In this document: positions 1 through 64,000 of the stretch, piece after piece
How positions within the stretch are numbered: position 1 is the first letter of the stretch
Layout: every line of letters begins with the position of its first letter
Assembly (NCBI RefSeq): GCF_004765795.1
Contig: NZ_SBIV01000001.1
Coordinates: 1-64,000 of the forward strand
DNA length: 64,000 bases
Reading direction: 5' to 3'
Origin: Halorussus marinus
GTDB taxonomy: Archaea > Halobacteriota > Halobacteria > Halobacteriales > Haladaptataceae
Position numbers and translations under genes: made by a program
The notes under the pieces: model-generated
Database searches by the model: none
What the model saw: only the letters and a program-made list of their open reading frames with translations
Told to the model about the DNA's origin: nothing

Positions 1-1445
1 GCGGGCGGTGCGTCTCGCTGATCGCGGAGTACCTCCCGCTCCAGGATGGCGGGTCGACGGTGTTCGACAAGGCGTTCGACGCCGAGGATGTCCTCGTCGA
101 GGACACCGATCCGGGGGAGTTCGACGTTGAACCGTACCGTGAGGTCATCGACGCGGTCGCGAGCCGCGACGACCCGGTGGACGTGCTGGTTGAGTCGGTC
201 GCACCGAGCCATCTCGGCGATCGTCACATCAAGGAGGCGCTGATCTGCCAGCTGGTCGGGGCGAACGCGCCGACGGGCGCCGACGGGAAGGACTACCGCG
301 GGCAGATTCACATGTTCCTGCTGGGTGATCCCGGCGCGGGCAAGACCGACTTCGGGGAGGCGCTGGTGCGGCTGGCGCCGCGTTCGCAGAAGTCGAGCGG
401 GAACGAGGGGACGTCGGCGGCCGGGTTGACGGCGGCGATCACTCGCGACGATTTCTCGGACGCGGAGTTCACGGTGACGGCGGGCGCGATCCCGAAGTGT
501 TCTGGCGGGGCGCTGTTCCTGGACGAACTCGACAGCGCTGGCGACCAGGAGCAGAACGCGCTGTTGGAGGCGATGGAGTCGGGCGTGATCAACATCGAGA
601 AGGCCGGGCAGAAGGCCACACTGGAGGCCGAGACGGCGATCCTCGCGGCGGGCAACCCGTCGGGCGGGCACTTCGATCCGGAGCGGTCGCCCGCGGAGCA
701 GACGAACGTGCTGTCGCCGCTGCTCGACCGGTTCGACCTGATCTTCTGTCCCGAGGAGAAGACCGATCCGGACGCGGTCGAGGCGATCGCGGACCACATC
801 ACCGCTGGTCGTGACGCCGCGCAACGCCGGGAGCTCGACAAGAACGTCCCCGAGTCGGCGGACGCGGTCGAGCCGGAGCTGTCGACCGAGGAACTCCGGG
901 CGTACTTGGCGGCGGCGCGGGAGAAACGGCCGGTGTTCGGGAGCGACGAGGTACGCCAGACGCTCCGGGACTGGTACGTTGAGGTGAAAACGCGGATCGT
1001 CCGCCAGGAGGACGAGGACGGTCGGGAGTATCCGGTGACCCCGCGCGCGGTTGGGGACATCGCGCGGCTGGCCGAGGCGTCGGCGAAGGCGCGGCTCTCA
1101 GACGAGATAGAGATGGTGGATGTCGAGCGGGCGACGCGGTTGAAGGGCCGGTCGTTCGCAGAGTTTGGGCTCGACCCGGGCGTCGAGGTCGTTGCGGACG
1201 ACGAGGACGGTGACGAGGGTGGGCTCGACCTCGCGGGGTCGACGCCGACCGCGACCATCACCGAGGTCGTCGACGATCTCACGCTTCAGGGCGCGGACTA
1301 CGGCGCGCCGCGCGAGCAGGTCGTTGCGCGGACAGTCGAGGCTGAGGACGACCTCGATCGAGAGGACGTTCAGGCGTTAGTTGAGGAGATGCTCGCGGCC
1401 GAGACGCTCGACGAGGTCGCGGACGATCGCATGATCAGCGTGTGA
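1..1445 (+). CDS. mcm: MCM replicative helicase, 5'-truncated by window edge
   Basis: The frame is open from base 3 with no credible start, so the gene begins left of the window; a GTG at 60 is internal. The product is the AAA+ part of an MCM hexameric DNA helicase, which unwinds DNA at the replication fork. Visible motifs in order: Walker A GDPGAGKT, Walker B LFLDELDS, sensor 1 AGNPSGG, arginine finger SPLLDRFDLIF and a sensor 2 segment around TPRAVGDIARLAEAS. A variable acidic linker then leads to a small C-terminal winged-helix-like segment (last ~65 residues). The downstream neighbours are orc, a repressor-like gene and an integrase, so this is an MCM of a mobile replicon rather than the chromosomal copy (inference). 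The N-terminal OB/zinc domain is mostly outside the window. Confidence 0.92.
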   Translation, partial: GRCVSLIAEYLPLQDGGSTVFDKAFDAEDVLVEDTDPGEFDVEPYREVIDAVASRDDPVDVLVESVAPSHLGDRHIKEALICQLVGANAPTGADGKDYRGQIHMFLLGDPGAGKTDFGEALVRLAPRSQKSSGNEGTSAAGLTAAITRDDFSDAEFTVTAGAIPKCSGGALFLDELDSAGDQEQNALLEAMESGVINIEKAGQKATLEAETAILAAGNPSGGHFDPERSPAEQTNVLSPLLDRFDLIFCPEEKTDPDAVEAIADHITAGRDAAQRRELDKNVPESADAVEPELSTEELRAYLAAAREKRPVFGSDEVRQTLRDWYVEVKTRIVRQEDEDGREYPVTPRAVGDIARLAEASAKARLSDEIEMVDVERATRLKGRSFAEFGLDPGVEVVADDEDGDEGGLDLAGSTPTATITEVVDDLTLQGADYGAPREQVVARTVEAEDDLDREDVQALVEEMLAAETLDEVADDRMISV

Positions 1446-1495
1446 CCCGGTTTCGACGCGACCACATGGGGTTGCACATCTATAGAATCCATTGC

Positions 1496-1548
1496 CGAAA
1501 ATTGAACACATCTCTCTGACCTTTGACGACGGACGTGTTCAATTTTCG
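1496..1548. repeat. 14-bp perfect inverted repeat downstream of mcm
   Basis: Left arm CGAAAATTGAACAC (1496-1509) and right arm GTGTTCAATTTTCG (1535-1548) are exact reverse complements separated by 25 bp. The arms are AT-rich in a GC-rich setting and lie between the mcm stop and the TATA box of the next gene. It could be an operator, a replication-protein site or an RNA hairpin; the long spacer favours a protein-binding pair over a terminator. Confidence 0.7.
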
Positions 1549-1608
1549 ACCGCGACCAATTGCATAGACCCTCTTTGTCGCGCCGACCAGGGTGGATCAC
1601 CCACTTCT

Positions 1609-1618
1609 TTTATAAATA
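1609..1618 (+). promoter_or_regulatory. TATA box of the 97-aa gene
   Basis: The sequence TTTATAAATA is a close match to the archaeal TATA consensus. Transcription would start near 1640-1645, giving a short leader of about 30 nt before the ATG at 1672. A small imperfect palindrome (GATTCC-N3-GGAATC, about 1641-1655) sits at the presumed transcription start and could be an operator. Confidence 0.6.
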
Positions 1619-1671
1619 GCGAAGCTTTCAGTTGTTCCAGATTCCCCTGGAATCACGAGGTGTGTTCAAAA

Positions 1672-1965
1672 ATGGCCGACTCATATCGCTGGCGACTGTC
1701 TGGAAACCGAGACCTCCTTTTGGAGGACTTGGAGGATGCAACCGGAGAGAACACCAAAGCAAAGGCACTGGAGCGGGCCGTCCTCGGCTACCTCCGGTTG
1801 ACCGGGCAGAACGCGGTTACCTCTGGCGCAGGCGCGTTTGAGGAACTACTGGCGACCGCCGATGAACGTGGGAGCCTGAATGCAGAGGAAATCGCCGAAA
1901 TCCTTGCGACTGACGAACTCCCGATCGAGTACGAGCCCGCCACTTGGTCTGTCGGCGAAGAGTAA
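1672..1965 (+). CDS. Hypothetical small acidic protein of the integrated element
   Basis: A 97-residue protein with no family that I recognise. It starts MADSYRWRLSG and is predicted largely helical, with a basic/aromatic N-terminus followed by LLLEDLEDATGENTKAKALERAVLGYL, a pattern reminiscent of ribbon-helix-helix-like DNA-binding proteins (strand, helix, short turn, helix). This is only a resemblance. The ATG at 1672 is preferred over an earlier in-frame TTG because the TATA box at 1609 would lie downstream of that TTG. The gene stands alone, converging with the HTH-membrane gene that ends at 1999. A function in regulation or copy control would fit its place between mcm and orc, but nothing in the sequence proves it. 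Confidence 0.7.
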   Translation: MADSYRWRLSGNRDLLLEDLEDATGENTKAKALERAVLGYLRLTGQNAVTSGAGAFEELLATADERGSLNAEEIAEILATDELPIEYEPATWSVGEE

Positions 1966-1998
1966 GAAAACGTTCGGCCACGCGCATTATGCGCGGGA

Positions 1999-2316
1999 TC
2001 AGATGAGGCCCTGGTTCATCGCCCACCTACCAATGATCAGAAGGAGAAACAGGACCATGACTACGTCAAATGTGTCGATTTCGTCGGTATCGAGTACGCT
2101 GTTCCCGGGTTGAGGAGGATTCTTCGCGGTCCCTGCCACAGTCTGTAGTTCTTGGCTGACCTTGCTTTCGCTGACCTTCTGCTCGTACTTCCGGCGGACT
2201 TCGCCGACCCACTCCTCCGAGCAGTCGAGTATCTCGGCGATCTCCTCGTTGGTCATCTCGGGGTTCTCTACCGCGAGCGTGAGAATGTCCTCCTGGAGGT
2301 CGGTCAGTTCAATCAT
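1999..2316 (-). CDS. Membrane-anchored HTH protein
   Basis: A 105-residue protein with two parts. Residues about 1-55 (MIELTDLQEDILTLAVENP... then EEIAEILDCSEEWVGEVRRKYE) form a clear helix-turn-helix of the sigma-70 region 4/LuxR-like kind. After a short linker, the C-terminus has one hydrophobic segment (VVMVLFLLLIIGRWAM) that should anchor it in the membrane. The ATG at 2316 was chosen because GGAGGGC lies about 8 nt upstream; an in-frame TTG eight codons earlier is less likely. It converges with the 97-aa gene and is divergent from orc. A single-pass HTH protein could tether element DNA to the membrane or regulate in response to envelope state; both ideas are inference. Confidence 0.75.
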   Translation of the reverse strand: MIELTDLQEDILTLAVENPEMTNEEIAEILDCSEEWVGEVRRKYEQKVSESKVSQELQTVAGTAKNPPQPGNSVLDTDEIDTFDVVMVLFLLLIIGRWAMNQGLI

Positions 2317-2574
2317 CGTGCCGCCCTCCGACGAACGCAAGATTGACGGGACTGGTAGCTCTCGCTTTCAATGCGGGTGGTTCGGCCACCCTCAAACATG
2401 TCCTTCCGCATACGACCCACCTAGCAGTATTTTGACTTGAATTTTATCTTAGAGGATGTTCATGCACCACTGGAATTATTAGATGAATCCTGAGTTTGGA
2501 CTTCCACCTGAATCGTAGGATAAGTTAATATCTGCGCAGGGATTTATAAGTAAGTCGTTAGTACCGGCCCGTAT
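2317..2574. promoter_or_regulatory. AT-rich divergent region upstream of orc, with TATA box
   Basis: This gene-free stretch separates the membrane HTH gene (minus) and orc (plus). It is clearly more AT-rich than the surrounding DNA. A TATA-like TTTATAAG at 2543-2550 lies about 28 bp before the orc ATG at 2575, so the orc mRNA is probably leaderless. A hairpin GGGTGG-TTCGG-CCACCC lies at 2375-2391. AT-richness next to an initiator gene is also what a replication origin would show, but no repeated boxes were seen on this side. Confidence 0.55.
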
Positions 2575-3582
2575 ATGATCACGGACGCCCGAGCACTTCG
2601 CCAAGATCACGTCCCCCAAGAGCTGCATCATCGGGAAGGGAAAATCGACGAGATCTCGTCTGCCCTCAAGCCCGTATCAAACGACGATCCTGGTGAAGAC
2701 ATCCTGATCCATGGAAAGAGTGGGACTGGCAAAACCACTATCGCGAAGTACGTTCTCGATCATCTCAAGCGCGAAACCCTCGATGTCGAGTGGGGGTACA
2801 CGAATTGCATCTCGAACGCGTCGAAAACCGATATTCTCTACTCGTTGCTCCGAGACACCGACCGAGGCGCGGATCTCCGAAAGGAGGGTACCTCGGCGTC
2901 GACGTTCCTTGATCGTCTCCAAGAGATCGACGGTCAGTTCGTCGCGATCCTCGACGAGGTCGACGTCGTCGACGATATGACTACGCTACTCTCGCTCTAC
3001 GAGCTGTCGAACGTCACGATGGTCCTGATTTGCGTCGACGAGGATCGACTCTTCCGCGACCTCGACATCCGTGTGGACTCTCGGCTCCGGTCGGCCCAGA
3101 AAGTCGAACTCGATCCCTACGACAATGACGAACTCGCCGACATCCTGTGGGGCCGCGCCGAGGCGGGCCTGGAGTTCGGCGCGATCAACGACAAGACCAT
3201 CAACTACATCGCCGACATTGCCGCGGGCGACGCTCGGCTCGCGATCGCGCTGCTCCGGCAGTCCGCACGGTACGTCGAGGACACGGACATCGAGGACCGG
3301 ATTACCGTCGGCGTCGTAAACCGCATCGCCGACGATGCGAAGGCGGACATCGCTACACGGTACGTCGAGAAGCTCTCAACACATCAGCGGATTCTCTACG
3401 AGATCATCGCGGACGCGGGCGAGATTAGCGGTGGCGACCTGCACTCGAAGTACGAGCACCGAGCGACGGAGCCGAAAGGGAAGTCGATGCGCCGGAAGTA
3501 TCTCCAGTCGATGAGCCGCGAGGATCTAATCGAGAAAGAGGGCGAGGGCCGTGGGCGACGGTACCGGCTCATCGATCATTGA
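2575..3582 (+). CDS. orc: Orc1/Cdc6-family replication initiator
   Basis: A 335-residue AAA+ initiator of the archaeal Orc1/Cdc6 family, which binds origin repeats and loads MCM. Motifs: Walker A GKSGTGKTT at about 47-55, Walker B AILDEVD at about 124-130, sensor 1 region LICVDEDRLF near 151, sensor 2 region GDARLAIALLRQSA near 218-231. A C-terminal winged helix follows (about 260-335, with the basic stretch KGKSMRRKYLQSM). At 335 residues it is somewhat shorter than typical chromosomal haloarchaeal Orc proteins, as is common for plasmid and provirus copies. The ATG at 2575 sits about 28 bp after a TATA box. A CGATAAT repeat array starts immediately after the stop codon, the arrangement expected for a cis-acting origin. 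Confidence 0.93.
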   Translation: MITDARALRQDHVPQELHHREGKIDEISSALKPVSNDDPGEDILIHGKSGTGKTTIAKYVLDHLKRETLDVEWGYTNCISNASKTDILYSLLRDTDRGADLRKEGTSASTFLDRLQEIDGQFVAILDEVDVVDDMTTLLSLYELSNVTMVLICVDEDRLFRDLDIRVDSRLRSAQKVELDPYDNDELADILWGRAEAGLEFGAINDKTINYIADIAAGDARLAIALLRQSARYVEDTDIEDRITVGVVNRIADDAKADIATRYVEKLSTHQRILYEIIADAGEISGGDLHSKYEHRATEPKGKSMRRKYLQSMSREDLIEKEGEGRGRRYRLIDH

Positions 3583-3583
3583 T

Positions 3584-3713
3584 TTCCGATAATTCGATAA
3601 TCGACAGAGGGCTGTACTTCCGATAATTTCCGATAATTTCCGACAACGATGATAGAGGCGCTCTTCCCTCCGTGTAGCGGTAAATAGGTCGCTTTCGATT
3701 TACTTCCGATAAT
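3584..3713. repeat. Iteron-like direct repeats (TTCCGATAAT) after orc
   Basis: Four perfect copies of TTCCGATAAT lie at 3584-3593, 3618-3627, 3628-3637 and 3704-3713. A one-base-shorter copy TTCGATAAT is at 3593-3601 and a diverged copy TTCCGACAA is at 3638-3646. Three consecutive units are spaced exactly 10 bp, one helical turn. The last copy lies about 14 bp upstream of the TATA box of the next gene. A further core CGATAAT is at 4335-4341 in the promoter region of the repressor-like gene. They may be Orc-binding origin repeats or operators for an element-encoded regulator; the sequence allows both. Confidence 0.75.
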
Positions 3714-3726
3714 GACCGCCCCAGCG

Positions 3727-3735
3727 CTATATAAC
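3727..3735 (+). promoter_or_regulatory. TATA box giving a leaderless transcript
   Basis: CTATATAAC is centred about 25 bp before the ATG at 3756, so transcription should start at or very near the start codon. A TTCCGATAAT repeat unit (3704-3713) lies just upstream, where a bound protein could block or assist TBP/TFB. Confidence 0.65.
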
Positions 3736-3755
3736 AGTGGTTTCTCGCTTCGCGT

Positions 3756-4019
3756 ATGCCGGTACAAACGACAGACACGGCGACTGTTCGGCTCCCCAAC
3801 GATCGGAAGGCGACCGTCGAGAAAAAGAACACGCGGTCGAGCTACTCGGCGCGGGTCAGCGTCTCGCTTGACCGAGAGTGGGTGTTCGGCGTCGACGACG
3901 ATCGGTACGCCGAGCTGCTCGCGACCTACAACGAGCGCGGCGACCTCGCGACCGTCCCGATCCCCGACTGGATGCCCTACGTTCTGGACGAGATCGGGCT
4001 GGAGGGATTCGACGCGTGA
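3756..4019 (+). CDS. Hypothetical protein of the integrated element
   Basis: An 87-residue protein that I cannot assign to a family. The N-terminal half is strand-rich (TATVRLPNDRKATVEKK...YSARVSVSLDREWVF). The C-terminal half contains RYAELLATYNERGDLATVPIPDWMPYVLDEIGLEGF, which looks helical. No signal peptide, membrane segment or cysteine cluster is present. The start is fixed by the TATA box at 3727, which implies a leaderless mRNA. It converges tail-to-tail with the phiH1-repressor-like gene, with only 5 bp between the stops. Small proteins of this kind are common in haloarchaeal proviruses and integrative plasmids (general knowledge); the role is unknown. Confidence 0.75.
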   Translation: MPVQTTDTATVRLPNDRKATVEKKNTRSSYSARVSVSLDREWVFGVDDDRYAELLATYNERGDLATVPIPDWMPYVLDEIGLEGFDA

Positions 4020-4024
4020 TTTGC

Positions 4025-4288
4025 TTAGCTCTCAACCTCAAGCTCGGTAAATACCCGCTCCCCCTTGAGATACGCTTTCCCTCTATCAGTCAAGACGTAG
4101 ACTCCATTCCCGATGTTCTCCAAAAGGCCGTGGTTTGTGAGCACACGACATCGGTTTCCGACATGTTGAGAACCGTATGGGATTCGTTCATCCGAAGCAA
4201 TCTTCGAGGGAATCAGTGGGCCTTCCTCAGAAATAAGTTCCAGAATCCTATCGTCAAGAAGAATCATCCATCGCGGAGAGACGCGCAT
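4025..4288 (-). CDS. PhiH1-repressor-like winged-helix protein
   Basis: An 87-residue winged-helix DNA-binding protein resembling the repressor-like proteins of haloarchaeal virus phiH and its relatives. It opens MRVSPRWMILLDDRILELISEEGPL and continues with a recognition-helix region (SQHVGNRCRVLTNHGLLENI) and a wing (GNGVYVLTDRGKAYL). The ATG at 4288 is chosen over an upstream in-frame start because rc TATA-like CATATAA (4314-4320) lies about 29 bp before it, predicting a leaderless transcript. It is divergent from the coupled operon 4526-7789, and the intergenic region carries several inverted repeats. By position and family it is the best candidate for the element's lysogeny/maintenance repressor (inference). 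Confidence 0.82.
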   Translation of the reverse strand: MRVSPRWMILLDDRILELISEEGPLIPSKIASDERIPYGSQHVGNRCRVLTNHGLLENIGNGVYVLTDRGKAYLKGERVFTELEVES

Positions 4289-4525
4289 ACTATCGAAGTA
4301 TCGGGCAAGGGTGTTATATGCGGGGTTGAGGATACGATAATAATTTCCCATCCGACTATAGAACCACTTGGGAAAACTATAATACCCCGTAGAATACAAT
4401 CATATCATCACGGAACCGACACGCGGACCCGTCGCTCGCCGATGGGTCCATCTCGAAAACGAAGCGGTCCCCGATGTTGGTGGCATCGGGTCCGCGTTAG
4501 GTCCCGTATCCGTGGTACGGAACCC
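4289..4525. promoter_or_regulatory. Divergent control region with three inverted repeats
   Basis: This region lies between the repressor-like gene (minus) and the coupled operon that runs to the integrase (plus). It contains the repressor TATA box at 4314-4320, a CGATAAT core at 4335-4341, and TTTCCCA-N18-TGGGAAA at 4344-4375. A plus-strand TATA-like ACTATAATA follows around 4376-4384, then CCCGATG-N7-CATCGGG at 4470-4490 and TCCGT-N3-ACGGA at 4509-4521. The AT-rich left part fits promoters; the palindromes fit operators or mRNA hairpins in the leader of the operon. Which protein binds is unknown. Confidence 0.5.
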
Positions 4526-5695
4526 ATGTACGACAATATCTTCCGGGGTCTTGAAAGCCCCGAACGAGACGGCGACGGATCGGAGTTCAACTGTCCTTTC
4601 TGTGGCCGCACAGTGTCGGGTCTCAACTCGGAGGGGCCGGACGCGCACAGCTTCGAACCGTGCGGGTGCTCGACGGGCGAGACGACAGCGCGCGAGCTCG
4701 GCGACAGCAGGCCGCGCGTGATGACCGACGGCGGTGTGGCGCGCGGTCACTCCGAGCCGACTGCGGCGAAGAACTACCCGAACGGCCGGTGCCGTGGGAT
4801 CTCGAAGGCGGCAGGGCGACGGTGCCGGAACTCGGCGGGACACGGTCCGACCGGGTCGCTGTGCGCGACGCACGCACTCGAAAGCTCACCGGTGACCATT
4901 GACAGCGACCCGGAGACGTTGATCCGGGAGGTGTCGGAGACGTTTCCGGCGCGGTGCCGGGCGATCGAGCACGACGGCGACCGCTGCACGACGGGGTGTG
5001 GAGCGACCGACCGGTTCTGCGCGCTCCACGAGACGATCAAGGTGCCTGAGGTGGTCGACCAGCTCGACGCGGGCGAACTCGACGTGGTGCTGATCAAGAA
5101 CGCGCTGTCGGCGGCGCGGGGGAGCGACGGGCGGCGGGCAATGACCGACGGCGGGGAAGAGACCGCCGACCAACTTACGCGGCTTGACTGTCCCAATTGC
5201 GAGGACGCCGTTGATGCACGGTATCTCGGGACTGCCCACACCGACGAACACGACGGCCACATCGTCGGCTGGGAGTGCACCGAGTGCGACACAGAACTTC
5301 AGGAACATGTCGACCGCCGCGGTAGTTCCTTCGACCTCGAAGTAGTTGGCGATGAGTCCAGTGCGGAGGCCGAATCTGACGAGACTCGAACCGATGGCGG
5401 TCTTGACACGCGGAGGCTTCGCGTCGGCCCGGCGCGGACGGTCGCCTACGGTCCTGCCGGAGCTAATTCTGGCGAGTGGGCGCTCCGGTTCACGTCGGAG
5501 GACGGCGAGCGCGTGGTGGTCCGACTCGAGGAGGATTCGATGTACGAGCTCTGGACCGAGGTTCACAACGTGCCGTGGCCGAGCCGTGAGGATTCGCGTC
5601 ACGACCTTCAGCGGGAGATCGTCGCTCGGGCGGAGCGTGCGGACGAGGAGATGCTCCGGGACGTCCTCGATGTCCTCGGTGGTGAGTCGACGTGA
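4526..5695 (+). CDS. Multi-zinc-finger modular protein with repeated MTDGG junctions
   Basis: A 389-residue protein built of several Cys/His modules. Module 1 has CPFCG (about residue 23) and CGC. Module 2 has two tandem copies of a C-x(4,6)-G-x2-C...C-A-x-H motif (CRGISKAAGRRC...CATH and CRAIEHDGDRC...CALH), like the DUF5763-type zinc knuckle. Module 3 is a zinc ribbon (CPNC...CTEC). A final cysteine-free domain starts near RRLRVGPARTVAYGPAG and ends with a helical tail. Each later module is preceded by MTDGG or RTDGG. Two internal ATGs (at 4721 and 5141) lie at these junctions, so internal initiation or a recent fusion of small genes is plausible. It ends overlapping the next start by 4 bp. 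Function unknown; nucleic-acid binding is a guess. Confidence 0.75.
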   Translation: MYDNIFRGLESPERDGDGSEFNCPFCGRTVSGLNSEGPDAHSFEPCGCSTGETTARELGDSRPRVMTDGGVARGHSEPTAAKNYPNGRCRGISKAAGRRCRNSAGHGPTGSLCATHALESSPVTIDSDPETLIREVSETFPARCRAIEHDGDRCTTGCGATDRFCALHETIKVPEVVDQLDAGELDVVLIKNALSAARGSDGRRAMTDGGEETADQLTRLDCPNCEDAVDARYLGTAHTDEHDGHIVGWECTECDTELQEHVDRRGSSFDLEVVGDESSAEAESDETRTDGGLDTRRLRVGPARTVAYGPAGANSGEWALRFTSEDGERVVVRLEEDSMYELWTEVHNVPWPSREDSRHDLQREIVARAERADEEMLRDVLDVLGGEST

Positions 5696-5895
5696 GTTCG
5701 ACGCGGCCAACGGGCGACCCGCGGATGACGGTCGACCGCGTCGAGGCGTGCGACGACTGCGAAGGCGAGATGCCGCACTCGGTGACGATCGAGATGCGGG
5801 CGGAGGGCGCTTCGATATTCTCGCGCGAGCCGTATCGGGTGGCTGAGTGTCTGGAGTGCGGGTGCGAAACGACATGGAGGATGAACAATGCCTGA
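5692..5895 (+). CDS. Small zinc beta-ribbon protein
   Basis: A 67-residue protein with CDDC near residue 20 and CLECGC near residue 54, two cysteine pairs about 30 residues apart, as in a zinc ribbon. The stretch SREPYRVAECLECG and the ending RMNNA match a pattern I know from small haloarchaeal zinc-ribbon proteins found on chromosomes and viruses. It starts with GTG inside the stop of the previous gene (GTGA, 4-bp overlap), so it is probably translated by termination-reinitiation. An internal ATG at codon 12 is an alternative start. Exact role unknown. Confidence 0.72.
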   Translation: MSSTRPTGDPRMTVDRVEACDDCEGEMPHSVTIEMRAEGASIFSREPYRVAECLECGCETTWRMNNA

Positions 5896-6184
5896 ATCTA
5901 TCGACCAGGACGACAGCGACGGCGACGATCAGATCATCGAAGGCGAGACGGCGACGATCACGGTCCGGCGGATGGGACCGCTCGCATCCCGCGAGTACGA
6001 GATCGAGCTCGACGGTGGGCTACCGCTCGGGACGATCAAGCAGGAAGCCCGTGAGAAGGCTCACGAGGACGGCCTCGACGTGTTCCAAGTCACGCAGGTC
6101 AACGAGAAGATGCTGCGCCAGATTGGCGGCGGGTTCTACGACACCCAGCCCGAGGACCAAGGGCCGGGAGGTGAGTCGGCGTGA
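5888..6184 (+). CDS. Hypothetical acidic protein in integrase operon
   Basis: A 98-residue protein of unknown family. The N-terminal 20 residues are very acidic and probably disordered (QDDSDGDDQIIEGE). A compact part follows with strands (TATITVRRMG...YEIELDGG) and a helix (LGTIKQEAREKAHEDG), ending in a proline/glycine-rich tail. No cysteines or membrane segment. Its ATG lies 8 bp inside the end of the preceding zinc-ribbon gene, and its own end overlaps the next gene by 4 bp, so it is a coupled member of the operon that ends with the integrase. Confidence 0.7.
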   Translation: MPESIDQDDSDGDDQIIEGETATITVRRMGPLASREYEIELDGGLPLGTIKQEAREKAHEDGLDVFQVTQVNEKMLRQIGGGFYDTQPEDQGPGGESA

Positions 6185-6762
6185 CGCTTGACTGGCCTGC
6201 GGGATTCGATCGGACGCCGTCGGTGGAGCGCGAGCGGAACCACAGCTTTCAGGCGACGCTCGGTCAGACGACGGAAGACCTCGCGACCGAGATGGAGCGC
6301 CTCGATCCCGACGACTGGCGAGCGGAGATCGGGAACCAGCACACCAAGTCGAACGGGCTCCCGCTGCACAATGCGAACCCGGACGATCCCGGCTTCGTCC
6401 TGCGGTGGCGCATGGACGGCGAGGAGTTCGCGGTCGCCTGCGACGAGTCGCCGCGACTGCGAGATAACGTTCGGACGGTCTATCTGTGGGTTCACGAGAC
6501 GCGGATGCGGAACCAGCGGACAGTTCAGACCGGTGAGGACGAGTTTGCGGCGGCTCGGCTGCCGTCGGGCGATTCCGAGGCCGACGCGGTCGTGGCTCGC
6601 GAACCGCTCCACGAGGTCCTCGACGTCGCGCCGGACGCTGACGAGGCGGTCGTCGAGGCTGCGGCGCGCCAGCTGAAGAAGAAGCACCACCCGGATGCGG
6701 GTGGGGACGAATCGCGGTTCAAGCAGGTTGTCGACGCGGAGGAGGCGATGCTCGGTGAGTGA
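6181..6762 (+). CDS. J-domain (DnaJ-like) protein
   Basis: A 193-residue protein with a C-terminal J domain (about residues 140-193) carrying the HPD tripeptide in KKKHHPDAGGDESRF followed by a helix ending AEEAML. J domains stimulate the ATPase of DnaK/Hsp70. The N-terminal 140 residues (FQATLGQTTEDLATEMERLDPDDWRAEIG..., then FVLRWRMDGEEFAVACDE) are unrelated to cellular DnaJ, and there is no G/F region or zinc domain, so this is a specialised J protein. Proteins with this layout occur in haloarchaeal mobile elements (recognised by pattern). It starts inside the stop of the previous gene and overlaps the integrase start by 8 bp, implying coupled synthesis. Recruiting host DnaK for replication or integration complexes is inference. 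Confidence 0.82.
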   Translation: MTLDWPAGFDRTPSVERERNHSFQATLGQTTEDLATEMERLDPDDWRAEIGNQHTKSNGLPLHNANPDDPGFVLRWRMDGEEFAVACDESPRLRDNVRTVYLWVHETRMRNQRTVQTGEDEFAAARLPSGDSEADAVVAREPLHEVLDVAPDADEAVVEAAARQLKKKHHPDAGGDESRFKQVVDAEEAMLGE

Positions 6763-7789
6763 AGACCTGGAACCGCTCCCGCCGGCGCAGGCGGTGAACT
6801 TGTACCTGAACCACCGCGAGCCGGAACTGTCGGAGAAGTCGGTGGAGAACCAGCGCTACCGGCTGGACGCGTTCATCGCATTCTGCCAAGAGGAGCACAT
6901 CGAGAACATGAACGAGTTGACCGGCCGCGATCTCCACCGGTACCGTGTCTGGCGTCGGAACGGAGAAGGTGACGGGTACGACGACGATGGCGTTTCGAAG
7001 ACGACGCTTCGGACGAATCTCGCTACGCTCCGCGTCTTCTTGGAGTTCTGCGCGGGGATTGACGCGGTCGAGCAGGGGATGCGCGAGCGCGTTCTTCTCC
7101 CAGAGCTCGACCCCGAGGAGGAAGCGAAGGAGGAGAGAGTGTCCGAGGACCGCGCGGAAGCGATCCTCGAACACGTTAACCGATTCCACTACGCGAGCCG
7201 CGACCACGTGATCCTCGCGCTGCTGTGGCACACGGGCATCCGTCTGGGAAGCCTGCGCGCGTTCGACGTGGACGACTTCGACCCGGACTCCCCCTGCCTC
7301 GAACTCCGTCATCGTCCGGAGTCGGGAACGCCGTTGAAGAACGGGCAGGCCGCGAACCGGACGATCGCGGTCGGCGAGCACTACGCCGAGGTACTCCAGA
7401 ATTACATCGCGCATAACCGCCACGATGTGACCGACGAGGACGGCCGCGAGCCACTGATCACGAGCAGTCAGGGCCGACTTACGGAGACCCCGATCCGCCG
7501 GACGGTGTACCAGTGGACGCGGCCGTGCATGGTCGCGGACTGTCCGCACGACGAGGACCCGGAGGAGTGTGTGTACATGATCCGCGACCGCGCGAGCCAG
7601 TGTCCTTCGTCGCGGTCACCTCACGGTATCCGACGCGGCGCGATCACGAAGCATCTCCGCGACGGCACCCCCGAAGAGATCGTCACGGATCGATGCAACG
7701 TGAGCAGTGACGTTCTCGACCAGCACTACGATCAGCGAACGGAACGCGAGAAAATGGAGCTCCGTCGCGAGTTCCTCGAAGACGCATGA
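6755..7789 (+). CDS. Tyrosine recombinase / integrase
   Basis: A 344-residue XerC/D-type site-specific recombinase. Residues 1-130 form the SAM-like core-binding domain. The catalytic domain shows Arg163 (HTGIRLGS), a beta-hairpin Lys near 195, HGIRR (His290/Arg293) and the nucleophile Tyr325 (LDQHYDQ). The second histidine position near 313-315 reads RCN, so it is not canonical. A cysteine-bearing insert (C258, C263, C272, C283) precedes the HxxR box and may bind zinc. The start is taken as GTG at 6755, overlapping the J-domain gene by 8 bp and just after its GGTGA. It is the last gene of the element on this side, the usual place for an integrase next to its attachment site. Confidence 0.92.
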   Translation: MSEDLEPLPPAQAVNLYLNHREPELSEKSVENQRYRLDAFIAFCQEEHIENMNELTGRDLHRYRVWRRNGEGDGYDDDGVSKTTLRTNLATLRVFLEFCAGIDAVEQGMRERVLLPELDPEEEAKEERVSEDRAEAILEHVNRFHYASRDHVILALLWHTGIRLGSLRAFDVDDFDPDSPCLELRHRPESGTPLKNGQAANRTIAVGEHYAEVLQNYIAHNRHDVTDEDGREPLITSSQGRLTETPIRRTVYQWTRPCMVADCPHDEDPEECVYMIRDRASQCPSSRSPHGIRRGAITKHLRDGTPEEIVTDRCNVSSDVLDQHYDQRTEREKMELRREFLEDA

Positions 7790-8261
7790 TTTCGAGCAAT
7801 TCTCCCACCACGACGAGCGAGACTCGGCATGGAATCAGAACCCGCGCTATCCCCGAGAAGTTCACTACCCGGCGAGTCCACTCCCCTCGTTGCACTCGCT
7901 CCGTTTTTTCGCCGACATCACGCTCGCGCGATACCCGTCGTGTCCCTTCATTTCGTCACTCCGTGCTCCGCCCGTCGGACTGTCCGGCGACAGGCCGGCT
8001 ACGCATAGCGATTCGCGGAGCTTCGAGGCGCATCGCCGGGAGCGACGCCGTCGCACGTCGGACGGCTCAAGGGGCCGTTACCTGACCGACCCGCTACCAC
8101 TCGCGGCCAATACCCCCGTCGGGAGTGCCCGAAGCGGTGTTGGGAGTCTGATGCGCTCGGCGGCGTAAACGCGAGCGTACGAAATTCGAATCCGTACCGA
8201 CGCGGCGGAACGCTACGGACGGACTCGGTCGTTCAAAAGGACGGGGACCGAAGCGGTGGGT
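7790..8261. other. Gene-free junction between element and chromosome
   Basis: No convincing coding region is present in these 472 bases. A T6 run at 7904-7909 about 115 nt after the integrase stop could terminate its transcript. Near the right end, TTCAAAAG (about 8231-8238) lies about 27 bp before the next ATG and can serve as a TATA box. An attachment site is expected here because the integrase ends at 7789, but no tRNA gene or obvious tRNA 3' fragment could be recognised. GC-rich, hairpin-prone sequence around 7960-8090 has no feature that I can name. Confidence 0.5.
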
Positions 8262-8600
8262 ATGATCGATTCGACCCGCGAGATCCTCGATTACGACCTC
8301 GACTCGGGGACCCTCCGGACCACGTACAGCTACCCGTCTCAGCCGCCCTCGATCGCGGTCCCGATCGCGCTCGGCGCGCTCACCCGGACGTCGCCGACCG
8401 AACTGACTCCGATGTACGAGGCCGCCGGCGTCGACCCCGACTCGCTCGATGACCTGTTTCGGCCCACGCCCGGCGGCGCCGAGCGGAACGCGACGGTGTC
8501 GTTCGACTATCGCGGCCACCGCGTCACGGTCAAAGGCTACGGGCGGGTCGTAATCCGAACCGACGACGCCGACTCCGGGGAGCGTGATCTCGGCTCGTGA
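8262..8600 (+). CDS. HalOD1 output-domain protein
   Basis: A 112-residue protein made of little more than the halobacterial output domain HalOD1. Hallmarks: an N-terminal strand region (LRTTYSYPSQPPSIAVPIALGALTRTSPTEL), the central P-x-Y-x2-[AV]-x-D-P-[DE]-x-L-D-x-LF motif (TPMYEAAGVDPDSLDDLF) and the closing VSFDYRGHRVTVKGYGRVVI. HalOD1 domains are stand-alone proteins or outputs of haloarchaeal response regulators; the molecular action is unknown. The ATG at 8262 is preferred to GTG two codons earlier. It is the first chromosomal gene beyond the integrated element. A second HalOD1 gene lies 290 bp away in the opposite orientation. Confidence 0.85.
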   Translation: MIDSTREILDYDLDSGTLRTTYSYPSQPPSIAVPIALGALTRTSPTELTPMYEAAGVDPDSLDDLFRPTPGGAERNATVSFDYRGHRVTVKGYGRVVIRTDDADSGERDLGS

Positions 8601-8651
8601 GCTCAGGGGAGCGTGACCCCGATCCGTGAGGTCCGGTTCGCGGCGCCGGCC

Positions 8652-8843
8652 TCAGAACTCCGCCCGGGAGATCCACTCGCGGGCGACCGCCACGAACCAC
8701 GCCATCCAGACGGCGAAGGCGCCGAGCCACGCCGCGTATCGAACGGGCGGACCGAGGGAGAGACACGACGCCGCGCCGATCAGTCCGGCGCCGACCGCCA
8801 GCGCGGCGAGGTCGCGAGAAGAGAGTCGGGAAAATCCGGTCAT
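8652..8843 (-). CDS. Small two-TM membrane protein
   Basis: A 63-residue protein with two hydrophobic helices (LAALAVGAGLIGAASCLSLG and YAAWLGAFAVWMAWFVAVA) joined by a short loop containing PPVR. The N-terminus MTGFSRLSSRD is polar and positive-containing; the C-terminus REWISRAEF is short. This is consistent with a small haloarchaeal membrane protein of unknown function. It lies 48 bp downstream of the HalOD1 gene 8892-9221 on the same strand, so the two may be co-transcribed. It has no recognised domain. Confidence 0.65.
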   Translation of the reverse strand: MTGFSRLSSRDLAALAVGAGLIGAASCLSLGPPVRYAAWLGAFAVWMAWFVAVAREWISRAEF

Positions 8844-8891
8844 GGCCGTCGGCTACGAGCCCGAGACACATCGTTCTCACGCCGCGCTCCG

Positions 8892-9221
8892 CTACGTCTG
8901 GACGACCACGCGGCCGCTCGAATGGACGATGACGGTGTAGACGTCGTAGGGGAACGACACCGAAACGTCGTCGCGTAGATCGCCGTACCGCCGGGGCTGA
9001 AACAGCAACTGGAGGGCGTCGCAGTCGACGACCGACGCGAGCGGCGTCATGTGGTCTGCGGGCTGGTCGGTGACCTCTGCGAGCGCGAGCGCGATTCCCG
9101 TGCACACCTCGCCCGAGAGCATGTAGTCGGTCAGGTCGAGCATGTAGGTCGAGCTCGTGTCGCCGTCGGCGGCCGCCACTTCGATCTGGACCGGATCGAT
9201 GTTCTCGTTCGGCATGTTCAT
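8892..9221 (-). CDS. HalOD1 output-domain protein
   Basis: A 109-residue HalOD1-type protein. The characteristic order is present: a helix with GIALALAEVTDQP, then L-A-S-V-V-D-C-D-A-L-Q-L-L-F (equivalent to the VDPDALDxLF motif) and the C-terminal VSFPYDVYTVIVHSSGRVVV. The core aspartate-proline of the motif is changed to DC, so the protein is a divergent member. An alternative start is Met3. It faces away from the 500-aa pilin-like gene across a 225-bp region and is followed by a small membrane protein on the same strand. Confidence 0.8.
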   Translation of the reverse strand: MNMPNENIDPVQIEVAAADGDTSSTYMLDLTDYMLSGEVCTGIALALAEVTDQPADHMTPLASVVDCDALQLLFQPRRYGDLRDDVSVSFPYDVYTVIVHSSGRVVVQT

Positions 9222-9446
9222 CTCGTTGGTACGCGTTCTCAGGCTGGACCGTACATAGCCCTTCCGGTGGAAATAATCGGTGCCGGAATCTCAATCTCTC
9301 GCCACACCGAACGCGCCACGCGACCGAGGACCCGGCCGTCGCTCCCGGGTCGCGTTCGGATTCGCTTCCGAGCGCGACCCCCCGAAACGAAAGAACTCCT
9401 ACCATTTACTAGGTGATTTATACTGGTGTAGTTCTTCGCCCACCGT
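9222..9446. promoter_or_regulatory. Divergent promoter region before pilin-like gene
   Basis: This region separates the HalOD1 gene (minus) and the large pilin-like gene (plus). GATTTATACT at 9414-9423 lies about 29 bp before the ATG at 9447 and is a good TATA box, giving a leaderless transcript. No further clear motif was seen in the GC-rich remainder. Confidence 0.55.
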
Positions 9447-10949
9447 ATGTTCGGGCGTGGACCGGCGACCGGAGGCGATCCGCGCGGTCAGTCGGAGATC
9501 GTCGGTCTCGCGTTGCTGTTCGGGTTCACGCTGTTGACCGCCGTCGGGGTCGTTCTCGTCGGCGGGACCGCGATGGACGCTCTGGAGGGGTCGGCGTCCC
9601 TCCAGCAGGCCGAAAACAGCATGCGCGAGGCCGACGCTCGGCTGAGTCAGGTCGCGTTCAGCACGAACGACGCCCACACGATCGACTTCAGCGGACAGGC
9701 GGGCGACGTTCGGGTGACCGACAGCGGGAACGTGACGGTGACGGTCGTCAACGGCTCGGACACCTGCACCGCCCAGATCGGGTTCGGCTCGATAGAGTAC
9801 CAGAACCGGAACGGCGACCTCGTCACGTACCAGGCGGGCGGCGTCTGGAAGCGGGTCGACGGCGGGAGCGTGATGCTCTCGCCGCCGGACATGCAGTATC
9901 GAAACGGGACGTTCAGCTTCCAGTTGGTCAACGTCAGCGGGTCGGTCGAGGGACCGGTCGAGTCGCTCCGAGCCAACAGGAACGCCGAGGCGTCCCGGGA
10001 TCAGAGCGAACAGCTTCGGCGGACGTTCGGCGACCCGGCGTGCAATCCGCCCGACGAGGTCGTCGTCACCGTCGACAGCAAGTACTACCGCGCGTGGGGC
10101 GACTACTTCCGGGAGTACGTCGGCGGCAACGTCTCGACCGACCCCGCCGACGGCACCGCGTCGGTCGAACTGATCAGCGTCGGCTCCTCGGTGTCGATCT
10201 CTGGCGAGAACAACACCGTCGAGTCGTCGTCGGACTTCTCGGCGACCGTCGAGGTGCTGGGGACCGAACTGTCGGGGATCAGCGGCGATTCGATCCTGTA
10301 CGGGCCGACGACCTTCGACGTGACGGTGAACGGGACCGAACTCACTCCCTGGCCGGACGGCGACCCCGACGACGGACTCGCGGCCGACCCCGCCGAGGAC
10401 GACCTCAACGACCCGACGGCGGGCGAACAGTTCGTCTACGACCTGCGGAACCGCTCGTCGGGGACGACGATCACCGTCGGAGCCACCTCGTGGGAGTGTT
10501 CGTCGTGGTACTGGGAGGACACCGGGCAGGACCGCTACGTCGAGGGGTACGGCGACCTCGACCAGTACCGGTGTGGGGCGGTCACCGACGAGCGCATCGC
10601 CATCGACTCCGACTCGAACTCCGACAACCTCGTGTTGCTTCAGGACGGCGAGCGGGTGCCGGACTTCGGCGAGGCGGGCCCCGAGCAGCGAAACCTGACC
10701 GAGGTCCTCGGCGACCGGATCAACGACACGGGACACGTCCAACTGTCGGCCAACGAGGTCGTCTTCCTCTACGAACTGTCGAAAGCGGACGCAGACCCCG
10801 ACAACGCCGACGACGCCGACGACCCCGACTACAACGACGCGGTCGTGTTGCTGACCATCGAGGAGGACAACGGCGTCGAGGACCCCGAGAGCTTCGCGGT
10901 CCACGTCTCGACCAACCACGTCGAGGTCACGGCCGACTCCGAGAGCTAA
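9447..10949 (+). CDS. Large pilin-like surface protein (DUF7289-type)
   Basis: A 500-residue protein with an N-terminal class III (type IV pilin) signal: positively charged lead, cleavage site RG/QSEIVG, then a hydrophobic helix (LALLFGFTLLTAVGVVLVGG). PibD-type peptidases cut such signals and leave the helix for pilus assembly. The exterior part is rich in strands and N-glycosylation sequons (about ten N-x-S/T, for example NGS, NGT, NVS, NLT, NDT), so it is probably heavily glycosylated. Family assignment to the haloarchaeal DUF7289 pilin-like group is by resemblance. It is convergent with the pil operon, its stop overlapping the 3' end of the last pilin-like gene by 4 bp. At 500 residues it is much larger than a major pilin and may be a tip or adhesive subunit (inference). 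Confidence 0.8.
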   Translation: MFGRGPATGGDPRGQSEIVGLALLFGFTLLTAVGVVLVGGTAMDALEGSASLQQAENSMREADARLSQVAFSTNDAHTIDFSGQAGDVRVTDSGNVTVTVVNGSDTCTAQIGFGSIEYQNRNGDLVTYQAGGVWKRVDGGSVMLSPPDMQYRNGTFSFQLVNVSGSVEGPVESLRANRNAEASRDQSEQLRRTFGDPACNPPDEVVVTVDSKYYRAWGDYFREYVGGNVSTDPADGTASVELISVGSSVSISGENNTVESSSDFSATVEVLGTELSGISGDSILYGPTTFDVTVNGTELTPWPDGDPDDGLAADPAEDDLNDPTAGEQFVYDLRNRSSGTTITVGATSWECSSWYWEDTGQDRYVEGYGDLDQYRCGAVTDERIAIDSDSNSDNLVLLQDGERVPDFGEAGPEQRNLTEVLGDRINDTGHVQLSANEVVFLYELSKADADPDNADDADDPDYNDAVVLLTIEEDNGVEDPESFAVHVSTNHVEVTADSES

Positions 10950-11680
10950 ACGCGGATCGCCACCGAGAGGACGGTCCGCCGAACGAACGCCCGGGCGGTC
11001 GTACACTCGTAGCGGTCGCCCGACCGGACCCACCCGTTGTCGGTGAGATACCGGTCCCACGCGTCGCGGTTCGCCGACGAGGCGACCTCGAACCGGACGA
11101 CCGTGTCCTCGTCGTCGGTCTGGGCCGTCGCGGTTCGCGGGAACACCGTCGACGCCTCGGCCCGCCGACCGACGACCACGACCGTCCCGTCGCTCGTCAC
11201 CGACGCGGTGTCGGCGGTCGGGCGGACCGAGACGGTCGAGACGAGCGCCCGGTCGTCCGAACACTCGAACGCGGGCCGTCTGACGAGTACGCTCCCGCCG
11301 TCGGCCTGCCGGAACACCGCGCCCGCCTCGTACCGGATCGCGGTGTCGTCGTACCGGTAGACGAGCGCGCCGACCCCGACGTCCTCGGTGACGACGTCGC
11401 CGTCGTGAGCGACCGTCACCCGGAACCCGGTCGTCTCGTTGATGCTCAGCGTGCCGCCGTTGAGTCGGACCTCGCCCGCACGACCGGGCGCGCGACCGCG
11501 GTGGACCGCCTCGAAGTTCTGGGCGAGCGCCGCGACGGCTCGCTCGGCGTTGTTGACCTGTTCGGCGTCCCGAACCCCTTCGAGCGACCCGATCCCCGAC
11601 CCGTAGAGGGCGCCGATCGAGACCACCACCACGGCGAACACGAGCACGAACCCGACGACGTTGCTGACGCCGCGGCTCAC
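10946..11680 (-). CDS. Pilin-like protein (DUF7289-type)
   Basis: A 244-residue pilin-like protein. It begins with GTG at 11680 within the stop of the preceding gene (4-bp overlap), giving MSRGVSNVVGFVLVFAVVVVSIGALYG. The class III signal has RG/V in place of the usual RG/Q. After the helix comes a soluble domain with GGSVLVRRPAFEC and GTLSINETTGFRVTV, parallel to GGSVMLSPPDMQ and the early strands of the 500-aa protein facing it, so the two are distant paralogues. It is the last gene of the minus-strand pil operon. A longer upstream frame exists but lacks a signal peptide in place and overlaps its neighbour heavily. Confidence 0.78.
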   Translation of the reverse strand: MSRGVSNVVGFVLVFAVVVVSIGALYGSGIGSLEGVRDAEQVNNAERAVAALAQNFEAVHRGRAPGRAGEVRLNGGTLSINETTGFRVTVAHDGDVVTEDVGVGALVYRYDDTAIRYEAGAVFRQADGGSVLVRRPAFECSDDRALVSTVSVRPTADTASVTSDGTVVVVGRRAEASTVFPRTATAQTDDEDTVVRFEVASSANRDAWDRYLTDNGWVRSGDRYECTTARAFVRRTVLSVAIRV

Positions 11681-12138
11681 GCCGTCCCCTCCAGCGCGAG
11701 CGTTCCGTTCTCTGGCTCGTACGCCACGACGACGTCTCCGCCCGACACCGCGGTCGACCGGACCGGGGTCGCGTTCGCGAGCGTAATCGTCACGCTCGTC
11801 TCGGGGTTCGACGCGTTCAGCGCGAGACAGGGCGAGCGGTCGCACGGTCCCGATGGACCCGCCACTAGCGCGACCGTGTATCGGGCGCCGGCGAGTCGGG
11901 CGGGATGGGTCGTCCGGAGCCGAAGCTCCGCTTCGCGGTCGGCCACCAGTCGGTCGGCGCCTTCGAGTTCCGCCGCGAGTCGTTCGCCGACGACGCCGAG
12001 TTCGTTTCGCACCGCTCGCTCGCGCTGATCGGAGACGGCGCTCCCGGCGGCGATGACCAGCCCGCTCACCAGCACCGTCGTGACGGCGATGGCCATGGTG
12101 TACGTGACGGTGGTCGTGACGGCGCGTTCGTCGGTCAT
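11677..12138 (-). CDS. Pilin-like protein (DUF7266-type)
   Basis: A 153-residue protein with an N-terminal membrane helix (TVTYTMAIAVTTVLVSGLVIAAGSAV) following a short charged lead MTDERA, then a predicted amphipathic coiled-coil stretch (RERAVRNELGVVGERLAAELEGADRLVADRE) and a strand-rich exterior domain with a disulphide-like cysteine pair (CDRSPC). This matches the haloarchaeal DUF7266 minor-pilin-like group as I remember it. There is no RG/Q site, so processing by prepilin peptidase is uncertain. ATG at 12138 overlaps the preceding stop by 4 bp and its own stop overlaps the next start by 4 bp. Confidence 0.75.
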   Translation of the reverse strand: MTDERAVTTTVTYTMAIAVTTVLVSGLVIAAGSAVSDQRERAVRNELGVVGERLAAELEGADRLVADREAELRLRTTHPARLAGARYTVALVAGPSGPCDRSPCLALNASNPETSVTITLANATPVRSTAVSGGDVVVAYEPENGTLALEGTA

Positions 12139-13055
12139 GGGTTCTCGATCGTGAGGTTGGTCGTGGTTCTGTAGCGCAGTTCGGGGGTCGCGTACGTGAC
12201 GTTCACCGCGAGCGCGTCGACGGCGTAACTGCGGTACGGCGACGCCCACGGTGCGGCCGTCTCGACCGCGCCCAGCGAGGCGTCGGTCCCGTCGAGGACG
12301 AGTCGGTACCGGCCGGTCGCGTTGGTCGCGTTCGCGTAGCCGAGTTCGTATGGCTCGCTCACGCCCGCGCCGAACTCGAACTCACAGCCCTCGGCGGCGG
12401 TTCCGTTGACGAAGTCGACGTCGACGGCGCCGTCGGCGGGCGACACCGTGCAGGTCGACACCGAGCCGTCGGGCGCGACTCGGTCGAGGGCCACGTCGCT
12501 CCCGTCGGCGTGAATCCGCATCGTCCACTCGTCGCCGCCCGACGCGACCCGGACCCGGAACGCCTCCTCGTCGCTCGTCGCCAGCGACCCGGCGTCGACG
12601 CGCATCCGATAGCGCTGGACGGTCGCCGGGTCGGCGACGGTCCACTCGGCGTCGCCGTCCCGGTCGGTGAACGGCCTGCCGTCGTCGTCGTGACCGACGA
12701 CGAGTCCGACCGACTCGCGTCCGGCGACCCGCGTGCCGATCGACGCCGGCCGTCGGCGGGTGACCGACGTGCCGACCAGCGCGCCGTACCGAGCGACGGT
12801 CTCGTTGATCGCGTCCCTGACCGCGCCGGCGCTCGCATAGGTGGCGTTCCGGTTGGCCCGCCCGACGAGCCCGGGGATCTCGGCGACGACGGAGGCTTCG
12901 AGCGCCGCGGCGTCGGCGGTCGCGTCGAGCGCCTCGCGGTTCGTGACGTTCTGCGTGTACAGCACCGTATTGAGGACGACGACCAGCCCGACGACGGCGA
13001 TCGCCAGCACGACCGCACCGATCAAAAGGAGCTGTCCGCGGTCGTCGCTCACCAT
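12135..13055 (-). CDS. Pilin-like protein (DUF7261-type)
   Basis: A 306-residue protein with the class III signal MVSDDRG/QLLLIGAVVLAIAVVGLVVVLN. The mature part has a tail helix (NVTNREALDATADAAALEASVV) and a large exterior domain with several sequons (NAT, NVT, NET, NGT) and two cysteines. The signature RGQLLLIGAVVLAIA fits the haloarchaeal DUF7261 group. It lies within the pil operon, overlapping the upstream gene by 7 bp and the downstream gene by 4 bp. It is likely a minor pilin or pseudopilin of the pilus built by the adjacent PilB/PilC. Confidence 0.78.
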   Translation of the reverse strand: MVSDDRGQLLLIGAVVLAIAVVGLVVVLNTVLYTQNVTNREALDATADAAALEASVVAEIPGLVGRANRNATYASAGAVRDAINETVARYGALVGTSVTRRRPASIGTRVAGRESVGLVVGHDDDGRPFTDRDGDAEWTVADPATVQRYRMRVDAGSLATSDEEAFRVRVASGGDEWTMRIHADGSDVALDRVAPDGSVSTCTVSPADGAVDVDFVNGTAAEGCEFEFGAGVSEPYELGYANATNATGRYRLVLDGTDASLGAVETAAPWASPYRSYAVDALAVNVTYATPELRYRTTTNLTIENP

Positions 13056-13693
13056 ACGACGAGTCGCACCTCCACGACGTTGAACACGGGACCGGGGTCG
13101 GCGTCGGCCGCGTAGAAGTGGCGCTCGTCGTCGGCGTCGAGCTCCGCGAGCGTCCGCCCGTCGGCGTCCTCCGGGGCGGTGAGTCCCATGTCGTCGTAGA
13201 GGACGACGGTGTGGGTCGCGATCACCGCGTTGTCCGACGGGACGCCCCGGTAGACGACGCGCTCGGTCTCGGTCCGGCGGGGCGCCGAGGCGTTCCGGTA
13301 GTCGACGTAGAGGTTGTAGACGTACCCCTCCGAGGCGAACGTCTCGTTCGGCAGTTCGCCGAGACCGTCACACACCTCGGCTCGCCCCGGCGGGCCGCGG
13401 GTGCAGGGCGGGTCCGAGCCGTACCCGCGGTCCCGACTGTAGGCGTAGGCGAAGGTTCTGGAGGAGTTGTTCCAGTACCGAGCGAGCGGGCGGAGCTGGC
13501 GCTTCTCGGCCGCGACCGCGAGCGCGTCCTCGGCCTCTACGCGGAGCTGGGCCTTCACGTCCTGGTCGACCGTGCCCGCGGTCGTCGGCGTGAGGACGAC
13601 CGCCTGTAGCGCGAACAGCACCGCGGTCAGCACCACGATGCTTGCGACGATCCCCTCGAGCGCGAACGCCTGCCCGCGATCGTCGCCTACCAT
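13049..13693 (-). CDS. Pilin-like protein (DUF7288-type)
   Basis: A 214-residue protein with the N-terminal class III signal MVGDDRG/QAFALEGIVASIVVLTAVLFALQAVV. The exterior domain has one cysteine pair (C...C around PPCTRGPPGRAEVC), sequons (NNS, NET, NAS) and many aromatic residues. It corresponds to the DUF7288 pilin-like group of haloarchaeal pil operons. The ATG at 13693 overlaps the previous gene by 7 bp. Ordered after the DUF7287-type gene, as expected for a conserved minor-pilin set. Confidence 0.78.
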   Translation of the reverse strand: MVGDDRGQAFALEGIVASIVVLTAVLFALQAVVLTPTTAGTVDQDVKAQLRVEAEDALAVAAEKRQLRPLARYWNNSSRTFAYAYSRDRGYGSDPPCTRGPPGRAEVCDGLGELPNETFASEGYVYNLYVDYRNASAPRRTETERVVYRGVPSDNAVIATHTVVLYDDMGLTAPEDADGRTLAELDADDERHFYAADADPGPVFNVVEVRLVVW

Positions 13694-14130
13694 AGGTACA
13701 CCGTGAATCGGTAGGTCTCGTCGCGTATCGTGACGATTCTGGACGAGGCGGCGGCGGGCCGGTCGCCGAGCGCGCCACCGCCCCGGAGCGACTCCCCGTC
13801 GACGGTCGCCACCGACTCCGTCTCGGGATCGGTGACGGTGACGTTGATCCGGGTCGTCGCCGACAGCCCGTACGACGACCGGAGCGCGGTCTCGGTCCCG
13901 TTGGTCGCGTCGAATCGGTTCGCGGCCCGATCGGGGTCAAGCGCGTTGCCCCCGGTCGAGAGGTCCGCCAGCGCGGTCGCCGCGGTCCGGTCGGCCCGCG
14001 TCGTCAGCCCGTCGTCGATGGGCGCGTTGAACGGGGCGAAAAGCGACGGGATCAGCCCGAACGCGAACGCGACCGTGAGCACGAAGACGCTGACTCCGAG
14101 CGCGAAGTCGATGGTTGTCTGTCCTCTCAT
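13687..14130 (-). CDS. Pilin-like protein (DUF7287-type)
   Basis: A 147-residue protein with a very short lead before the cleavage site: MRG/QTTIDFALGVSVFVLTVAFAFGLIPSL. The mature domain is small, ending in a strand-rich segment (IVTIRDETYRFTVYLW). The signature RGQTTIDFALG fits the DUF7287 pilin-like group. It follows pilC by 2 bp and overlaps the next pilin-like gene by 7 bp. Its small size and first position make it a candidate initiating pseudopilin (inference). Confidence 0.78.
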   Translation of the reverse strand: MRGQTTIDFALGVSVFVLTVAFAFGLIPSLFAPFNAPIDDGLTTRADRTAATALADLSTGGNALDPDRAANRFDATNGTETALRSSYGLSATTRINVTVTDPETESVATVDGESLRGGGALGDRPAAASSRIVTIRDETYRFTVYLW

Positions 14131-14132
14131 GG

Positions 14133-16166
14133 TCAGATGAAGCTGAAGACGACGAGCGCGACCGTCGGGAGCGCGACCGCGAACTTCACGCCCGACAAGA
14201 GCGAGGCGTCGCGGATGTACCCCGCGATGAACCCCGAGAGGATCGCCTGAAGGGTGACGGCGTGGAAAAACAGCATCGACAGCAGGGTGCTGTCGACGCC
14301 CCCACCGAAGTCCATCCCGCCCGATCCGACGGCTTCCCCGCCGCTCGTGGCGGCCTGCCCGGAAAGACCGGTCATCACGTCGAGGAACTTCACTTTCAGG
14401 ATCGCCATCACCGCGAGCAGGGTGAGGTAGGTCATCACGATGATGACGACCTGCATCCGGGCGCGCGACCGGCGCTCGCGGTCGATGTCGTCTTGGTTCT
14501 CGCTGGCCTGGGCCGCGGTCGACAGCACCGCCGAGATCTGGCTCGAGGCCTCTTGGGACTTCGAGACGAGCTTGACCGTCCGGGCGAGCCGCGGGACGTG
14601 ATACCGGTTGTTGAACTCGATGAGCGCGGGCCTGAGCCCCATGCCGTACTCGACTTTGGCGTGGAGCACGTCGAACTCCTCGGCGAGCTTCCCCGAGGAG
14701 GTGTCGGCGACCGTCCGGATCGATTCGAGCAGGGTCAGCCCGGTGTCGTTCGCGCTCGATAGCTTCCGGAGGCTGTCCGAGAGCTTCGTGACGATCGCGC
14801 GTCGCGACCGGAGGTTCCACGAGTGGAACACCGCAAGCGGGAGGAAAATCACGTATATCGGGACGTACACGTAGACGAACGTCCCCCACACCGGGTTCTC
14901 TATCATCCCGTCGACGGTCCGGGGCGCCGCCCCCGACCAGACCGCGTTGCCCACGAGCACCAGCGCGGCCGGCACCGTGAGCCCCAGCGTGAAAAGCGGT
15001 CGGTCCCGAAAGAAGACGTGGGGTCGCTTGAGCAGCGACACCGTCTCGTGGGTTCCCTCCCGGCTCTTGATGCGGTCGAACACCGAAAACTCCCCGACGT
15101 AGCGCTCGATCAGCCCGAGGTGGAGCAGGCCGGCGCCGGTCCGGGCCGCGAGTCGGTCGCCGCCCGCCTCGGGGTCGAGGTAGCCGTCGCCGGGGTCGTC
15201 CTGCTTGACCGTCGAGACCAACACGAGGAAGCCGACGCCGGTCAGCGGGATCAGCCCGTAGACGGTCGCGTACAGCAGTCGCTCCTGGGCCTGCCCGAGC
15301 ATCGACATGATCACGAGGATGATGATGAGCAACAGCGGGAACAGCGAGAGGGTCATGTACATCTCCCCGAACAGTTCGAGGGTCTCGAGGGTCATCTCCT
15401 GTTCCTGCTTGGCGGTCCGCATGTGCTTGTCCTTCTTGTCGTCCAGGAACGCGCTCATGTCGCCGCCGGAGTTGACGATCGAGAGCATGTCGGTCAGAAA
15501 CTGCCCGAACTCGTCGCTCGGAGTCTCCAGCGAGCGCTTGCGGATGGCGGTCCGGTAGTCGGTGTCGAAGTACTCGGTCTCCTGGACGATCGACTGGAAC
15601 TCCCGGGCGACCTCGCCGTAGGTGTCGTCGGCTTTGGCCATCGCCTCCAGTATTTCGAGTTGATTCAGTCCGCCGACCGACAGCGCGTACATGAACGAGA
15701 CCGCGTCGGGCAGCAGCATGTTGATCTCGCGCTCGCGCTCGCCGGCCCGGTAGTAGGGGATCGCGGCGATCGTCCCGAACCCGGCTCCCATCCCGATCGC
15801 GCCGAAGACCAGCCCGCTTCCCGCGACCAGCGCCGGCACCTTCAGAGTCTCGACGAGCGCGAGCGCCGCGTCGTTCGGCACCGGCACGCCGATGAGGACG
15901 TCGACGCCGACGACGCCCGTGGCGAACAGCGCGTAGCCGACCAGCGTGCCGAGCACCCAGAGGACGCCCCCGAGGATCGCGCCGATCGCGAGCCCCCGCG
16001 AGAGGTACAGTTCGACGGTGTCGGCCATCCGGGCCTCCGCGAGCTTTCGCTCGACGTCGGCCACGAAGTCGCCCTCGGCGTCGAACAGGTAGTCGAACAC
16101 CGGGTAGAAGGCGTCGGCCAGCGCGTCGCCCGACCGGCGGGTCCCGGTCGCGGTGCCGTGGCTCAT
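14133..16166 (-). CDS. pilC: PilC, type IV pilus inner-membrane platform protein
   Basis: A 677-residue polytopic membrane protein of the FlaJ/TadC (T2SSF) family, which forms the membrane platform on which the PilB ATPase acts. Two T2SSF domains are visible: one around LLPDAVSFMYALSVGGLNQLEILEAM and one around LSDSLRKLSSANDTGLTLLESIRTVA. Each is followed by hydrophobic helices, including MYMTLSLFPLLLIIILVIMSMLG and VVIIVMTYLTLLAVMAIL, with a cluster near the C-terminus. A charged cytoplasmic loop with KDKHMRTAKQEQEM lies between. The ATG at 16166 overlaps the pilB stop by 4 bp. With five pilin-like genes directly downstream this is a complete pilus-assembly operon, comparable to the haloarchaeal pilB3-pilC3 system. 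Confidence 0.9.
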   Translation of the reverse strand: MSHGTATGTRRSGDALADAFYPVFDYLFDAEGDFVADVERKLAEARMADTVELYLSRGLAIGAILGGVLWVLGTLVGYALFATGVVGVDVLIGVPVPNDAALALVETLKVPALVAGSGLVFGAIGMGAGFGTIAAIPYYRAGEREREINMLLPDAVSFMYALSVGGLNQLEILEAMAKADDTYGEVAREFQSIVQETEYFDTDYRTAIRKRSLETPSDEFGQFLTDMLSIVNSGGDMSAFLDDKKDKHMRTAKQEQEMTLETLELFGEMYMTLSLFPLLLIIILVIMSMLGQAQERLLYATVYGLIPLTGVGFLVLVSTVKQDDPGDGYLDPEAGGDRLAARTGAGLLHLGLIERYVGEFSVFDRIKSREGTHETVSLLKRPHVFFRDRPLFTLGLTVPAALVLVGNAVWSGAAPRTVDGMIENPVWGTFVYVYVPIYVIFLPLAVFHSWNLRSRRAIVTKLSDSLRKLSSANDTGLTLLESIRTVADTSSGKLAEEFDVLHAKVEYGMGLRPALIEFNNRYHVPRLARTVKLVSKSQEASSQISAVLSTAAQASENQDDIDRERRSRARMQVVIIVMTYLTLLAVMAILKVKFLDVMTGLSGQAATSGGEAVGSGGMDFGGGVDSTLLSMLFFHAVTLQAILSGFIAGYIRDASLLSGVKFAVALPTVALVVFSFI

Positions 16167-19100
16167 TCTCGGTCCTCCCGGTCGCCGTCGGTGTCGTCGT
16201 CACTCGCCTCGCGCTCGGCCTCTTCGTCCTCCCCGTCGAAGGCGGCCTCGAAGCCGCCGAACGAGTCGTCGTCGGCTTCGTCGTAGGCCTCGGGGAAGCT
16301 CCCCAGTTCGCCGCCCTCGTGGGTCTCCCGGACGCTGTCTTCGGGACCGACCGACTCGGTGTCGCGGACTCGTTCGCCCTCCGGCGGACCGGTATCGGGG
16401 CGGTCGCCCGCCGCGTCCGGATACGACTCGGCCGGGGTATCGGCGGGTTCGGCGCTCTCGGCGAGCGCGACCGCGAGTCCCTCGACGTCGGCGTCGGCGC
16501 CGCGGTAGTCGTCGAGGATGCGCTCGTCGGCTTCCGCGAGGATACCCTGTGCGAGCTCGTAAGTCTCCTCGTCGGGGTCGGGCCGGGGCACCATCTCCTC
16601 TTTTTTTGGGTCGATGTCGATGTGGACGCTCTCCATCTCCCGGAGGTCCGCCAGACTCGCTTCGAGTTCGCCGTTGGCGATCAGCGTGAGGATGGTGTCG
16701 GGGTCGTTGATGAACGCCTGGGCGGTGGCCGCGACCTGCGTGTACTCGTTGAGCCCGTTGGTGATGAGGTATGCGAGGATGACCCGGCGCTTGAGAATCT
16801 CGTCTTCCAGTCGCTCGCGGGACCACCCCCGGTCGAACATGATATCTTCCATCGTCGACGACCCCGACAGCCGCATGAACTCGTCGTCCTCGGCGCGCCA
16901 CTGGAAGATGTCCTGAACGTTTATCTCGTCGTTCTCGGCGCTGTACTCGTTGATCTCGGTGAGCGACTTGTTCCGACGCACCTTGCTCCCCTGGACCCGG
17001 GTCTGGGTCTGGATCGACACCAGATCGAGCGCGGTGAACAGGGTCTTCGAGACGTTGATGGGCTCGGTCGTGAACCGCTTGAGCACCTCGCCGACCGTGT
17101 CGGCGTGGAAGGTGGTGTAGGTGGTGTGGCCCGTCGACATGACCTGAAAGAGCGTCCGGCCCTCCTCGCCGCGGATCTCGCCCATCACGATGTAGTCGGG
17201 GCGCTGGCGGAGCGCCGCCTCCAGCAGGTCGAACTCGTCGACGTCGCCCTTGTCGTCGTCCGAGAACGAGGGTCGGGTCACGCTCGCGATCCAGTTGCGC
17301 TGGGGGAGTTCGACCTCCCGGGTGTCCTCGATGGAGACGATCTTGGTGTTGCTCGGGATGAAAAGTGAGACGGCGTTCAGGCTGGTGGTCTTGCCCGAGG
17401 CGGTCCCGCCCGCGAAGATCAGCGACTTGTGGTTCTCGATGGCGAGCCACATGAACGCCATCTCCTCCAGCGAGAACGTGTTCCAGTTCACCAGATCGAT
17501 CGGGGTGAACGGCACGTCCTTGAACTGTCGAATGGTGTAGTTGGTGCCGTGGTCGCTGACCTCCCGGCCGAGCGTGAGCTGGGCGCGCGAGCCGTCGGGC
17601 AGGGTGGCGTCGACCTGGGGCTGGCGCTTGCTGATGCCCTTGCCCGAGCGCTGGGCGAGCTTCACCACGAAGTCGTCGAGTTCGGACTCGCCGTGGTGGA
17701 CGTTGGTGATGATCTGCTCGTAGTCGGTGTGGTAGACGAAGATCGGGGCGTTGTAGCCGTCGCAGGAGATGTCTTCGACGTTGATGTCGTGTTTGATGCC
17801 GTCGATGCGCTCGTAGCCGATGAAGTCCCGTTCGAGAAAGTACAGGAGCTTCTCGGTCTGGTACTCAGAGAGGCTGTCGTCGTCCTCTTCGAGCAGGGCG
17901 GGCTCGGGGCGGGCCGCGATGCCGTCGAGACCGCCCGACTCGTCGGGTTCGAGCGCCTCGATCTCGGCCTCGATCGCGGCCCGGACCTGCTCGCGGAGGC
18001 TCCCCGAGGCGTCGAACTCCAGATCGAGGTGCTCGTCGAGTCGGACCAGCGGCTCGTCGTCCGAATCGGAATCTGGGTGGGTCTCGCCCGGCGGGTCGTC
18101 CTCGCCCGCGAGTTCGGGATCGGCCGGCGACTCCGGGCCGCCGGGCGAGTCGGTCGCGGTCGTGTCCTCGCCCACCGCGCCGCCGTCCGCGACCGCCTTC
18201 TCGGCGTCCCCGTCGGGGCTCGGTTCGTCGTCGTCCTCGCGCTCGTCGCTCTTGTCGTCGTCCCGGTCGCCGGCGTCCGCTTCCGAGTCGGCGGCGCCCG
18301 CTTCACTCGGGTAAGACCGCCCCTCCGCGAGCGCTTCCCGGAGGGGTTCGATCGCCGCGTCGGCGCCCTCCCGAGCGCGCGCGAGATACTCCGAAACGAC
18401 GTCTCTGGTCTCGTCGTAGCGGTCGAGCAGTTCCCGGAGCTGTTCGGCGCGCTCGCCGTCGTTCTCGGCGTAGAGGTCGTAACGCGCCAGCAGGTCGAGG
18501 GTCTCGCGCTCGATGACCGCCGCCCGATCCTCGGCTTCGGCGTCGACCACCACGTCGTCGCTGGAGTACTTGATCGCGGCCCGGAGCTTTCCCGTCAGGA
18601 ACTCGGTCAGGTCGGCCTCGATCGGCGTTCGGTACGGCTCCACGAGGTAGTACTTGGTCTCGTTTTCCTTCGTGGAGTGAAAGAGCACGACGAACGCGTA
18701 GGGTTTGTTGACCCAGTAGCGATCGACCTCCCGGAAGTGTTGTTTCTTCGGGAGCGAGACGGCCTTCTCGAGGTCGTACCTGTTGACCAGCGTCGTGTGG
18801 CCCTCGACCGTCGAGAAGAACGCGTCCTCGTCGAGTTCCGGGGGCACGTCGAGGGTGCGCTCGTCTTCGACCGCCAGCATGTGCTCGGCGTCGGCCGCCC
18901 CCTGCGCGAGTCGGGCTTCGAGGTCCTCTTCGGGGAAGCCGAGCCACTCCGCCTCGTCGAAGCGCTCGATCTCGCCGTCCTCGTCGCGCGGGCGCTCGGG
19001 CGCGGTGGTGTCTGTGTCCTGATAGTAGTACTCGTACTTGAAGTGCTCCCAGTAGTACTCGCCCTTCCGTACGGGCGTGGTCGCGGGGTCGAGCCACGAC

Positions 19101-19645
19101 TCGAAGTCCGCGCTCAGGTCGGTGACGGCGACGCCGGCCTCGAAGACGCTCGCGCCCACGTCGTCGTGGCCGGTCCACTCGCTGGGATCGAACGCGACGA
19201 CCTCGCCGTCTTCGTCTCGCGGGCGCGCGAGCGCCTCGCCGGTCTCCTCGTAGTAGTGTTCGTACTTGAAGTGCTCCCAGCGGTACTCGCCGAGCGCGAC
19301 CGGCGTCTGCTCGGGGTCGAGAAACGCCTCGAAGGACGCGCTCAGTCGTGCCGCGCGCTCGGCCGCGGTCTCGACCCGCGCGGGCGTCTCCTCGGGCGTG
19401 TGACCGAGGTACGCCTCGCGGTCGAACTGCCGGGCCTTCCCCCGCCAGTTCGTCGGCGGGTCCCCGTCCTCGTAGAAGTACTCGTCTTTGAACGCCTCCC
19501 AGTCGTACTCGCCGACCGTCACGCGGTCCGACGCGAGCGTCTCGTCCGGGACGTCGAGTTCGTCCACCCCCGAAGACCCTCCGGTCGCCTCGCCCCCGTC
19601 GCGCTCGTCGTCGCCTCCCTCGACCGGGGCGTCTTCCTCACTCAT
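16163..19645 (-). CDS. pilB: PilB, TadA/VirB11-type pilus ATPase with long N- and C-terminal extensions
   Basis: A 1160-residue secretion ATPase that powers pilus assembly. The ATPase core (about 590-960) shows Walker A GGTASGKTT near 746-754, the Asp box SIEDTREVEL near 771, Walker B YIVMGEIRGEE near 818 and the His box STGHTTYTTFHAD near 837-849. The N-terminus carries three tandem modules beginning VGEYDWEAFKDEY (about 44), LGEYRWEHFKYEH (about 118) and KGEYYWEHFKYEY (about 194). A highly acidic, probably disordered linker spans about 445-535, and an acidic tail of about 150 residues ends the protein. The second PilB in this window (31291-32955) is only 554 residues and lacks these parts. 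It is first in the operon; a TATA-like box lies near 19684-19694. Confidence 0.9.
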   Translation of the reverse strand: MSEEDAPVEGGDDERDGGEATGGSSGVDELDVPDETLASDRVTVGEYDWEAFKDEYFYEDGDPPTNWRGKARQFDREAYLGHTPEETPARVETAAERAARLSASFEAFLDPEQTPVALGEYRWEHFKYEHYYEETGEALARPRDEDGEVVAFDPSEWTGHDDVGASVFEAGVAVTDLSADFESWLDPATTPVRKGEYYWEHFKYEYYYQDTDTTAPERPRDEDGEIERFDEAEWLGFPEEDLEARLAQGAADAEHMLAVEDERTLDVPPELDEDAFFSTVEGHTTLVNRYDLEKAVSLPKKQHFREVDRYWVNKPYAFVVLFHSTKENETKYYLVEPYRTPIEADLTEFLTGKLRAAIKYSSDDVVVDAEAEDRAAVIERETLDLLARYDLYAENDGERAEQLRELLDRYDETRDVVSEYLARAREGADAAIEPLREALAEGRSYPSEAGAADSEADAGDRDDDKSDEREDDDEPSPDGDAEKAVADGGAVGEDTTATDSPGGPESPADPELAGEDDPPGETHPDSDSDDEPLVRLDEHLDLEFDASGSLREQVRAAIEAEIEALEPDESGGLDGIAARPEPALLEEDDDSLSEYQTEKLLYFLERDFIGYERIDGIKHDINVEDISCDGYNAPIFVYHTDYEQIITNVHHGESELDDFVVKLAQRSGKGISKRQPQVDATLPDGSRAQLTLGREVSDHGTNYTIRQFKDVPFTPIDLVNWNTFSLEEMAFMWLAIENHKSLIFAGGTASGKTTSLNAVSLFIPSNTKIVSIEDTREVELPQRNWIASVTRPSFSDDDKGDVDEFDLLEAALRQRPDYIVMGEIRGEEGRTLFQVMSTGHTTYTTFHADTVGEVLKRFTTEPINVSKTLFTALDLVSIQTQTRVQGSKVRRNKSLTEINEYSAENDEINVQDIFQWRAEDDEFMRLSGSSTMEDIMFDRGWSRERLEDEILKRRVILAYLITNGLNEYTQVAATAQAFINDPDTILTLIANGELEASLADLREMESVHIDIDPKKEEMVPRPDPDEETYELAQGILAEADERILDDYRGADADVEGLAVALAESAEPADTPAESYPDAAGDRPDTGPPEGERVRDTESVGPEDSVRETHEGGELGSFPEAYDEADDDSFGGFEAAFDGEDEEAEREASDDDTDGDREDRE

Positions 19646-19817
19646 CGCTCATCCCCTCGCGGGATCGCCGAAGAAACGACAGAAGATATAAAATACGTTT
19701 CTTCATAACGTACGTTACATCGTAAATGAGAAGGTAATGAATGTTTCGGCCAAAGATTTCTAAACTGACACGATAGAAGCGCCGACTCCGCGTCCGACGC
19801 CGACGACCCGCGACCGA
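19646..19817. promoter_or_regulatory. pil operon promoter with palindrome
   Basis: For the minus-strand pilB, a TATA-like element (GATATAAAATA on the plus strand, 19684-19694) would place the transcription start near 19660, leaving a short leader. Upstream of it is a perfect 12-bp palindrome TAACGTACGTTA at 19706-19717, about one to two helical turns from the TATA box, where an activator or repressor could sit. The region is AT-rich relative to its surroundings. The rest up to the DJ-1 gene end (19818) shows no gene. Confidence 0.55.
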
Positions 19818-20513
19818 TCAGGCGGTCTGGGTAGCGCCGAGCGCTTCGAGCAGCGCGTCCGCGCCGGCGTGAGACGACTCGGGGCCACGCGCGGTGAGGA
19901 GGTCGCCATCGACGGTGACGCTGGTGTCCGAATCGAGCTCGGCGTCCCAGTCGCCGCCCGCCGCGATCACTTCGTCCTCGGTCCAGTAGGGGAGCTTGCG
20001 CCCGTCGGGCATGCGGTCTTTCTCGTCGACGATGTCTTGTTCCCACTCGTTGGGGAACCCGGTCACCTCGCGGTCCTCGACGAGGAAGCCGCCGTCGCTA
20101 CGCCGCGCGAATCCGAGGATTCCGACCGCGTGACAGACGACCAGCGCCTTCCCGCCGTCCTCGCGCTCGACGACCTCCCGGAGGAGCGCGCGGGCGTGCT
20201 TGTCCTGGTTGACGTCCCACGCGGTGCCGTGGCCGCCCGGAATCACGAGGGCGTCGTACGCGTCGGCGTCGGCGTCCGCGACCGCCATCGGATTCTGGAG
20301 TCGCTCGTCGTTCTCGTGGGCCTTCCTCACCCGTTCGGCGGTCTCCTCGCCGACGTTCTCGGGGTCGATCGACCGTTCGTCGACGACCGGCACGTCCCCG
20401 CTCGGGGTCGCCACGTCGACGTCGACGCCGGCGTCCGAAAGCGCCTCCAGCGGATCGACACATTCCTCTGCCCAGTAGCCCTCCTCGCTGACGACGAACA
20501 GTGCTGATGTCAT
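19818..20513 (-). CDS. DJ-1/PfpI family protein (glutamine amidotransferase-like)
   Basis: A 231-residue protein of the DJ-1/PfpI superfamily, in the larger Hsp31/glyoxalase III-like branch by length. Features: N-terminal SALFVVSEEGYWAEE, the glycine loop ALVIPGGHGTAWDV, and the nucleophile elbow ALVVCHAVGILGF with the conserved cysteine near residue 127. Members include deglycase/glyoxalase III-like enzymes, chaperones and proteases; the substrate cannot be told here. The start is ATG at 20513; a GTG one codon earlier is possible. A weak TATA-like element (rc GCTTATTGA, 20535-20543) fits a leaderless mRNA. It is monocistronic, downstream of tRNA-Met on the same strand. Confidence 0.85.
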   Translation of the reverse strand: MTSALFVVSEEGYWAEECVDPLEALSDAGVDVDVATPSGDVPVVDERSIDPENVGEETAERVRKAHENDERLQNPMAVADADADAYDALVIPGGHGTAWDVNQDKHARALLREVVEREDGGKALVVCHAVGILGFARRSDGGFLVEDREVTGFPNEWEQDIVDEKDRMPDGRKLPYWTEDEVIAAGGDWDAELDSDTSVTVDGDLLTARGPESSHAGADALLEALGATQTA

Positions 20514-20623
20514 CACCAGTGGTAGGCCCCGTAGTTCAATAAGCGGCGTGGCCTCTCACCGGCTTGCCGCTTCCGGAAGATGTCGCCGTCGTGGAGCCCC
20601 GCGTCGAGTAGGTCGCACAAAAC

Positions 20624-20683
20624 AGCGGGAGGTAGATTCGAACGACGGCCGCTCCGGGACGCTCCACTCTCGTTCGAATCTAC
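20624..20683. repeat. Partial tRNA-Met 3'-end copy with inverted arm
   Basis: Positions 20624-20643 repeat the 3' end of the tRNA-Met gene (20760-20779 on the plus strand) with one mismatch in 20 bases, covering acceptor, T-stem and part of the T-loop. Within it, GTAGATTCGAACGA (20632-20645) is exactly inverted at 20670-20683 with a 24-bp spacer. Two further hairpin-forming pairs lie nearby (CACTCTCG/CGAGAGTG and GCCGAACT/AGTTCGGC). This resembles a remnant of tRNA-targeted integration or a tRNA-derived fragment. Confidence 0.65.
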
Positions 20684-20758
20684 TTCGCGCGAGAGTGCCG
20701 AACTCGACGGGGACGCTCGGCGACGAAGCGTCTCGCGGAACTGAGTTCGGCAAAAGTA

Positions 20759-20833
20759 TAGCGGGAGGTAGATTTGAACTACCGATCTGCGGGTTATGAG
20801 CCCGCCGGAATCTCCTGGCTATCCCATCCCGCT
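20759..20833 (-). tRNA. Initiator tRNA-Met (CAU)
   Basis: Read on the minus strand, the sequence folds as a full cloverleaf: acceptor AGCGGGA/TCCCGCT, D-arm region GGATAGCCAGGAGATTCC, anticodon arm GCGGG-CTCATAA-CCCGC with anticodon CAU, and T-arm GGTAG-TTCAAAT-CTACC, with discriminator A. The A1-U72 pair and the three G-C pairs next to the anticodon loop are the known hallmarks of an archaeal initiator tRNA. No intron is present. CCA is not encoded. A TATA-like CTTATCC lies about 27 bp upstream (plus 20857-20863). A short T-run follows the 3' end. Confidence 0.93.
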
Positions 20834-21010
20834 ACTATCTCGTAACCCCGTTTGACGGATAAGGATTGTGATTCGGTCGCCCTGTGTGGGTTTGTGGCGG
20901 TGAACCACCCCGGCTCGACCCCGACGGTCCCGGGGTCTCGGGGCCGCTACGTCCGTCGAGACTCCCAGAAACCCCAAGAGGTTTATCGGTTCGCGGCCCG
21001 CCTATTGTCG

Positions 21011-23317
21011 ATGGAGTACGCGCTCGTCGTGCTGTGGCTCGCCGCGTTTCAGGCGCTGGCGTTCGCCGCGCTGCCGATCGCCGCCCGGCTGTTCGTCCGG
21101 TTTCCCGACCGGGGCGCGAGCTTCGCGGTCCCGGTCGGGCTGGCGGTCACGACCACCGCGGTCTTTCTGGTCGGACACGTCGGGTTCGGTCGGTGGACCG
21201 CCTTCCTCGGGGTGGCGGTGCTCGCGGGGCTGTCGCTGGTCGTCCTCCGGCGCGAGACGGACTCGCGGGTGATCCGCCCCCGCGGGTACGCCGAGGCCGC
21301 GCTCGTCTTCACCGTCGCTTTCCTGTTGCTGGTGGCGGTCCGTGCGGTCGATCCCGCGATCGTCCCCGGGGGCGGCGAGAAGTTCCTCGACTACGGCATC
21401 TACCGGTCGTTACTCCGGGCCGACGCCCTGCCGCCGGCCGACATGTGGTGGGCCGGCGACCACGTCCGCTACTACTACGGCGGCCACCTGATGGCGGCGG
21501 TCCTCACCCACCTCACCGGCACCGCGCCCGAGTACGGCTACAACCTCGCGCTCTCGGGGTTCTACGCCTCGCTCGTCACCGCGGCCTACGGGCTGGCCGC
21601 GGCGCTCGGCGATGCTCGCGGCGCCTCGCGGACGACCGCGGGCGCTCTCGGGGCCTTCTTCGTGGGGGTGGCGAGCAACCTCGTCGTTCCCGTGACCGGG
21701 CTGGTCTGGCTGGTTCCGGACCCGATCGCGTCGGGGATCGCCGACCGCCTCTCGGGAGCGATCGACGGGAGCTCGGCGAGCGACCTCGTCGCCTCGGGAC
21801 TCTCGGAGTTTGGCTACTGGGCGCCGAGCCGCGTGATCCCCGGCACGATCAACGAGTTCCCGCTGTTCGCGTTCCTCAACGGCGACCTGCACGGCCACAT
21901 GCTCAGCACCCAGTTCCTGTTGGTGATCGCCGCGCTGGGGTTCGCCTACTACCGGACCGACCCCGGGAACCGCCGACGGCGTCGGGTCCTCGCGCTCGTC
22001 GCGCTCCCGCCGGTGGTCGCTCTCCTCACGCTCGTCAACGTCTGGAGCCTCCCGACCGGGCTCGGGGTGGCGTGGCTCGCGTTCGCGTTCGGTCCCGCCG
22101 ATCCCCTCACCCTCCTGCCGGGCGTCGCGACCGGGGCCCGGAGCGCCTCGGTTCCGGACGGCGGGACGGCCTCGCCCGGGGCCGCTGTCGCCGCCGAAGC
22201 CCGCCGGATCGGCGCGGCGTTCGTCGGGGCGGCCGCGGTCGGCGCGCTCGCGGTCGTCTGGCTCTCGCCGTTCGTCGTGGGCGTGTTGCTCCAGTCGGCG
22301 AGCAACCGGAGCCTCGGCGTCCTGCCGACCCCGACCACCGCGACCGGCCTCCTGCTCGTCCACGGCGCCTTTTTGCTCGCGTTCGCGCTGTTCCTCTGGC
22401 CGCGGGCCCGCGAGTCGCTGTCGGTCGACCCCGGCCGGTTCGGCGTCCTCGCGGCCGCGCTGGTCGCGGTCGGGTGGTGGCTCGGGTACCCGGTCGTCGT
22501 CCTCGTGGTCCCGCTGGTGGTCGCGGGGTGGCTCGTCCTCCGGGCCGACGGCGACGTCGGCTACGAGACCGTGTTGGTAATCGCGGGCGCGGGGCTGGTC
22601 ACGCTCGTGGAGTTCGTCTACGTCGAAGACAGCGCAATCTCCGGTCGGTTCAACACCGTGTTCAAGGTGTACATGCAGGTGTGGGTGCTCTGGGGCCCGG
22701 CCGCCGGGGCCGCGCTGGCGACTCTGATGAGCCAGCGAGCCGACTTTGAGTGGTCGGTGCCGGGCTTCGACGTCTCGCGGGGCGACGTCGCGACCGGCGT
22801 CGCCGTCGCGCTCGTGCTCTCGACCGGCATGTACGGCGGGCTCGCGCTGGAGAACCACTTCGAGTCGACCGGCGCCGACGGGGCGACCCTCGACGGCCTC
22901 GCCTATCTCGACGACCGCCACGCCGACGAGGGCGAGGCGATCCGGTGGCTCGACCGCAAGTCGGGCCAGCCCCACGTCGTCACCGCGCCGGGTCGGAGCC
23001 CCTACTCGTGGTCGAGCCCGGTCCCGTCGCTGACCGGTCTGCCCGCGGTCGTCGGCTGGGTGTACCAGGAGGGCGTCTACCGCGGGTCGACCGTCGCCGA
23101 ACGCCGGGCCGAGGACGTCGATCTCATCTATCGGGGCCAGTGGAGCGACCGCGCCGAACTGCTGAAGCGCTACGATGTCGAGTACGTCTACGTCGGCCCG
23201 CTCGAACGCGAGGCCTACGCCGACGAGAACCTCGACTTCGGGCGGTATCCCGGCATCGAACCGGCGTTCCGGAACGACGGGGTGGTCGTCTACGAGGTGA
23301 ATCAGTCGGCGGTGTAG
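21011..23317 (+). CDS. DUF2298/YYY-family polytopic membrane protein
   Basis: A 768-residue membrane protein of the archaeal/Chloroflexi YYY family (DUF2298). The family's eponymous tyrosine motif is seen in HVRYYYGGHLMAAVLTHLTG. Roughly fifteen hydrophobic segments occur, with an extracytoplasmic loop carrying EFPLFAFLNGDLHGHML, and a soluble C-terminal domain of about 140 residues (AIRWLDRKSGQPHVVTAPG...). The topology resembles GT-C glycosyltransferases, and members may transfer sugars from lipid carriers; this is not proven. The ATG at 21011 is supported by the TATA-like GTTTATCG about 26 bp upstream (20981-20988), so the frame extension before it is not used. The 3' end overlaps the opposite-strand zinc-finger gene by 16 bp. 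Confidence 0.85.
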   Translation: MEYALVVLWLAAFQALAFAALPIAARLFVRFPDRGASFAVPVGLAVTTTAVFLVGHVGFGRWTAFLGVAVLAGLSLVVLRRETDSRVIRPRGYAEAALVFTVAFLLLVAVRAVDPAIVPGGGEKFLDYGIYRSLLRADALPPADMWWAGDHVRYYYGGHLMAAVLTHLTGTAPEYGYNLALSGFYASLVTAAYGLAAALGDARGASRTTAGALGAFFVGVASNLVVPVTGLVWLVPDPIASGIADRLSGAIDGSSASDLVASGLSEFGYWAPSRVIPGTINEFPLFAFLNGDLHGHMLSTQFLLVIAALGFAYYRTDPGNRRRRRVLALVALPPVVALLTLVNVWSLPTGLGVAWLAFAFGPADPLTLLPGVATGARSASVPDGGTASPGAAVAAEARRIGAAFVGAAAVGALAVVWLSPFVVGVLLQSASNRSLGVLPTPTTATGLLLVHGAFLLAFALFLWPRARESLSVDPGRFGVLAAALVAVGWWLGYPVVVLVVPLVVAGWLVLRADGDVGYETVLVIAGAGLVTLVEFVYVEDSAISGRFNTVFKVYMQVWVLWGPAAGAALATLMSQRADFEWSVPGFDVSRGDVATGVAVALVLSTGMYGGLALENHFESTGADGATLDGLAYLDDRHADEGEAIRWLDRKSGQPHVVTAPGRSPYSWSSPVPSLTGLPAVVGWVYQEGVYRGSTVAERRAEDVDLIYRGQWSDRAELLKRYDVEYVYVGPLEREAYADENLDFGRYPGIEPAFRNDGVVVYEVNQSAV

Positions 23318-23532
23318 TCGGAGTTCCGGTCGCGCTCGCGGACCCACGCGCTCCGGCAGTCCTCACAGCAGAAGTCGTGTATCTGTATCCGGCCGTCCTC
23401 GTCGCGTCGGGTCGCGACCGGATGCCAGTCGTCGGTGTCTATCGGGTCGCCACAGCAGTGACACCCGATCGATGCGCTGTCGTTCCCGCGTTCGCGAGAC
23501 TCCCTCGACGTGTGATCGAACCGGTCGGTCAT
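23302..23532 (-). CDS. Small zinc-finger protein
   Basis: A 76-residue protein with two cysteine pairs: CHCCGD near residue 24 and FCCEDCRSAW near residue 54, like a treble-clef or TRASH-type small zinc finger. The central part (DDWHPVATRRDEDGRIQIHDFC) resembles a family of haloarchaeal small zinc proteins. The N-terminal 20 residues are polar and probably flexible. It converges with the DUF2298 gene, overlapping its last 16 bp. Partner and function unknown; such proteins have been linked to regulation and protein-protein contacts in haloarchaea. Confidence 0.75.
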   Translation of the reverse strand: MTDRFDHTSRESRERGNDSASIGCHCCGDPIDTDDWHPVATRRDEDGRIQIHDFCCEDCRSAWVRERDRNSDYTAD

Positions 23533-23588
23533 CGCTATCGGCTCGCCGTCGCTCGACGTCGTTTCCGTCTCACTGTTCGAGGTCGGAC

Positions 23589-23888
23589 CTACGTCCGGTC
23601 GCGGTCGGTATCGACGCCGCCGTCGGTCGCCGAGTCGAGGCGCTCGACCTCGATTTCGCCGTCGCCCCGGACGACGACGTCACAGCCGCCGAAGGTGAAC
23701 GTGACGTGGCCGGCCCTGACGGCGCCCCGGTTGGTCGGCGCGAACAGTCGGTCGAGCGCGTCGGGATCGACGACGTGGTAGAGCGGGCCGACGTCGGTCG
23801 GATCGCTGTCGGTGGCGTCGGCGACGGCCTCGATGACTCGCTCGCTGGTCGCGGCTTCGAACGTGGTCGGAGTTGCTGTCTGGCTCAT
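23589..23888 (-). CDS. HalOD1 output-domain protein
   Basis: A 99-residue HalOD1 protein, the third in the window. Motifs: SERVIEAVADATDSDPTDVGPLYHVVDPDALDRLF, the family's best-conserved stretch, and a C-terminal strand pair VTFTFGGCDVVVRGDGEIEV. The start is set at ATG 23888 because a TATA-like element (rc GATTTTTACG, about 23914-23923) would start transcription near 23893. An ATG four codons earlier would be upstream of that point. It precedes a small zinc-finger gene on the same strand by 56 bp. Confidence 0.85.
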   Translation of the reverse strand: MSQTATPTTFEAATSERVIEAVADATDSDPTDVGPLYHVVDPDALDRLFAPTNRGAVRAGHVTFTFGGCDVVVRGDGEIEVERLDSATDGGVDTDRDRT

Positions 23889-24069
23889 TCTCTGTCCCAT
23901 CGGAGGTACCGTACGTAAAAATCGGTTCCCGGTAGGTGTATACGCGAGTCGATCCCGGTGGGGTTATATGTATAAATTGTCTCCGGACGGGTCCGAACCG
24001 ATCTCGTGTGTGATATAGTGACACAGTAGATCGCGTCGGGGTTTCCGGCGGGTCGGCGTTCGATGGGGC

Positions 24070-26805
24070 TCACTCCGCGTCCTCGAAGTACAGCGAGAAC
24101 AGCGCGCGCTCGCCCGCTCGGACGTGTCGGCTCACGGTCGGCTGGGACACTCCGAGCATCTCGGCGATGTCCTCGGCGGTGGCGTCCCGGGGCCACTCGA
24201 AGAAGCCGCCGAAGTAGGCGACTTCGAGCACCTCGCGCTGTCGCTCGGTCAGCCGGCCCTCCAGTTTCGAGGCGAATGCCTGCTCGGACAGCACGGGCTC
24301 GTCGCGCTCGCGGCGCGCGACCAGTTCGACTTCCTCGAACGCCGACTCGAACAGCTCCACGAACGTCCGGACGTTCGCGCTCTCGGGGATTCGGACCACG
24401 ACTCGGCCCTCACCGTCGCTCGCGGTCAGCGACTGGGGGACCGCGCCGCGATTCACAAGCGACGCCAGGAACGACGACGCGACCAGCTCTCCCTCGTAGC
24501 GGTACTCGCCGTCGCGTTCGGCGACGAGCCGGGTGTTCTCGATCTCGGTCAGCGCCTCGGCGAACGTCAGCGTCTCCGTCGGCTCGGCCCCTCGCACGGT
24601 GAAAAACAGGTGGAGACTGCCGTCGCCGCGCTGGACCACGCTCTCGAACTCGAACTCCCCGTCGGTCTCGGTGACGAACGTCAGTATCGGGTACTCGGAC
24701 CCTCGGACCCGGAAGTCGAGATCGATCGACCGGTCGCTCACGAGCGCCTGCTTGCGTTCGAGGGCGTTGAGCGCGTAGCCGGTGATGTCGCCGAGTTCGG
24801 CGAGCACGATTCGTTCGGTCTCGTCGAAGACGTCGGGCTCGCCCGCGTAGATGTTGAGCACGCCGTAGCGGTTCTCGTCGTAGACGACCGGGATCGCCGC
24901 GCTCGACCGATAGCCGCGCTTGAGCGCCTGTTCGCGCCACGGCTCGAACGGCGGGTCGCCGAAGATGTCGTTTTGGACCTGTGGCTCGCCGGTCCGGATC
25001 GCCCGACCCGACGGTCCCTGACTCTCAGGATCGTCCGACTTGGCCCGGACGGTCACGCTCTCCAGATACCCCTCCTCGACGCCGGCCGTCGCGGCCGGGA
25101 CGACCTCCCCGGTCGCCCGATCGTACTCGCCGAACCACGCGAACCGGTAAGGGCCGCTCTCGGTCAGGCGCTCGCACACCGACCGCAACAGTTCGTCGCG
25201 GGTCGCGGCCTCGATCAGCGCCCGGGTCAGCTTCCGAATCACCTCGTTCAGCCTGTTCGCGCGCTCGAGCTCGCGGTTTTTGGCTTCGAGTTCGTCCCGG
25301 CGGCGTCTGAGCGTCTCCTCGCGTTCGGCCCGGTCGAGCGCCGCGGTGACGGTCGCACAGAGTAGTTCCGCGAGCGAGCGGTCGGTCTCGTCGAACGCGC
25401 CGGGCTCGGGGTCGCCCGCGAGAAACGCGCCGTGGCGCCCGAGCGGGACTGCCAGCACGCTCGCCATCGCCGCCTCGTCGCCCCGCTCGACCCGGAGGTC
25501 GTCGACGCTCCGGCTCTCGCTCGCCGCGAACGCCTCCCACGCGACGCCGTCGCCGCGCCGCCCCACGAGCGCGTCGTCGATCTCACCTCCGGCCCACTCG
25601 CGGGCCGCCGGGACCAGCGCGCCCGACTCGTAGCTGACGATCGCCACGTTCTCGAACCCGAGCGTCCCCACGCCGGCGTCGACGGCGGTGTCGTACACCT
25701 CGGCGTCCGTCTCCGCGTCCGCCAGCGACTGCACCAGATCGTGGAGCGAGGTGAGCTTCGCCTCCCGTCGCTTGCGGGCCGAGATGTCCCGAACGATCCC
25801 GACCCGCCCCGTCTCGCCGCCCTCGAGCGGGCACCGGGACAGCCGGATCTCGACGGGGCGCGACTCGCCGTCGGCGCTCGGTACTGTCGTCTCTATCGTC
25901 GCGGGGCCGCCCGACCCGTCGGCGATCTCCCGGAGGCGATCCGGGCTCCCGGCGAGCGACTCTCCGAAGACGCTCGCGGCGCGCTCGCCGAGCAGTTCGG
26001 TTCGGTCGATCCCCGTCAGTCGACAGTAGGCGTCGTTGACCGCGATGAACCGCGAGTCGGCGTCGAGCGCGTAGATGCCGTCGTCGACCGCTTCGACCAT
26101 CGCCTCGTACGGTTCGAGCCGGCGCTCGCGCTCGGTCACGTCTCGGATCACGCCCGCGAACCGGCGTTCCCCGCCGCGGGTGAACTCGCTGAACGAGACG
26201 CCGAGCGCGAGCTCGCGGCCGTCGCGGTGACGACCGGGGAACTCGACGTACTCCCGGTCGAGGGTCCGATCGCCCTCCCGGAGGGAGCGTGCCATCGCCC
26301 CGCGGTGGCGCTCGGGGACGAGCCGCGCCAGCGGTTCGCCGATCAGCTCCGCCGGCTCGTACCCGAACACGCCCTCGACCGCGTCGTTCGCGAAGCGGAC
26401 GACGCCGTCGGCGTCGACGACGAGCACGGCGTCGGACGCCGCCCGCGCGACCGCGCCGAACTCGGGTTCGGGTGACATCGGTCGATCGCCGTTCGCGGTC
26501 GCCGCGCGGGCGATCCGGTCGGCGAGCGCGCGCGCCGCGACGTCGGTTGACGCCTCCGGGGGCGCGGCCAGCGTCTCGACCGGCAGATCGGGGTCGGCCG
26601 CCCGGAGCGTTGCGGCCGCGTCCGCGACGTGTTCGTCGACGACCGCCCGGTCGATATCCCGGTCGTCGATCGCGGCGAGCGCCTCGGCGGCGGTCGTCGC
26701 GACCGAGACGTCGACCCCCGAGGGGCCGGCCGCGAGGTACGACTCGACGGCGTCCCCCCGCTCGGGGGTCGGTGCGACGTAGAGTACGCGGGCGAGGTCA
26801 GTCAT
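24070..26805 (-). CDS. Bat-like PAS/GAF sensor with HTH_10 DNA-binding domain
   Basis: A 911-residue regulator of the bacterio-opsin activator type. Order: a receiver-like N-terminal domain (about 1-100) without a clear phosphorylation signature, PAS 1 (about 115-230, DAVLVVDADGVVRFANDAVEGVFGYEPAELIG), PAS 2 (about 236-350, DGIYALDADSRFIAVNDAYCRLTGIDRTELLG), GAF 1 (about 360-510), GAF 2 (about 530-685, with FGDPPFEPWREQALKRGYRSSAAIPV), a BAT-type linker domain (about 690-845) and HTH_10 (LTERQREVLEVAYFGGFFEWPRDATAEDIAEMLGVSQPTVSRHVRAGE). Such proteins sense redox, light or small ligands and bind promoters directly. The neighbouring genes do not show which operon it controls. Transcribed alone. 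Confidence 0.9.
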   Translation of the reverse strand: MTDLARVLYVAPTPERGDAVESYLAAGPSGVDVSVATTAAEALAAIDDRDIDRAVVDEHVADAAATLRAADPDLPVETLAAPPEASTDVAARALADRIARAATANGDRPMSPEPEFGAVARAASDAVLVVDADGVVRFANDAVEGVFGYEPAELIGEPLARLVPERHRGAMARSLREGDRTLDREYVEFPGRHRDGRELALGVSFSEFTRGGERRFAGVIRDVTERERRLEPYEAMVEAVDDGIYALDADSRFIAVNDAYCRLTGIDRTELLGERAASVFGESLAGSPDRLREIADGSGGPATIETTVPSADGESRPVEIRLSRCPLEGGETGRVGIVRDISARKRREAKLTSLHDLVQSLADAETDAEVYDTAVDAGVGTLGFENVAIVSYESGALVPAAREWAGGEIDDALVGRRGDGVAWEAFAASESRSVDDLRVERGDEAAMASVLAVPLGRHGAFLAGDPEPGAFDETDRSLAELLCATVTAALDRAEREETLRRRRDELEAKNRELERANRLNEVIRKLTRALIEAATRDELLRSVCERLTESGPYRFAWFGEYDRATGEVVPAATAGVEEGYLESVTVRAKSDDPESQGPSGRAIRTGEPQVQNDIFGDPPFEPWREQALKRGYRSSAAIPVVYDENRYGVLNIYAGEPDVFDETERIVLAELGDITGYALNALERKQALVSDRSIDLDFRVRGSEYPILTFVTETDGEFEFESVVQRGDGSLHLFFTVRGAEPTETLTFAEALTEIENTRLVAERDGEYRYEGELVASSFLASLVNRGAVPQSLTASDGEGRVVVRIPESANVRTFVELFESAFEEVELVARRERDEPVLSEQAFASKLEGRLTERQREVLEVAYFGGFFEWPRDATAEDIAEMLGVSQPTVSRHVRAGERALFSLYFEDAE

Positions 26806-26913
26806 CCGTTAGGTGGGGATCGTTTCGGTGGCGCACTGCCGGCGTCTCGTACCGGAACCAATGACTGGGACGGTAAAATAACACCGGCTACCGGGCTCCG
26901 GCCTCGCGACGGC

Positions 26914-27426
26914 TCAGACGTTCGATCCGAACCACGTCCCGAGCGTGAGCCCGTACACGACGTGGCTGAGGTGGAAGACGAGTCGCTCGTCGGGGTCGAG
27001 GTCCACGCCGAGCGCGCGGCCGAGTAGGACCCGGACGCCGAACGCCGACAGCGCCAGCCCGTAGGCGACCCCCAGCGCGGTCGCGCGCGCCTCGCGGCCC
27101 GCCTCCGAACCGCAGTCGCCGTCCGGAGTCGTCGCGCCGAGCGCTCGCGCGGCGAGTCCGCCGAAGACGCCGCCGGCGGCCGTCCCGTAGCCGAGGTGAA
27201 GCGCGAGCGCCTCCCAGCCGTAGTCGCCGGGCTCGCCCCCGAGATACTTCGCCAGAAACGGTCCGGTGGGCGGGAGCGACCTGCTGATCGGCATCCGGAA
27301 CGCGGTCATCGCGACCGTCGCGACGGCGCCGCCGATCGCTCCCAGTCCGAGCTCGCGGCGGTTCGTCGGGCGGGCGTCGGTCGGTTCGTACGCGTCGTCG
27401 AGCGCGTCCCGGCGTTGCTGGCTCAT
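26914..27426 (-). CDS. DUF6789-like four-TM membrane protein
   Basis: A 170-residue membrane protein. After a charged N-terminus of about 25 residues come hydrophobic segments GAIGGAVATVAMTAFRM, LHLGYGTAAGGVFGGLAARALG, ALGVAYGLALSAFGVRVLLG and FHLSHVVYGLTLGTWFG. Glycine-rich helices with conserved H...H (LALHLGYG, FHLSHVVYG) resemble DUF6789/YqhR-like membrane proteins of haloarchaea (tentative). ATG at 27426 is preferred to an upstream in-frame start because the extra 32 residues are Arg/Pro-rich out-of-frame-like sequence. Function unknown. Confidence 0.7.
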   Translation of the reverse strand: MSQQRRDALDDAYEPTDARPTNRRELGLGAIGGAVATVAMTAFRMPISRSLPPTGPFLAKYLGGEPGDYGWEALALHLGYGTAAGGVFGGLAARALGATTPDGDCGSEAGREARATALGVAYGLALSAFGVRVLLGRALGVDLDPDERLVFHLSHVVYGLTLGTWFGSNV

Positions 27427-27593
27427 CGGTTCGCGTCTCGACGCCGGGCGCGAAAGCTCTGGTGGCGGTCGGGCGTGCGTTCTCGGTGGTCGGCGTCGGC
27501 GACACTCGAATCCACCCGACAATTCTCGGGTCGCGGTAACGTCCCACTACTGCTTTCCGTCTCAGTGTCCAAGTCTCGTACGGGGGAAAACCA

Positions 27594-28016
27594 ATGCCAA
27601 TCGAAGACCTCGCACGCGACGACGTCGTCAGCGCCGGCGCCGAAACGACAGTTTCGGACCTCGCGACGACGATGCGAGACGAACGAGTGGGGAGTATCGT
27701 TATCACCGACGGCGCGACGCCGGTCGGCATCGTCACGGACAGGGACCTCGCGATGCGCGTGCTGGCCGACGGCGACGCGGCGGCCGACTCGACGGCCGAG
27801 GCGGTGATGTCAGAAGACCTCGTCACGATCGAGCGCGATCACGGCTTCTACGAGGCCGCGGACCTGATGAGCGACAACGGCGTCCGACGCTTGCCGGTCT
27901 GTGACGCCGACGGCGAGCTGACGGGCATCATCACCGCCGACGACCTCTCGGAACTCATCGCCGACGAACAACAGCACCTCGCGGACGTCATCCGGGCACA
28001 GCGGCCGCCGTACTGA
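27594..28016 (+). CDS. CBS-domain pair protein
   Basis: A 140-residue stand-alone Bateman module with two CBS domains: about residues 1-60 (DVVSAGAETTVSDLATTMRDERVGSIVITDGATPVGIVTDRDLAMRVL) and 66-130 (MSEDLVTIERDHGFYEAADLMSDNGVRRLPVCDADGELTGIITADDL). The TDRDL and TADDL ends are the usual ligand-contact signatures. CBS pairs bind adenosine nucleotides and act as energy sensors; stand-alone archaeal copies have mostly unknown partners. It has a purine-rich GGGGGA about 8 nt before the ATG. Neighbours give no functional hint. Confidence 0.9.
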   Translation: MPIEDLARDDVVSAGAETTVSDLATTMRDERVGSIVITDGATPVGIVTDRDLAMRVLADGDAAADSTAEAVMSEDLVTIERDHGFYEAADLMSDNGVRRLPVCDADGELTGIITADDLSELIADEQQHLADVIRAQRPPY

Positions 28017-28150
28017 GTCGCGGGCTCAGTTCGGACGGACCCCGGCGGCGACCGGGAGTCGGCCCGGCCGGCACGCTCCCGGTCGCGTCGCGAAGGGGAG
28101 GGCCGGTCGGGAGTCGACGCTCTCTATTCTCGTTTGCGTCCTTCGAAGAA

Positions 28151-28230
28151 TGCGCCGACCGGGATTTGAACCACGGTCGTTCCCGTTCGCTCGCTCCGCT
28201 CTCTCACCTCCCATTCGCTGATTCAAATCC
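28151..28230. repeat. 22-bp copy of tRNA-Gly 3' end, with inverted arm
   Basis: Positions 28151-28172 are identical to 28268-28289, the 3' end of the tRNA-Gly gene (discriminator, acceptor, T-stem and T-loop start). After it the sequences diverge completely. GGATTTGAA (28162-28170) recurs inverted as TTCAAATCC at 28222-28230. A perfect copy of a tRNA 3' end next to the gene is what remains at an attachment site after tRNA-targeted integration and loss, or when a short tRNA-derived fragment is left behind. Confidence 0.75.
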
Positions 28231-28267
28231 TCGTAGCGATTTTCGCCTCGCTTCACTCGCCAGAAAG

Positions 28268-28338
28268 TGCGCCGACCGGGATTTGAACCCGGGCCATGAG
28301 CTTGGAAGGCTCAGGTCCTACCACTAGACCATCGGCGC
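28268..28338 (-). tRNA. tRNA-Gly (UCC)
   Basis: On the minus strand: acceptor GCGCCGA/TCGGCGC, D-arm GTCTAGTGGTAGGAC, anticodon arm TGAGC-CTTCCAA-GCTCA (anticodon UCC), T-arm CCGGG-TTCAAAT-CCCGG and discriminator A, 71 nt in all, no intron, no encoded CCA. It lies 97 bp downstream of, and on the same strand as, a Trm9-like methyltransferase gene. Partial copies of its 3' end (28151-28172) and 5' end (28389-28401) flank it. Confidence 0.94.
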
Positions 28339-28388
28339 TCACTCTCGTTAGTCGCTCGCGCCGCGCATCGACGGACTTCGTCCGTCTC

Positions 28389-28401
28389 ACCATCGGCGCT
28401 C
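28389..28401. repeat. 13-bp copy of tRNA-Gly 5' end
   Basis: ACCATCGGCGCTC at 28389-28401 exactly repeats 28328-28340, which covers the 5' end of tRNA-Gly and two upstream bases. Between the copies lies a perfect hairpin GACGGAC-TTC-GTCCGTC (28370-28386). With the 3'-end copy on the other side, the tRNA gene is bracketed by fragments of itself. Confidence 0.6.
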
Positions 28402-28435
28402 GCACTCCTAAATTCCCCAGCCGACGTTAAGGGCC

Positions 28436-29086
28436 TTACTGTTTCGCGCCGCGGACGGTGGCGTAGCAGTTGCCCGACGACACCTTGAACTCGATCGGAT
28501 CGAGGTCGCTGTCGGCCACGTCGGCCTCGAACTCGGCGGGAGCGTAGATGTGGTAGAACCGCGGGACGGTCTCGCCGCCGGGGAGCGTCCAGTCGACCTC
28601 GGTGTCGAAGCCCGCCTCCTCGTCGAACCGGTCGTGGGCCGTCGACCACGCGCTCACCAGCGCCCGGCCGTCTTGGGTCAGGACGCGGGCGAGTTCGTTC
28701 AGGCTCGCGACTCTGGCGTCCCGGCTCGGCAGGTGGTGGAGGGTCGCGACGTACACCGCCCGGCCGACGGCGTCGTCGCCGAGCGGAACCCCGGCGGCGT
28801 CACACTGCAGGAGGTCGGCGTCGAACCCCCGATCCGCGGCGCGGTCGCGGGCCTCGCGCAGGAGCCGGCCGCTCGCGTCGGCGCCGACCACGCGGTCGGC
28901 CGACTCCGCCAGTAGCTCGGCGTGGCGGCCGTTACCGCACCCGAGGTCGAGCGCGACCCCGACTCGCGGCGCGTCCGCCAGAAACGCCTCGATCTCGGGC
29001 CAGGCGTGTTCGCGGGTCTTCGAGAAGTGGGCCGCGATGCGGTCGTAGGTCGCTCGCACCTCGCGGCGCTCGTCCGCTCCGTCCAT
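28436..29086 (-). CDS. Trm9/ALKBH8-like class I SAM methyltransferase
   Basis: A 216-residue methyltransferase. The N-terminal YDRIAAHFSKTREHAWPEIEAFL closely parallels Trm9 (YNEIAPHFSQTR-KPWP). Motif I is DLGCGNGRH, motif II about VVGADAS, motif III-IV CDAAGVPLGDDAVGRAVYVATLHHL. Late signatures DWTLPGG, RFYHIYAPAEFE and the end SGNCYATVRGAK match the Trm9/ALKBH8 C-terminal pattern. Eukaryotic Trm9 with Trm112 methylates carboxymethyl-uridine at the wobble position of tRNAs including Gly-UCC. Archaeal relatives are less well characterised, so the tRNA target is inferred. The gene lies immediately upstream of tRNA-Gly(UCC) on the same strand. Confidence 0.8.
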   Translation of the reverse strand: MDGADERREVRATYDRIAAHFSKTREHAWPEIEAFLADAPRVGVALDLGCGNGRHAELLAESADRVVGADASGRLLREARDRAADRGFDADLLQCDAAGVPLGDDAVGRAVYVATLHHLPSRDARVASLNELARVLTQDGRALVSAWSTAHDRFDEEAGFDTEVDWTLPGGETVPRFYHIYAPAEFEADVADSDLDPIEFKVSSGNCYATVRGAKQ

Positions 29087-29149
29087 ACCCGACGGTGGGC
29101 GTCCCGGCGGGAAAACCGCTCCGGGTTCCGTGCGCCGGCTCGGGGCCGG

Positions 29150-31294
29150 TCACGGCAACAGCAGGAACACCGCGTACGCGATCGCCAGCATGACCGCGGC
29201 GTGTTTCGCGCCGTTCTTCACGCTGGTCTCGCCCATCTGGCCGGCGACCAGCCCGGAGAAAAGCGCCTGTACCAGCGCGGTGTGGAAAAACAGGAGGGTG
29301 TAGGCTTCGACGTCGACCTCCGAGATGCCCGCGAGCGGGCCGCCGCTGATCGCGCCCCCGGTGTCCGGTGCGGCCGCGCCGGTCGGGAGGCTCGGGATGA
29401 GGATGCTGTTGAGCGAGCCGATGATGACCAGAAAGACCACGAACGCGAGGTAGATGATCACGACGTAGGTCACCATCTCCTGGCGGCGCTTGCGCTTGAG
29501 CCGGCGGGTGTCCTGCGCTTCGTCGGCCGCGATCCGGAGCACGCGCGCGAGGTCGCTACTTGCGTGCATCGCGTTACCGAGTAGCGTGGTGACCCGCGTG
29601 ATCACCGGCGCGTCGATCCGGTCTTCGAGCCGGTAGAGCGCGGTCCGGGCCTCGACGCCCCACGCCATGTCGGTCCGGAGACGCTCGACCTCGGCGTCGA
29701 GGGCCCCGAGTTCGGTGTCGGCGACTCGTTCGAGGCTCTCGACGATCGACATGCCCGCCTCGTTGACGCTGGCGAGCCGATCGAGGAAGTCGGGCACCGC
29801 GGCCTCGATCGCGTCGATCCGCCGGCGGTGGAGCTCCTGGACGACCGCGAACGAGCCGACCACGACGAGCGCGGCCTGCACCACGAAGTCGTCGAGCGTC
29901 TCGACGGTGAGCGTCCCGGCCACGAGGTGGGGCCACGCCCGGAGCACCACCGAGAGCACCCCGAGCGGGACGGTCGCGTACAGCACGTACACGGGGTTTT
30001 CCCGGAGCGTGCGGGCCGGGTTCGACAGCAGGTCCCGGAGCCACCGGACCCGTTCGAAGGCCGCGAGACGCTCGAAGGCGAGCCCGGCCGACGAGTCGGC
30101 AGCGGGGCGCTCGCCCCCGTCGCTCCGGACCGCCGACCCCTCGACCGCCGGGCGCTCGGTCCCGGTCCGGTCGGCGTCGGGGTCGTCGGTCCGCCGGACC
30201 CCCGCCAACAGCCCGGGCGCGGCGTCGATCTCGCGGGCCTCTCGGGTCGCCCGGAGCGACTCGGTGATGCTGTCGAGGTAGATGATGAAGCCGACGTTCG
30301 CCAGCGGGACGGCGAAGTACGCGATGACCCGGAGCAACGGCAGGGTCCGGCCGATCGCCATCAGCCCCATGATGACGAGGATCGTGATGAAAAGGAGCGG
30401 CGCGACCACGAACACCGACACGTACGCCTCCGCGAGCGTGGCGAGCAGTTCGAGGAACGCCTCCTGTTCGGCTTCGGCGTCCTCGCGGTAGCGCTCGTAC
30501 TGGTCGTCGAGGTACGCCGGGATCGACTGGCCGCTCTGGAGGACGCTGGCGAGGTTGTCGGTGAACTCCCGGAACTTCTGGCTCGGCGTGCGGTCGGCGA
30601 GGCGTTCGATCGCCGACAGCATGTCGAGGCCGGCGTAGTCCATCGACTTGACCGCGACCGCGACCTCCTCGGCGGTCTCGCCGTAGACGCTGCGGTTGCG
30701 CGCGAGGCTCCGCATGATCTCGGGAAACGCCATTCCGCTCCGGGACAGCGCGTAGAAGAACGCCACCGTCCGGGCGATGCTCTCGTCGATCTGGCGGGCG
30801 CGGGCGTTCGCCCGGTACGAGAGGTTCTCCCACCGGATCCAGTACGTGATCGCCCCGCCCGCCACCCCGAGGGTCGCGCTGCTGAACGCCAGCAGGGTGA
30901 ACAGTTCCCCGAGCGAGAGATCCGGGAACACGAGCAGGTCCGCGAGAAACCAGAGCTGTTGGGGGAGCGTCGCCCGCACTGTTTCGGGCGAGATCTTGAA
31001 CAGCGCGAGCACGCCCGCCGCCAGATACACCCCGACGACGCTCCCGGCGAGCGCGACCAGCCCCGCGTACAGCAGGGTCTTCGAGGCGTACATCCGGTAG
31101 GTGTCTTCGAGGTGGACCTCGTAGAGTAGTTCGCGGCGCTCGCGCTGGCGCCGCCCGCGGTCGGCGACCCACCCGTCGAACAGCGCCAGCGCGAGCCGGG
31201 TGAGCGCCCGATCGCCCCGGCGGGTCAGCGCCGCGAGCGCGAGCGGGACGCCGACGATCGCGACCACCGCGAGCGGGAGGTATTCGAGCATCAT
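29150..31294 (-). CDS. Second PilC-type (T2SSF) membrane platform protein
   Basis: A 714-residue polytopic protein of the FlaJ/TadC family. It has an N-terminal hydrophobic stretch (LPLAVVAIVGVPLALAALT), a first T2SSF domain (IARTVAFFYALSRSGMAFPEIMRSLA), helices around SVFVVAPLLFITILVIMGLMAIG, a long acidic loop, and a second T2SSF domain (VPDFLDRLASVNEAGMSIVESLERVA). C-terminal helices follow, with VVIIYLAFVVFLVIIGSL. It overlaps the partner ATPase gene by 4 bp. Unlike the first pil locus there are no pilin-like genes beside it, so it may serve pilins encoded elsewhere. Sequence similarity to the first PilC is evident but limited. Confidence 0.88.
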   Translation of the reverse strand: MMLEYLPLAVVAIVGVPLALAALTRRGDRALTRLALALFDGWVADRGRRQRERRELLYEVHLEDTYRMYASKTLLYAGLVALAGSVVGVYLAAGVLALFKISPETVRATLPQQLWFLADLLVFPDLSLGELFTLLAFSSATLGVAGGAITYWIRWENLSYRANARARQIDESIARTVAFFYALSRSGMAFPEIMRSLARNRSVYGETAEEVAVAVKSMDYAGLDMLSAIERLADRTPSQKFREFTDNLASVLQSGQSIPAYLDDQYERYREDAEAEQEAFLELLATLAEAYVSVFVVAPLLFITILVIMGLMAIGRTLPLLRVIAYFAVPLANVGFIIYLDSITESLRATREAREIDAAPGLLAGVRRTDDPDADRTGTERPAVEGSAVRSDGGERPAADSSAGLAFERLAAFERVRWLRDLLSNPARTLRENPVYVLYATVPLGVLSVVLRAWPHLVAGTLTVETLDDFVVQAALVVVGSFAVVQELHRRRIDAIEAAVPDFLDRLASVNEAGMSIVESLERVADTELGALDAEVERLRTDMAWGVEARTALYRLEDRIDAPVITRVTTLLGNAMHASSDLARVLRIAADEAQDTRRLKRKRRQEMVTYVVIIYLAFVVFLVIIGSLNSILIPSLPTGAAAPDTGGAISGGPLAGISEVDVEAYTLLFFHTALVQALFSGLVAGQMGETSVKNGAKHAAVMLAIAYAVFLLLP

Positions 31295-32955
31295 TCGAAC
31301 CCGGCGTCGATCTCGGTGTCGAGGTCGATGGCGTCGAGCACGCGCTCGGGGTGGGCGTAGTACTCGTTTATCATCGCGGTGAACCGGCGGTAGTCGGTGA
31401 CCCCCCGATCGCGGAGATACTCCAGGACTCGCTTGCGATTCCGGATCTCTTTGAGGAGTTCGCTACGCGACCAGCCCCGCTCGTCTTGGATCTCGTCGAG
31501 GACGGAGCTGTCGTTGCGCCGGAACGTGTCCTCGCCGGCGTTCCACGAGAAGGTCGTCGAGTAGTCGAGGTCGCCGGTGCGCTGGTCGATCCCCTCGATC
31601 TCGGCGAGCACCTTGTTCCGGCGGACTCGCTCGTCGCCGACGTACGTCAGCGTCTGGACCGACAGGATGTCCAGACTCTGGATCATCGCCCGGGGGACGT
31701 TGATGGGGTCGTTCTCGAGTCGATTGATGACCGTCTGGACCGAGTCGGCGTGCATCGTCGAGTAGGTGGTGTGGCCGGTGTTCATCGCCTGAAACAGCGT
31801 CATCGCCTCCTCGCCACGGACCTCCCCGACCACGATGTACTCGGGGCGGTGGCGAAGCGCCGACCGAAGCAGGTCGTACATCGTGATGTCGGCGGCCGAC
31901 CCCCGGCGCTCGCGGGTGACCGACGACAGCCAGTTGTCGTGGTACAGCGCCAGCTCGCGGGTGTCTTCGATTGTGAGCACCTTCGAGCGCGGCGGGATGA
32001 ACATCGAGATCGCGTTCATCGACGTGGTCTTGCCCGAGGCGGTCCCGCCCGCGAAGATCAGCGACTTGTTGGACTCGATGGCCAGCCAGAGGTACGCCAT
32101 CTGGTCGAGGCTGAACGTACCGTACTCGATGAGGTCGACCGGCGTGAACGGCTCGTCGGCGTACTTCCGGATGGTGAACGCCGACCCGCGGGGCGTGACC
32201 TCCTCGCCGAGGGCGAGTTCGGCGCGCGAGCCGTCGGGTAGCGTGGTCTCGACGACGGGGTCGCCGATGCTGACGTGCTTGCCCGACCGCTGGGCCAGCC
32301 GCATCACGAGGTTGTCGAGTTCGCGCTGGCCGTACGCGATGTTGGTCTCGATGTCGGTGTAGTCGTCGTGGTAGACGAAGATCGGGAGGTCGTAGCCGTC
32401 ACAGGAGATGTCCTCGATGCGGGGGTCGGCCAACAGCGGATCGAGCTTCCCGAACCCCCGAAACGACCGGTGGAGGTAGTAGAAGAGCCGATAGAAGCTC
32501 GCGGGCTCGACCTCGACGCCGTACACCGACAGCAGTTCGCGGAGCTCCTCTTTCAGCGCGGTCTCGGCCACGCGCTCGGCGGTCGCCTCGGCGTCGGGGT
32601 CGCCCTCGTCGGCGGTCTCCCCGCGGTGGATGAGCGAGTCGCGGATGTCGTCGATCAGCCGGTCGAGCAGTTCGGTTTCGAGGTCGTCGAGGTCGGGCTC
32701 GACCACCTGATACAGGTGTTCGTTCTCGACGTCGTCGTAGTTGACCGAGACGAACGCGAACGGGGCGTCGACCCAGTAGCGGTCGACCTCCTCGTAGCCG
32801 TCGAGCCCCGAGAACGAGACCAGCGGTCCGTGGTCGTCGGGATCGTAGCCGTCGACCTCGACCGACGAGCCCCGGAGCACCTCGGCGGTCCGGCGGAGCC
32901 TGCGCTCGAACTCCCGGATTCGGATCCGAACGTCGTCGGCGGTAAGCTCGGGCAT
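31291..32955 (-). CDS. Second PilB-type secretion ATPase
   Basis: A 554-residue TadA/VirB11-type ATPase. N-terminal domain about 1-190; core motifs are Walker A GGTASGKTT, Asp box TIEDTRELALY, Walker B YIVVGEVRGEE and His box NTGHTTYSTMHAD. Phrases such as DISCDGYDLPIFVYHDDYTDI and LAQRSGKHVSIGDPVVEATLPDGSR-like wording are shared with the large PilB at 16163-19645, so they are paralogues. The ATG at 32955 was chosen; the upstream frame lacks family similarity. A TATA-like element (rc GATTTAAGTA, about 33019-33028) gives a leader of about 40 nt. It forms a two-gene operon with the PilC-type gene. Confidence 0.9.
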   Translation of the reverse strand: MPELTADDVRIRIREFERRLRRTAEVLRGSSVEVDGYDPDDHGPLVSFSGLDGYEEVDRYWVDAPFAFVSVNYDDVENEHLYQVVEPDLDDLETELLDRLIDDIRDSLIHRGETADEGDPDAEATAERVAETALKEELRELLSVYGVEVEPASFYRLFYYLHRSFRGFGKLDPLLADPRIEDISCDGYDLPIFVYHDDYTDIETNIAYGQRELDNLVMRLAQRSGKHVSIGDPVVETTLPDGSRAELALGEEVTPRGSAFTIRKYADEPFTPVDLIEYGTFSLDQMAYLWLAIESNKSLIFAGGTASGKTTSMNAISMFIPPRSKVLTIEDTRELALYHDNWLSSVTRERRGSAADITMYDLLRSALRHRPEYIVVGEVRGEEAMTLFQAMNTGHTTYSTMHADSVQTVINRLENDPINVPRAMIQSLDILSVQTLTYVGDERVRRNKVLAEIEGIDQRTGDLDYSTTFSWNAGEDTFRRNDSSVLDEIQDERGWSRSELLKEIRNRKRVLEYLRDRGVTDYRRFTAMINEYYAHPERVLDAIDLDTEIDAGFE

Positions 32956-33119
32956 GGATAGGCGAGTGACGGCGAGCGCGCCCGCCGTCGGGTTCACCCG
33001 GCAAATCGAATCGGGGGTACTTAAATCACGGGTCGACTCTCCCGCGGCGAGGGCTCGCCACATCGACGGTCCGGCGGCGTTACGTTCATGACGCGTCGGA
33101 CCGTACGTCGAAGTACGGA

Positions 33120-33593
33120 ATGAGGCGCGATTACTTCACGCTGGACGTTCGGAACGTCGACTGGGTCGAGGAGGGCGACGACGCTCGGAAGCCGACGGTA
33201 CTCATCGATTTCGAGGGACCGTCCTCGACGCTCCGAGAGCGCCTCAGCGGGACCGACGGCGACCTGCTCGACGCGGGTGAGACCGACGTCGCGTTCCGGC
33301 TGCAGGGGCCGGTCGACGGCGAGGACACCACGGGGGTGGTGAGCGTCACCAACCGCATCACCGGAGACTTCGTGCTCGAACTCAATCAGGACGCCGACGA
33401 CGTGCTGAAGTTCATCCGGGCCGCCCGCGAGTACGGCAAGGCCACCGGCGACCCCGACGGCCGGTACCACGTCGAGATCAGCATCAACGGCGAGGACCTC
33501 GTCGAGTACGACAAGGAGACGTTCCTCGTCTACAACCGCGACGGGAACCTCCTCCGCCAGCACAGCCTGATCCCGAGCGGCGTCGAGCTCTGA
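33120..33593 (+). CDS. DUF5793-like conserved haloarchaeal protein
   Basis: A 157-residue soluble acidic protein starting MRRDYFTLDVRNVDWVEEG, resembling the conserved haloarchaeal DUF5793 family. It is strand-rich at the N-terminus (KPTVLIDFEGPSSTLRERL), has a central segment GVVSVTNRITGDFVLELNQDADDVLKFIRAAREYG and ends VYNRDGNLLRQHSLIPSGVEL. No catalytic motif, cysteine cluster or membrane segment is evident. A small palindrome CCGTAC-N6-GTACGG (33101-33118) directly precedes the start codon. Function unknown; wide conservation suggests a housekeeping role (inference). Confidence 0.78.
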   Translation: MRRDYFTLDVRNVDWVEEGDDARKPTVLIDFEGPSSTLRERLSGTDGDLLDAGETDVAFRLQGPVDGEDTTGVVSVTNRITGDFVLELNQDADDVLKFIRAAREYGKATGDPDGRYHVEISINGEDLVEYDKETFLVYNRDGNLLRQHSLIPSGVEL

Positions 33594-33610
33594 GCCCTCG
33601 GCCCGGTCGA

Positions 33611-33724
33611 TCAGTACGTTCCGAACGCCAACAGCGCGATCCCGATGAGCGCCGACAGCGCCACGATTCCCCACAGTAGATAGTCGAACAGTCCCTCCGG
33701 CGTGGTCGGACTCGGTAGTTCCAT
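33611..33724 (-). CDS. 37-residue single-TM microprotein
   Basis: A 37-residue frame on the minus strand: polar N-terminus MELPSPTTPEGLFDYLL, then a hydrophobic helix WGIVALSALIGIALLAFG and the end TY. The ATG at 33724 is preceded by GGGAG 4-8 nt upstream, a plausible ribosome-binding site. The frame fills the gap between two real genes without overlapping either, and codon third positions are GC-rich as in neighbours. Short proteins of this form are frequent in haloarchaea but this one is not one I recognise. Confidence 0.55.
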   Translation of the reverse strand: MELPSPTTPEGLFDYLLWGIVALSALIGIALLAFGTY

Positions 33725-33886
33725 GTGCTCCCGTACGCAAGTCGACGGTTTAGGTTTCACGGGTCACCGATTCGGCCCGCTCCGGCTCAGGCCGGCCCGG
33801 CCGGTCGCCGGCCGATCTGTCAGCGCCCGGAGGGTCGCGCCCCGAACCGCGGAAAGCTAAGTGGTCCCGGACGCGAGATAGGCCAC

Positions 33887-35275
33887 ATGGATCTGTTCGG
33901 AACCGCGGGTATCCGCGGCAGCGCAGTCGAGACCGTGACCCCGGAGCTCGCGCTCGCGGTCGGCCGCGCGGCCGGCCGCGAGGCGGTCGAGCGCGCCGGG
34001 ACCGACGCCGACCGGACGGCGTTCGTCGTCGCCCGCGACGGTCGCCAGACCGGCCCCGCGCTGGCGGCCGCGATGGAAGCGGGACTGGAGAGTGCGGGCG
34101 CGGACGTGCGCCGGGCCGGCCAGCTCCCGACCCCCGCGCTCGCGTTCGCCTCGCGCGGCCGGCGGGGCGCGATGCTCACCGCGAGCCACAACCCCCCGAC
34201 CGACAACGGCATCAAGCTGTTCGTCGACGGACAGGAGTACGACCGCGACGCCGAGCTGACGGTGAACGACCGGGTCGAGGCCGACGAGCCGCCGGTCGCG
34301 TGGGACGAGTGGGGCGGCGGCGAGCGCACCGACGTGCTCGACGCCTACCGGGACGCGGTCACCGACTACGCGATCGGTCACGGCGCGCCTCTCGACGGGC
34401 TCCGGATCGCGGTCGACTGTGGCAACGGGATGGCGGCGGTCGCCACCCCGCAGGTGCTTCGGGCGCTCGGGGCCGACGTGGTCGCGCTCAACGCCAACGT
34501 CGACGGCCACTTCCCCGGCCGGGAGAGCAAGCCGACGCCCGAGACGCTCGCGGACCTCCGGGAGTTCGTCGCGGCCGACGAGGCGGCGTTCGGGATCGGT
34601 CACGACGGCGACGCCGACCGCATCGTCGTCGTCGACGGCGACGGCGAGGTCGTCCACGAAGACACCGTGGTCGCGATTCTGGCGTCCCACTACACCGCGG
34701 CCAGCGACGCCGACGACCCCGTGGTCGTGACGACGCCGAACGCCTCGGGCCGCATCGACGAGCAGGTCGAGGCCGCGGGCGGGCGGGTCGAGCGGGTCCG
34801 ACTCGGCGCGCTCCACGAGGGGATCGGGGCGGCCCGGGCGGCGGGCGCCGAGGGGACCGAGGTCGCGTTCGCGGCCGAGCCGTGGAAGCACGTCCACACC
34901 AGGTTCGGCGGGTGGATCGACGGCGTCGCGAGCGCGGCGGTGATCGCCCGACTGGTCGCGGCCGCCGGCGGGCTCGGGCCCCTCCGTGACCCCGTGACCG
35001 AGCGCCCGTACCGCAAGCAGAGCGTCGCCTGTCCCGACGACGCCAAGACCGCGGCGATGGGGCGACTGGAGACGGCGATCCCCGAACGATACCCCGAGGC
35101 GTCGGTCGAGACCGAGTACGGCGTCCGGGCGACCCTGCCCGACGGGTCGTGGGTGCTGGTCCGCCCCAGCGGCACCGAACCGTACGTGCGAGTGTACGCA
35201 GAGAGCGACGACGTCGACGAACTGGTGGGGTCGGCGGTCGCGGCGGTCGAGGCGGCGATCGACGCCGCGAAGTAG
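33887..35275 (+). CDS. Phosphohexomutase-family enzyme (PGM/PMM/GlmM superfamily)
   Basis: A 462-residue alpha-D-phosphohexomutase. Landmarks: N-terminal FGTAGIRG, phosphoserine loop TASHNPPTDNGIK, metal loop GHDGDADR, a sugar-binding region EPWKHVHTRFGGWIDG where bacterial enzymes have GE-x-S-G, and phosphate-binding RPSGTEPYVRVYAE. The enzyme moves phosphate between C1 and C6 (or C5) of sugars. The altered sugar loop means glucose, mannose, glucosamine or pentose phosphates are all possible. It lies directly upstream of nucleoside-uptake genes, which makes phosphopentomutase activity worth testing. ATG at 33887; the open frame upstream is not family-like. Confidence 0.88.
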   Translation: MDLFGTAGIRGSAVETVTPELALAVGRAAGREAVERAGTDADRTAFVVARDGRQTGPALAAAMEAGLESAGADVRRAGQLPTPALAFASRGRRGAMLTASHNPPTDNGIKLFVDGQEYDRDAELTVNDRVEADEPPVAWDEWGGGERTDVLDAYRDAVTDYAIGHGAPLDGLRIAVDCGNGMAAVATPQVLRALGADVVALNANVDGHFPGRESKPTPETLADLREFVAADEAAFGIGHDGDADRIVVVDGDGEVVHEDTVVAILASHYTAASDADDPVVVTTPNASGRIDEQVEAAGGRVERVRLGALHEGIGAARAAGAEGTEVAFAAEPWKHVHTRFGGWIDGVASAAVIARLVAAAGGLGPLRDPVTERPYRKQSVACPDDAKTAAMGRLETAIPERYPEASVETEYGVRATLPDGSWVLVRPSGTEPYVRVYAESDDVDELVGSAVAAVEAAIDAAK

Positions 35276-35366
35276 TCGCTTCGCTGAATTCTCAAACCGC
35301 TGAGTATTCGGGTTTCAGCCCCGAAGCGACGGGTTTATGCGTAGGTGACGGAACCGATACCGTAAG
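35275..35366 (+). promoter_or_regulatory. Promoter with inverted repeat before BMP gene
   Basis: GTCGCTTCG (35275-35283) and CGAAGCGAC (35322-35330) form a 9-bp inverted repeat with 38-bp spacing. Directly after it, GTTTATGC (35333-35340) is a TATA-like element about 30 bp before the ATG at 35367. The right arm abuts the TATA box, the usual place of an archaeal operator or BRE-overlapping site. Confidence 0.5.
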
Positions 35367-36491
35367 ATGACGAAGATCGACGACCGGAGACGGCAGATCG
35401 TGAAAGTCGGCGGTGCGAGCGCGCTCGGACTCGGCCTCGCCGGCTGTCTCGGCGGCGGCGACGGGAACGAGGAGACCACCGCGGCCGACGACGCCGACGG
35501 AAACGGAGAGACCACCGAGAGCGGCGGAGTCACCGACGTCGGGATGGTGTACGCGACCGGCGGGCTCGGCGACAACTCGTTCAACGACATGGCCCACCAG
35601 GGCGTCCAGGACGCCGCCGACGAGTACGACGTGGAGTTCACGAACGCCGAACCCGGGAGTCCGAGCGAGGTCGCGAACCTCCAACAACGGTTCGCCCAGT
35701 CGACCGACCCCGACTACGATCTCATCCCCTGCATCGGATTCGTCCAGCAGGACTCCCTCTCGCAGAACGCCGCGAACTTCCCCGATCAGAACTTCATGGT
35801 CGTCGACACCACCGTCGACGCCGACAACGTCGCCAACTACGTGTTCAAAGAACAAGAGGGGTCGTTCCAGGCCGGCCACATGGCGGGGCTACTCACCCAG
35901 ATGGACTTCAGCGCGGGCGCGGGCGAGACCACCGACGACGCGGTCGTCGGCTTCGTCGGCGGGAAAGAGACCCCGCTGATCAAGAAGTTCGAGGCGGGAT
36001 ACCGCGCGGGCGTCGCCCACGCCGACGGGGACGTCGAGGTCCGGACCGCCTACGCCGGGTCGTGGAGCGACTCCGCGCAGGGCCAGGAGATCGCGCTGTC
36101 GATGTACGACAAGGGTGCAGACTTCGTCTACCACGCCGCGGGCGGGACGGGCAACGGCGTCTTCAAGGCCGCCCAGGAGGCGGGCCGGTTCGCGATCGGC
36201 GTCGACGCCGACCAGTCCAAGAGCCTCGCGAAGTACGACGACGTGATCCTCGCGAGCATGGTAAAGCGGGTCGACGAGGCGGTGTACCGGTCGATCGAGA
36301 ACGTGGTCAACGGCGAGTTCGAGGGCGGGAGCACCGAGACGCTCGGCCTCGAACAGGACGGCGTCTCGGTCGTCTACGGCAACAACATCGGCTCGGAGGT
36401 CCCCGAAGACGTACGGTCGGCGCTCGAAGAGTCCGAGACCGCCATCGTCGAGGGCGACATCGAGGTGCCGACCGACCCCAGCGACCTGTAA
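35367..36491 (+). CDS. BMP-family nucleoside-binding lipoprotein
   Basis: A 374-residue substrate-binding protein of the basic membrane protein (BMP/Med/PnrA) family, which binds nucleosides for ABC import. The N-terminus has a Tat-like arginine cluster (DRRRQIVK) and a lipobox LAGC with Cys27, followed by a Gly/Asp/Glu-rich tether. The core begins VGMVYATGGLGDNSFNDMAHQG, the family's signature, and includes VVDTTVDADNVANYVFKEQEGSFQAGHMAGL and FVYHAAGGTGNGVF. It would sit on the outer face of the membrane. The following gene is a close paralogue and the ABC components come after it. Confidence 0.92.
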   Translation: MTKIDDRRRQIVKVGGASALGLGLAGCLGGGDGNEETTAADDADGNGETTESGGVTDVGMVYATGGLGDNSFNDMAHQGVQDAADEYDVEFTNAEPGSPSEVANLQQRFAQSTDPDYDLIPCIGFVQQDSLSQNAANFPDQNFMVVDTTVDADNVANYVFKEQEGSFQAGHMAGLLTQMDFSAGAGETTDDAVVGFVGGKETPLIKKFEAGYRAGVAHADGDVEVRTAYAGSWSDSAQGQEIALSMYDKGADFVYHAAGGTGNGVFKAAQEAGRFAIGVDADQSKSLAKYDDVILASMVKRVDEAVYRSIENVVNGEFEGGSTETLGLEQDGVSVVYGNNIGSEVPEDVRSALEESETAIVEGDIEVPTDPSDL

Positions 36492-36564
36492 CGGTCTTTC
36501 GTCGGGGCGGCCGGTCGAGCAACAAAGCGTCGATTTCATCACGGACGATGGTGATGGTACCGGT

Positions 36565-37611
36565 ATGCGGGGGAGACACACGAGACGACGCTTCTTGGGG
36601 GGAATCGCCGGTGTCGCGGCGCTCGGCACCGCCGGATTCGTACAGGACGACGTGACGAACGTCGGGATGGTGTACGCGACCGGCGGGCTCGGGGACAACT
36701 CGTTCAACGACATGGCCCATCAGGGCGTCCAGAACGCCGCCGACGAGTACGACGTGGCGTTCACGAACGCCGAGCCCGGGAGTCCGAGCGAGGTCGCGAA
36801 CCTCCAGCAACGGTTCGCCCAGTCGAGCAGTCCCGACTACGACCTGCTCTGTTGTATCGGGTTCGTCCAGCAGGAACCGCTCCGGCGCAACGCCGAGCGG
36901 TTCCCCGACCAGCGGTTCATGGTCGTCGACACCACCGTCGACGCCGACAACGTCGCCAGTTACACGTTCCGCGAGCAGGAGGGGTCGTTTCAGGTCGGCC
37001 ACATGGCGGGGCTACTCACCCAGATGGAGTTCAGCGCGGGCGCCGGCGAGACGAACGACGACGCGGTCGTCGGGTTCGTCGGCGGCCGGGAGGTGCCGTT
37101 GATCGAGAAGTTCGAGGCGGGGTACAAGGCGGGCGTCGCCCACGCCGACGAGGACATCGAAGTCCGGACCGCGTACGCGGGCGCGTGGAACGACCCGGCA
37201 CAGGGCCAAGAGATCGCGCTGTCGATGTACAACGAGGGTGCAGACGTCGTCTACCACGCCGCGGGCGGCACCGGGAGCGGGGTGTTTCAGGCGGCCCAGG
37301 AGGTGGGCCGATTCGCGATCGGTGTCGACGCCGACCAGTCCGAGAGCCTGCCCGAGTACGCCGACGTGATCCTCGCGAGCATGGTAAAGCGTGTCGATCG
37401 GGCCGTGTTCCGGTCGATCGAGAGCGTCGTCGACGACGAGTTCGATGGCGCGACCAACGTCCTGGGGCTCGAACGCGACGGTGTCGCGGCGGTGTACGGC
37501 GCCGAACTCGGCGACGCCATCCCCGAGTCGGTCACCGAGAGCCTCGCGGCGTCCCGGGAGGCGATCGTCGCGGGCGAGATCGAAGTGCCGACCGAGATCA
37601 GCGAGCTGTAA
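36565..37611 (+). CDS. Second BMP-family binding protein, without lipobox Cys
   Basis: A 348-residue paralogue of the preceding gene, with long identical stretches such as NVGMVYATGGLGDNSFNDM and ASMVKRVD. The Tat motif TRRRFLGG is clear. Where the first copy has LAGC, this one reads TAGF (Phe25), so it is not lipidated at that position, and the Gly/Asp/Glu tether is missing. It might be released, or held by another means. The gene follows the first copy by 73 bp and precedes the ABC ATPase by 77 bp. A tandem duplication with later divergence explains the pair; different nucleoside preferences are possible. Confidence 0.9.
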   Translation: MRGRHTRRRFLGGIAGVAALGTAGFVQDDVTNVGMVYATGGLGDNSFNDMAHQGVQNAADEYDVAFTNAEPGSPSEVANLQQRFAQSSSPDYDLLCCIGFVQQEPLRRNAERFPDQRFMVVDTTVDADNVASYTFREQEGSFQVGHMAGLLTQMEFSAGAGETNDDAVVGFVGGREVPLIEKFEAGYKAGVAHADEDIEVRTAYAGAWNDPAQGQEIALSMYNEGADVVYHAAGGTGSGVFQAAQEVGRFAIGVDADQSESLPEYADVILASMVKRVDRAVFRSIESVVDDEFDGATNVLGLERDGVAAVYGAELGDAIPESVTESLAASREAIVAGEIEVPTEISEL

Positions 37612-37635
37612 CCGTCGTGTCGGCCGTCCGAGACT

Positions 37636-37663
37636 CCGGAAAATAATTCCGGGTTCCTTAAGC
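37636..37663 (+). promoter_or_regulatory. Inverted repeat and TATA-like box before the ABC genes
   Basis: CCGGAA-AATAA-TTCCGG occupies 37636-37652 and is followed by CCTTAAGC (about 37656-37663), which lies about 28 bp upstream of the ATG at 37689 and could be a TATA box. The ABC genes could therefore be transcribed and regulated separately from the two binding-protein genes. The palindrome could also form a short hairpin after the BMP gene. Confidence 0.45.
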
Positions 37664-37688
37664 ACGCCGGCCCGGAACACCGAGACAG

Positions 37689-39245
37689 ATGAGCGCAGCC
37701 GTCTATCTCGAGGGGATAACAAAGCGGTTCCCCGGCGTGGTCGCCAACGACGAGGTCGACCTCGAAGTCGAGGAGGGCTCGATCCACGCCCTGCTCGGTG
37801 AGAACGGCGCGGGAAAGACGACGCTGATGAACGTCCTCTACGGACTGTATCAGCCGGACGGCGGGACCGTCCACCTCGACGGGGAACCCCGGGAGTTCGA
37901 AACGCCGCGGGACGCCATCGACGCGGGGGTCGGGATGATTCACCAGCACTTCATGCTCGTGGACACGCTCACCACCGCCGAGAACATCGTCCTCGGTCAC
38001 GAGCCCCGCAAGTGGGGCGGGCTCGCGATAGATCGCGTCCGGGCCGATCGGGAGGTCCGGGAGCTGAGTCGGCGCTACGGGTTCGACGTCGACCCGGAGG
38101 CCCGGGTCGAGAACGTGAGCGTCGGGGTCCAACAGCGCGTCGAGATTCTAAAGGCGCTGTACGGCGGCGCCGACGTGCTGATCCTCGACGAGCCGACCGC
38201 GGTGTTGACCCCACAGGAGGTCGCGGACCTCTTCGAGGTGTTCGACGAACTGGCGGCCGAGGACAAGACGATCATCTTCATCACTCACAAGCTCGGGGAG
38301 GCGATGGAGGCCGCCGACGACATCACCGTCCTCCGGAACGGGAAGAACGTCGGCACCGTCGACGCCGACGCCACCACCCGCGAGGAGCTCGCGGAGCTGA
38401 TGGTCGGCCGGGAGGTGTTGCTCGAAGCCGACAAGGAGCCCGCCGACCCCGGCGCGGTGGGGCTCGCGGTCTCGGACCTCCGAGTCACAGACGACCGCGG
38501 GGTCGAGCAGGTCCGCGGCGTCGACATCGACGCCAGAGAGGGCGAGGTGTTCGGGATCGCGGGCGTGGACGGCAACGGCCAGTCCGAACTCGTCGAGGCC
38601 GTCACCGGGCTCAGGACGCCCGAGTCGGGGCGGGTCGAGATCGGCGGCGAGGACGTGACCGACCGGTCTCGGCGCGAGCGCATCGACGCCGGGATGGCCT
38701 ACATCCCCGAGGACCGCCAGGAGCGCGGGCTCGTGATGGAGTTCGACCTCGTGGAGAACGGACTGCTCGGGAGCCAGCACACGAGCGAGTTCGCCGCCGG
38801 CGGCCGCATCGACTGGGAGCACACCCGCGAGCACGCCGAGGAGATCATCGCGGAGTACGACGTGCGCCCGCCGAACGCCGACGCCGAGTCGGCGTCGCTG
38901 TCGGGGGGAAACCAGCAGAAGTTCATCGTGGGCCGGGAGTTCGCCCGCGACCCGGACGTGATCGTGGCCTCTCACCCGACCCGCGGGGTCGACGTGGGCT
39001 CGATCGAGTTCATCCACGACCGCCTGCTCGACCTCCGGCGGGCGGGCAAGACGGTGTTGCTCGTCTCCTCGAAGCTCGACGAGGTCCAGCAGCTCTCGGA
39101 CAGGCTCGGCGTCATGCACGAGGGCGAACTCGTCGACGTGGTCGATCCCGATCGGGTGACCGAGGAGGAGCTCGGCCTGCTGATGGCGGGCGAGACCCCC
39201 GAGGACGCCCCGAGCATCGCCGACCCCCCGGGTGGTGACCGATGA
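37689..39245 (+). CDS. Nucleoside ABC transporter ATPase (two ABC domains)
   Basis: A 518-residue ATPase with two fused ABC domains, of the RbsA/YufO type. Domain 1: Walker A GENGAGKTT, signature VSVGVQQRVEIL, Walker B LILDEPTAVLTPQE. Domain 2: degenerate Walker A GVDGNGQSE, signature LSGGNQQKF, and VIVASHPTRGVDVGS where the Walker B glutamate region is altered. The second site's degeneracy is usual in this family. It energises import through the two permeases encoded next. The 3' end overlaps the first permease start (ATGA, 4 bp). Confidence 0.92.
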   Translation: MSAAVYLEGITKRFPGVVANDEVDLEVEEGSIHALLGENGAGKTTLMNVLYGLYQPDGGTVHLDGEPREFETPRDAIDAGVGMIHQHFMLVDTLTTAENIVLGHEPRKWGGLAIDRVRADREVRELSRRYGFDVDPEARVENVSVGVQQRVEILKALYGGADVLILDEPTAVLTPQEVADLFEVFDELAAEDKTIIFITHKLGEAMEAADDITVLRNGKNVGTVDADATTREELAELMVGREVLLEADKEPADPGAVGLAVSDLRVTDDRGVEQVRGVDIDAREGEVFGIAGVDGNGQSELVEAVTGLRTPESGRVEIGGEDVTDRSRRERIDAGMAYIPEDRQERGLVMEFDLVENGLLGSQHTSEFAAGGRIDWEHTREHAEEIIAEYDVRPPNADAESASLSGGNQQKFIVGREFARDPDVIVASHPTRGVDVGSIEFIHDRLLDLRRAGKTVLLVSSKLDEVQQLSDRLGVMHEGELVDVVDPDRVTEEELGLLMAGETPEDAPSIADPPGGDR

Positions 39246-40480
39246 GCGGCGACGACTCGACGATCGGTCGCGCGCTCGGCGGGCTGGTCGACGCCTCGGC
39301 GATCGAGCGCATCCTGATCAGCCTCGCCGCGCTCGGGCTGTCGGTCGTGGTCGGGGCGGTGGTCGTGCTGATCTCCGGGTGGGTGTTGTCGCCGTGTCCG
39401 TCCGCGCCGTTCGCCACGCTCGGCGGCCTCGGTGAGTTCTGTTACAACCCGATCGAGGTGTACTGGGTCCTCCTGAAGGGAGCGTTCGGCTCGACGTTCA
39501 ACCTCGCGACCACGCTCCAGGAGACGACGCTGTTGCTGTTCACCGGGCTGTCGGTCGCGGTCGCATTTCGGGCGGGCATGTTCAACATCGGGACGCAGGG
39601 CCAGCTCGTGCTGGGCGCGCTCGGCACCGGCCTGTCGGTGCTGTGGGTCGCGCCGGTCGTGCCGGCCGGCCTGGTCGGCGGGGTCGTCCTCGTCGCGGTC
39701 GGCCTGCTGGTCGGGGCGGCGGTCGGCGGCTTCTGGGGGGCGATTCCCGGGGCGCTGAAGGCGTACGCCGACGCCAACGAGGTCATCACCACGATCATGC
39801 TCAACTTCGTCGCGACGGGCATCGCGTTCACCCTCGTCTCGGAGGTGTTCAAAGACCCCGGGAGCCAGACGGTCCAGACCCGGTTCGTCCCCGAGTACGC
39901 CCAGCTCCCGGCGTTGGTCCTCGGGATCGACGGGTTCTCGATGCTGGCGCTCGTCGGCGGGCTGGCGCTCGCCGGACTCGTCTACTGGGTGCTTCGGGGG
40001 ACCAGCTTCGGCTACGATCTCCGGACCAGCGGGGTCCAGCCCGACGCCGCCGAGTACGGCGGCGTCGACGCCAAGAAGACGATGGTCTCCAGCATGGCGC
40101 TGTCGGGCGCGCTCGGCGGCGTCGGCGGCGCGGTGTACGTGCTGATGGTCGCCGGCCAGTGGCAGAGCGGCATCCCGTCGCTCGGGTTCGACGGCATCAC
40201 CGTCTCCATTCTGGCGGGCAACAACCCGATCGGCGTGGTCCCGGCCGCGCTCCTGTTCGGTGCGCTGAAGGGCGGGAGCCTCGTCATCGAGTTCGACCTC
40301 GCGGTCCCCCAACAGCTCGTGGGGGTGCTCCGCGGGCTGGTCATCCTGTTCGTCGCCATGCCGGAGTTCTTCCGGATGGCGGGAATCCGCTACGGCTACG
40401 GCGACGACGAGCCGGCGGTCGCGACCGACGGCGGGACGCCTCGGGAGGGCGGCGCCGACGACGGAGGTGACTCCGAATGA
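39242..40480 (+). CDS. Nucleoside ABC transporter permease 1
   Basis: A 412-residue permease of the branched-chain/ribose type (BPD_transp_2; YufP-like). About ten hydrophobic segments are visible. Characteristic phrases are FNIGTQGQLVLGALGTGLS, GALKAYADANEVITTIMLNFVATGI, and GFDGITVSILAGNNPIGVVPAALLFGALKGGS. N-terminal region 1-60 includes one helix and CPSAPF. The end is acidic (GGADDGGDSE). It overlaps the ATPase gene and the second permease gene by 4 bp each, so the three are translated in step. Confidence 0.9.
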   Translation: MSGDDSTIGRALGGLVDASAIERILISLAALGLSVVVGAVVVLISGWVLSPCPSAPFATLGGLGEFCYNPIEVYWVLLKGAFGSTFNLATTLQETTLLLFTGLSVAVAFRAGMFNIGTQGQLVLGALGTGLSVLWVAPVVPAGLVGGVVLVAVGLLVGAAVGGFWGAIPGALKAYADANEVITTIMLNFVATGIAFTLVSEVFKDPGSQTVQTRFVPEYAQLPALVLGIDGFSMLALVGGLALAGLVYWVLRGTSFGYDLRTSGVQPDAAEYGGVDAKKTMVSSMALSGALGGVGGAVYVLMVAGQWQSGIPSLGFDGITVSILAGNNPIGVVPAALLFGALKGGSLVIEFDLAVPQQLVGVLRGLVILFVAMPEFFRMAGIRYGYGDDEPAVATDGGTPREGGADDGGDSE

Positions 40481-41559
40481 GCTACGCCGACACCTCGCGC
40501 AAACGGCGGTGGCTCCTCGGCGCGGTCGGACTGGTGGTCGCGGCGCTGATCGCGATCGAGGTGCTGTTCCCTGCCAACCCGTTCACCGGGCTCGCGGTCG
40601 TGTTGCTCACGCTGGTCACCGACCCCAACTACGTCGGCTCGGTGCTCCGGCTGACCGTTCCGATCGCGTTCGCGGCGCTCGGCGGGATCTTCGCCGAGAA
40701 GTCCGGAGTCATCAACATCGGGCTCGAAGGCCTGCTCATCATCTCGGCGTTCACCTCGATCGCGGTTGCGGCGACGCTGGGCGGGGGCACCCCGAGTCAG
40801 TTCGACCTCTGGGTCGCGTTCGGCGTCGCGGTGCTGGCGAGCGTCCTGTTCGCGCTGCTGTTCGCGGTGGTCTGCATCGAGTACAAGGCCGACCAGATCA
40901 TCGCGGGGCTGGCGGTGTGGCTGATCGCGCTCGGGCTCGCGCCGTTCGCCAGCAAGGTCATCTGGGGGCAGGTCAACAGCCCGCCGATCGCGACGCTCAA
41001 CGACTGGACCGTGCCCGTCCTCTCGGAGATCCCGTTCTTCGGGCCGGTGCTTTTCGACGCCAACCCCACCGTCTACATGCTGCTGGTCGCGGTCGCGGCG
41101 TCGTGGTACACGCTCAACCGCACCGCGTTCGGCCGGTGGATCGAGGCCAGCGGCGAGAACCCTAAGGCGCTCGACACCGTCGGCGTCGACGTCCGGAAGG
41201 TCAGGTACGCCGGCGTCCTGCTCTCGGGACTGTTCTCGGGGATCGGTGGCGCCGGGCTCGCGCTCGGTCGCGTCGGCCAGTTCATCGGCGGCGGCACCAC
41301 GATGATCAACGGCCGCGGGTGGATCGGCATCACCGCCTACCTGTTCGGCAACTACAACCCGCTCGGGGCGTTCGGCGCGTCGTTCCTCTTCGCGAGCCTC
41401 GACGCGCTCCAGATCCGACTCCAGCAGTTGGGGTACAGTATTCCGAGCGAACTCATCGGGATCATCCCGTACGTGACCGTCGTCGTCGTGCTCGCGTTCG
41501 TCGGCCGGACCCAGATTCCGGACGCCGCGGGCGAGCACTACGACTCGGGCGAGGACTAA
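40477..41559 (+). CDS. Nucleoside ABC transporter permease 2
   Basis: A 360-residue permease of the same family (YufQ-like), pairing with the preceding one. It shows INIGLEGLLIISAFTSIAVAATLG, the loop EYKADQIIAGLAVWLIALGLAPF, and the C-terminal GRGWIGITAYLFGNYNPLGAFGASFLFASLDALQIRLQ. About nine to ten membrane segments. It is the last gene of the ABC operon; GC-rich hairpins follow in 41560-41700. Confidence 0.9.
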   Translation: MSYADTSRKRRWLLGAVGLVVAALIAIEVLFPANPFTGLAVVLLTLVTDPNYVGSVLRLTVPIAFAALGGIFAEKSGVINIGLEGLLIISAFTSIAVAATLGGGTPSQFDLWVAFGVAVLASVLFALLFAVVCIEYKADQIIAGLAVWLIALGLAPFASKVIWGQVNSPPIATLNDWTVPVLSEIPFFGPVLFDANPTVYMLLVAVAASWYTLNRTAFGRWIEASGENPKALDTVGVDVRKVRYAGVLLSGLFSGIGGAGLALGRVGQFIGGGTTMINGRGWIGITAYLFGNYNPLGAFGASFLFASLDALQIRLQQLGYSIPSELIGIIPYVTVVVVLAFVGRTQIPDAAGEHYDSGED

Positions 41560-41806
41560 GCGCGACCGTTTGCTGCGGGCGGCGCATACGCGCGCCACCC
41601 TTGCAAAAGCCCGATCAAAAACCTGCGCTCGTCCCTTCGGTCCTCGCTTGGTCCGCTCGCTCGGGCTTCGCCCTCGCTCGCGGGGACAACGTCCCTTGAT
41701 GCTTGATTGGGGTAGCTCAATCCTCCCGTGTTCGGCCGGGCGAGTTCGATCCTCCACCGACCGACAGCGGGAGATATATGCCGGCCGCCCGCCAACGTCC
41801 GCCACC
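41560..41806. promoter_or_regulatory. Intergenic region with hairpins and cdd promoter
   Basis: Short hairpins (GGGC-TTC-GCCC near 41666-41676 and GGGAC-AAC-GTCCC near 41683-41695) may end the ABC operon transcript. AGATATATG at 41772-41780 lies about 30 bp before the cytidine deaminase ATG (41807) and is its likely TATA box. A segment near 41704-41757 has tRNA-like D-arm and T-loop wording but does not fold as a complete tRNA. Confidence 0.45.
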
Positions 41807-42199
41807 ATGGACGACCTCGTCGAAGCCGCCCGCGACGTACAGATCAAGGCCCACGTCCCGTACTCGGACTACCCGGTCGGGGCCGCGATCCGGACGGCCG
41901 ACGGCACCGTCTACGTCGGGTGCAACATCGAGAACGCCAACTACAGCAACAGCCTCCACGCCGAGGAGGTCGCGATCGCGGAGGCGGTCAAGGAGGGCCA
42001 CCGGGAGTTCGACGCGCTGGCGGTGAGCTCCGCGGCCCGGGACGGGGTGACCCCCTGCGGGATGTGTCGCCAGACGCTCGCGGAGTTCTGCGACGACGAC
42101 CTGCGGGTGTACTGCGACGAGGGCGAGAGCCGAGAGCCCTCGGCGTACGCCCTCGGCGAACTGTTGCCCGACACCATCAGCGAGGACATGCTGGAGTGA
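41807..42199 (+). CDS. cdd: Cytidine deaminase
   Basis: A 130-residue tetrameric-type cytidine deaminase converting cytidine/deoxycytidine to uridine/deoxyuridine. Zinc ligands are in HAEEVAIAEAV (HAE) and PCGMCRQ (PCxxC); the nucleoside-binding stretch is GCNIENANYSNSLHAE. Length is normal for the family. It follows the nucleoside ABC operon and precedes a nucleoside phosphorylase, giving an uptake-deamination-phosphorolysis order. The start is fixed by family length and the TATA box at 41772. Its stop directly abuts the stop of the opposite-strand lipoprotein gene. Confidence 0.94.
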   Translation: MDDLVEAARDVQIKAHVPYSDYPVGAAIRTADGTVYVGCNIENANYSNSLHAEEVAIAEAVKEGHREFDALAVSSAARDGVTPCGMCRQTLAEFCDDDLRVYCDEGESREPSAYALGELLPDTISEDMLE

Positions 42200-42667
42200 C
42201 TACCCGTCCACGTCGGCGAAGCAGTTGAACTCGATCGTCAGCGAGTCGACCGTCCGGTCGCCGGCGACCGCTTCGATGCGGTATCGGCCGTGGAGCGGAC
42301 GCTCGCCGAGATACTGCTCGTAGTAGAGCTGACCGTCGCCGGCCCGGCCCTTGTTCGCCATCACGTCGGCGTCGCCCGGCGACACCGGGACGAAGTGGGC
42401 TAACCGACCGTCCGCGTCGGACAGTTCGAGCGCGTCGACGTCGTGTGTTCGCACGTCCTCGACCGCGAGCGCGACTCCGAGCCGGACGTCCTCGCCGTCG
42501 ACGAACGCCTGCGCGCCGGCGTCGAGGAGGTCGCCGTCGCCGTGGTCGACCGCGCCCGTCTGGCAGTCTCTGGTGGCCGATCCGCCCGACCCGGAGCCGC
42601 CACAGCCGGCGAGGCCGACCGCCGTCGCGCTCCCGACCGCGGCGAGTAGCTGTCGTCTGGAGGGCAT
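42200..42667 (-). CDS. Putative Tat lipoprotein
   Basis: A 155-residue secreted protein. The N-terminus MPSRRQLLAAVGSATAVGLAGC has the twin-arginine motif and a lipobox with Cys22. A short Gly/Ser tether (GGSGSGGSATRDC) follows, then a strand-rich domain of about 120 residues (VRLGVALAVEDVRTHDVDALEL... GRYRIEAVAGDRTVDSLTIEFNCF) that looks like an immunoglobulin-like or beta-sandwich fold. It lies between cdd and the phosphorylase but on the opposite strand, so a link to nucleoside use is uncertain. Family not recognised. Confidence 0.75.
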   Translation of the reverse strand: MPSRRQLLAAVGSATAVGLAGCGGSGSGGSATRDCQTGAVDHGDGDLLDAGAQAFVDGEDVRLGVALAVEDVRTHDVDALELSDADGRLAHFVPVSPGDADVMANKGRAGDGQLYYEQYLGERPLHGRYRIEAVAGDRTVDSLTIEFNCFADVDG

Positions 42668-42728
42668 CGTCCGGAGTTCTCCGAGCGGTCCGATAAGCGT
42701 TGGCTCTCGGACGCCGGCGCGACGAACC

Positions 42729-42736
42729 CTTTATAC
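42729..42736 (+). promoter_or_regulatory. TATA box of nucleoside phosphorylase gene
   Basis: CTTTATAC is centred about 28 bp before the ATG at 42761, predicting a leaderless transcript and supporting that start. Confidence 0.6.
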
Positions 42737-42760
42737 CCGCCGACCGAGTCAGCCATCGGC

Positions 42761-43582
42761 ATGACCGGCGACAGCGAAGACCCGAACGACGAGGTCCAGT
42801 ATCACGTCGAGGTCGGCGAGGGCGACGTGGCCGACGCGGTGCTCCTGCCCGGGAACCCCGAGCGGATCGAGAAGATCACCCGGTTCTGGAACGACGCCGA
42901 GGAGGTCGCGCGCCACCGCGAGTACCGCACCGTCACCGGCGACTACGAGGGGACGCCGATCAGCGTCACTTCGACCGGGATCGGGAGTCCCTCGGCCGCC
43001 ATCGCGGTCGAGGAGCTCGCGCGGGTCGGCGTCGACACCTTCCTCCGGGTCGGCTCCTGTGGCGCGATCCAGCCCGAGATGGACGTCGGCGATCTGGTCA
43101 TCACGACCGGCGGCGTCCGCCAGGAGGGGACCAGCGACGAGTACGTCCGGGAAGACTACCCTGCGGTCGCCGACTACGAGGTGGTGTCGGCGCTGGTCGC
43201 GGCCGCCGAGCGGCTCGACTACGACTACCACACCGGGCTCACGATGAGCGCCGACAGCTTCTACGCCGGGCAGGGCCGGCCCGGCTTCGAGGGGTTCGAG
43301 GCCGCGGGGAGCGACGACCTCGTCGACGAACTCAAGCGGGCCAACGTCAAGAACATCGAGATGGAGGCCAGCGCCATCCTCACGCTCGCGAACGTCTACG
43401 GTCTGCGGGCGGGCGCGGTGTGTTCGGTCTACGCTAACCGCGAGACCGGGGAGTTCCGCACCGAGGGCGAGAACCGAGCGGCCGAGACCGCGAGCCTCGC
43501 GGTGAAACTGCTGGCCGAGATGGACGAACGGAAGGCCGAGGCAGGCGTCGATCGGTGGCACCCCGGTCTCCAGTTGGAGTAA
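42761..43582 (+). CDS. Nucleoside phosphorylase (uridine phosphorylase-like)
   Basis: A 273-residue PNP/UDP-family phosphorylase that splits nucleosides with phosphate into base and ribose-1-phosphate. Motifs: LLPGNPERIEKI (phosphate/ribose contact), TGIGSPSAAIAVEEL, RVGSCGAIQPEMDVGDLVI and NIEMEASAILTLANVYGLRAG, the family's purine/uridine-binding EMEAS region. The wording is closest to uridine phosphorylases, which fits its position after cytidine deaminase. Purine activity cannot be excluded. Ribose-1-phosphate so formed could feed the haloarchaeal nucleoside-degradation route or the mutase at 33887. Confidence 0.88.
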   Translation: MTGDSEDPNDEVQYHVEVGEGDVADAVLLPGNPERIEKITRFWNDAEEVARHREYRTVTGDYEGTPISVTSTGIGSPSAAIAVEELARVGVDTFLRVGSCGAIQPEMDVGDLVITTGGVRQEGTSDEYVREDYPAVADYEVVSALVAAAERLDYDYHTGLTMSADSFYAGQGRPGFEGFEAAGSDDLVDELKRANVKNIEMEASAILTLANVYGLRAGAVCSVYANRETGEFRTEGENRAAETASLAVKLLAEMDERKAEAGVDRWHPGLQLE

Positions 43583-43588
43583 GCGCCG

Positions 43589-45001
43589 TCAGTCGTCGGC
43601 GTCCGGAACGGCGTCGACTCCGCCTCGAACGTGCTCGCCGACGTTCTCTCGGAGGTCGGCTTCGATCGCCTCCAGCGACCGCCCCTTCGTCTCGGGGACG
43701 AAGTAGTAGGTGAACGCCAGCGCGGCGGCGCTGAACCCGCCGAACAGCCAGAACGTCACGGAGGTGCCGACGTTCGCCGTCAGAATCGGGAAGGTCAGCG
43801 ACACCGCGAGGTTCGCCCCCCAGTTGGCGACCGTCACCAGCCCCATGGCGGTCCCGCGGGCTTCGAGCGGGTAGATCTCGGAGATGAGTAGCCAGAACAC
43901 CGGCCCGAGCCCGATCGCGAAGAAGGCGACGTACAGCATCAGGCTCCCGGTGGCGAACCAGCCGAGCGCGCCCGAGAACCCCGGCAGGTAGAACACGCCC
44001 CCGAGGATCGCGAGCGTGACGACCATCCCCGAGACGCCGACCAGCAGGAGCGCGCGGCGCCCGACCCGGTCGATGACCGCGATGGCGACCACGGTCATGA
44101 GGACGTTGATGAGCCCGATGCCGACCGTCGCGAGGATCGAGGTCGTGCTCCCGAAGCCGGTCGATTCGAGCACGGTCGGCGCGTAGTACATCACCGCGTT
44201 GATGCCGGTGACCTGCTGGAACACCGCCAGCCCGAGTCCCACGATCAGCGCGGGCCGGAGCCACGGCGCGAGCAGGTCCCCGAGCCCGGCGGCCGACTGC
44301 TCGGCGACCGTCTCCTCGATCCCGGTGAGCTCCTCGTCGACGCCGCCCTGCCGGGTGCGTTCGAGGACCTCGCGGGCCTCCTCGCGGCGGCCCCGCTCGA
44401 ACAGCCACCGCGGGCTCTCGGGCATCTTGAGCATGCCGATCGCGAGAACGACCGCCGGCACCGTCCCCGCGCCGAGCATGAGCCGCCACGCGCCCGCGTC
44501 CGCGAACGCGTAGTTCACGAAGTACGAGACGAGGATGCCCACCGTCACCATGAGCTGATTGAGCGAGGTGAGCGCCCCGCGGATCTTCGGCGGCGCGATC
44601 TCGGAGATGTACAGCGGCCCGACGATCGAGGCGAACCCGATCGCCACGCCGTCGATCAGCCGCCCGGCGACCAGCACGGGGACGTTCGGGGCGACCGCCA
44701 TCGTGAACGACCCGACGAAAAAGACCCCCGCGCCGAGCAGGATGAGCCGCCGCCGGCCGATCTCGTCGGCCAGCTTCCCGCCGAGCGCCGCCCCCGCCGC
44801 GGCGCCCGCCATCGCCCCGCTGACGACGATCCCCCGGACGAGCGGCGACATCTCGAACGTCTGTTTGATGTAGAGGAACGCTCCCGAGATGATTCCGGTG
44901 TCGAACCCGAACAACAGCCCGTTGAGGGCGGCGAGCGCGGCCGTCACGTACACGAACCGATCGCGACCGCGGATGCTACCCCCAGTATCGATTGTGGACA
45001 T
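43589..45001 (-). CDS. MFS sugar-porter family transporter
   Basis: A 470-residue transporter with twelve predicted membrane segments and all sugar-porter hallmarks: GFDTGIISG in helix 1, ADEIGRRR between helices 2 and 3, GRLIDGVAIGFASIVGPLYISEIAPPKIRGAL, PESPRWL, QQVTGINAVMYYAP, DRVGRRAL, and PETKGRSLE at the end. These bind and symport hexoses or pentoses with H+ or Na+. Monocistronic. A palindrome TTACTAC-N4-GTAGTAA lies 53-70 bp upstream and resembles the haloarchaeal TrmB sugar-regulator site. Its start is ATG at 45001. Confidence 0.92.
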   Translation of the reverse strand: MSTIDTGGSIRGRDRFVYVTAALAALNGLLFGFDTGIISGAFLYIKQTFEMSPLVRGIVVSGAMAGAAAGAALGGKLADEIGRRRLILLGAGVFFVGSFTMAVAPNVPVLVAGRLIDGVAIGFASIVGPLYISEIAPPKIRGALTSLNQLMVTVGILVSYFVNYAFADAGAWRLMLGAGTVPAVVLAIGMLKMPESPRWLFERGRREEAREVLERTRQGGVDEELTGIEETVAEQSAAGLGDLLAPWLRPALIVGLGLAVFQQVTGINAVMYYAPTVLESTGFGSTTSILATVGIGLINVLMTVVAIAVIDRVGRRALLLVGVSGMVVTLAILGGVFYLPGFSGALGWFATGSLMLYVAFFAIGLGPVFWLLISEIYPLEARGTAMGLVTVANWGANLAVSLTFPILTANVGTSVTFWLFGGFSAAALAFTYYFVPETKGRSLEAIEADLRENVGEHVRGGVDAVPDADD

Positions 45002-45053
45002 AACGCTCTAATCCGGTCGGTTTCCCGCGGTCGGTAAGGAACCTTTTGCATTC

Positions 45054-45071
45054 TTACTACGATGGTAGTAA
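45054..45071. promoter_or_regulatory. TrmB-like operator candidate for the sugar porter
   Basis: TTACTAC (45054-45060) and GTAGTAA (45065-45071) form a perfect 7-bp inverted repeat with a 4-bp spacer. Read as TACT-N7-TAGTA it is close to the TACT-N7/8-GAGTA site reported for Halobacterium TrmB. It lies in the AT-rich promoter region of the minus-strand sugar-porter gene. Confidence 0.55.
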
Positions 45072-45162
45072 ATAGTTAATCGTTATGAAATCCCGGCGGC
45101 GATCGCGCGACGTCGGGACGGGCGGGACGGAGTTCGGGCGTCGAAAACAGCGTGGGCCGAAC

Positions 45163-46305
45163 TTACAGCAGGTCGGCGTCGACGAGTCGGTCGACGGCCT
45201 CGCCGATGCGTTCTTTGCTGTTGGCGTACGAGATGCGTGCGTAGCCGGGCGCTCCGAACGCGCTCCCCGGAACGGTGGCGACGTGGGCGTCTTCCAGAGC
45301 CGACTCACACCACTGCTGGTCGTCCTCGTCGACAGGGATCATGAGGTAGAACGCGCCGTCTGGCTCGGGGGCCCCGACCCCTTCCTCGTCGAGGCGGTCG
45401 AGCAGGAACGTCCGGCGCTCGGCGAACGCCTCGACCATCTCGTCGACGGCGTCGTCGGTGTTTTCGAGGGCCTCGACGCCCGCCCGCTGGACGAAGTTGG
45501 TCGCACAGGACACCGAGTGCGAGTGGAGCTTGCCGGCCTCCGAGACGAGCTCCTCGGGGCCCGCGACGTAGCCGAGCCGCCAGCCGGTCATCGAGTAGGC
45601 CTTCGAGAAGCCGTTGACCGTGACGGTCCGGTCGGCCATCCCGTCGAACGTGCCGAGGCTGGTCGGCTCCTCGCCGTAGGTGATCTCGGCGTAGATCTCG
45701 TCGCTGAGGACGGTCACGTCGTTGTCGACCGCGAGGTCGGCGACCCCTTCGAGGGCGGCGTCGGAGTAAACCGCGCCCGTGGGGTTGTTCGGGGAGTTGA
45801 CCACGAGCAGTTCGGTGTCCTCGGAGATCGCGCCCGCCAGCTCGTCCAGCGCGGGCTCGAGCTGGAAGTCGTGGGGCGCGAGGTCGACCCGGTTCAGCTC
45901 TCCGCCCGCGAGCTTCACCATCGCCTCGTAGGAGACCCACGCCGGGTCGAGCAGGACGACCTCGTCGCCGTCGTCGACGAGCGTCTGCATCGTCTCGTAG
46001 AGCGCCTGCTTCGCGCCGGGGGTGACGATGACGTTCTCGGGGCCGTGATCGAGGCCGTCCTCCCGGAGCTTCGCCGCGATCGCCTCCCGAAGCTCGGGGA
46101 TGCCGTTCGAGGAGGTGTAGCCCGTGTGGCCCGCGTCCATCGCCGCCTTCCCGGCGTCGACGACGTTCTCGGGCGTCGGGAAGTCGGGCTCGCCCACGCT
46201 CAGGTCGACGACGTCCGCGCCGTCGGCCTCCAGCTCGGCCGCGAGGTTGCTGATCGCGAGCGTCGCGCTCGGTTCGACCCGCCGGATGCGTTCGCTGAAG
46301 TTCAT
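45163..46305 (-). CDS. Class I/II aminotransferase (aspartate aminotransferase-like)
   Basis: A 380-residue PLP-dependent aminotransferase of fold type I. Features: SVGEPDFPTPENVVDAG, the NSPNNPTGAVYS substrate/cofactor loop, DEIYAEITY, the PLP lysine in VNGFSKAYSMTGWRLGY, and the C-terminal arginine in YARISYANS. It resembles archaeal AspAT-type enzymes. The ATG at 46305 overlaps the ribH stop by 4 bp, so the two genes are co-transcribed, although no pathway link is obvious. Confidence 0.9.
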   Translation of the reverse strand: MNFSERIRRVEPSATLAISNLAAELEADGADVVDLSVGEPDFPTPENVVDAGKAAMDAGHTGYTSSNGIPELREAIAAKLREDGLDHGPENVIVTPGAKQALYETMQTLVDDGDEVVLLDPAWVSYEAMVKLAGGELNRVDLAPHDFQLEPALDELAGAISEDTELLVVNSPNNPTGAVYSDAALEGVADLAVDNDVTVLSDEIYAEITYGEEPTSLGTFDGMADRTVTVNGFSKAYSMTGWRLGYVAGPEELVSEAGKLHSHSVSCATNFVQRAGVEALENTDDAVDEMVEAFAERRTFLLDRLDEEGVGAPEPDGAFYLMIPVDEDDQQWCESALEDAHVATVPGSAFGAPGYARISYANSKERIGEAVDRLVDADLL

Positions 46306-46703
46306 AGCGCTTGTACCATCTCGACCGCGGCGTTTACCGCTTCCGCTCCCTTGTCGACGCGCTCGCGGGCCTCCGCGCCCGACATCCCGGGACCGCTGAC
46401 GCCGAAGGCGACCGGGGTGTCCCGATCGAGGCTCACGTCGGTCAGCCCCTGGGCGGCGGCGTCGGCGATGACCCGATCGTGGTCGGTGTCTCCGGTCACG
46501 ATCGTGCCCACGACCGCCACGGCGTCGATCTCTTCTTGGCGGGCGAGTCGGTCGGCGGCCAGCGGCGAGTCGTACGCGCCGGGCACGCGGAGGGTCTCGA
46601 CGATCTCCGCACCCCGGTCGGCGGCCGCCTCGCGGGCGCGCTCCTCCATCTGCTCGGTCACCTCGCGGTTGAACCGCGAGACGACGAGGCCGAGTGCAGT
46701 CAT
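46302..46703 (-). CDS. ribH: 6,7-dimethyl-8-ribityllumazine synthase
   Basis: A 133-residue lumazine synthase, catalysing the penultimate step of riboflavin synthesis from 5-amino-6-ribitylaminouracil and dihydroxybutanone phosphate. Visible: SRFNREVTEQM, the substrate loop VPGAYDSPLAA, VVGTIVTGDTDHDRVIADAA with the catalytic histidine, and TPVAFGVSG. Archaeal-type length. It is first in a two-gene operon with the aminotransferase. It diverges from the Agl23-type gene across 80 bp. Confidence 0.93.
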   Translation of the reverse strand: MTALGLVVSRFNREVTEQMEERAREAAADRGAEIVETLRVPGAYDSPLAADRLARQEEIDAVAVVGTIVTGDTDHDRVIADAAAQGLTDVSLDRDTPVAFGVSGPGMSGAEARERVDKGAEAVNAAVEMVQAL

Positions 46704-46783
46704 ACCGCAAGGGTGGCTTGGGCGAGTGAAAGAACTACCGCTCTCCGGAAAACTTGTGTGCGCCCGGATAGTTCCCGGGAACG

Positions 46784-48565
46784 ATGGGAACCGACGAGCC
46801 GACGGCGGACGCGGGTCGGGTCGCCGACGACCGCCTGTCGGGGCTCTTTCGCGACGCCCGGACGCGGACGGCGGCCGCGATTCTCGCGGTGGTGGTGCTG
46901 GCGCTCTCGATCAGGCTGTTCGGGCTCGGAGCGCGGGTGTTCCACTGGGACGAGGGGCGGGTCGGCTACTGGATCCTGCGGTACGCCGAGACCGGCGTCT
47001 GGGAGTACCGCGCGGTCATCCACGGCCCCTTCTTCTACCACGTCAACAAGTACCTCTTCGGGCTGTTCGGCGCGAGCGACTTTCTGGCGCGAGTCCCGGT
47101 CGCGGTCGTCTCGGGGCTCCTCCCGGCGTCGGCGTGGCTGTTCCGCGAGCGACTGAACCGCGTCGAGGTGGTCGCGCTCGGAGTGCTGTTCGCGCTCGAT
47201 CCGATCGTGCTCTACTACTCGCGGTTCATGCGCAACGACGTGTTGCTGGCGGCGTTCATGCTCCACGCGCTGGCGTTCTACGTCCGACTGTTCGACACCC
47301 GACGGCCGCGATACCTCTATCTCGGGACGCTGTTGGTCGCGCTGGCGTTCACCACCAAAGAGAACGTGCTGGTGTACGCGGTGACGTGGCTCGGCGCGGC
47401 GGCGCTGTTGGTCGATCACCGGCTGGTCCTCGCGGCGGACGCCGACGACCGAAAGGAGTACGTCGTGTCGTCGCTCCGGTCGCTCCGATCGGGCGGCTGG
47501 CTCGTCCACGCCGGCCTCGCGATCGGCCTCTTTTTCGCGGTCGTGATCTTCTTTTACGCGCCGCGGGCGCGCACAACCCCGGACCCCGGCCTCTGGAAAG
47601 CGTTCGCGAATCCCGGCATGTTCCCGGCGGTGATCGAGGAGGCGACCGTCGGCTCGTGGGAGAAGTTCCTCGGCAAGTGGGGCGAGGGCAACCAGACGGC
47701 GTACCTCGACACCTTCGAGGCGCTCGGGCGGGTCCTCTGGGAAGGCGGGGCGCTCACGCTCGCGCTCGCGGCCGCCGGCTTCCTGTTCGATCGGTACCGG
47801 CGCGACCGACCCCGCGACCTCGTCGCGTTCACGTTCTACTGGGGGGCCGTGACGGTGGTCGGCTACCCCGTCATCGTGGAGAACCCGTTCCCGTGGGAGG
47901 TCGTCCACGCCGTCGTGCCGCTGGCGGTCCCCGCCGCGGTCGCGCTTGGCGCGCTGGTGACGCTGGCGGCGAACGCGAGTGCGGACGGCGACGGACTCAG
48001 CGCCGCCCTCGCGGTCTTGCTGGTCCTCGTCGTCGTGGGCCAGACCGCGACAACGGCGGTCGCCGCGTCGTTCGTCCACCCGCAGGACCGGTATCTGGAC
48101 GACGCCGAGACGCCCAACCGACTCGTCCAGTACGGTCAGCCCGCGGAGGGACTCCGACCCACCCTGGAGACGATAGAACGCGTGATCGCCGCGAACGACG
48201 GCACCGACGTGCTCTGGTACGGGTCGGACTTCTACGTGGCCGACGAGTCCGAAAACGACGACTGGGCCGCGGGCGGCGGGTGGTACGACCGGTTGCCGAT
48301 CCCGTGGTACACCGAACTCTACGGCGCAGACGTCGACAGCACCGTCGAGCGCGAGGCGGTGGGCGCGGACCCGCCGCCGATCGTGATCGCGCGCGCCGCC
48401 GATCGGGAACAAGTCGGCGAGGCGCTCGACGGCTATCGCGCGTTCGAACACGAACTGACGATCTACGGGAGCGAGACCGTCTTCTTCGTCGATGCGTCGT
48501 CGCTCGACGACGGAGCGTCGGCGGCCGGCTCGCGCGGTAGCCCCGACACGGACGCGCGGATGTAA
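46784..48565 (+). CDS. Agl23-type (TIGR03663) membrane glycosyltransferase-like protein
   Basis: A 593-residue protein with about ten to twelve membrane segments in the first two thirds and a soluble C-terminal domain. The first loop has RVFHWDEGRVGYWILRYAETGVWEYRAVIHGPFFYHVNKY, with an acidic DE motif as in GT-C glycosyltransferases, and the later RFMRNDVLLAAFML and FTTKENVLVYAV are typical of the TIGR03663 family, known as flippase-activity-associated Agl23. The family is linked to N-glycan lipid handling in haloarchaea. A palindrome GTTCCCGGGAAC (46771-46782) ends 1 bp before the ATG. The C-terminal tail is acidic and Ser/Gly-rich. Confidence 0.85.
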   Translation: MGTDEPTADAGRVADDRLSGLFRDARTRTAAAILAVVVLALSIRLFGLGARVFHWDEGRVGYWILRYAETGVWEYRAVIHGPFFYHVNKYLFGLFGASDFLARVPVAVVSGLLPASAWLFRERLNRVEVVALGVLFALDPIVLYYSRFMRNDVLLAAFMLHALAFYVRLFDTRRPRYLYLGTLLVALAFTTKENVLVYAVTWLGAAALLVDHRLVLAADADDRKEYVVSSLRSLRSGGWLVHAGLAIGLFFAVVIFFYAPRARTTPDPGLWKAFANPGMFPAVIEEATVGSWEKFLGKWGEGNQTAYLDTFEALGRVLWEGGALTLALAAAGFLFDRYRRDRPRDLVAFTFYWGAVTVVGYPVIVENPFPWEVVHAVVPLAVPAAVALGALVTLAANASADGDGLSAALAVLLVLVVVGQTATTAVAASFVHPQDRYLDDAETPNRLVQYGQPAEGLRPTLETIERVIAANDGTDVLWYGSDFYVADESENDDWAAGGGWYDRLPIPWYTELYGADVDSTVEREAVGADPPPIVIARAADREQVGEALDGYRAFEHELTIYGSETVFFVDASSLDDGASAAGSRGSPDTDARM

Positions 48566-48599
48566 CCACGTTCGTGTATATCGAGCACCGCGGTTGGGA

Positions 48600-48608
48600 A
48601 ATTTTATG
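48600..48608 (+). promoter_or_regulatory. TATA box of purKE
   Basis: AATTTTATG is centred about 31 bp upstream of the purK ATG (48635), consistent with a leaderless or nearly leaderless purKE mRNA. Confidence 0.5.
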
Positions 48609-48634
48609 CAGGTGCGCCCATAACCTCGGCGTAG

Positions 48635-49786
48635 ATGAACGACACGGAGACGCTCGGCGTCGTCGGGGGCGGTCAGCTCGGGCGGATGCTCGCGGAGGCG
48701 GCCGCGCCGCTCGGCATCGAGGTGGTCGTCCTCGACCCGACGCCGGACTGCCCGGCATCGCCGGTCGCCCGCGATCAGATCGTCGGCGACTTCGACGACG
48801 AGGACGGCGTCCGCGAACTCGCCTCGCGGGCGGACTACCTCACGTTCGAGATCGAACTGGCGGATCCCGACCTGCTCGAAGCCGCCGCCTCGGAGTTCGA
48901 CGTGCCGGTCCATCCGGACCCGGCGACGCTCCGGACGATTCAGGACAAACTGGTCCAGAAAGAGCGCCTGCGCGAGGCCGGGGTTCCGGTCCCGGAGTTC
49001 CGGCGCGTCGACGACCGGGCGGACCTCGAAGCCGCGGCCGCGGAGTTCGGCTACCCCCTGATGCTCAAGGCCCGCGAGGGCGGCTACGACGGCCGGGGCA
49101 ACGTCCCGGTCGAGAGCGAGGCCGACCTCGACGCGCTCGACGAACTGGCCGGACCGGCGATGGCCGAGCGGTTCGTCGACTTCGAGCGAGAGGTCTCGGT
49201 CATCGGGGTCAAAGGCGAGACGGCGACCGCGACGTTCCCGCTCGGCGAGAACTTCCACCGCGAGGAGATCCTGCGCGAGACCGTCGTGCCCGCCCGGACC
49301 GACCCGGCAGTGGCCGACCGCGCCCGCGAAGTGGCCGACGACGTGCTCGACCTGCTCTCGGGCCGGGGCGCCTACGGGATCGAACTCTTCGAGACCGCCG
49401 ACGGCGAGATCCTGCTCAACGAGATCGCGCCCCGCCCGCACAACTCCGGCCACTACACGATCGAAGGCGCGCTCTGTTCGCAGTTCGAGCAACACGCCCG
49501 CGCGGTCACGGGTCGGCCGCTCGGCTCGACCGAACTCCGGAGTCCGATCGCGATGGCGAACCTGCTCGGCGACGGCGACGAGCGCCGGCCCGCCGAGCCC
49601 GCGGGCGAGGAGGCGGCGTTGGCCCACCCCGACGCGAGCCTCCACTGGTACGGCAAGCGCGAGGTGTACCCGCTCCGGAAGATGGGCCATCTCACCGTCG
49701 CGGGCGACGGCGACAGCGACGAGACCGACTTCGACCGCCTGCTCGATGACGCCCGGGAACTGCGGGCGGAGGTGACCTTCGAATGA
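48635..49786 (+). CDS. purK: 5-(carboxyamino)imidazole ribonucleotide synthase
   Basis: A 383-residue ATP-grasp enzyme that carboxylates AIR to N5-CAIR using ATP and bicarbonate in purine synthesis. It starts with the nucleotide-binding VVGGGQLGRMLAEAA, has the central ATP-grasp GYPLMLKAREGGYDGRGNVPV, and ends its active site with LLNEIAPRPHNSGHYTIEGA followed by SQFEQHARAV. Length is normal. It overlaps purE by 4 bp; the pair hand N5-CAIR to each other. Confidence 0.95.
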   Translation: MNDTETLGVVGGGQLGRMLAEAAAPLGIEVVVLDPTPDCPASPVARDQIVGDFDDEDGVRELASRADYLTFEIELADPDLLEAAASEFDVPVHPDPATLRTIQDKLVQKERLREAGVPVPEFRRVDDRADLEAAAAEFGYPLMLKAREGGYDGRGNVPVESEADLDALDELAGPAMAERFVDFEREVSVIGVKGETATATFPLGENFHREEILRETVVPARTDPAVADRAREVADDVLDLLSGRGAYGIELFETADGEILLNEIAPRPHNSGHYTIEGALCSQFEQHARAVTGRPLGSTELRSPIAMANLLGDGDERRPAEPAGEEAALAHPDASLHWYGKREVYPLRKMGHLTVAGDGDSDETDFDRLLDDARELRAEVTFE

Positions 49787-50400
49787 CCGAGTTACAGGCA
49801 CTCATCGACGATCTCCGAGCCGAGGCACAGCGCGACCGCGACCCCGAGGACACTCCCGAAGTCGGCATCGTCATGGGGAGCGACTCGGACCTCGACATGA
49901 TGGCGGGCGCCTACGAGGCGCTCGAAGAACTCGGGTTCGCGGAGCTGACCGACTACGACGACCCGCCCGAGGCGCGGTTCACGTTCGAGAGCTACGTGGT
50001 GTCGGCCCACCGCACGCCCGGTCTGATGTACGCCTACGCTGAGACCGCGGAGGCCCGCGGCCTCGACGTGATCATCGCCGGCGCGGGCGGGAAGTCTGCG
50101 GACCTGCCGAACATGACCGCGTCGCTGGCCTACCCCCTGCCGGTGGTCGGCGTCCCGGTCCAGGAGAAGTCGGTGCCCTCGGTCATCGGGATGCCGACCG
50201 GCGCGCCCATCGTGGCGGTCGACGCGGGCAAGTCGTTCAACGCCGGGCTGTCGGCGGTCCAAATCCTCGCGCGCGAGCACGACCGGCTCCGGGACGCGCT
50301 CGTCGACTACCACGACGACCTGCAGGCCGGCGTCGCGGACGTCTCCCGGCGGCTCCACGAGCGGGGCATCGATCGGTTCCGCGACGGCGCCAGCGAGTAG
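49783..50400 (+). CDS. purE: N5-CAIR mutase (class I PurE)
   Basis: A 205-residue PurE converting N5-CAIR to CAIR. Diagnostic segments: GIVMGSDSDLDMMAGAYEAL, SAHRTPGLMYAYAETA, IIAGAGGKSADLPNMTASLAYPLPVVGVPV. Residues 1-25 form an N-terminal charged extension not found in short bacterial PurE, and a loop TDYDDPPEARFTFESYV lengthens the region between the first strand-helix and the SAHRTP motif. It ends a two-gene operon with purK. 249 bp of promoter DNA for the nuo operon follow. Confidence 0.94.
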   Translation: MTELQALIDDLRAEAQRDRDPEDTPEVGIVMGSDSDLDMMAGAYEALEELGFAELTDYDDPPEARFTFESYVVSAHRTPGLMYAYAETAEARGLDVIIAGAGGKSADLPNMTASLAYPLPVVGVPVQEKSVPSVIGMPTGAPIVAVDAGKSFNAGLSAVQILAREHDRLRDALVDYHDDLQAGVADVSRRLHERGIDRFRDGASE

Positions 50401-50600
50401 CGCGGCCGATTCGACACGTTTCTGCGAATAAGTCCGACTTACCGGCCCGCACGCCCGCGCCCGGAGGGGGTTCCGCGGCGATCGGTGCGTGCGACTCCGT
50501 CACTATTCACCGAACCGAAACGTCCCGTTTCCCGACAGCAACCGTCAGAGCGATTACGCGTGCTTGAGCCGCCGAAACACGCGAGAACAACAAGAATCAA

Positions 50601-50640
50601 CGTTTATAGGGGTGCGCTCGTAACTCCCGGATGGTAGGAG
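50601..50640 (+). promoter_or_regulatory. nuo operon promoter and ribosome-binding site
   Basis: CGTTTATAGG at 50601-50610 is a TATA box; transcription would start near 50632. GGTAGGAG at 50633-50640 is a Shine-Dalgarno sequence 9 nt before the nuoA ATG at 50650. The nuo mRNA therefore seems to have a short leader, unlike the leaderless genes elsewhere in the window. Upstream (50401-50600) no gene is seen. Confidence 0.6.
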
Positions 50641-50649
50641 AATATCGGC

Positions 50650-51060
50650 ATGAATCCATGGATAGCTATTGGCGCGTTGGCGCTGGTGGGGCTGTTGATA
50701 CCGCTCGGGATGATGTCGGTGTCCAGCCTGCTCCGGCCCACCGTGCCCGAGAAAGGCAAAACCACCGTGTACGAGAGCGGTGAGATCCCGACGGGTGGCA
50801 CGCGCGTCCGCTTTAACATTCAGTACTACATGGTCGCGCTGCTGTTCCTCGTCTTCGACATCGAGACCCTCCTCATCTTCCCTTGGACGGTCATCTACCG
50901 AGAGGCGGTCTCGATGGACGGCGTCGGGCTCTCAGGTGCGCTGTACCCGATGCTCGCGTTCGTCGGCATCCTCGTCGTCGGCCTCGCGTGGGCGTGGCGG
51001 CAGGGCGCCATCGAATGGGTCCGCAACCCCACCGACTCACAACGGAGCGTGGAGAGATAA
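50650..51060 (+). CDS. nuoA: NADH-quinone oxidoreductase subunit A
   Basis: A 136-residue membrane subunit of complex I with three helices (WIAIGALALVGLLIPLGMMSV, YYMVALLFLVFDIETLLIFPW, LYPMLAFVGILVVGLAWAW). The loop SLLRPTVPEKGKTTVYESGEIPTG and the FDIETLLIFPW segment are family signatures; the acidic pair in the second helix lies near the quinone chamber. First gene of the operon, with its stop sharing a base with the nuoB start. Confidence 0.93.
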   Translation: MNPWIAIGALALVGLLIPLGMMSVSSLLRPTVPEKGKTTVYESGEIPTGGTRVRFNIQYYMVALLFLVFDIETLLIFPWTVIYREAVSMDGVGLSGALYPMLAFVGILVVGLAWAWRQGAIEWVRNPTDSQRSVER

Positions 51061-51764
51061 TGAGCAACGAACCACGGGACGCAATCAGCGGTAGCACAGA
51101 CCCACAAACGAAGACCCGCGAGGCCCGAATCGGTCCGGACCTCGACAACCGGTTCAACTCGAAGCTCCGGGAGGCGTTCGGCTCCTCGCCGTTCATCCTC
51201 ACGAAGTTCGACAAGTTCATGAACTGGGTTCGGGGGTCGTCGATGTTCATGCTGCAGTTCGGGATCGCCTGCTGCAGCATCGAGATGATGCACACCTACG
51301 CGGTCAAACACGACCTCGACCGTTTCGGGTCGGGCGTGCCGCGGGCCTCGCCCCGGCAGGCAGACGTGATGATCGTGCCCGGCACGATCGTCTCGAAGTT
51401 CGCGCCGCGGATGAAGCGCGTCTACGACCAGATGCCCGAGCCCAAGTTCGTCGTGAACATGGGTTCGTGTGCCATCTCCGGCGGGCCGTTCCAGGAGGGG
51501 TACAACGTCATCAAGGGCGCCGAGGAGGTCATCCCGGTGGACATCCACGTCCCCGGCTGTCCGCCTCGCCCCGAGGCGCTCGTCTACGGCGTCGTCAAGC
51601 TACAAGAGCGGATCGCCAACGGCGAGAGCAGTCCGGTGACGGTAAAGCCCTACGAGCTCGAGCAGTTCGGCGACCTCGAACAGGACGAGCTCGTCGACAA
51701 GCTCGCGGCGGAGATCGACGAAGAGGACCTCGTGATGCGGTACAACTGGGCTGATTCGCCATGA
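51060..51764 (+). CDS. nuoB: NADH-quinone oxidoreductase subunit B
   Basis: A 234-residue hydrophilic subunit carrying cluster N2, which passes electrons to quinone. Cysteine ligands are seen in [19 protein letters not shown] and [11 protein letters not shown]. Typical [27 protein letters not shown] follows the first pair. The N-terminal 50 residues are polar and longer than in bacteria. The start is ATG at 51060 (TAATG overlap with nuoA); longer upstream frames are out of family. Overlaps nuoCD by 4 bp. Confidence 0.95.
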
Positions 51765-53425
51765 GTCTCCAAGAACGCCAGCCCGTCGGCGTGACCGAAG
51801 ACGGGCTCGATTACGACGCGCTCGCCGACCTGCTCGGCGATCGAGTCATCGGCCGAGAGCACCACCTCAACGCCGAGGGGTTCGTCGTCCGGCCGACGGA
51901 CGTCGAGGAGACGCTCGAACTCCTCCGCGACGAGGCGGGGTTCGACCACCTCTCGTGTCTCACGGCCCAGGAGTACGAGGACCGCTACGAGAGCATCTAT
52001 CACCTCACGAAGTACGACGACCGGACCCAGGAGCTCAGCGTCGTCGTTCCGGCCGATCCGGAGGACCCGGTGAGCGAGTCGGCCGCCGGCGTCTACGAGA
52101 CGGCCAACTGGCACGAGCGTGAGGCCTACGACCTCGTCGGCGTCGATTACGACGACCACCCGGACCTCCGTCGGATCCTGCTCCCCGAGACGTGGCAGGG
52201 CCACCCCCTGGCGAACGACTACCACCAGGACCGGCCCCAGCTCGTCCCGTTCCAAGAGCACAAGAACCCCCTCGAGGACGACCACCACGACGCCGAGTCG
52301 GACACGATGTTCCTCAACATCGGTCCCCACCACCCGGCGACTCACGGCGTGCTCCACCTCAAGACCACCCTCGACGGCGAGCAGGTGGCCGACGTCGACC
52401 CCGACATCGGCTACCTCCACCGGTGTGAGGAGCAGATGGCCCAACAGGGCACCTACCGCCACCAGATCATGCCCTACCCCGACCGGTGGGACTACGCGTC
52501 GGCCGGCCTGCTCAACGAGTGGGCGTACGCGCGCGTGGCGGAGGACCTCAACGACATCGAGGTGCCCGAGTACGCCCAAGTCATCCGGACGATGGGCGCC
52601 GAGCTCTGCCGGATCGCGGCCCACATGCTGGCGGTCGGGACGTTCGCGCTCGACATCTACGGCGACTTCACCGCCATCTTCATGTACGCGATGCGCGACC
52701 GCGAGAAGGTCCAGAACATCCTCGAAGACCTCACGGGCCAGCGGATGATGTTCAACTACTTCCGGCTCGGCGGGGTCGTCTGGGACCTCCCGGAGCCCCG
52801 CGAGGAGTTCTTCGAGCAGACTCGGGACTTCCTCGACGACCTGCCCGAGACCCTCGAGGAGTACCACGACCTCATCACGAACAACGAGATCTTCCAGAAG
52901 CGAGTCATCGACACGGGCGTACTCGACCCCGAGGACGCCAAGTCCTACGGCTGTACCGGGCCGGTCGCCCGGGCGTCGGGCATCGACTACGACCTCCGCC
53001 GGGACGACCCCTACGGCTACTACGACGAGCTCGACTGGGACGTCATCACCGAGAACGGCGGGGACAACTACTCGCGGTTCCTCGTCCGGATGCAGGAGGT
53101 CGAACAGTCCGCCCGGATCATCGAGCAGTGTGTCGACCTGCTCGAAGACTGGCCGGAAGACGAGCGGACGATCCAGTCGAACGTCCCCCGGACGCTGAAA
53201 CCAGAGCCCGACACGGAGACCTACCGGGCGGTCGAGGGCGCGAAGGGCGAACTCGGCATCTACGTCCGGTCGGACGGCACCGACAAGCCCGGCCGGTTCA
53301 AGATCCGGAGCCCGTGTTTCTCGAACCTCTCGGCGCTCGAATCGATGTCGGAGGGCGAGTACGTCCCCGACCTCGTGGCGACGCTGGGTAGCCTCGACGT
53401 GATCCTCGGGGAGGTGGACCGCTGA
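51761..53425 (+). CDS. nuoCD: NADH-quinone oxidoreductase fused subunits C and D
   Basis: A 554-residue fusion. Residues about 1-165 are the 30-kDa (NuoC) domain, with HEREAYDLVGVDYDDHPDLRRILLPETWQGHPL. Residues about 185-554 are the 49-kDa (NuoD) domain with NIGPHHPATHGVLHLKTTLDGE, DIGYLHRCEEQMAQ and RMGAELCRIA-like wording, ending PCFSNLSALESMSEGEYVPDLVATLGSLDVILGEVDR. NuoD forms the quinone pocket with NuoB. The fusion is usual in haloarchaea. Stop and nuoH start overlap by one base. Confidence 0.95.
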   Translation: MSLQERQPVGVTEDGLDYDALADLLGDRVIGREHHLNAEGFVVRPTDVEETLELLRDEAGFDHLSCLTAQEYEDRYESIYHLTKYDDRTQELSVVVPADPEDPVSESAAGVYETANWHEREAYDLVGVDYDDHPDLRRILLPETWQGHPLANDYHQDRPQLVPFQEHKNPLEDDHHDAESDTMFLNIGPHHPATHGVLHLKTTLDGEQVADVDPDIGYLHRCEEQMAQQGTYRHQIMPYPDRWDYASAGLLNEWAYARVAEDLNDIEVPEYAQVIRTMGAELCRIAAHMLAVGTFALDIYGDFTAIFMYAMRDREKVQNILEDLTGQRMMFNYFRLGGVVWDLPEPREEFFEQTRDFLDDLPETLEEYHDLITNNEIFQKRVIDTGVLDPEDAKSYGCTGPVARASGIDYDLRRDDPYGYYDELDWDVITENGGDNYSRFLVRMQEVEQSARIIEQCVDLLEDWPEDERTIQSNVPRTLKPEPDTETYRAVEGAKGELGIYVRSDGTDKPGRFKIRSPCFSNLSALESMSEGEYVPDLVATLGSLDVILGEVDR

Positions 53426-54507
53426 TGTTCGCGCCGTTGCAGGCCGAGCCCACCCTGCTCCCGGAGACGATCGGGCGATTCCTCTTCGGCTCCGAGATGG
53501 CGATCTGGCAGGAGATGATCGCCGCGTTCCTCGCGGCGTTCGTCGTCGCGAACGTCATGCTGGCGCAGGCCGGCGTGGCGGGTCCGTGGGCCAAGCGGAA
53601 GATCACCGCGGCGTTCACCGACCGGATCGCGGTCAACCGCCACGGCCCCGCGGGGCTGCTCATCATCCCCGCCGCCGCCGTCCAGCTGATGGCCAAAGAG
53701 CTCATCATCCCCGACGGCGTCGATCGGCCGGCCTACGACCTCGCTCCCATTCTGCTCGCGTTCTCGGCGCTCATCGGTTTCGCGGTGATCCCGATGGGTT
53801 CGATCTTCGGCATCAACCTCCAGATCGCCGACCCCGAGAGCGGAGTCGCGTACGTCTTCGCGGCCGCGTCGATCGCGACGCTCGCGCTCACGATGGCGGG
53901 CTACGCGTCGAACAACAAGTACTCGCTGATGGGCGGACTCCGCGCGATCGCCCAGAACATCGCCTACGAGATCCCGCTCATCGTCACGGGCGCGTCGGTC
54001 ATCATCTTCACCGGTACGCTCCAGACCAGCGAGATCGTCGCCCAGCAGGCCGAGCCGCTGGTGACGATCGCGGGCGTCTCGATCCCGTCGTGGTTCGCGT
54101 TCGTCAACCCGTTCGCGTTCGTGCTGTTCATGGTGGCGAACCTCGCGGAGGTCGGCCGGAACCCGTTCGACATCCCCGAGGCCCCGACCGAGATCGTCGC
54201 GGGGTACATGACCGAGTACTCCAGCATCTACTTCGTCCTGTTCTACATGGGCGAGTTCATCCACATCTTCCTCGGCGGCGCCATCGTCACGACGCTGTTC
54301 CTCGGCGGTCCGTCGGGTCCGGTGTTGCCCGGGTTCGTCTGGTTCGTGATCAAGATCTGGGCGATCTTCCTGTTCACCCAGTGGGCGCGGTCGGCCGTGC
54401 CGCGCGTCCGCATCGACCAGTTGATCGAGATCGGCTGGAAGGGCATGCTCGTCCTTTCGTTCGCCAATCTCATCCTCACGGCCGTCATCGTCGGGGTGAT
54501 GCTCTAA
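53425..54507 (+). CDS. nuoH: NADH-quinone oxidoreductase subunit H
   Basis: A 360-residue membrane subunit with eight to nine helices. Quinone-site signatures are GSIFGINLQIADPESGVAYVFAAAS, the segment MGGLRAIAQNIAYEIPLIVTG (family RAxAQxIAYE), and ANLAEVGRNPFDIPEAPTEIVAGYMTEYS (the E-x-x-R-x-P-F-D-x-P-E motif). It links the quinone pocket to the proton channels. Shares one base with nuoI start. Confidence 0.95.
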   Translation: MFAPLQAEPTLLPETIGRFLFGSEMAIWQEMIAAFLAAFVVANVMLAQAGVAGPWAKRKITAAFTDRIAVNRHGPAGLLIIPAAAVQLMAKELIIPDGVDRPAYDLAPILLAFSALIGFAVIPMGSIFGINLQIADPESGVAYVFAAASIATLALTMAGYASNNKYSLMGGLRAIAQNIAYEIPLIVTGASVIIFTGTLQTSEIVAQQAEPLVTIAGVSIPSWFAFVNPFAFVLFMVANLAEVGRNPFDIPEAPTEIVAGYMTEYSSIYFVLFYMGEFIHIFLGGAIVTTLFLGGPSGPVLPGFVWFVIKIWAIFLFTQWARSAVPRVRIDQLIEIGWKGMLVLSFANLILTAVIVGVML

Positions 54508-54968
54508 TGATCGGAGTCCTCAAATCAATGGCGACGACGCTGAAGCACGCACTGGACGGGTCCACGTTCACGGTCGAGTATCCGGACGTGGCGCCCGAAG
54601 TAAGTCCGCGGTTCCGCGGGGTCCACAAGTTCAGCCAGGAGCGGTGTATCTGGTGTCGCCAGTGCGAGAACGTCTGTCCGAACGACACGATCCAGATCGT
54701 GCAGGACGACCAGCGCAACGGCGAGCAGTACAACCTCCACATCGGACAGTGTATCTACTGTCGGCTGTGCGAGGAGGTCTGTCCGGTGGACGCCATCCTG
54801 CTCACCCAGAACTTCGAGTTCACGGGCGACACCAAAGACGATCTGGTGTACAACAAAGAGCAGTTGAAAAACGTCCCGTGGTACAAGGACATCGACCCGC
54901 TCGAATCCCGCGAGCCCGATCGGGGCGCGTGGATCGGCGAGGGCGAAGGAGAGTTGGACTACCAGTGA
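54507..54968 (+). CDS. nuoI: NADH-quinone oxidoreductase subunit I
   Basis: A 153-residue ferredoxin-like subunit with two [4Fe-4S] motifs, CIWCRQCENVCP and CIYCRLCEEVCP (clusters N6a and N6b). The start is ATG at 54507, giving MIGVLKSMATTLKHALDGS and the normal length; a further ATG at codon 8 is possible. The C-terminus DLVYNKEQLKNVPWYKDIDPLESREPDRGAWIGEGEGELDYQ is acidic. In the absence of nuoE/F/G it would be the electron entry side of the complex. Confidence 0.94.
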   Translation: MIGVLKSMATTLKHALDGSTFTVEYPDVAPEVSPRFRGVHKFSQERCIWCRQCENVCPNDTIQIVQDDQRNGEQYNLHIGQCIYCRLCEEVCPVDAILLTQNFEFTGDTKDDLVYNKEQLKNVPWYKDIDPLESREPDRGAWIGEGEGELDYQ

Positions 54969-55026
54969 CGAGACGCCCATCTCGAAACGTTAAAAGGGCG
55001 ATTCCGAGAATTTCAAGGTGACTCAA

Positions 55027-55293
55027 ATGGTGTACGAAATGCTCGCGTTCGGACTGTTCGCGCTCGTGACGGTAGCGAGCAGTCTGGGCGTCGTCCTGGT
55101 GCGGGACGTGTGGCACTCGGCGTTACTGCTGGGTGTCGCGCTCCTCTCCGTCGCCGTCCACTACGTGATGCTGGAGGCGGAGTTCCTCGCGGCGATGCAG
55201 GTCCTCGTCTACGTCGGCGGGGTCCTCATCCTCATCACGTTCGCGGTGATGCTGACGCGCCAGGCAACGACCGAGGAGGTGGCAGAGGTATGA
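55027..55293 (+). CDS. nuoJ1: NADH-quinone oxidoreductase subunit J, N-terminal half
   Basis: An 88-residue protein matching the first half of NuoJ: helices LAFGLFALVTVASSLGVVLV, ALLLGVALLSVAVHYVML and VLVYVGGVLILITFAVML, including the family's conserved EAEFLAAMQVLVYVGGVLILITFAVML. ATG at 55027 is chosen because GGTGA lies 7 nt upstream; GTG at 55018 in frame is an alternative. It ends where the second half starts (4-bp overlap), so nuoJ is split into two genes here. The gap after nuoI is 58 bp, the largest in the operon. Confidence 0.88.
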   Translation: MVYEMLAFGLFALVTVASSLGVVLVRDVWHSALLLGVALLSVAVHYVMLEAEFLAAMQVLVYVGGVLILITFAVMLTRQATTEEVAEV

Positions 55294-55691
55294 CAAACAA
55301 CACTGACGACCGAAGCAGTTTGGTACCGGGGCTGGCGGCCGTCGCGCTGTTCGGCGTGCTCGCCGTCGTGTTCGTCCGGGCGTCGTTCGGCGACGCCGCG
55401 GGCTTCACGGGCGGAGAGGGCGTGGTCGCGAGCATCGGCTACGCGCTGTTGAACATCCAGCACCCCGACGCGATCCCCAGCGAGGGCTTTCTGGTCGCGT
55501 TGCTCCTGATCGCGGTAGTGCTCGACGCCGCGCTCGACGGCGCGGTGCTGCTCGCGCGCCGCGACGAGAACGGCGAGATCACGACCGCCCTGCGGTCGAA
55601 CGCGGCCGACGACGAGGCGACCAGCGAACCCGTCGCCGCCGCTGACGGCGGCGTCGTCGCGTCCGACGACTCCGAGGAGGTGACCGGCTGA
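55290..55691 (+). CDS. nuoJ2: NADH-quinone oxidoreductase subunit J, C-terminal half
   Basis: A 133-residue protein with helices LVPGLAAVALFGVLAVVFVRASF and PSEGFLVALLLIAVVLDAALDGAVLLARRD, which correspond to the last part of NuoJ (including the LLIAVVLDAALDGAVLLARR stretch typical before nuoK). The last 50 residues are a polar, acidic tail (NAADDEATSEPVAAADGG...). Overlaps nuoJ1 and nuoK starts by 4 and 1 bp. Split NuoJ is known in haloarchaea. Confidence 0.85.
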   Translation: MTNNTDDRSSLVPGLAAVALFGVLAVVFVRASFGDAAGFTGGEGVVASIGYALLNIQHPDAIPSEGFLVALLLIAVVLDAALDGAVLLARRDENGEITTALRSNAADDEATSEPVAAADGGVVASDDSEEVTG

Positions 55692-55993
55692 TGGTGCCTG
55701 TCCAGTACTACCTCCTGGTGTCGGCCGCCGTGTTCTGTATCGGCGTGTTCGGCATCCTGACCCGCCGGAACGCCCTGGTGTTCCTGATGAGCGTCGAGCT
55801 GATGCTCAACGCGGCGAACATCAACCTCGTGGCGTTCTCGCGGTTCCACGGGAACCTGACGGGACAGATGTTCAGCCTGTTCACGCTCGCGGTCGCGGCG
55901 GCGGAGGTGGCCATCGGCATCGGCATCATCCTCGTGCTGTACCGCAACTTCGCGGACGTGGACGTGACCAACGCGACGACTATGAGGTGGTGA
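55691..55993 (+). CDS. nuoK: NADH-quinone oxidoreductase subunit K
   Basis: A 100-residue MrpC-like subunit with three helices. The second begins NALVFLMSVELMLNAANINLVAF, carrying the conserved glutamate of the E-channel, and the third AVAAAEVAIGIGIILVLYRNF the second conserved glutamate. Length is normal. The start overlaps the nuoJ2 stop by one base; nuoL follows after 4 bp. Confidence 0.94.
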   Translation: MVPVQYYLLVSAAVFCIGVFGILTRRNALVFLMSVELMLNAANINLVAFSRFHGNLTGQMFSLFTLAVAAAEVAIGIGIILVLYRNFADVDVTNATTMRW

Positions 55994-55997
55994 AACG

Positions 55998-58034
55998 ATG
56001 GCAGCACTCTCCTTCGAACTGGCTCCGGTCATCGCGGCCCTGCCGTTCGTCTCGTTTTTGATCGCACTGCTCGCCGGCGCGTTCGCCCCGCGGCTCCTGC
56101 CGAAGGGCGGCGCGATCCCCGGCATCGCCGCCACCGCCGGCTCGCTGTTGCTGTCTGCGTGGGCGGCCCTGGCGGTCTGGAACAGCTCCGAGGGCGTCTA
56201 CCACGAGTCGATAACGTGGGTCGCGGGCGTGGGCGACGCGGCCTTCGACCTGCACTTTGGCATCCTGCTGGACCCCCTCTCGACGATGATGCTCGTCATC
56301 GTCTCGCTGGTCGCCGTGCTGGTCCACGTCTTCAGCCTCGGCTACATGAACGACGAGGGCGAGACCGGCCTGCCGCGGTACTACGCCGGCCTCGGCCTGT
56401 TCACCGCGAGCATGCTCTCGTTCGTGTTCGCGTCGAACCTGCTGATGGCGTTCATGTTCTTCGAGCTGGTCGGGCTCTGCTCGTGGCTCCTGATCGGGTT
56501 CCACTTCCGCGAGCCCGGTCCGCCGAGCGCGGCAAAGAAGGCGTTCCTCGTCACGCGGTTCGGGGACTACTTCTTCCTCGTCGGCGTCGTCGGCGTCTTC
56601 GCGACGTTCGGGACGACGGCGTTCGCGGGCAGCGAGTCGTTCCCGCACCTCGCCGAGCAGGTGCTCGCCGGTGAGGCGAGCGCGACCACGTTCCTCGGCC
56701 TCGACCCCCAGGCGTGGTTCGCCGTTCTCGGATTGCTCGTGCTGGGCGGGGTCGTCGGCAAGTCCGCCCAGTACCCGCTTCACACCTGGCTTCCCGACGC
56801 GATGGAGGGTCCGACTCCGGTCTCGGCGCTGATCCACGCGGCCACGATGGTCGCGGCCGGCGTCTACCTCGTCGCGCGGATGTACGGCTTCTACGCCCTG
56901 CTTCCGCAGGTGCTCGCGTTCATCGCGTTCGTCGGCGGCTTCACCGCGCTGTTTGCCGCCTCGATGGGCGTCGTCAAGAAGGAGCTCAAGCAGGTGCTCG
57001 CGTACTCGACCATCTCCCAGTACGGGTACATGATGCTCGGGCTGGGCGCTGGCGGCTACGTCGCCGCGACCTTCCACCTGATGACCCACGCGTTCTTCAA
57101 GGCGCTGCTGTTCCTCGGCGCCGGCTCGGTCATCATCGCCATGCACCACAACGAGAACATGTGGGACATGGGCGGGCTCAAAGAGAAGATGCCCGTGACC
57201 TACTACGCGTTCCTCTCGGGATCGCTCGCGCTCGCGGGCATCGTGCCGTTCTCGGGCTTCTGGTCGAAAGACGAGGTCCTCTACGAGGCGCTCGTCCACG
57301 GCCTCGACAGCCCGCTGTTGCTCGGCGCGTACGCCATGGGGCTCCTCGCGGTGTTTTTCACCGGGTTCTACACCTTCCGGATGGTCGCGCTGACCTTCCA
57401 CGGTGACCCCCGGACCGACACCGCCCGGGACCCCCACGGCGTCGGCTGGAACGTGAAGCTCCCGCTCGTCGTGCTGGGGACCCTCGCCGCGGTCGCCGGG
57501 CTGGTCAACATGGTGCCGGTCGCCGAACTGACCGGCGCTCATCTGGAGTTCCTCCACGACTGGCTTGACGCCGGTCCGGAGGCGCTGACCGCCCACCACT
57601 ACGGCGACCTGCTTCCCTACTCGTCGGGGACGATCGGGACCGAGCTGACGACCGTGCTCCTCAGCGCGGGCGTCTCGCTCGGACTGGCGCTCGCGGGCGC
57701 CGGCCTCGCGTGGAAGCTCTACGCGGTGGCCGACCCCGACGAGCACACCGACAAGCTCGGGAGCGCCAAGACGGTGCTGTTCAACAACTACTATCAGGAC
57801 GAGTATCAGGTCTGGATCGCGACCGGCCTCACTCTGCCGCTCGCGCGGGCCGCCGACAAGTTCGACCAGGGCGTCATCGACGGCGTGGTCAACGGCGTCT
57901 CCAGCGTGAGCCTGCTGAGCGGGAGCCGGGTCAAGCGGATCCAGAGCGGCGTGGTCACGAACTACGCCTTCCTGCTGACGGCGAGTCTCGTCGTCTTGCT
58001 CGTCGCGATCGGACTCATCGGAGGTTGGTTCTGA
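55998..58034 (+). CDS. nuoL: NADH-quinone oxidoreductase subunit L
   Basis: A 678-residue antiporter-like subunit with about sixteen helices. The proton-pumping core includes FFELVGLCSWLLIGFHF, GGVVGKSAQYPLHTWLPDAMEGPTPVSALIHAATMVAAG and KKELKQVLAYSTISQYGYMMLGLG, with conserved Glu and Lys residues. A C-terminal lateral helix and final TM segment (SLVVLLVAIGLIGGWF) are present, as expected for NuoL. It ends adjacent to nuoM with no gap. Confidence 0.95.
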   Translation: MAALSFELAPVIAALPFVSFLIALLAGAFAPRLLPKGGAIPGIAATAGSLLLSAWAALAVWNSSEGVYHESITWVAGVGDAAFDLHFGILLDPLSTMMLVIVSLVAVLVHVFSLGYMNDEGETGLPRYYAGLGLFTASMLSFVFASNLLMAFMFFELVGLCSWLLIGFHFREPGPPSAAKKAFLVTRFGDYFFLVGVVGVFATFGTTAFAGSESFPHLAEQVLAGEASATTFLGLDPQAWFAVLGLLVLGGVVGKSAQYPLHTWLPDAMEGPTPVSALIHAATMVAAGVYLVARMYGFYALLPQVLAFIAFVGGFTALFAASMGVVKKELKQVLAYSTISQYGYMMLGLGAGGYVAATFHLMTHAFFKALLFLGAGSVIIAMHHNENMWDMGGLKEKMPVTYYAFLSGSLALAGIVPFSGFWSKDEVLYEALVHGLDSPLLLGAYAMGLLAVFFTGFYTFRMVALTFHGDPRTDTARDPHGVGWNVKLPLVVLGTLAAVAGLVNMVPVAELTGAHLEFLHDWLDAGPEALTAHHYGDLLPYSSGTIGTELTTVLLSAGVSLGLALAGAGLAWKLYAVADPDEHTDKLGSAKTVLFNNYYQDEYQVWIATGLTLPLARAADKFDQGVIDGVVNGVSSVSLLSGSRVKRIQSGVVTNYAFLLTASLVVLLVAIGLIGGWF

Positions 58035-59564
58035 ATGTGGATCGAAGCACTCATCGCGGTGACGCTGGCCAGCGCGGGCGCGGTCTTCCTCTCGCCCAAC
58101 AAGGTCGCGGGGAAGATCGCGTTCGTGCTCAGCCTGCTCCCGGTCGGCGGGAGCCTCTGGATGTACAGCACGTACGAGGCCAGCGGGAACGCGCTCCTTG
58201 AAGGGAGCACCCTGGCCTTCGAGACGAACGCCGATTGGATCGTCGCCGGCCCGTACAGCCTGAACTGGCACGTCGGGCTCGACGGCATCAGCATGCCGCT
58301 GATCGCGCTCACCACGGTGCTCACGTCGCTGGCGCTGCTGGCGTCGTGGACGCCGATCGACGAGCGCCAGAGCCAGTTCTACGGCCTGATGCTGTTCCTG
58401 GAAGCGAGCCTGCTCGGCGTCTTCTCGGCGCTCGACTTTTTCGTCTGGTTCGTCTTCTGGGAGATGGTGCTCGTCCCGATGTACGTCCTCATCGGCGTCT
58501 GGGGCGGCCCCCGTCGGAAGTACGCGGCCATCAAGATGTTCGTGTACACGAACATCGCGAGCCTCGCGCTGTTCATCGGCTTCACGGCGCTGGTGTTCGG
58601 CTTGGGCGATGCGGTCAACACCTTCGACATGGCCGCGGTCGCACAAGCGCTCCGGGCCGGCGAGCTCGGTGCGCTCGGTCCGATCGGCGCCGGGACCCTG
58701 AAGCTGGTGGCGTTTGTCGCCATGTTCGTCGGCTTCGCGGTCAAGGTGCCGGTCGTCCCGTTCCATACGTGGCTCCCGGACGCCCACGTCGAAGCCCCGA
58801 CCCCGGTTTCGATCATGCTGGCCGGCGTCCTGCTGAAGATGGGCACCTACGCGTTGCTCCGGTTCAACTTCACGATGCTGCCGGACATCGCCCAGCAGAA
58901 CGCTCAGCTCATCGCGCTGTTCGCGGTGATCAGCGTGATCTACGGCGCGATGCTCGCGCTGGCCCAGACCGACCTCAAGCGCATCGTGGCGTACTCTTCG
59001 GTCTCCTCGATGGGGTACGTCATCCTCGGACTGGTCGCCTACACCGTCTACGGGATGGGCGGTGCGACCTTCCAGATGGTCGCACACGGCCTCATCTCGG
59101 GGCTGATGTTCATGGCGGTCGGCGTCATCTACAACACGACTCACACCCGGATGGTCTCGGACATGTCCGGGCTCGCGAGCAAGATGCCCATCACCGTCGC
59201 GGTGTTCGTCGCGGGCGCGTTCGGTTACATGGGCCTGCCGCTGATGGCCGGGTTCGCGGCCGAACTGTTCATCTTCCTCGGCGCGTTCGGCGCGTTCGAG
59301 GGGTCGGTACTGTTCACCGCGGCCGCGATGTTCGGCATCGTCATCGTCGCGGGCTACCTGCTGTTGGCGATGCAGCGCACCCTGTTCGGACCGTTCGAGA
59401 TCGAGACCGACTACGAGGTCAGCCCGGCGGCGTTCCACGACGTGGCGCCGCTCGTGGTGCTCATCCTGCTAGTTGTCTTGCTCGGCGTCGATCCGAACAT
59501 CTTCTTCGAGATGATCCAGAACGCGGTCGATCCGCTCGCCCCGGCCGCGGGAGGTGGTGTATAG
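58035..59564 (+). CDS. nuoM: NADH-quinone oxidoreductase subunit M
   Basis: A 509-residue antiporter-like subunit with fourteen helices. Signatures: LNWHVGLDGISMPLIALTT, FFVWFVFWEMVLVPMYVLIGVWGGPRRKYAAIKMFVYT, FAVKVPVVPFHTWLPDAHVEAPTPVSIMLAGVLLKMGTYALLRF and QTDLKRIVAYSSVSSMGYVILG. One of three Mrp-like pumping modules of complex I. The gene is contiguous with nuoL and nuoN. Confidence 0.95.
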   Translation: MWIEALIAVTLASAGAVFLSPNKVAGKIAFVLSLLPVGGSLWMYSTYEASGNALLEGSTLAFETNADWIVAGPYSLNWHVGLDGISMPLIALTTVLTSLALLASWTPIDERQSQFYGLMLFLEASLLGVFSALDFFVWFVFWEMVLVPMYVLIGVWGGPRRKYAAIKMFVYTNIASLALFIGFTALVFGLGDAVNTFDMAAVAQALRAGELGALGPIGAGTLKLVAFVAMFVGFAVKVPVVPFHTWLPDAHVEAPTPVSIMLAGVLLKMGTYALLRFNFTMLPDIAQQNAQLIALFAVISVIYGAMLALAQTDLKRIVAYSSVSSMGYVILGLVAYTVYGMGGATFQMVAHGLISGLMFMAVGVIYNTTHTRMVSDMSGLASKMPITVAVFVAGAFGYMGLPLMAGFAAELFIFLGAFGAFEGSVLFTAAAMFGIVIVAGYLLLAMQRTLFGPFEIETDYEVSPAAFHDVAPLVVLILLVVLLGVDPNIFFEMIQNAVDPLAPAAGGGV

Positions 59565-61058
59565 ATGGTGTACCAGCTCCCGCCGTGGGCGGCGCTCGCA
59601 CCGACGCTACTGTTCGTGGCGGTGGCGCTCGTGCTGTTCGTGATCGACAGCATCAACCCCGACACCGAGAACCGCCTCCTGCTCGCGGCCACCGCGACCG
59701 CCGGGTCGCTGGCGGCCGCCGGCGTCTCGGTGTGGTACCTGCTCGCCGGCACGGGCGAGGCACCGATCCGGCTGTTCCAGAACACGCTCGTCGTCGACAC
59801 GATGAGCCTGTTCTTCGCGTTCGTGTTCGCCAGCGTCACCGCGCTCGTGGTCGTGGCGAGCTACGACTACATGCGCGATCACTCCTATCAGGCCGAGTAC
59901 TACGCGCTCGTCGCGCTGGCCGCCTCGGGGATGACCCTGATGCCCGCCGCCAACAGCCTCGCGGTGGTGTTCATCAGCCTCGAACTCTCCAGCCTGCCGT
60001 CCTACGCGCTCGTCGCGATCCTCAAGCGTAACCGCGGGAGCGTCGAGGCGGGGCTGAAGTACTTCCTGATCGGCGCGCTGTCGTCGTCGATCCTGGCGTA
60101 CGGCATCAGCCTCGTCTACGCGGTCAGCGGTTCGCTGTTGCTCCCGCAGGTCGCCGAGGCCGCGAGCGTCGAGGGGCTGACCGGCGTGCTCGGCATCGGC
60201 GTGTTGATGGTGCTTGGCGGGTTCGCGTTCAAGACCGCGAGCGTCCCGTTCCACTTCTGGGCGCCCGAGGCCTACGAGGGCGCGCCCGCGCCCGTCTCGG
60301 CGTTCCTCTCCTCGGCGTCGAAGGCCGCCGGCTTCGCGGTCGCGTTCCGCGTGTTCACGGTGGCGTTCCCCGTCGAGACGTACGTCCAGACCGCGGCCGC
60401 GAGCATCGACTGGGTGCTGGCGGTCCAGATTCTGGCGGTCGTCACCATGACGCTTGGCAACTTCGCCGCCGCGACCCAGGACACGGTAAAGCGGATGCTC
60501 GCGTACTCGTCGGTCGGCCACGCCGGCTACGCCCTCATCGGGCTGGCCGCGCTGACCGGCGGTAACGACCAGTTCGTGCTGGGTGCGAGCATGGCCCACC
60601 TGCTGGTCTACGGCTTCATGAACACCGGCGCGTTCCTGTTCATCGCGCTGGCGGAGTACTGGTCGGTCGGTCGCACGTTCGAGGACTACAACGGTCTCGC
60701 CACCCGGGCGCCGTTCGCGTGCGCCGCGATGACCGTGTTCATGTTCAGCCTCGCCGGCCTCCCGCCGTTCGGCGGGTTCGCGAGCAAGTACCTGCTGTTC
60801 GCCGGCGCGGTCGGCGCGGGCTTCTGGTGGCTCGCGGCGGTCGGCGCGATCAACAGCGCGCTGTCGCTGTACTACTACTCGCGGGTCGTCAAGGCGATGT
60901 GGATCGAGGAGCCGTCCTCGGAGTTCGCCATCGAGTCGAAGCCGGTCGGACTCTACGCCGCCATCGCGGCGGCCGCGGTCGCGACCGTCCTGCTCCTGCC
61001 GGGCTTCGCCCCGGTCTGGGAGTACGCCCAGAGCGCCGCCGCGGCGCTCGTGGCGTGA
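59565..61058 (+). CDS. nuoN: NADH-quinone oxidoreductase subunit N
   Basis: A 497-residue antiporter-like subunit with about fourteen helices. Features: VFISLELSSLPSYALVAILKRNRGSVEAGLKYFLIGALSSSILAYG, AFKTASVPFHFWAPEAYEGAPAPVSAFLSSASKAAG and QDTVKRMLAYSSVGHAGYALIGLAAL, with the channel Glu/Lys pattern. It is the last gene of the operon. T-containing sequence near 61096-61105 might act as a terminator, but no strong one is seen. Confidence 0.95.
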   Translation: MVYQLPPWAALAPTLLFVAVALVLFVIDSINPDTENRLLLAATATAGSLAAAGVSVWYLLAGTGEAPIRLFQNTLVVDTMSLFFAFVFASVTALVVVASYDYMRDHSYQAEYYALVALAASGMTLMPAANSLAVVFISLELSSLPSYALVAILKRNRGSVEAGLKYFLIGALSSSILAYGISLVYAVSGSLLLPQVAEAASVEGLTGVLGIGVLMVLGGFAFKTASVPFHFWAPEAYEGAPAPVSAFLSSASKAAGFAVAFRVFTVAFPVETYVQTAAASIDWVLAVQILAVVTMTLGNFAAATQDTVKRMLAYSSVGHAGYALIGLAALTGGNDQFVLGASMAHLLVYGFMNTGAFLFIALAEYWSVGRTFEDYNGLATRAPFACAAMTVFMFSLAGLPPFGGFASKYLLFAGAVGAGFWWLAAVGAINSALSLYYYSRVVKAMWIEEPSSEFAIESKPVGLYAAIAAAAVATVLLLPGFAPVWEYAQSAAAALVA

Positions 61059-61195
61059 CGACGACCGCCGCGTAACACGCGATCCGGTCGGTCTTTCCAT
61101 TTTCTCGTTCGTCGAGGCGGAGTCCCCGATTCGGTCGGGCGCCGGATACCGTTAGACGGAAAACACTTACCGCGGCCGCCGGTAGGTTCGGCGGC

Positions 61196-61369
61196 ATGGT
61201 ACACTGCCCGGAATGCGACGGAGAGATAGCGGAGGAATCGGACGTCGAATTTCTCGACCTCGACGCGAAGATGGCCGGCCTCTTCCGGTCGTCCAAGCGC
61301 TTCTACGTCGTCGCGTGCAACGACTGTGGCGCCGCGATCGGTAGCGGCGTCGCCGGCGGCGGCGGGTAG
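61196..61369 (+). CDS. 57-residue zinc-ribbon protein
   Basis: A short frame of 57 codons with two cysteine pairs, CPEC at residues 4-7 and CNDC at 41-44, spaced as in a zinc ribbon. The middle is EESDVEFLDLDAKMAGLFRSSKRFYVVA and the end is glycine-rich. ACACTTACC near 61163-61171 lies about 29 bp upstream and can be a TATA-like box. Third codon positions are GC-rich. It lies alone between the nuo operon and the DHH gene. Likely a conserved haloarchaeal small zinc protein; function unknown. Confidence 0.68.
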   Translation: MVHCPECDGEIAEESDVEFLDLDAKMAGLFRSSKRFYVVACNDCGAAIGSGVAGGGG

Positions 61370-61466
61370 TCCTGACAACGGGCCCGACCGCGAGTCACAC
61401 GGCCGGCGGGCGGGTCGTCGCGTAGACGGTAGACTTTAGGCCGAGCAAGCGAAATCGCGGGCTACA

Positions 61467-62954
61467 ATGGTCTCCCGGCTCGTCCTGGGCTGTGGCACCG
61501 TCGGCCAGACCCTCGTCGACGCGTTAGCCGGCATGTCGGGCGAGCTGTTGGTCGTCGACGACAGCGAGAACAGGGTCGAGACCCTCCGCGACGACAAGGT
61601 GTCTGCGAACTGCGAGGACCCCACCGACTCGGCGGCGGTCCTCGAGGCGGTCGACGCCCCCGAGATGGTGGTGATCGCCGACGAGGATCCGGTCGCCAAC
61701 CGCGAGGCCGCCTCGCTCGCGGCCAACTACTTCCCCGACGCCTACCTCGTGGTGTACGTCGGCCGGGACGCCGCCGAGCGCGACCGAGCGGCGATGGCGG
61801 CGGTCGCGGATCGGCTCGTCGATCCGACCGACGCGCTGGCAGCGCGGGTGCTGTCGGTGTCGCTGGGCGAGAGCGCCGACCGCACCGCGAACCTCCAGCG
61901 GACCCTCCGGGGCATCGACGGGACGCTCGGAGTGTTCATGCACGACAACCCCGACCCGGACGCCATCGCCAGCGCGGTCGCGCTCGGGCGGATCGCGGCG
62001 GCGCTCGGCGTCGACGCGGAGCTCTGTTATTTCGGAGAGATCTCCCACCAGGAGAACCGGGCGTTCGTCAATCTCCTCGAGATCGACCTCCGGCACCTCG
62101 ACCCCGAGGACTTCGACCGCTCGGAGTTCGGGGGGATCGCGCTGGTCGACCACTCCAGACCGGGGGTCAACGATCAGCTTCCGGCCGACACCCCCGTCGA
62201 CATCGTCGTCGACCACCACCCGCCGAAAGAGCCGGTCGAGGCGACGTTCGTCGACCTGCGGCGCAACGTGGGCGCGACCTCGACCCTGCTCGCCGAGCAC
62301 GTCCAGCGGTTGGGGATCGAACTCACCGAGGACGTCGCGACGGGACTGCTGTACGGTATCCGAGTCGACACCAAGGACTTCGCCCGCGAGGTCTCGATCG
62401 CGGACTTCGAGGCCGCCTCCTTCCTGTTGCCCCACGCCGACACCGGCGTCCTCGACCGCGTCGAGAGCCCCTCGGTCAGCGCCGACACCTTCGAGACGAT
62501 CGCCCGAGCCATTCGAAATCGACGCATCGAGGGCACCGTGCTCGCGAGTTGCGTCGGGTCGCTCTCCGATCGGGACGCGCTGGCCCAAGCCGCCGACCGA
62601 CTGCTCGACATGGAACAGGTGACGACCACCCTCGTCTACGGCTTTATGGACGGGACGGTGTTCGTCTCCGCGCGCTCGCGGGGGACCGACATCGATCTCG
62701 GCGAGACGGTGCGGGCGGCGTTCGGCCAGATCGGGAGCGCCGGTGGTCACGCCGACATGGCGGGCGCCCAGATCCCGCTGGGACTGCTCGGGGAAGTCGA
62801 AGACGAAGAAGAGTCGTCGCTGACCGAGGTGGTCAGCGAGGTGATCACCGACCGCTTTTTCGAGACGGTGCGTTCGATCCCCGAAGATGACGGGGAGTAC
62901 GCCCGCGAGGGCGAGATGCGGTTCGACACCCCGGTCGCCGAACCCGAGGACTGA
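61467..62954 (+). CDS. TrkA-N / DHH-DHHA1 phosphoesterase
   Basis: A 495-residue fusion. Residues about 1-140 form a Rossmann NAD(P)-binding TrkA-N (RCK) domain (VLGCGTVGQTLVDALA, LLVVDDSENRVETL). Residues about 155-460 form a DHH phosphoesterase with MHDNPDPDAIASAVAL, VDHSRPG and DHHPPKE, and a DHHA1 part with GSAGGHADMAGAQ. DHH enzymes of the NrnA/RecJ group cleave short oligonucleotides or cyclic dinucleotides; the RCK domain suggests ligand control. The fusion is known in archaea. The C-terminal 35 residues are acidic. ATG at 61467. Confidence 0.9.
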   Translation: MVSRLVLGCGTVGQTLVDALAGMSGELLVVDDSENRVETLRDDKVSANCEDPTDSAAVLEAVDAPEMVVIADEDPVANREAASLAANYFPDAYLVVYVGRDAAERDRAAMAAVADRLVDPTDALAARVLSVSLGESADRTANLQRTLRGIDGTLGVFMHDNPDPDAIASAVALGRIAAALGVDAELCYFGEISHQENRAFVNLLEIDLRHLDPEDFDRSEFGGIALVDHSRPGVNDQLPADTPVDIVVDHHPPKEPVEATFVDLRRNVGATSTLLAEHVQRLGIELTEDVATGLLYGIRVDTKDFAREVSIADFEAASFLLPHADTGVLDRVESPSVSADTFETIARAIRNRRIEGTVLASCVGSLSDRDALAQAADRLLDMEQVTTTLVYGFMDGTVFVSARSRGTDIDLGETVRAAFGQIGSAGGHADMAGAQIPLGLLGEVEDEEESSLTEVVSEVITDRFFETVRSIPEDDGEYAREGEMRFDTPVAEPED

Positions 62955-62975
62955 GCCGGCCCGGCGCCCGAGCGA

Positions 62976-64000
62976 TCAGTCGCCGACCTTCGTCTGGATG
63001 TCCTCGACGACGTCGGGGTTGCGTAGCGTCGAGGTGTTGCCGAGTTCCTCGCCGTTCGCGATGTCTTCGAGCAGTCGGCGCATGATCTTGCCCGATCGAG
63101 TCTTCGGCAGTTCGGGCGTGAACACGACCTGTTCGGGGCGGGCGATCGGACCGATCGCGTCCTCGACGCCCTCGACGATCCGCGAGCGCATCTCCTCGTC
63201 GCCCTCGTAGCCGTCCTCGGTGATCACGTACGCGTAGACGGCCTCGCCTTTGATCTCGTGGTCGCCCCCGACGACCGCGGCCTCGGCGACGCCCTCGACG
63301 CCGACGATCGCCGACTCGATCTCCATCGTCCCCAGCCGGTGGCCCGAGACGTTGAGCACGTCGTCGACCCGGCCCAGTACCGTGATGTAGCCGTCGTCGT
63401 CGATCTTCGCGCCGTCCTCCGGGAAGTACACCCAGTCGTCGGGGTCCTCGGAGTCGGTGTCCGAGTACTCCGCCCAGTACTCGTCGACGTAGCGCTCGTC
63501 GTTGTCGTAGAGGGTGCGGAGCATGCCGGGCCAGGGCTTGTTGACGGTGAGATAACCCGCGCGGCCCGCCTCGACCTCCTCGCCCTCGGTGTCGACGATC
63601 CGGACGTCGACGCCCGGGAGCGGCGGGCCCGCGCTTCCGGGCTTCATCGTTTTGACGCCGGGCAGCGTGGTCACCATCATGCCGCCGGTCTCGGTCTGCC
63701 ACCATGTATCGACGATGGGACACGACTCGTCGCCGATGTGCTTGTAGTACCACTTCCACGCCCGCGGGTTGATGGGTTCGCCCACCGTCCCGAGCAAGCG
63801 CAACGACGAGAGATCGTGGTCGTCGGGGTACTCGGTGCCCCACTTCATGAACGCCCGGATGGCGGTGGGCGCGGTGTACAGCTGGGTCGCCTCGTACTCC
63901 TCGACGATCTCCCAGAGGCGGTCGCGCTCGGGGTAGTCCGGGGTGCCCTCGTACATCATCGTCGTCGTCCCCAGCGCGAGCGGGCCGTAGACGATGTACG
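62976..64000 (-). CDS. acs: Acetyl-CoA synthetase, 3' part (5' end outside window)
   Basis: The minus-strand frame is open to the window edge, so only the C-terminal part (about 341 residues) is present. It reads through YIVYGPLALGTTTMMYEG, TWWQTETGGMMV (the A5-like TETG motif), the hinge GRVDDVLNVSGHRLGTMEIES and LPKTRSGKIMRRLL with the catalytic, acetylatable lysine. The enzyme makes acetyl-CoA from acetate, ATP and CoA through acetyl-AMP. The methionine at 63959 is internal, not the start. Stop lies 21 bp from the DHH gene end (convergent). Confidence 0.95.
   Translation of the reverse strand, partial: YIVYGPLALGTTTMMYEGTPDYPERDRLWEIVEEYEATQLYTAPTAIRAFMKWGTEYPDDHDLSSLRLLGTVGEPINPRAWKWYYKHIGDESCPIVDTWWQTETGGMMVTTLPGVKTMKPGSAGPPLPGVDVRIVDTEGEEVEAGRAGYLTVNKPWPGMLRTLYDNDERYVDEYWAEYSDTDSEDPDDWVYFPEDGAKIDDDGYITVLGRVDDVLNVSGHRLGTMEIESAIVGVEGVAEAAVVGGDHEIKGEAVYAYVITEDGYEGDEEMRSRIVEGVEDAIGPIARPEQVVFTPELPKTRSGKIMRRLLEDIANGEELGNTSTLRNPDVVEDIQTKVGD

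Follow-up and report, generated by a model that had tools for sequence, protein, structure and literature searches.

The direct-repeat array that follows the orc gene in this 64,000-nucleotide stretch of Halorussus marinus DNA, all of which was analysed and is called the window here, very probably comprises binding sites through which the adjacent Orc1/Cdc6-type protein activates the orf7 promoter in a lysogeny switch of the SNJ2 type. This reading draws on the array itself, its conservation and fixed position relative to the orf7 promoter, the way it follows orf7 from locus to locus, and the covariation of its bases with the Orc winged-helix domain. Haloarchaeal mobile elements often carry Orc1/Cdc6 genes, which annotations usually describe as replication initiators; for one large family of these proteins, the probable site of action is a single viral promoter.

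The element and its genes

The gene order orc-orf7-wHTH-integrase in the window is that of gp8-gp7-gp4-integrase in SNJ2 and, judged by homology, the window is an additional member of the known SNJ2-type orf8-orf7-orf4-int module. The principal genes are:

1-1445 (60-1445 and upstream): MCM-like helicase ORF, N-terminus missing, open to the contig edge
2575-3582, + strand: Orc1/Cdc6-type AAA+ protein of 335 aa, SNJ2 Orf8 homolog (Pfam Cdc6_lid and AAA; PDB Cdc6/Orc matches)
3756-4019, + strand: 87-aa SNJ2 Orf7 homolog, proposed antirepressor (40% over 53 aa to SNJ2 gp7)
4025-4288, - strand: convergent winged-helix (wHTH) repressor, SNJ2 Orf4 homolog (35% identity, E 5e-10)
6695-7789, + strand: tyrosine integrase, SNJ2 type (48% over 347 aa, E 5e-114)

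SNJ2 is the closest named virus for the window Orc (51% identity to SNJ2 Orc1/Cdc6), whose Walker A and B motifs are intact (GKSGTGKTT and ILDEVD), with core residues invariant in the Orc alignment. Orf7 is 48% identical to the Orf7 from a second element of the same genome. The repressor was taken to start at the Met matching Met1 of SNJ2 gp4 in the alignment, and the integrase is presumed to be the final target of the switch. The MCM-like gene lies 1.1 kb from the orc gene; further ORFs encode a zinc-ribbon-like and a DnaJ-domain protein, the latter (6181-6762) running into the start of the integrase ORF. Because the window begins at a contig edge, one side of the element is missing; among the ten ORFs of 60-7789, no spike protein or NTPase structural gene was recognised.

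The repeat array

Scanning the window gave four perfect copies of TTCCGATAAT and one variant, TTCCGACAAC, within 3584-3713. They are listed with the neighbouring elements:

3584-3593, + strand: repeat R1, TTCCGATAAT (exact match)
3593-3614, + strand: TTCGATAATCGACAGAGGGCTG, overlapping a second conserved element of consensus TAATCGCCAGACGGCG (locus comparison)
3618-3627, + strand: repeat R2, TTCCGATAAT (exact match)
3628-3637, + strand: repeat R3, TTCCGATAAT (exact match)
3638-3647, + strand: variant repeat TTCCGACAAC, keeping the 10-bp register 3618/3628/3638
3704-3713, + strand: repeat R4, TTCCGATAAT, promoter-proximal (exact match)
3728-3734, + strand: TATA-like element TATATAA of the orf7 promoter (sequence)

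The initial annotation, made from the sequence alone, had described four perfect copies beginning 1 bp after the orc stop, three copies one helical turn apart and one copy immediately upstream of a TATA box. Each of these descriptions agrees with the scan: the stop codon occupies 3580-3582, the perfect copies start at 3584, 3618, 3628 and 3704, and R4 precedes TATATAA, its 9-mer ending 43 bp ahead of the orf7 ATG at 3756. A sigma-70 promoter scan was set aside as irrelevant for archaea. Of the two variant copies also claimed, TTCCGACAAC stands, while TTCGATAAT at 3593-3601 overlaps the separate TAATCGCCAGACGGCG element and need not be a degenerate repeat, because that element also accompanies differing repeats (in L036, L038, L076, L103 and L152). 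The TTCGATAATCGACAGAGGGCTG stretch includes most of a dyad, ACAG-AGGG-CTGT, which ends at 3615. This TAATCGCCAGACGGCG-like dyad (3596-3615) lies between R1 and R2, which are spaced 34 bp apart, and is conserved across many array loci independently of the repeat sequence.

Allowing at most one mismatch, TTCCGATAAT has five matches in the 64-kb window (0.88 expected), and at least five were reached in 0 of 100 shuffles; together with the shuffle test across loci described below, this rules out a chance origin of the array. A genome-wide count had been proposed as a check on the CGATAAT core, which proved not to be rare (134 occurrences in 3.76 Mb). The core by itself is nothing special, and its clustering is the informative part: the full 10-mer occurs six times in the genome, four of them in the array. 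A further core had been placed at 4335 in the repressor promoter. It is present (9-mer 4332-4340) but weak, scoring 9.4 bits against 18.4 for true copies and ranking 10 of about 128,000 positions, with no counterpart in those parts of the SNJ2 and LSV-48N genomes examined; as a second operator it was set aside.

Conservation of the array in related haloarchaeal loci

A profile of the small ORF (Orf7) matched in 88 of 394 haloarchaeal genomes; related-locus searches of genome contigs and viral contigs yielded no useful relatives. A significant direct-repeat array (p ≤ 1/40 against dinucleotide shuffles) lies upstream of the orf7 homolog in 45 of 49 haloarchaeal orc-orf7 loci; no clear array was seen in L080 and L106. 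The repeat differs from locus to locus and includes TTCCGATAA, TTTCGATAT, TTCCGTTCR, TTCCGCCCA, TTCCGGCCA, TTTTGCCCA and TTTCGGACA, among others. All four forward copies in SNJ2, and all three in the Haloferax phage LSV-48N, fall within one array in the sequence examined.

About 16 loci carry 0.6 to 3.9 kb of cargo between orc and orf7, and there the array adjoins orf7; it is absent from the DNA after orc, save for one-copy remnants in L077 and L103. The array thus keeps with orf7 and not with orc, and the unit is array, promoter and orf7. In 34 of 40 loci the last repeat ends either 43 or 45 bp short of the orf7 start, and a TATA-like element lies in between; rigid spacing upstream of BRE/TATA is typical of an archaeal activator site. 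This position and the homology of the SNJ2 module support the placing of the array in a lysogeny control region, as the initial annotation had also suggested.

Instead of activating orf7, the Orc might repress from the array or use it to autoregulate its own region, and in adjacent-type loci the array does touch the 3' end of orc. This is very unlikely, since R4 occupies the position used by archaeal activators, upstream of BRE/TATA, without overlapping the TATA box or the start, and since no array was found within the 200 bp upstream of orc in the loci surveyed.

Several loci depart from the common layout. In L088 and L163 the repeats ahead of orf7 run on the opposite strand. More distant Orc relatives in L104, L106 and L151 have repeats upstream of orf7 that are unrelated to the family motif (AAGTGGCA in L104 and L106, GTTGGTTAA in L151). 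The second orc-array-orf7 module of the present genome (L070, G000:C6:280500-284500) has the motif TTTCGTTCA and the wing GATRG. An apparent CRISPR array (repeat CTTCAATCCCTCAAGGGTTCGTCTGGAAC) lies directly 3' of the stop of an orc relative in L098 and L013, and tandem repeats whose unit contains CACTGAACCACTCTAAAACAACTCTCTCTCAGTACCGTTTACTCAAT follow orc in L028; no orf7 lies within the stretches fetched for these three loci.

The array as a candidate replication origin

The initial annotation had also offered the array as a compact origin bound by the adjacent Orc. At such an origin, the Orc would load a helicase. The neighbouring Orc with its intact AAA+ motifs and the MCM-like gene 1.1 kb away would suit such a role, as would the few haloarchaeal orc genes known to have downstream ORBs (PMC3528665). 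The reading is nevertheless very unlikely and was not upheld by the comparison of loci. The array tracks orf7 rather than orc in the cargo-separated loci, its distance from the orf7 start codon is fixed, and the flanks fetched for the other orc loci contain no MCM gene. In haloarchaeal origins the ORBs are inverted, carry G-strings and mostly lie upstream of orc (PMC3528665). The repeats here are direct, and inverted ORBs with a G-string around an AT-rich element are absent, there being no G-run of four or more in 3583-3755. In SNJ2, a plasmid without orf4-orf10, and hence without orc and the equivalent array, replicates autonomously; the replicon uses Rep (ORF19), and its origin is a hairpin located downstream of the Rep gene orf19 (PMC13107129). 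In this MCM-bearing element, the site could conceivably serve replication as well.

Orc residues that probably read the array

Each base of the motif was scanned against the variable columns of the Orc (315) and of Orf7 (74) across 53 loci, with motif registers set by eye; L104, L106 and L151 were left out of the scoring on account of their unrelated repeats. Two segments of the winged-helix domain are relevant:

3475-3513, + strand: Orc residues 301-313, putative recognition helix (covariation, structure alignments)
3541-3564, + strand: Orc residues 323-330 (GEGRGRRY), putative wing (covariation, structure alignments)

Both were placed by alignment to 1FNN and 1W5S and from general knowledge of Orc winged helices; an AlphaFold model of the window Orc alone (pLDDT 37) was of no use for placing residues.

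Orc residue 325 gives the best account of base 3 (score 0.79, next 0.18), and residue 307 that of bases 4 and 5 (0.68, next 0.19, and 0.50, next 0.21, respectively). Base 6 covaries with residue 304, and the best Orc columns for bases 8 and 9 are 308 and 301. The pairings can be stated as simple rules. Where residue 325 is Gly, base 3 is C, and where it is Thr, Lys or Ser, base 3 is T, in 52 of 53 loci, L082 being the exception; Arg or Lys at 307 goes with C4 in all 53, and Arg304 with G6 in 52 of 53. Six loci examined after the wing rule had been noted (L148, L150, L152, L157, L163 and L165) all obey it.

Independent changes number about eight for residue 325 (on a tree built from just the AAA+ domain), about four for 307 and four to five for 304. 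Simulated traits matched the observed agreement in 0 of 4000 runs on each of the AAA+, full-length and winged-helix trees. When the loci were thinned to 80% identity, residues 325, 307 and 304 still agreed in 29/30, 30/30 and 29/30 cases. The covariation strongly supports the proposal of the initial annotation that the adjacent Orc binds the array, and we infer this putative contact with high confidence.

The position of the array within the orf7 promoter and the weak CGATAAT core at 4332-4340 in the repressor promoter might suggest an operator, either for Orf7 regulating its own gene or for the convergent wHTH repressor. Such a role is highly improbable. The covariation argument concerns Orf7: bases 3-5 covary with none of its residues. 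L034 and L101, moreover, have unlike repeats beside Orf7 proteins that are 93.5% identical and DNA downstream of orf7 that is 88% identical. The best Orf7 columns for bases 3-5 score only 0.11 to 0.12, the level of permuted labels, and Orf7 was rejected as the reader of these bases. At bases 6, 8 and 9 the best Orf7 columns come near the best Orc columns, so that Orc and Orf7 separate cleanly only at bases 3-5.

The residue-base code, in which residues 325, 307 and 304 pair with bases 3, 4 and 6, respectively, appears to be new, and it is testable through point mutation. If the wing contacts base 3, Gly325 to Thr would shift preference from TTCCGATAAT to TTTCGATAAT; if the code for residue 304 is correct, S304R would shift it from TTCCGATAAT to TTCCGGTAAT. 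DNA specificity in the Orc family is hard to study, and a set of about 50 natural variants, each with its matching sites, opens the question to direct tests.

A proposed lysogeny switch

In SNJ2, Orf8 (Orc1/Cdc6) is reportedly activated upon DNA damage and induces orf7, the product of which is said to counteract Orf4, the repressor of the integrase. By analogy, the window Orc, presumably triggered by DNA damage, would bind R1-R4 via its winged-helix domain. R4, directly upstream of the TATA box, would recruit or stabilise basal factors and so turn on orf7; Orf7 would then relieve repression by the convergent wHTH protein, allowing integrase to be made and the element to excise. SNJ2 is the source for the trigger by damage, for the choice of activation over repression and for the parts assigned to Orf7 and Orf4. 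Mitomycin triggers excision of SNJ2, and orf4-orf10 form its lysogeny regulatory region (PMC13107129).

Possible exchange of orc specificity ends and arrays

Two closely related loci, L097 (the L034 locus) and L101, differ sharply over a single interval. Their DNA is 85% identical over orc codons 1-258, and 90% identical from 13 bp beyond R4 through orf7 and 88% further downstream; identity is 63% in the winged-helix end of orc (49% past codon 311) and 45% in the array. Their repeats are TTTCGCCCA (wing GSTRG) and TTCCGATGA (wing GNGRG), despite the near-identity of their Orf7 proteins. L101 and L103 have winged helices that are 82% identical and AAA+ domains that are only 65% identical. From these alignments, the specificity end of orc and the array appear to move together as a single block, although rapid divergence of both in place could also have produced the difference.

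An evolvable specificity cassette, in which the orc 3' end and the array are exchanged jointly and each provirus has its own recognition code, is an even prospect. If it exists, switches of unlike specificity could work in one cell, for example those of the two modules of this genome.

Comparison with known systems

The switch of SNJ2 (Betapleolipovirus) has the same parts: an Orc1/Cdc6 gene, a small orf7 downstream on the same strand, a wHTH gene on the opposite strand, a related integrase and, at the equivalent place, an array of the same kind (TTCCGTTCR x4). It differs in repeat sequence and in the spacing of R1 and R2, which is 9 bp in SNJ2 and 34 bp, with the dyad, in the window. Unlike SNJ2, the window has no hicAB between orf7 and the repressor; it does have an MCM gene, and pleolipovirus structural genes are absent from the portion of the element seen. 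LSV-48N (PP151251) shares the arrangement of orc, orf7 and regulator, with an array ahead of orf7; in this phage, however, 1.4 kb separate orc from orf7, the array lies beside orf7, the motif is ATTCGTTCA and the wing has Thr325.

Origins adjacent to haloarchaeal orc/cdc6 genes likewise have repeats beside an orc gene that are specific to the linked Orc family (PMC3528665), whereas the repeats of the window array are direct, 9-10 bp long, lack a G-string and are not inverted, and the array is tied to a downstream promoter. A parallel in function may be Orc1-2 of Saccharolobus islandicus, a non-initiator DNA-damage regulator that binds ANTTTC in promoters (PMC9738581). Both are Orc1-family proteins for which promoter binding involves, or is predicted to involve, wing and helix residues and a short asymmetric site containing TTTC. 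Orc1-2 is a cellular global regulator of many promoters, whereas the window Orc would be a viral and local one, acting through one multi-site array.
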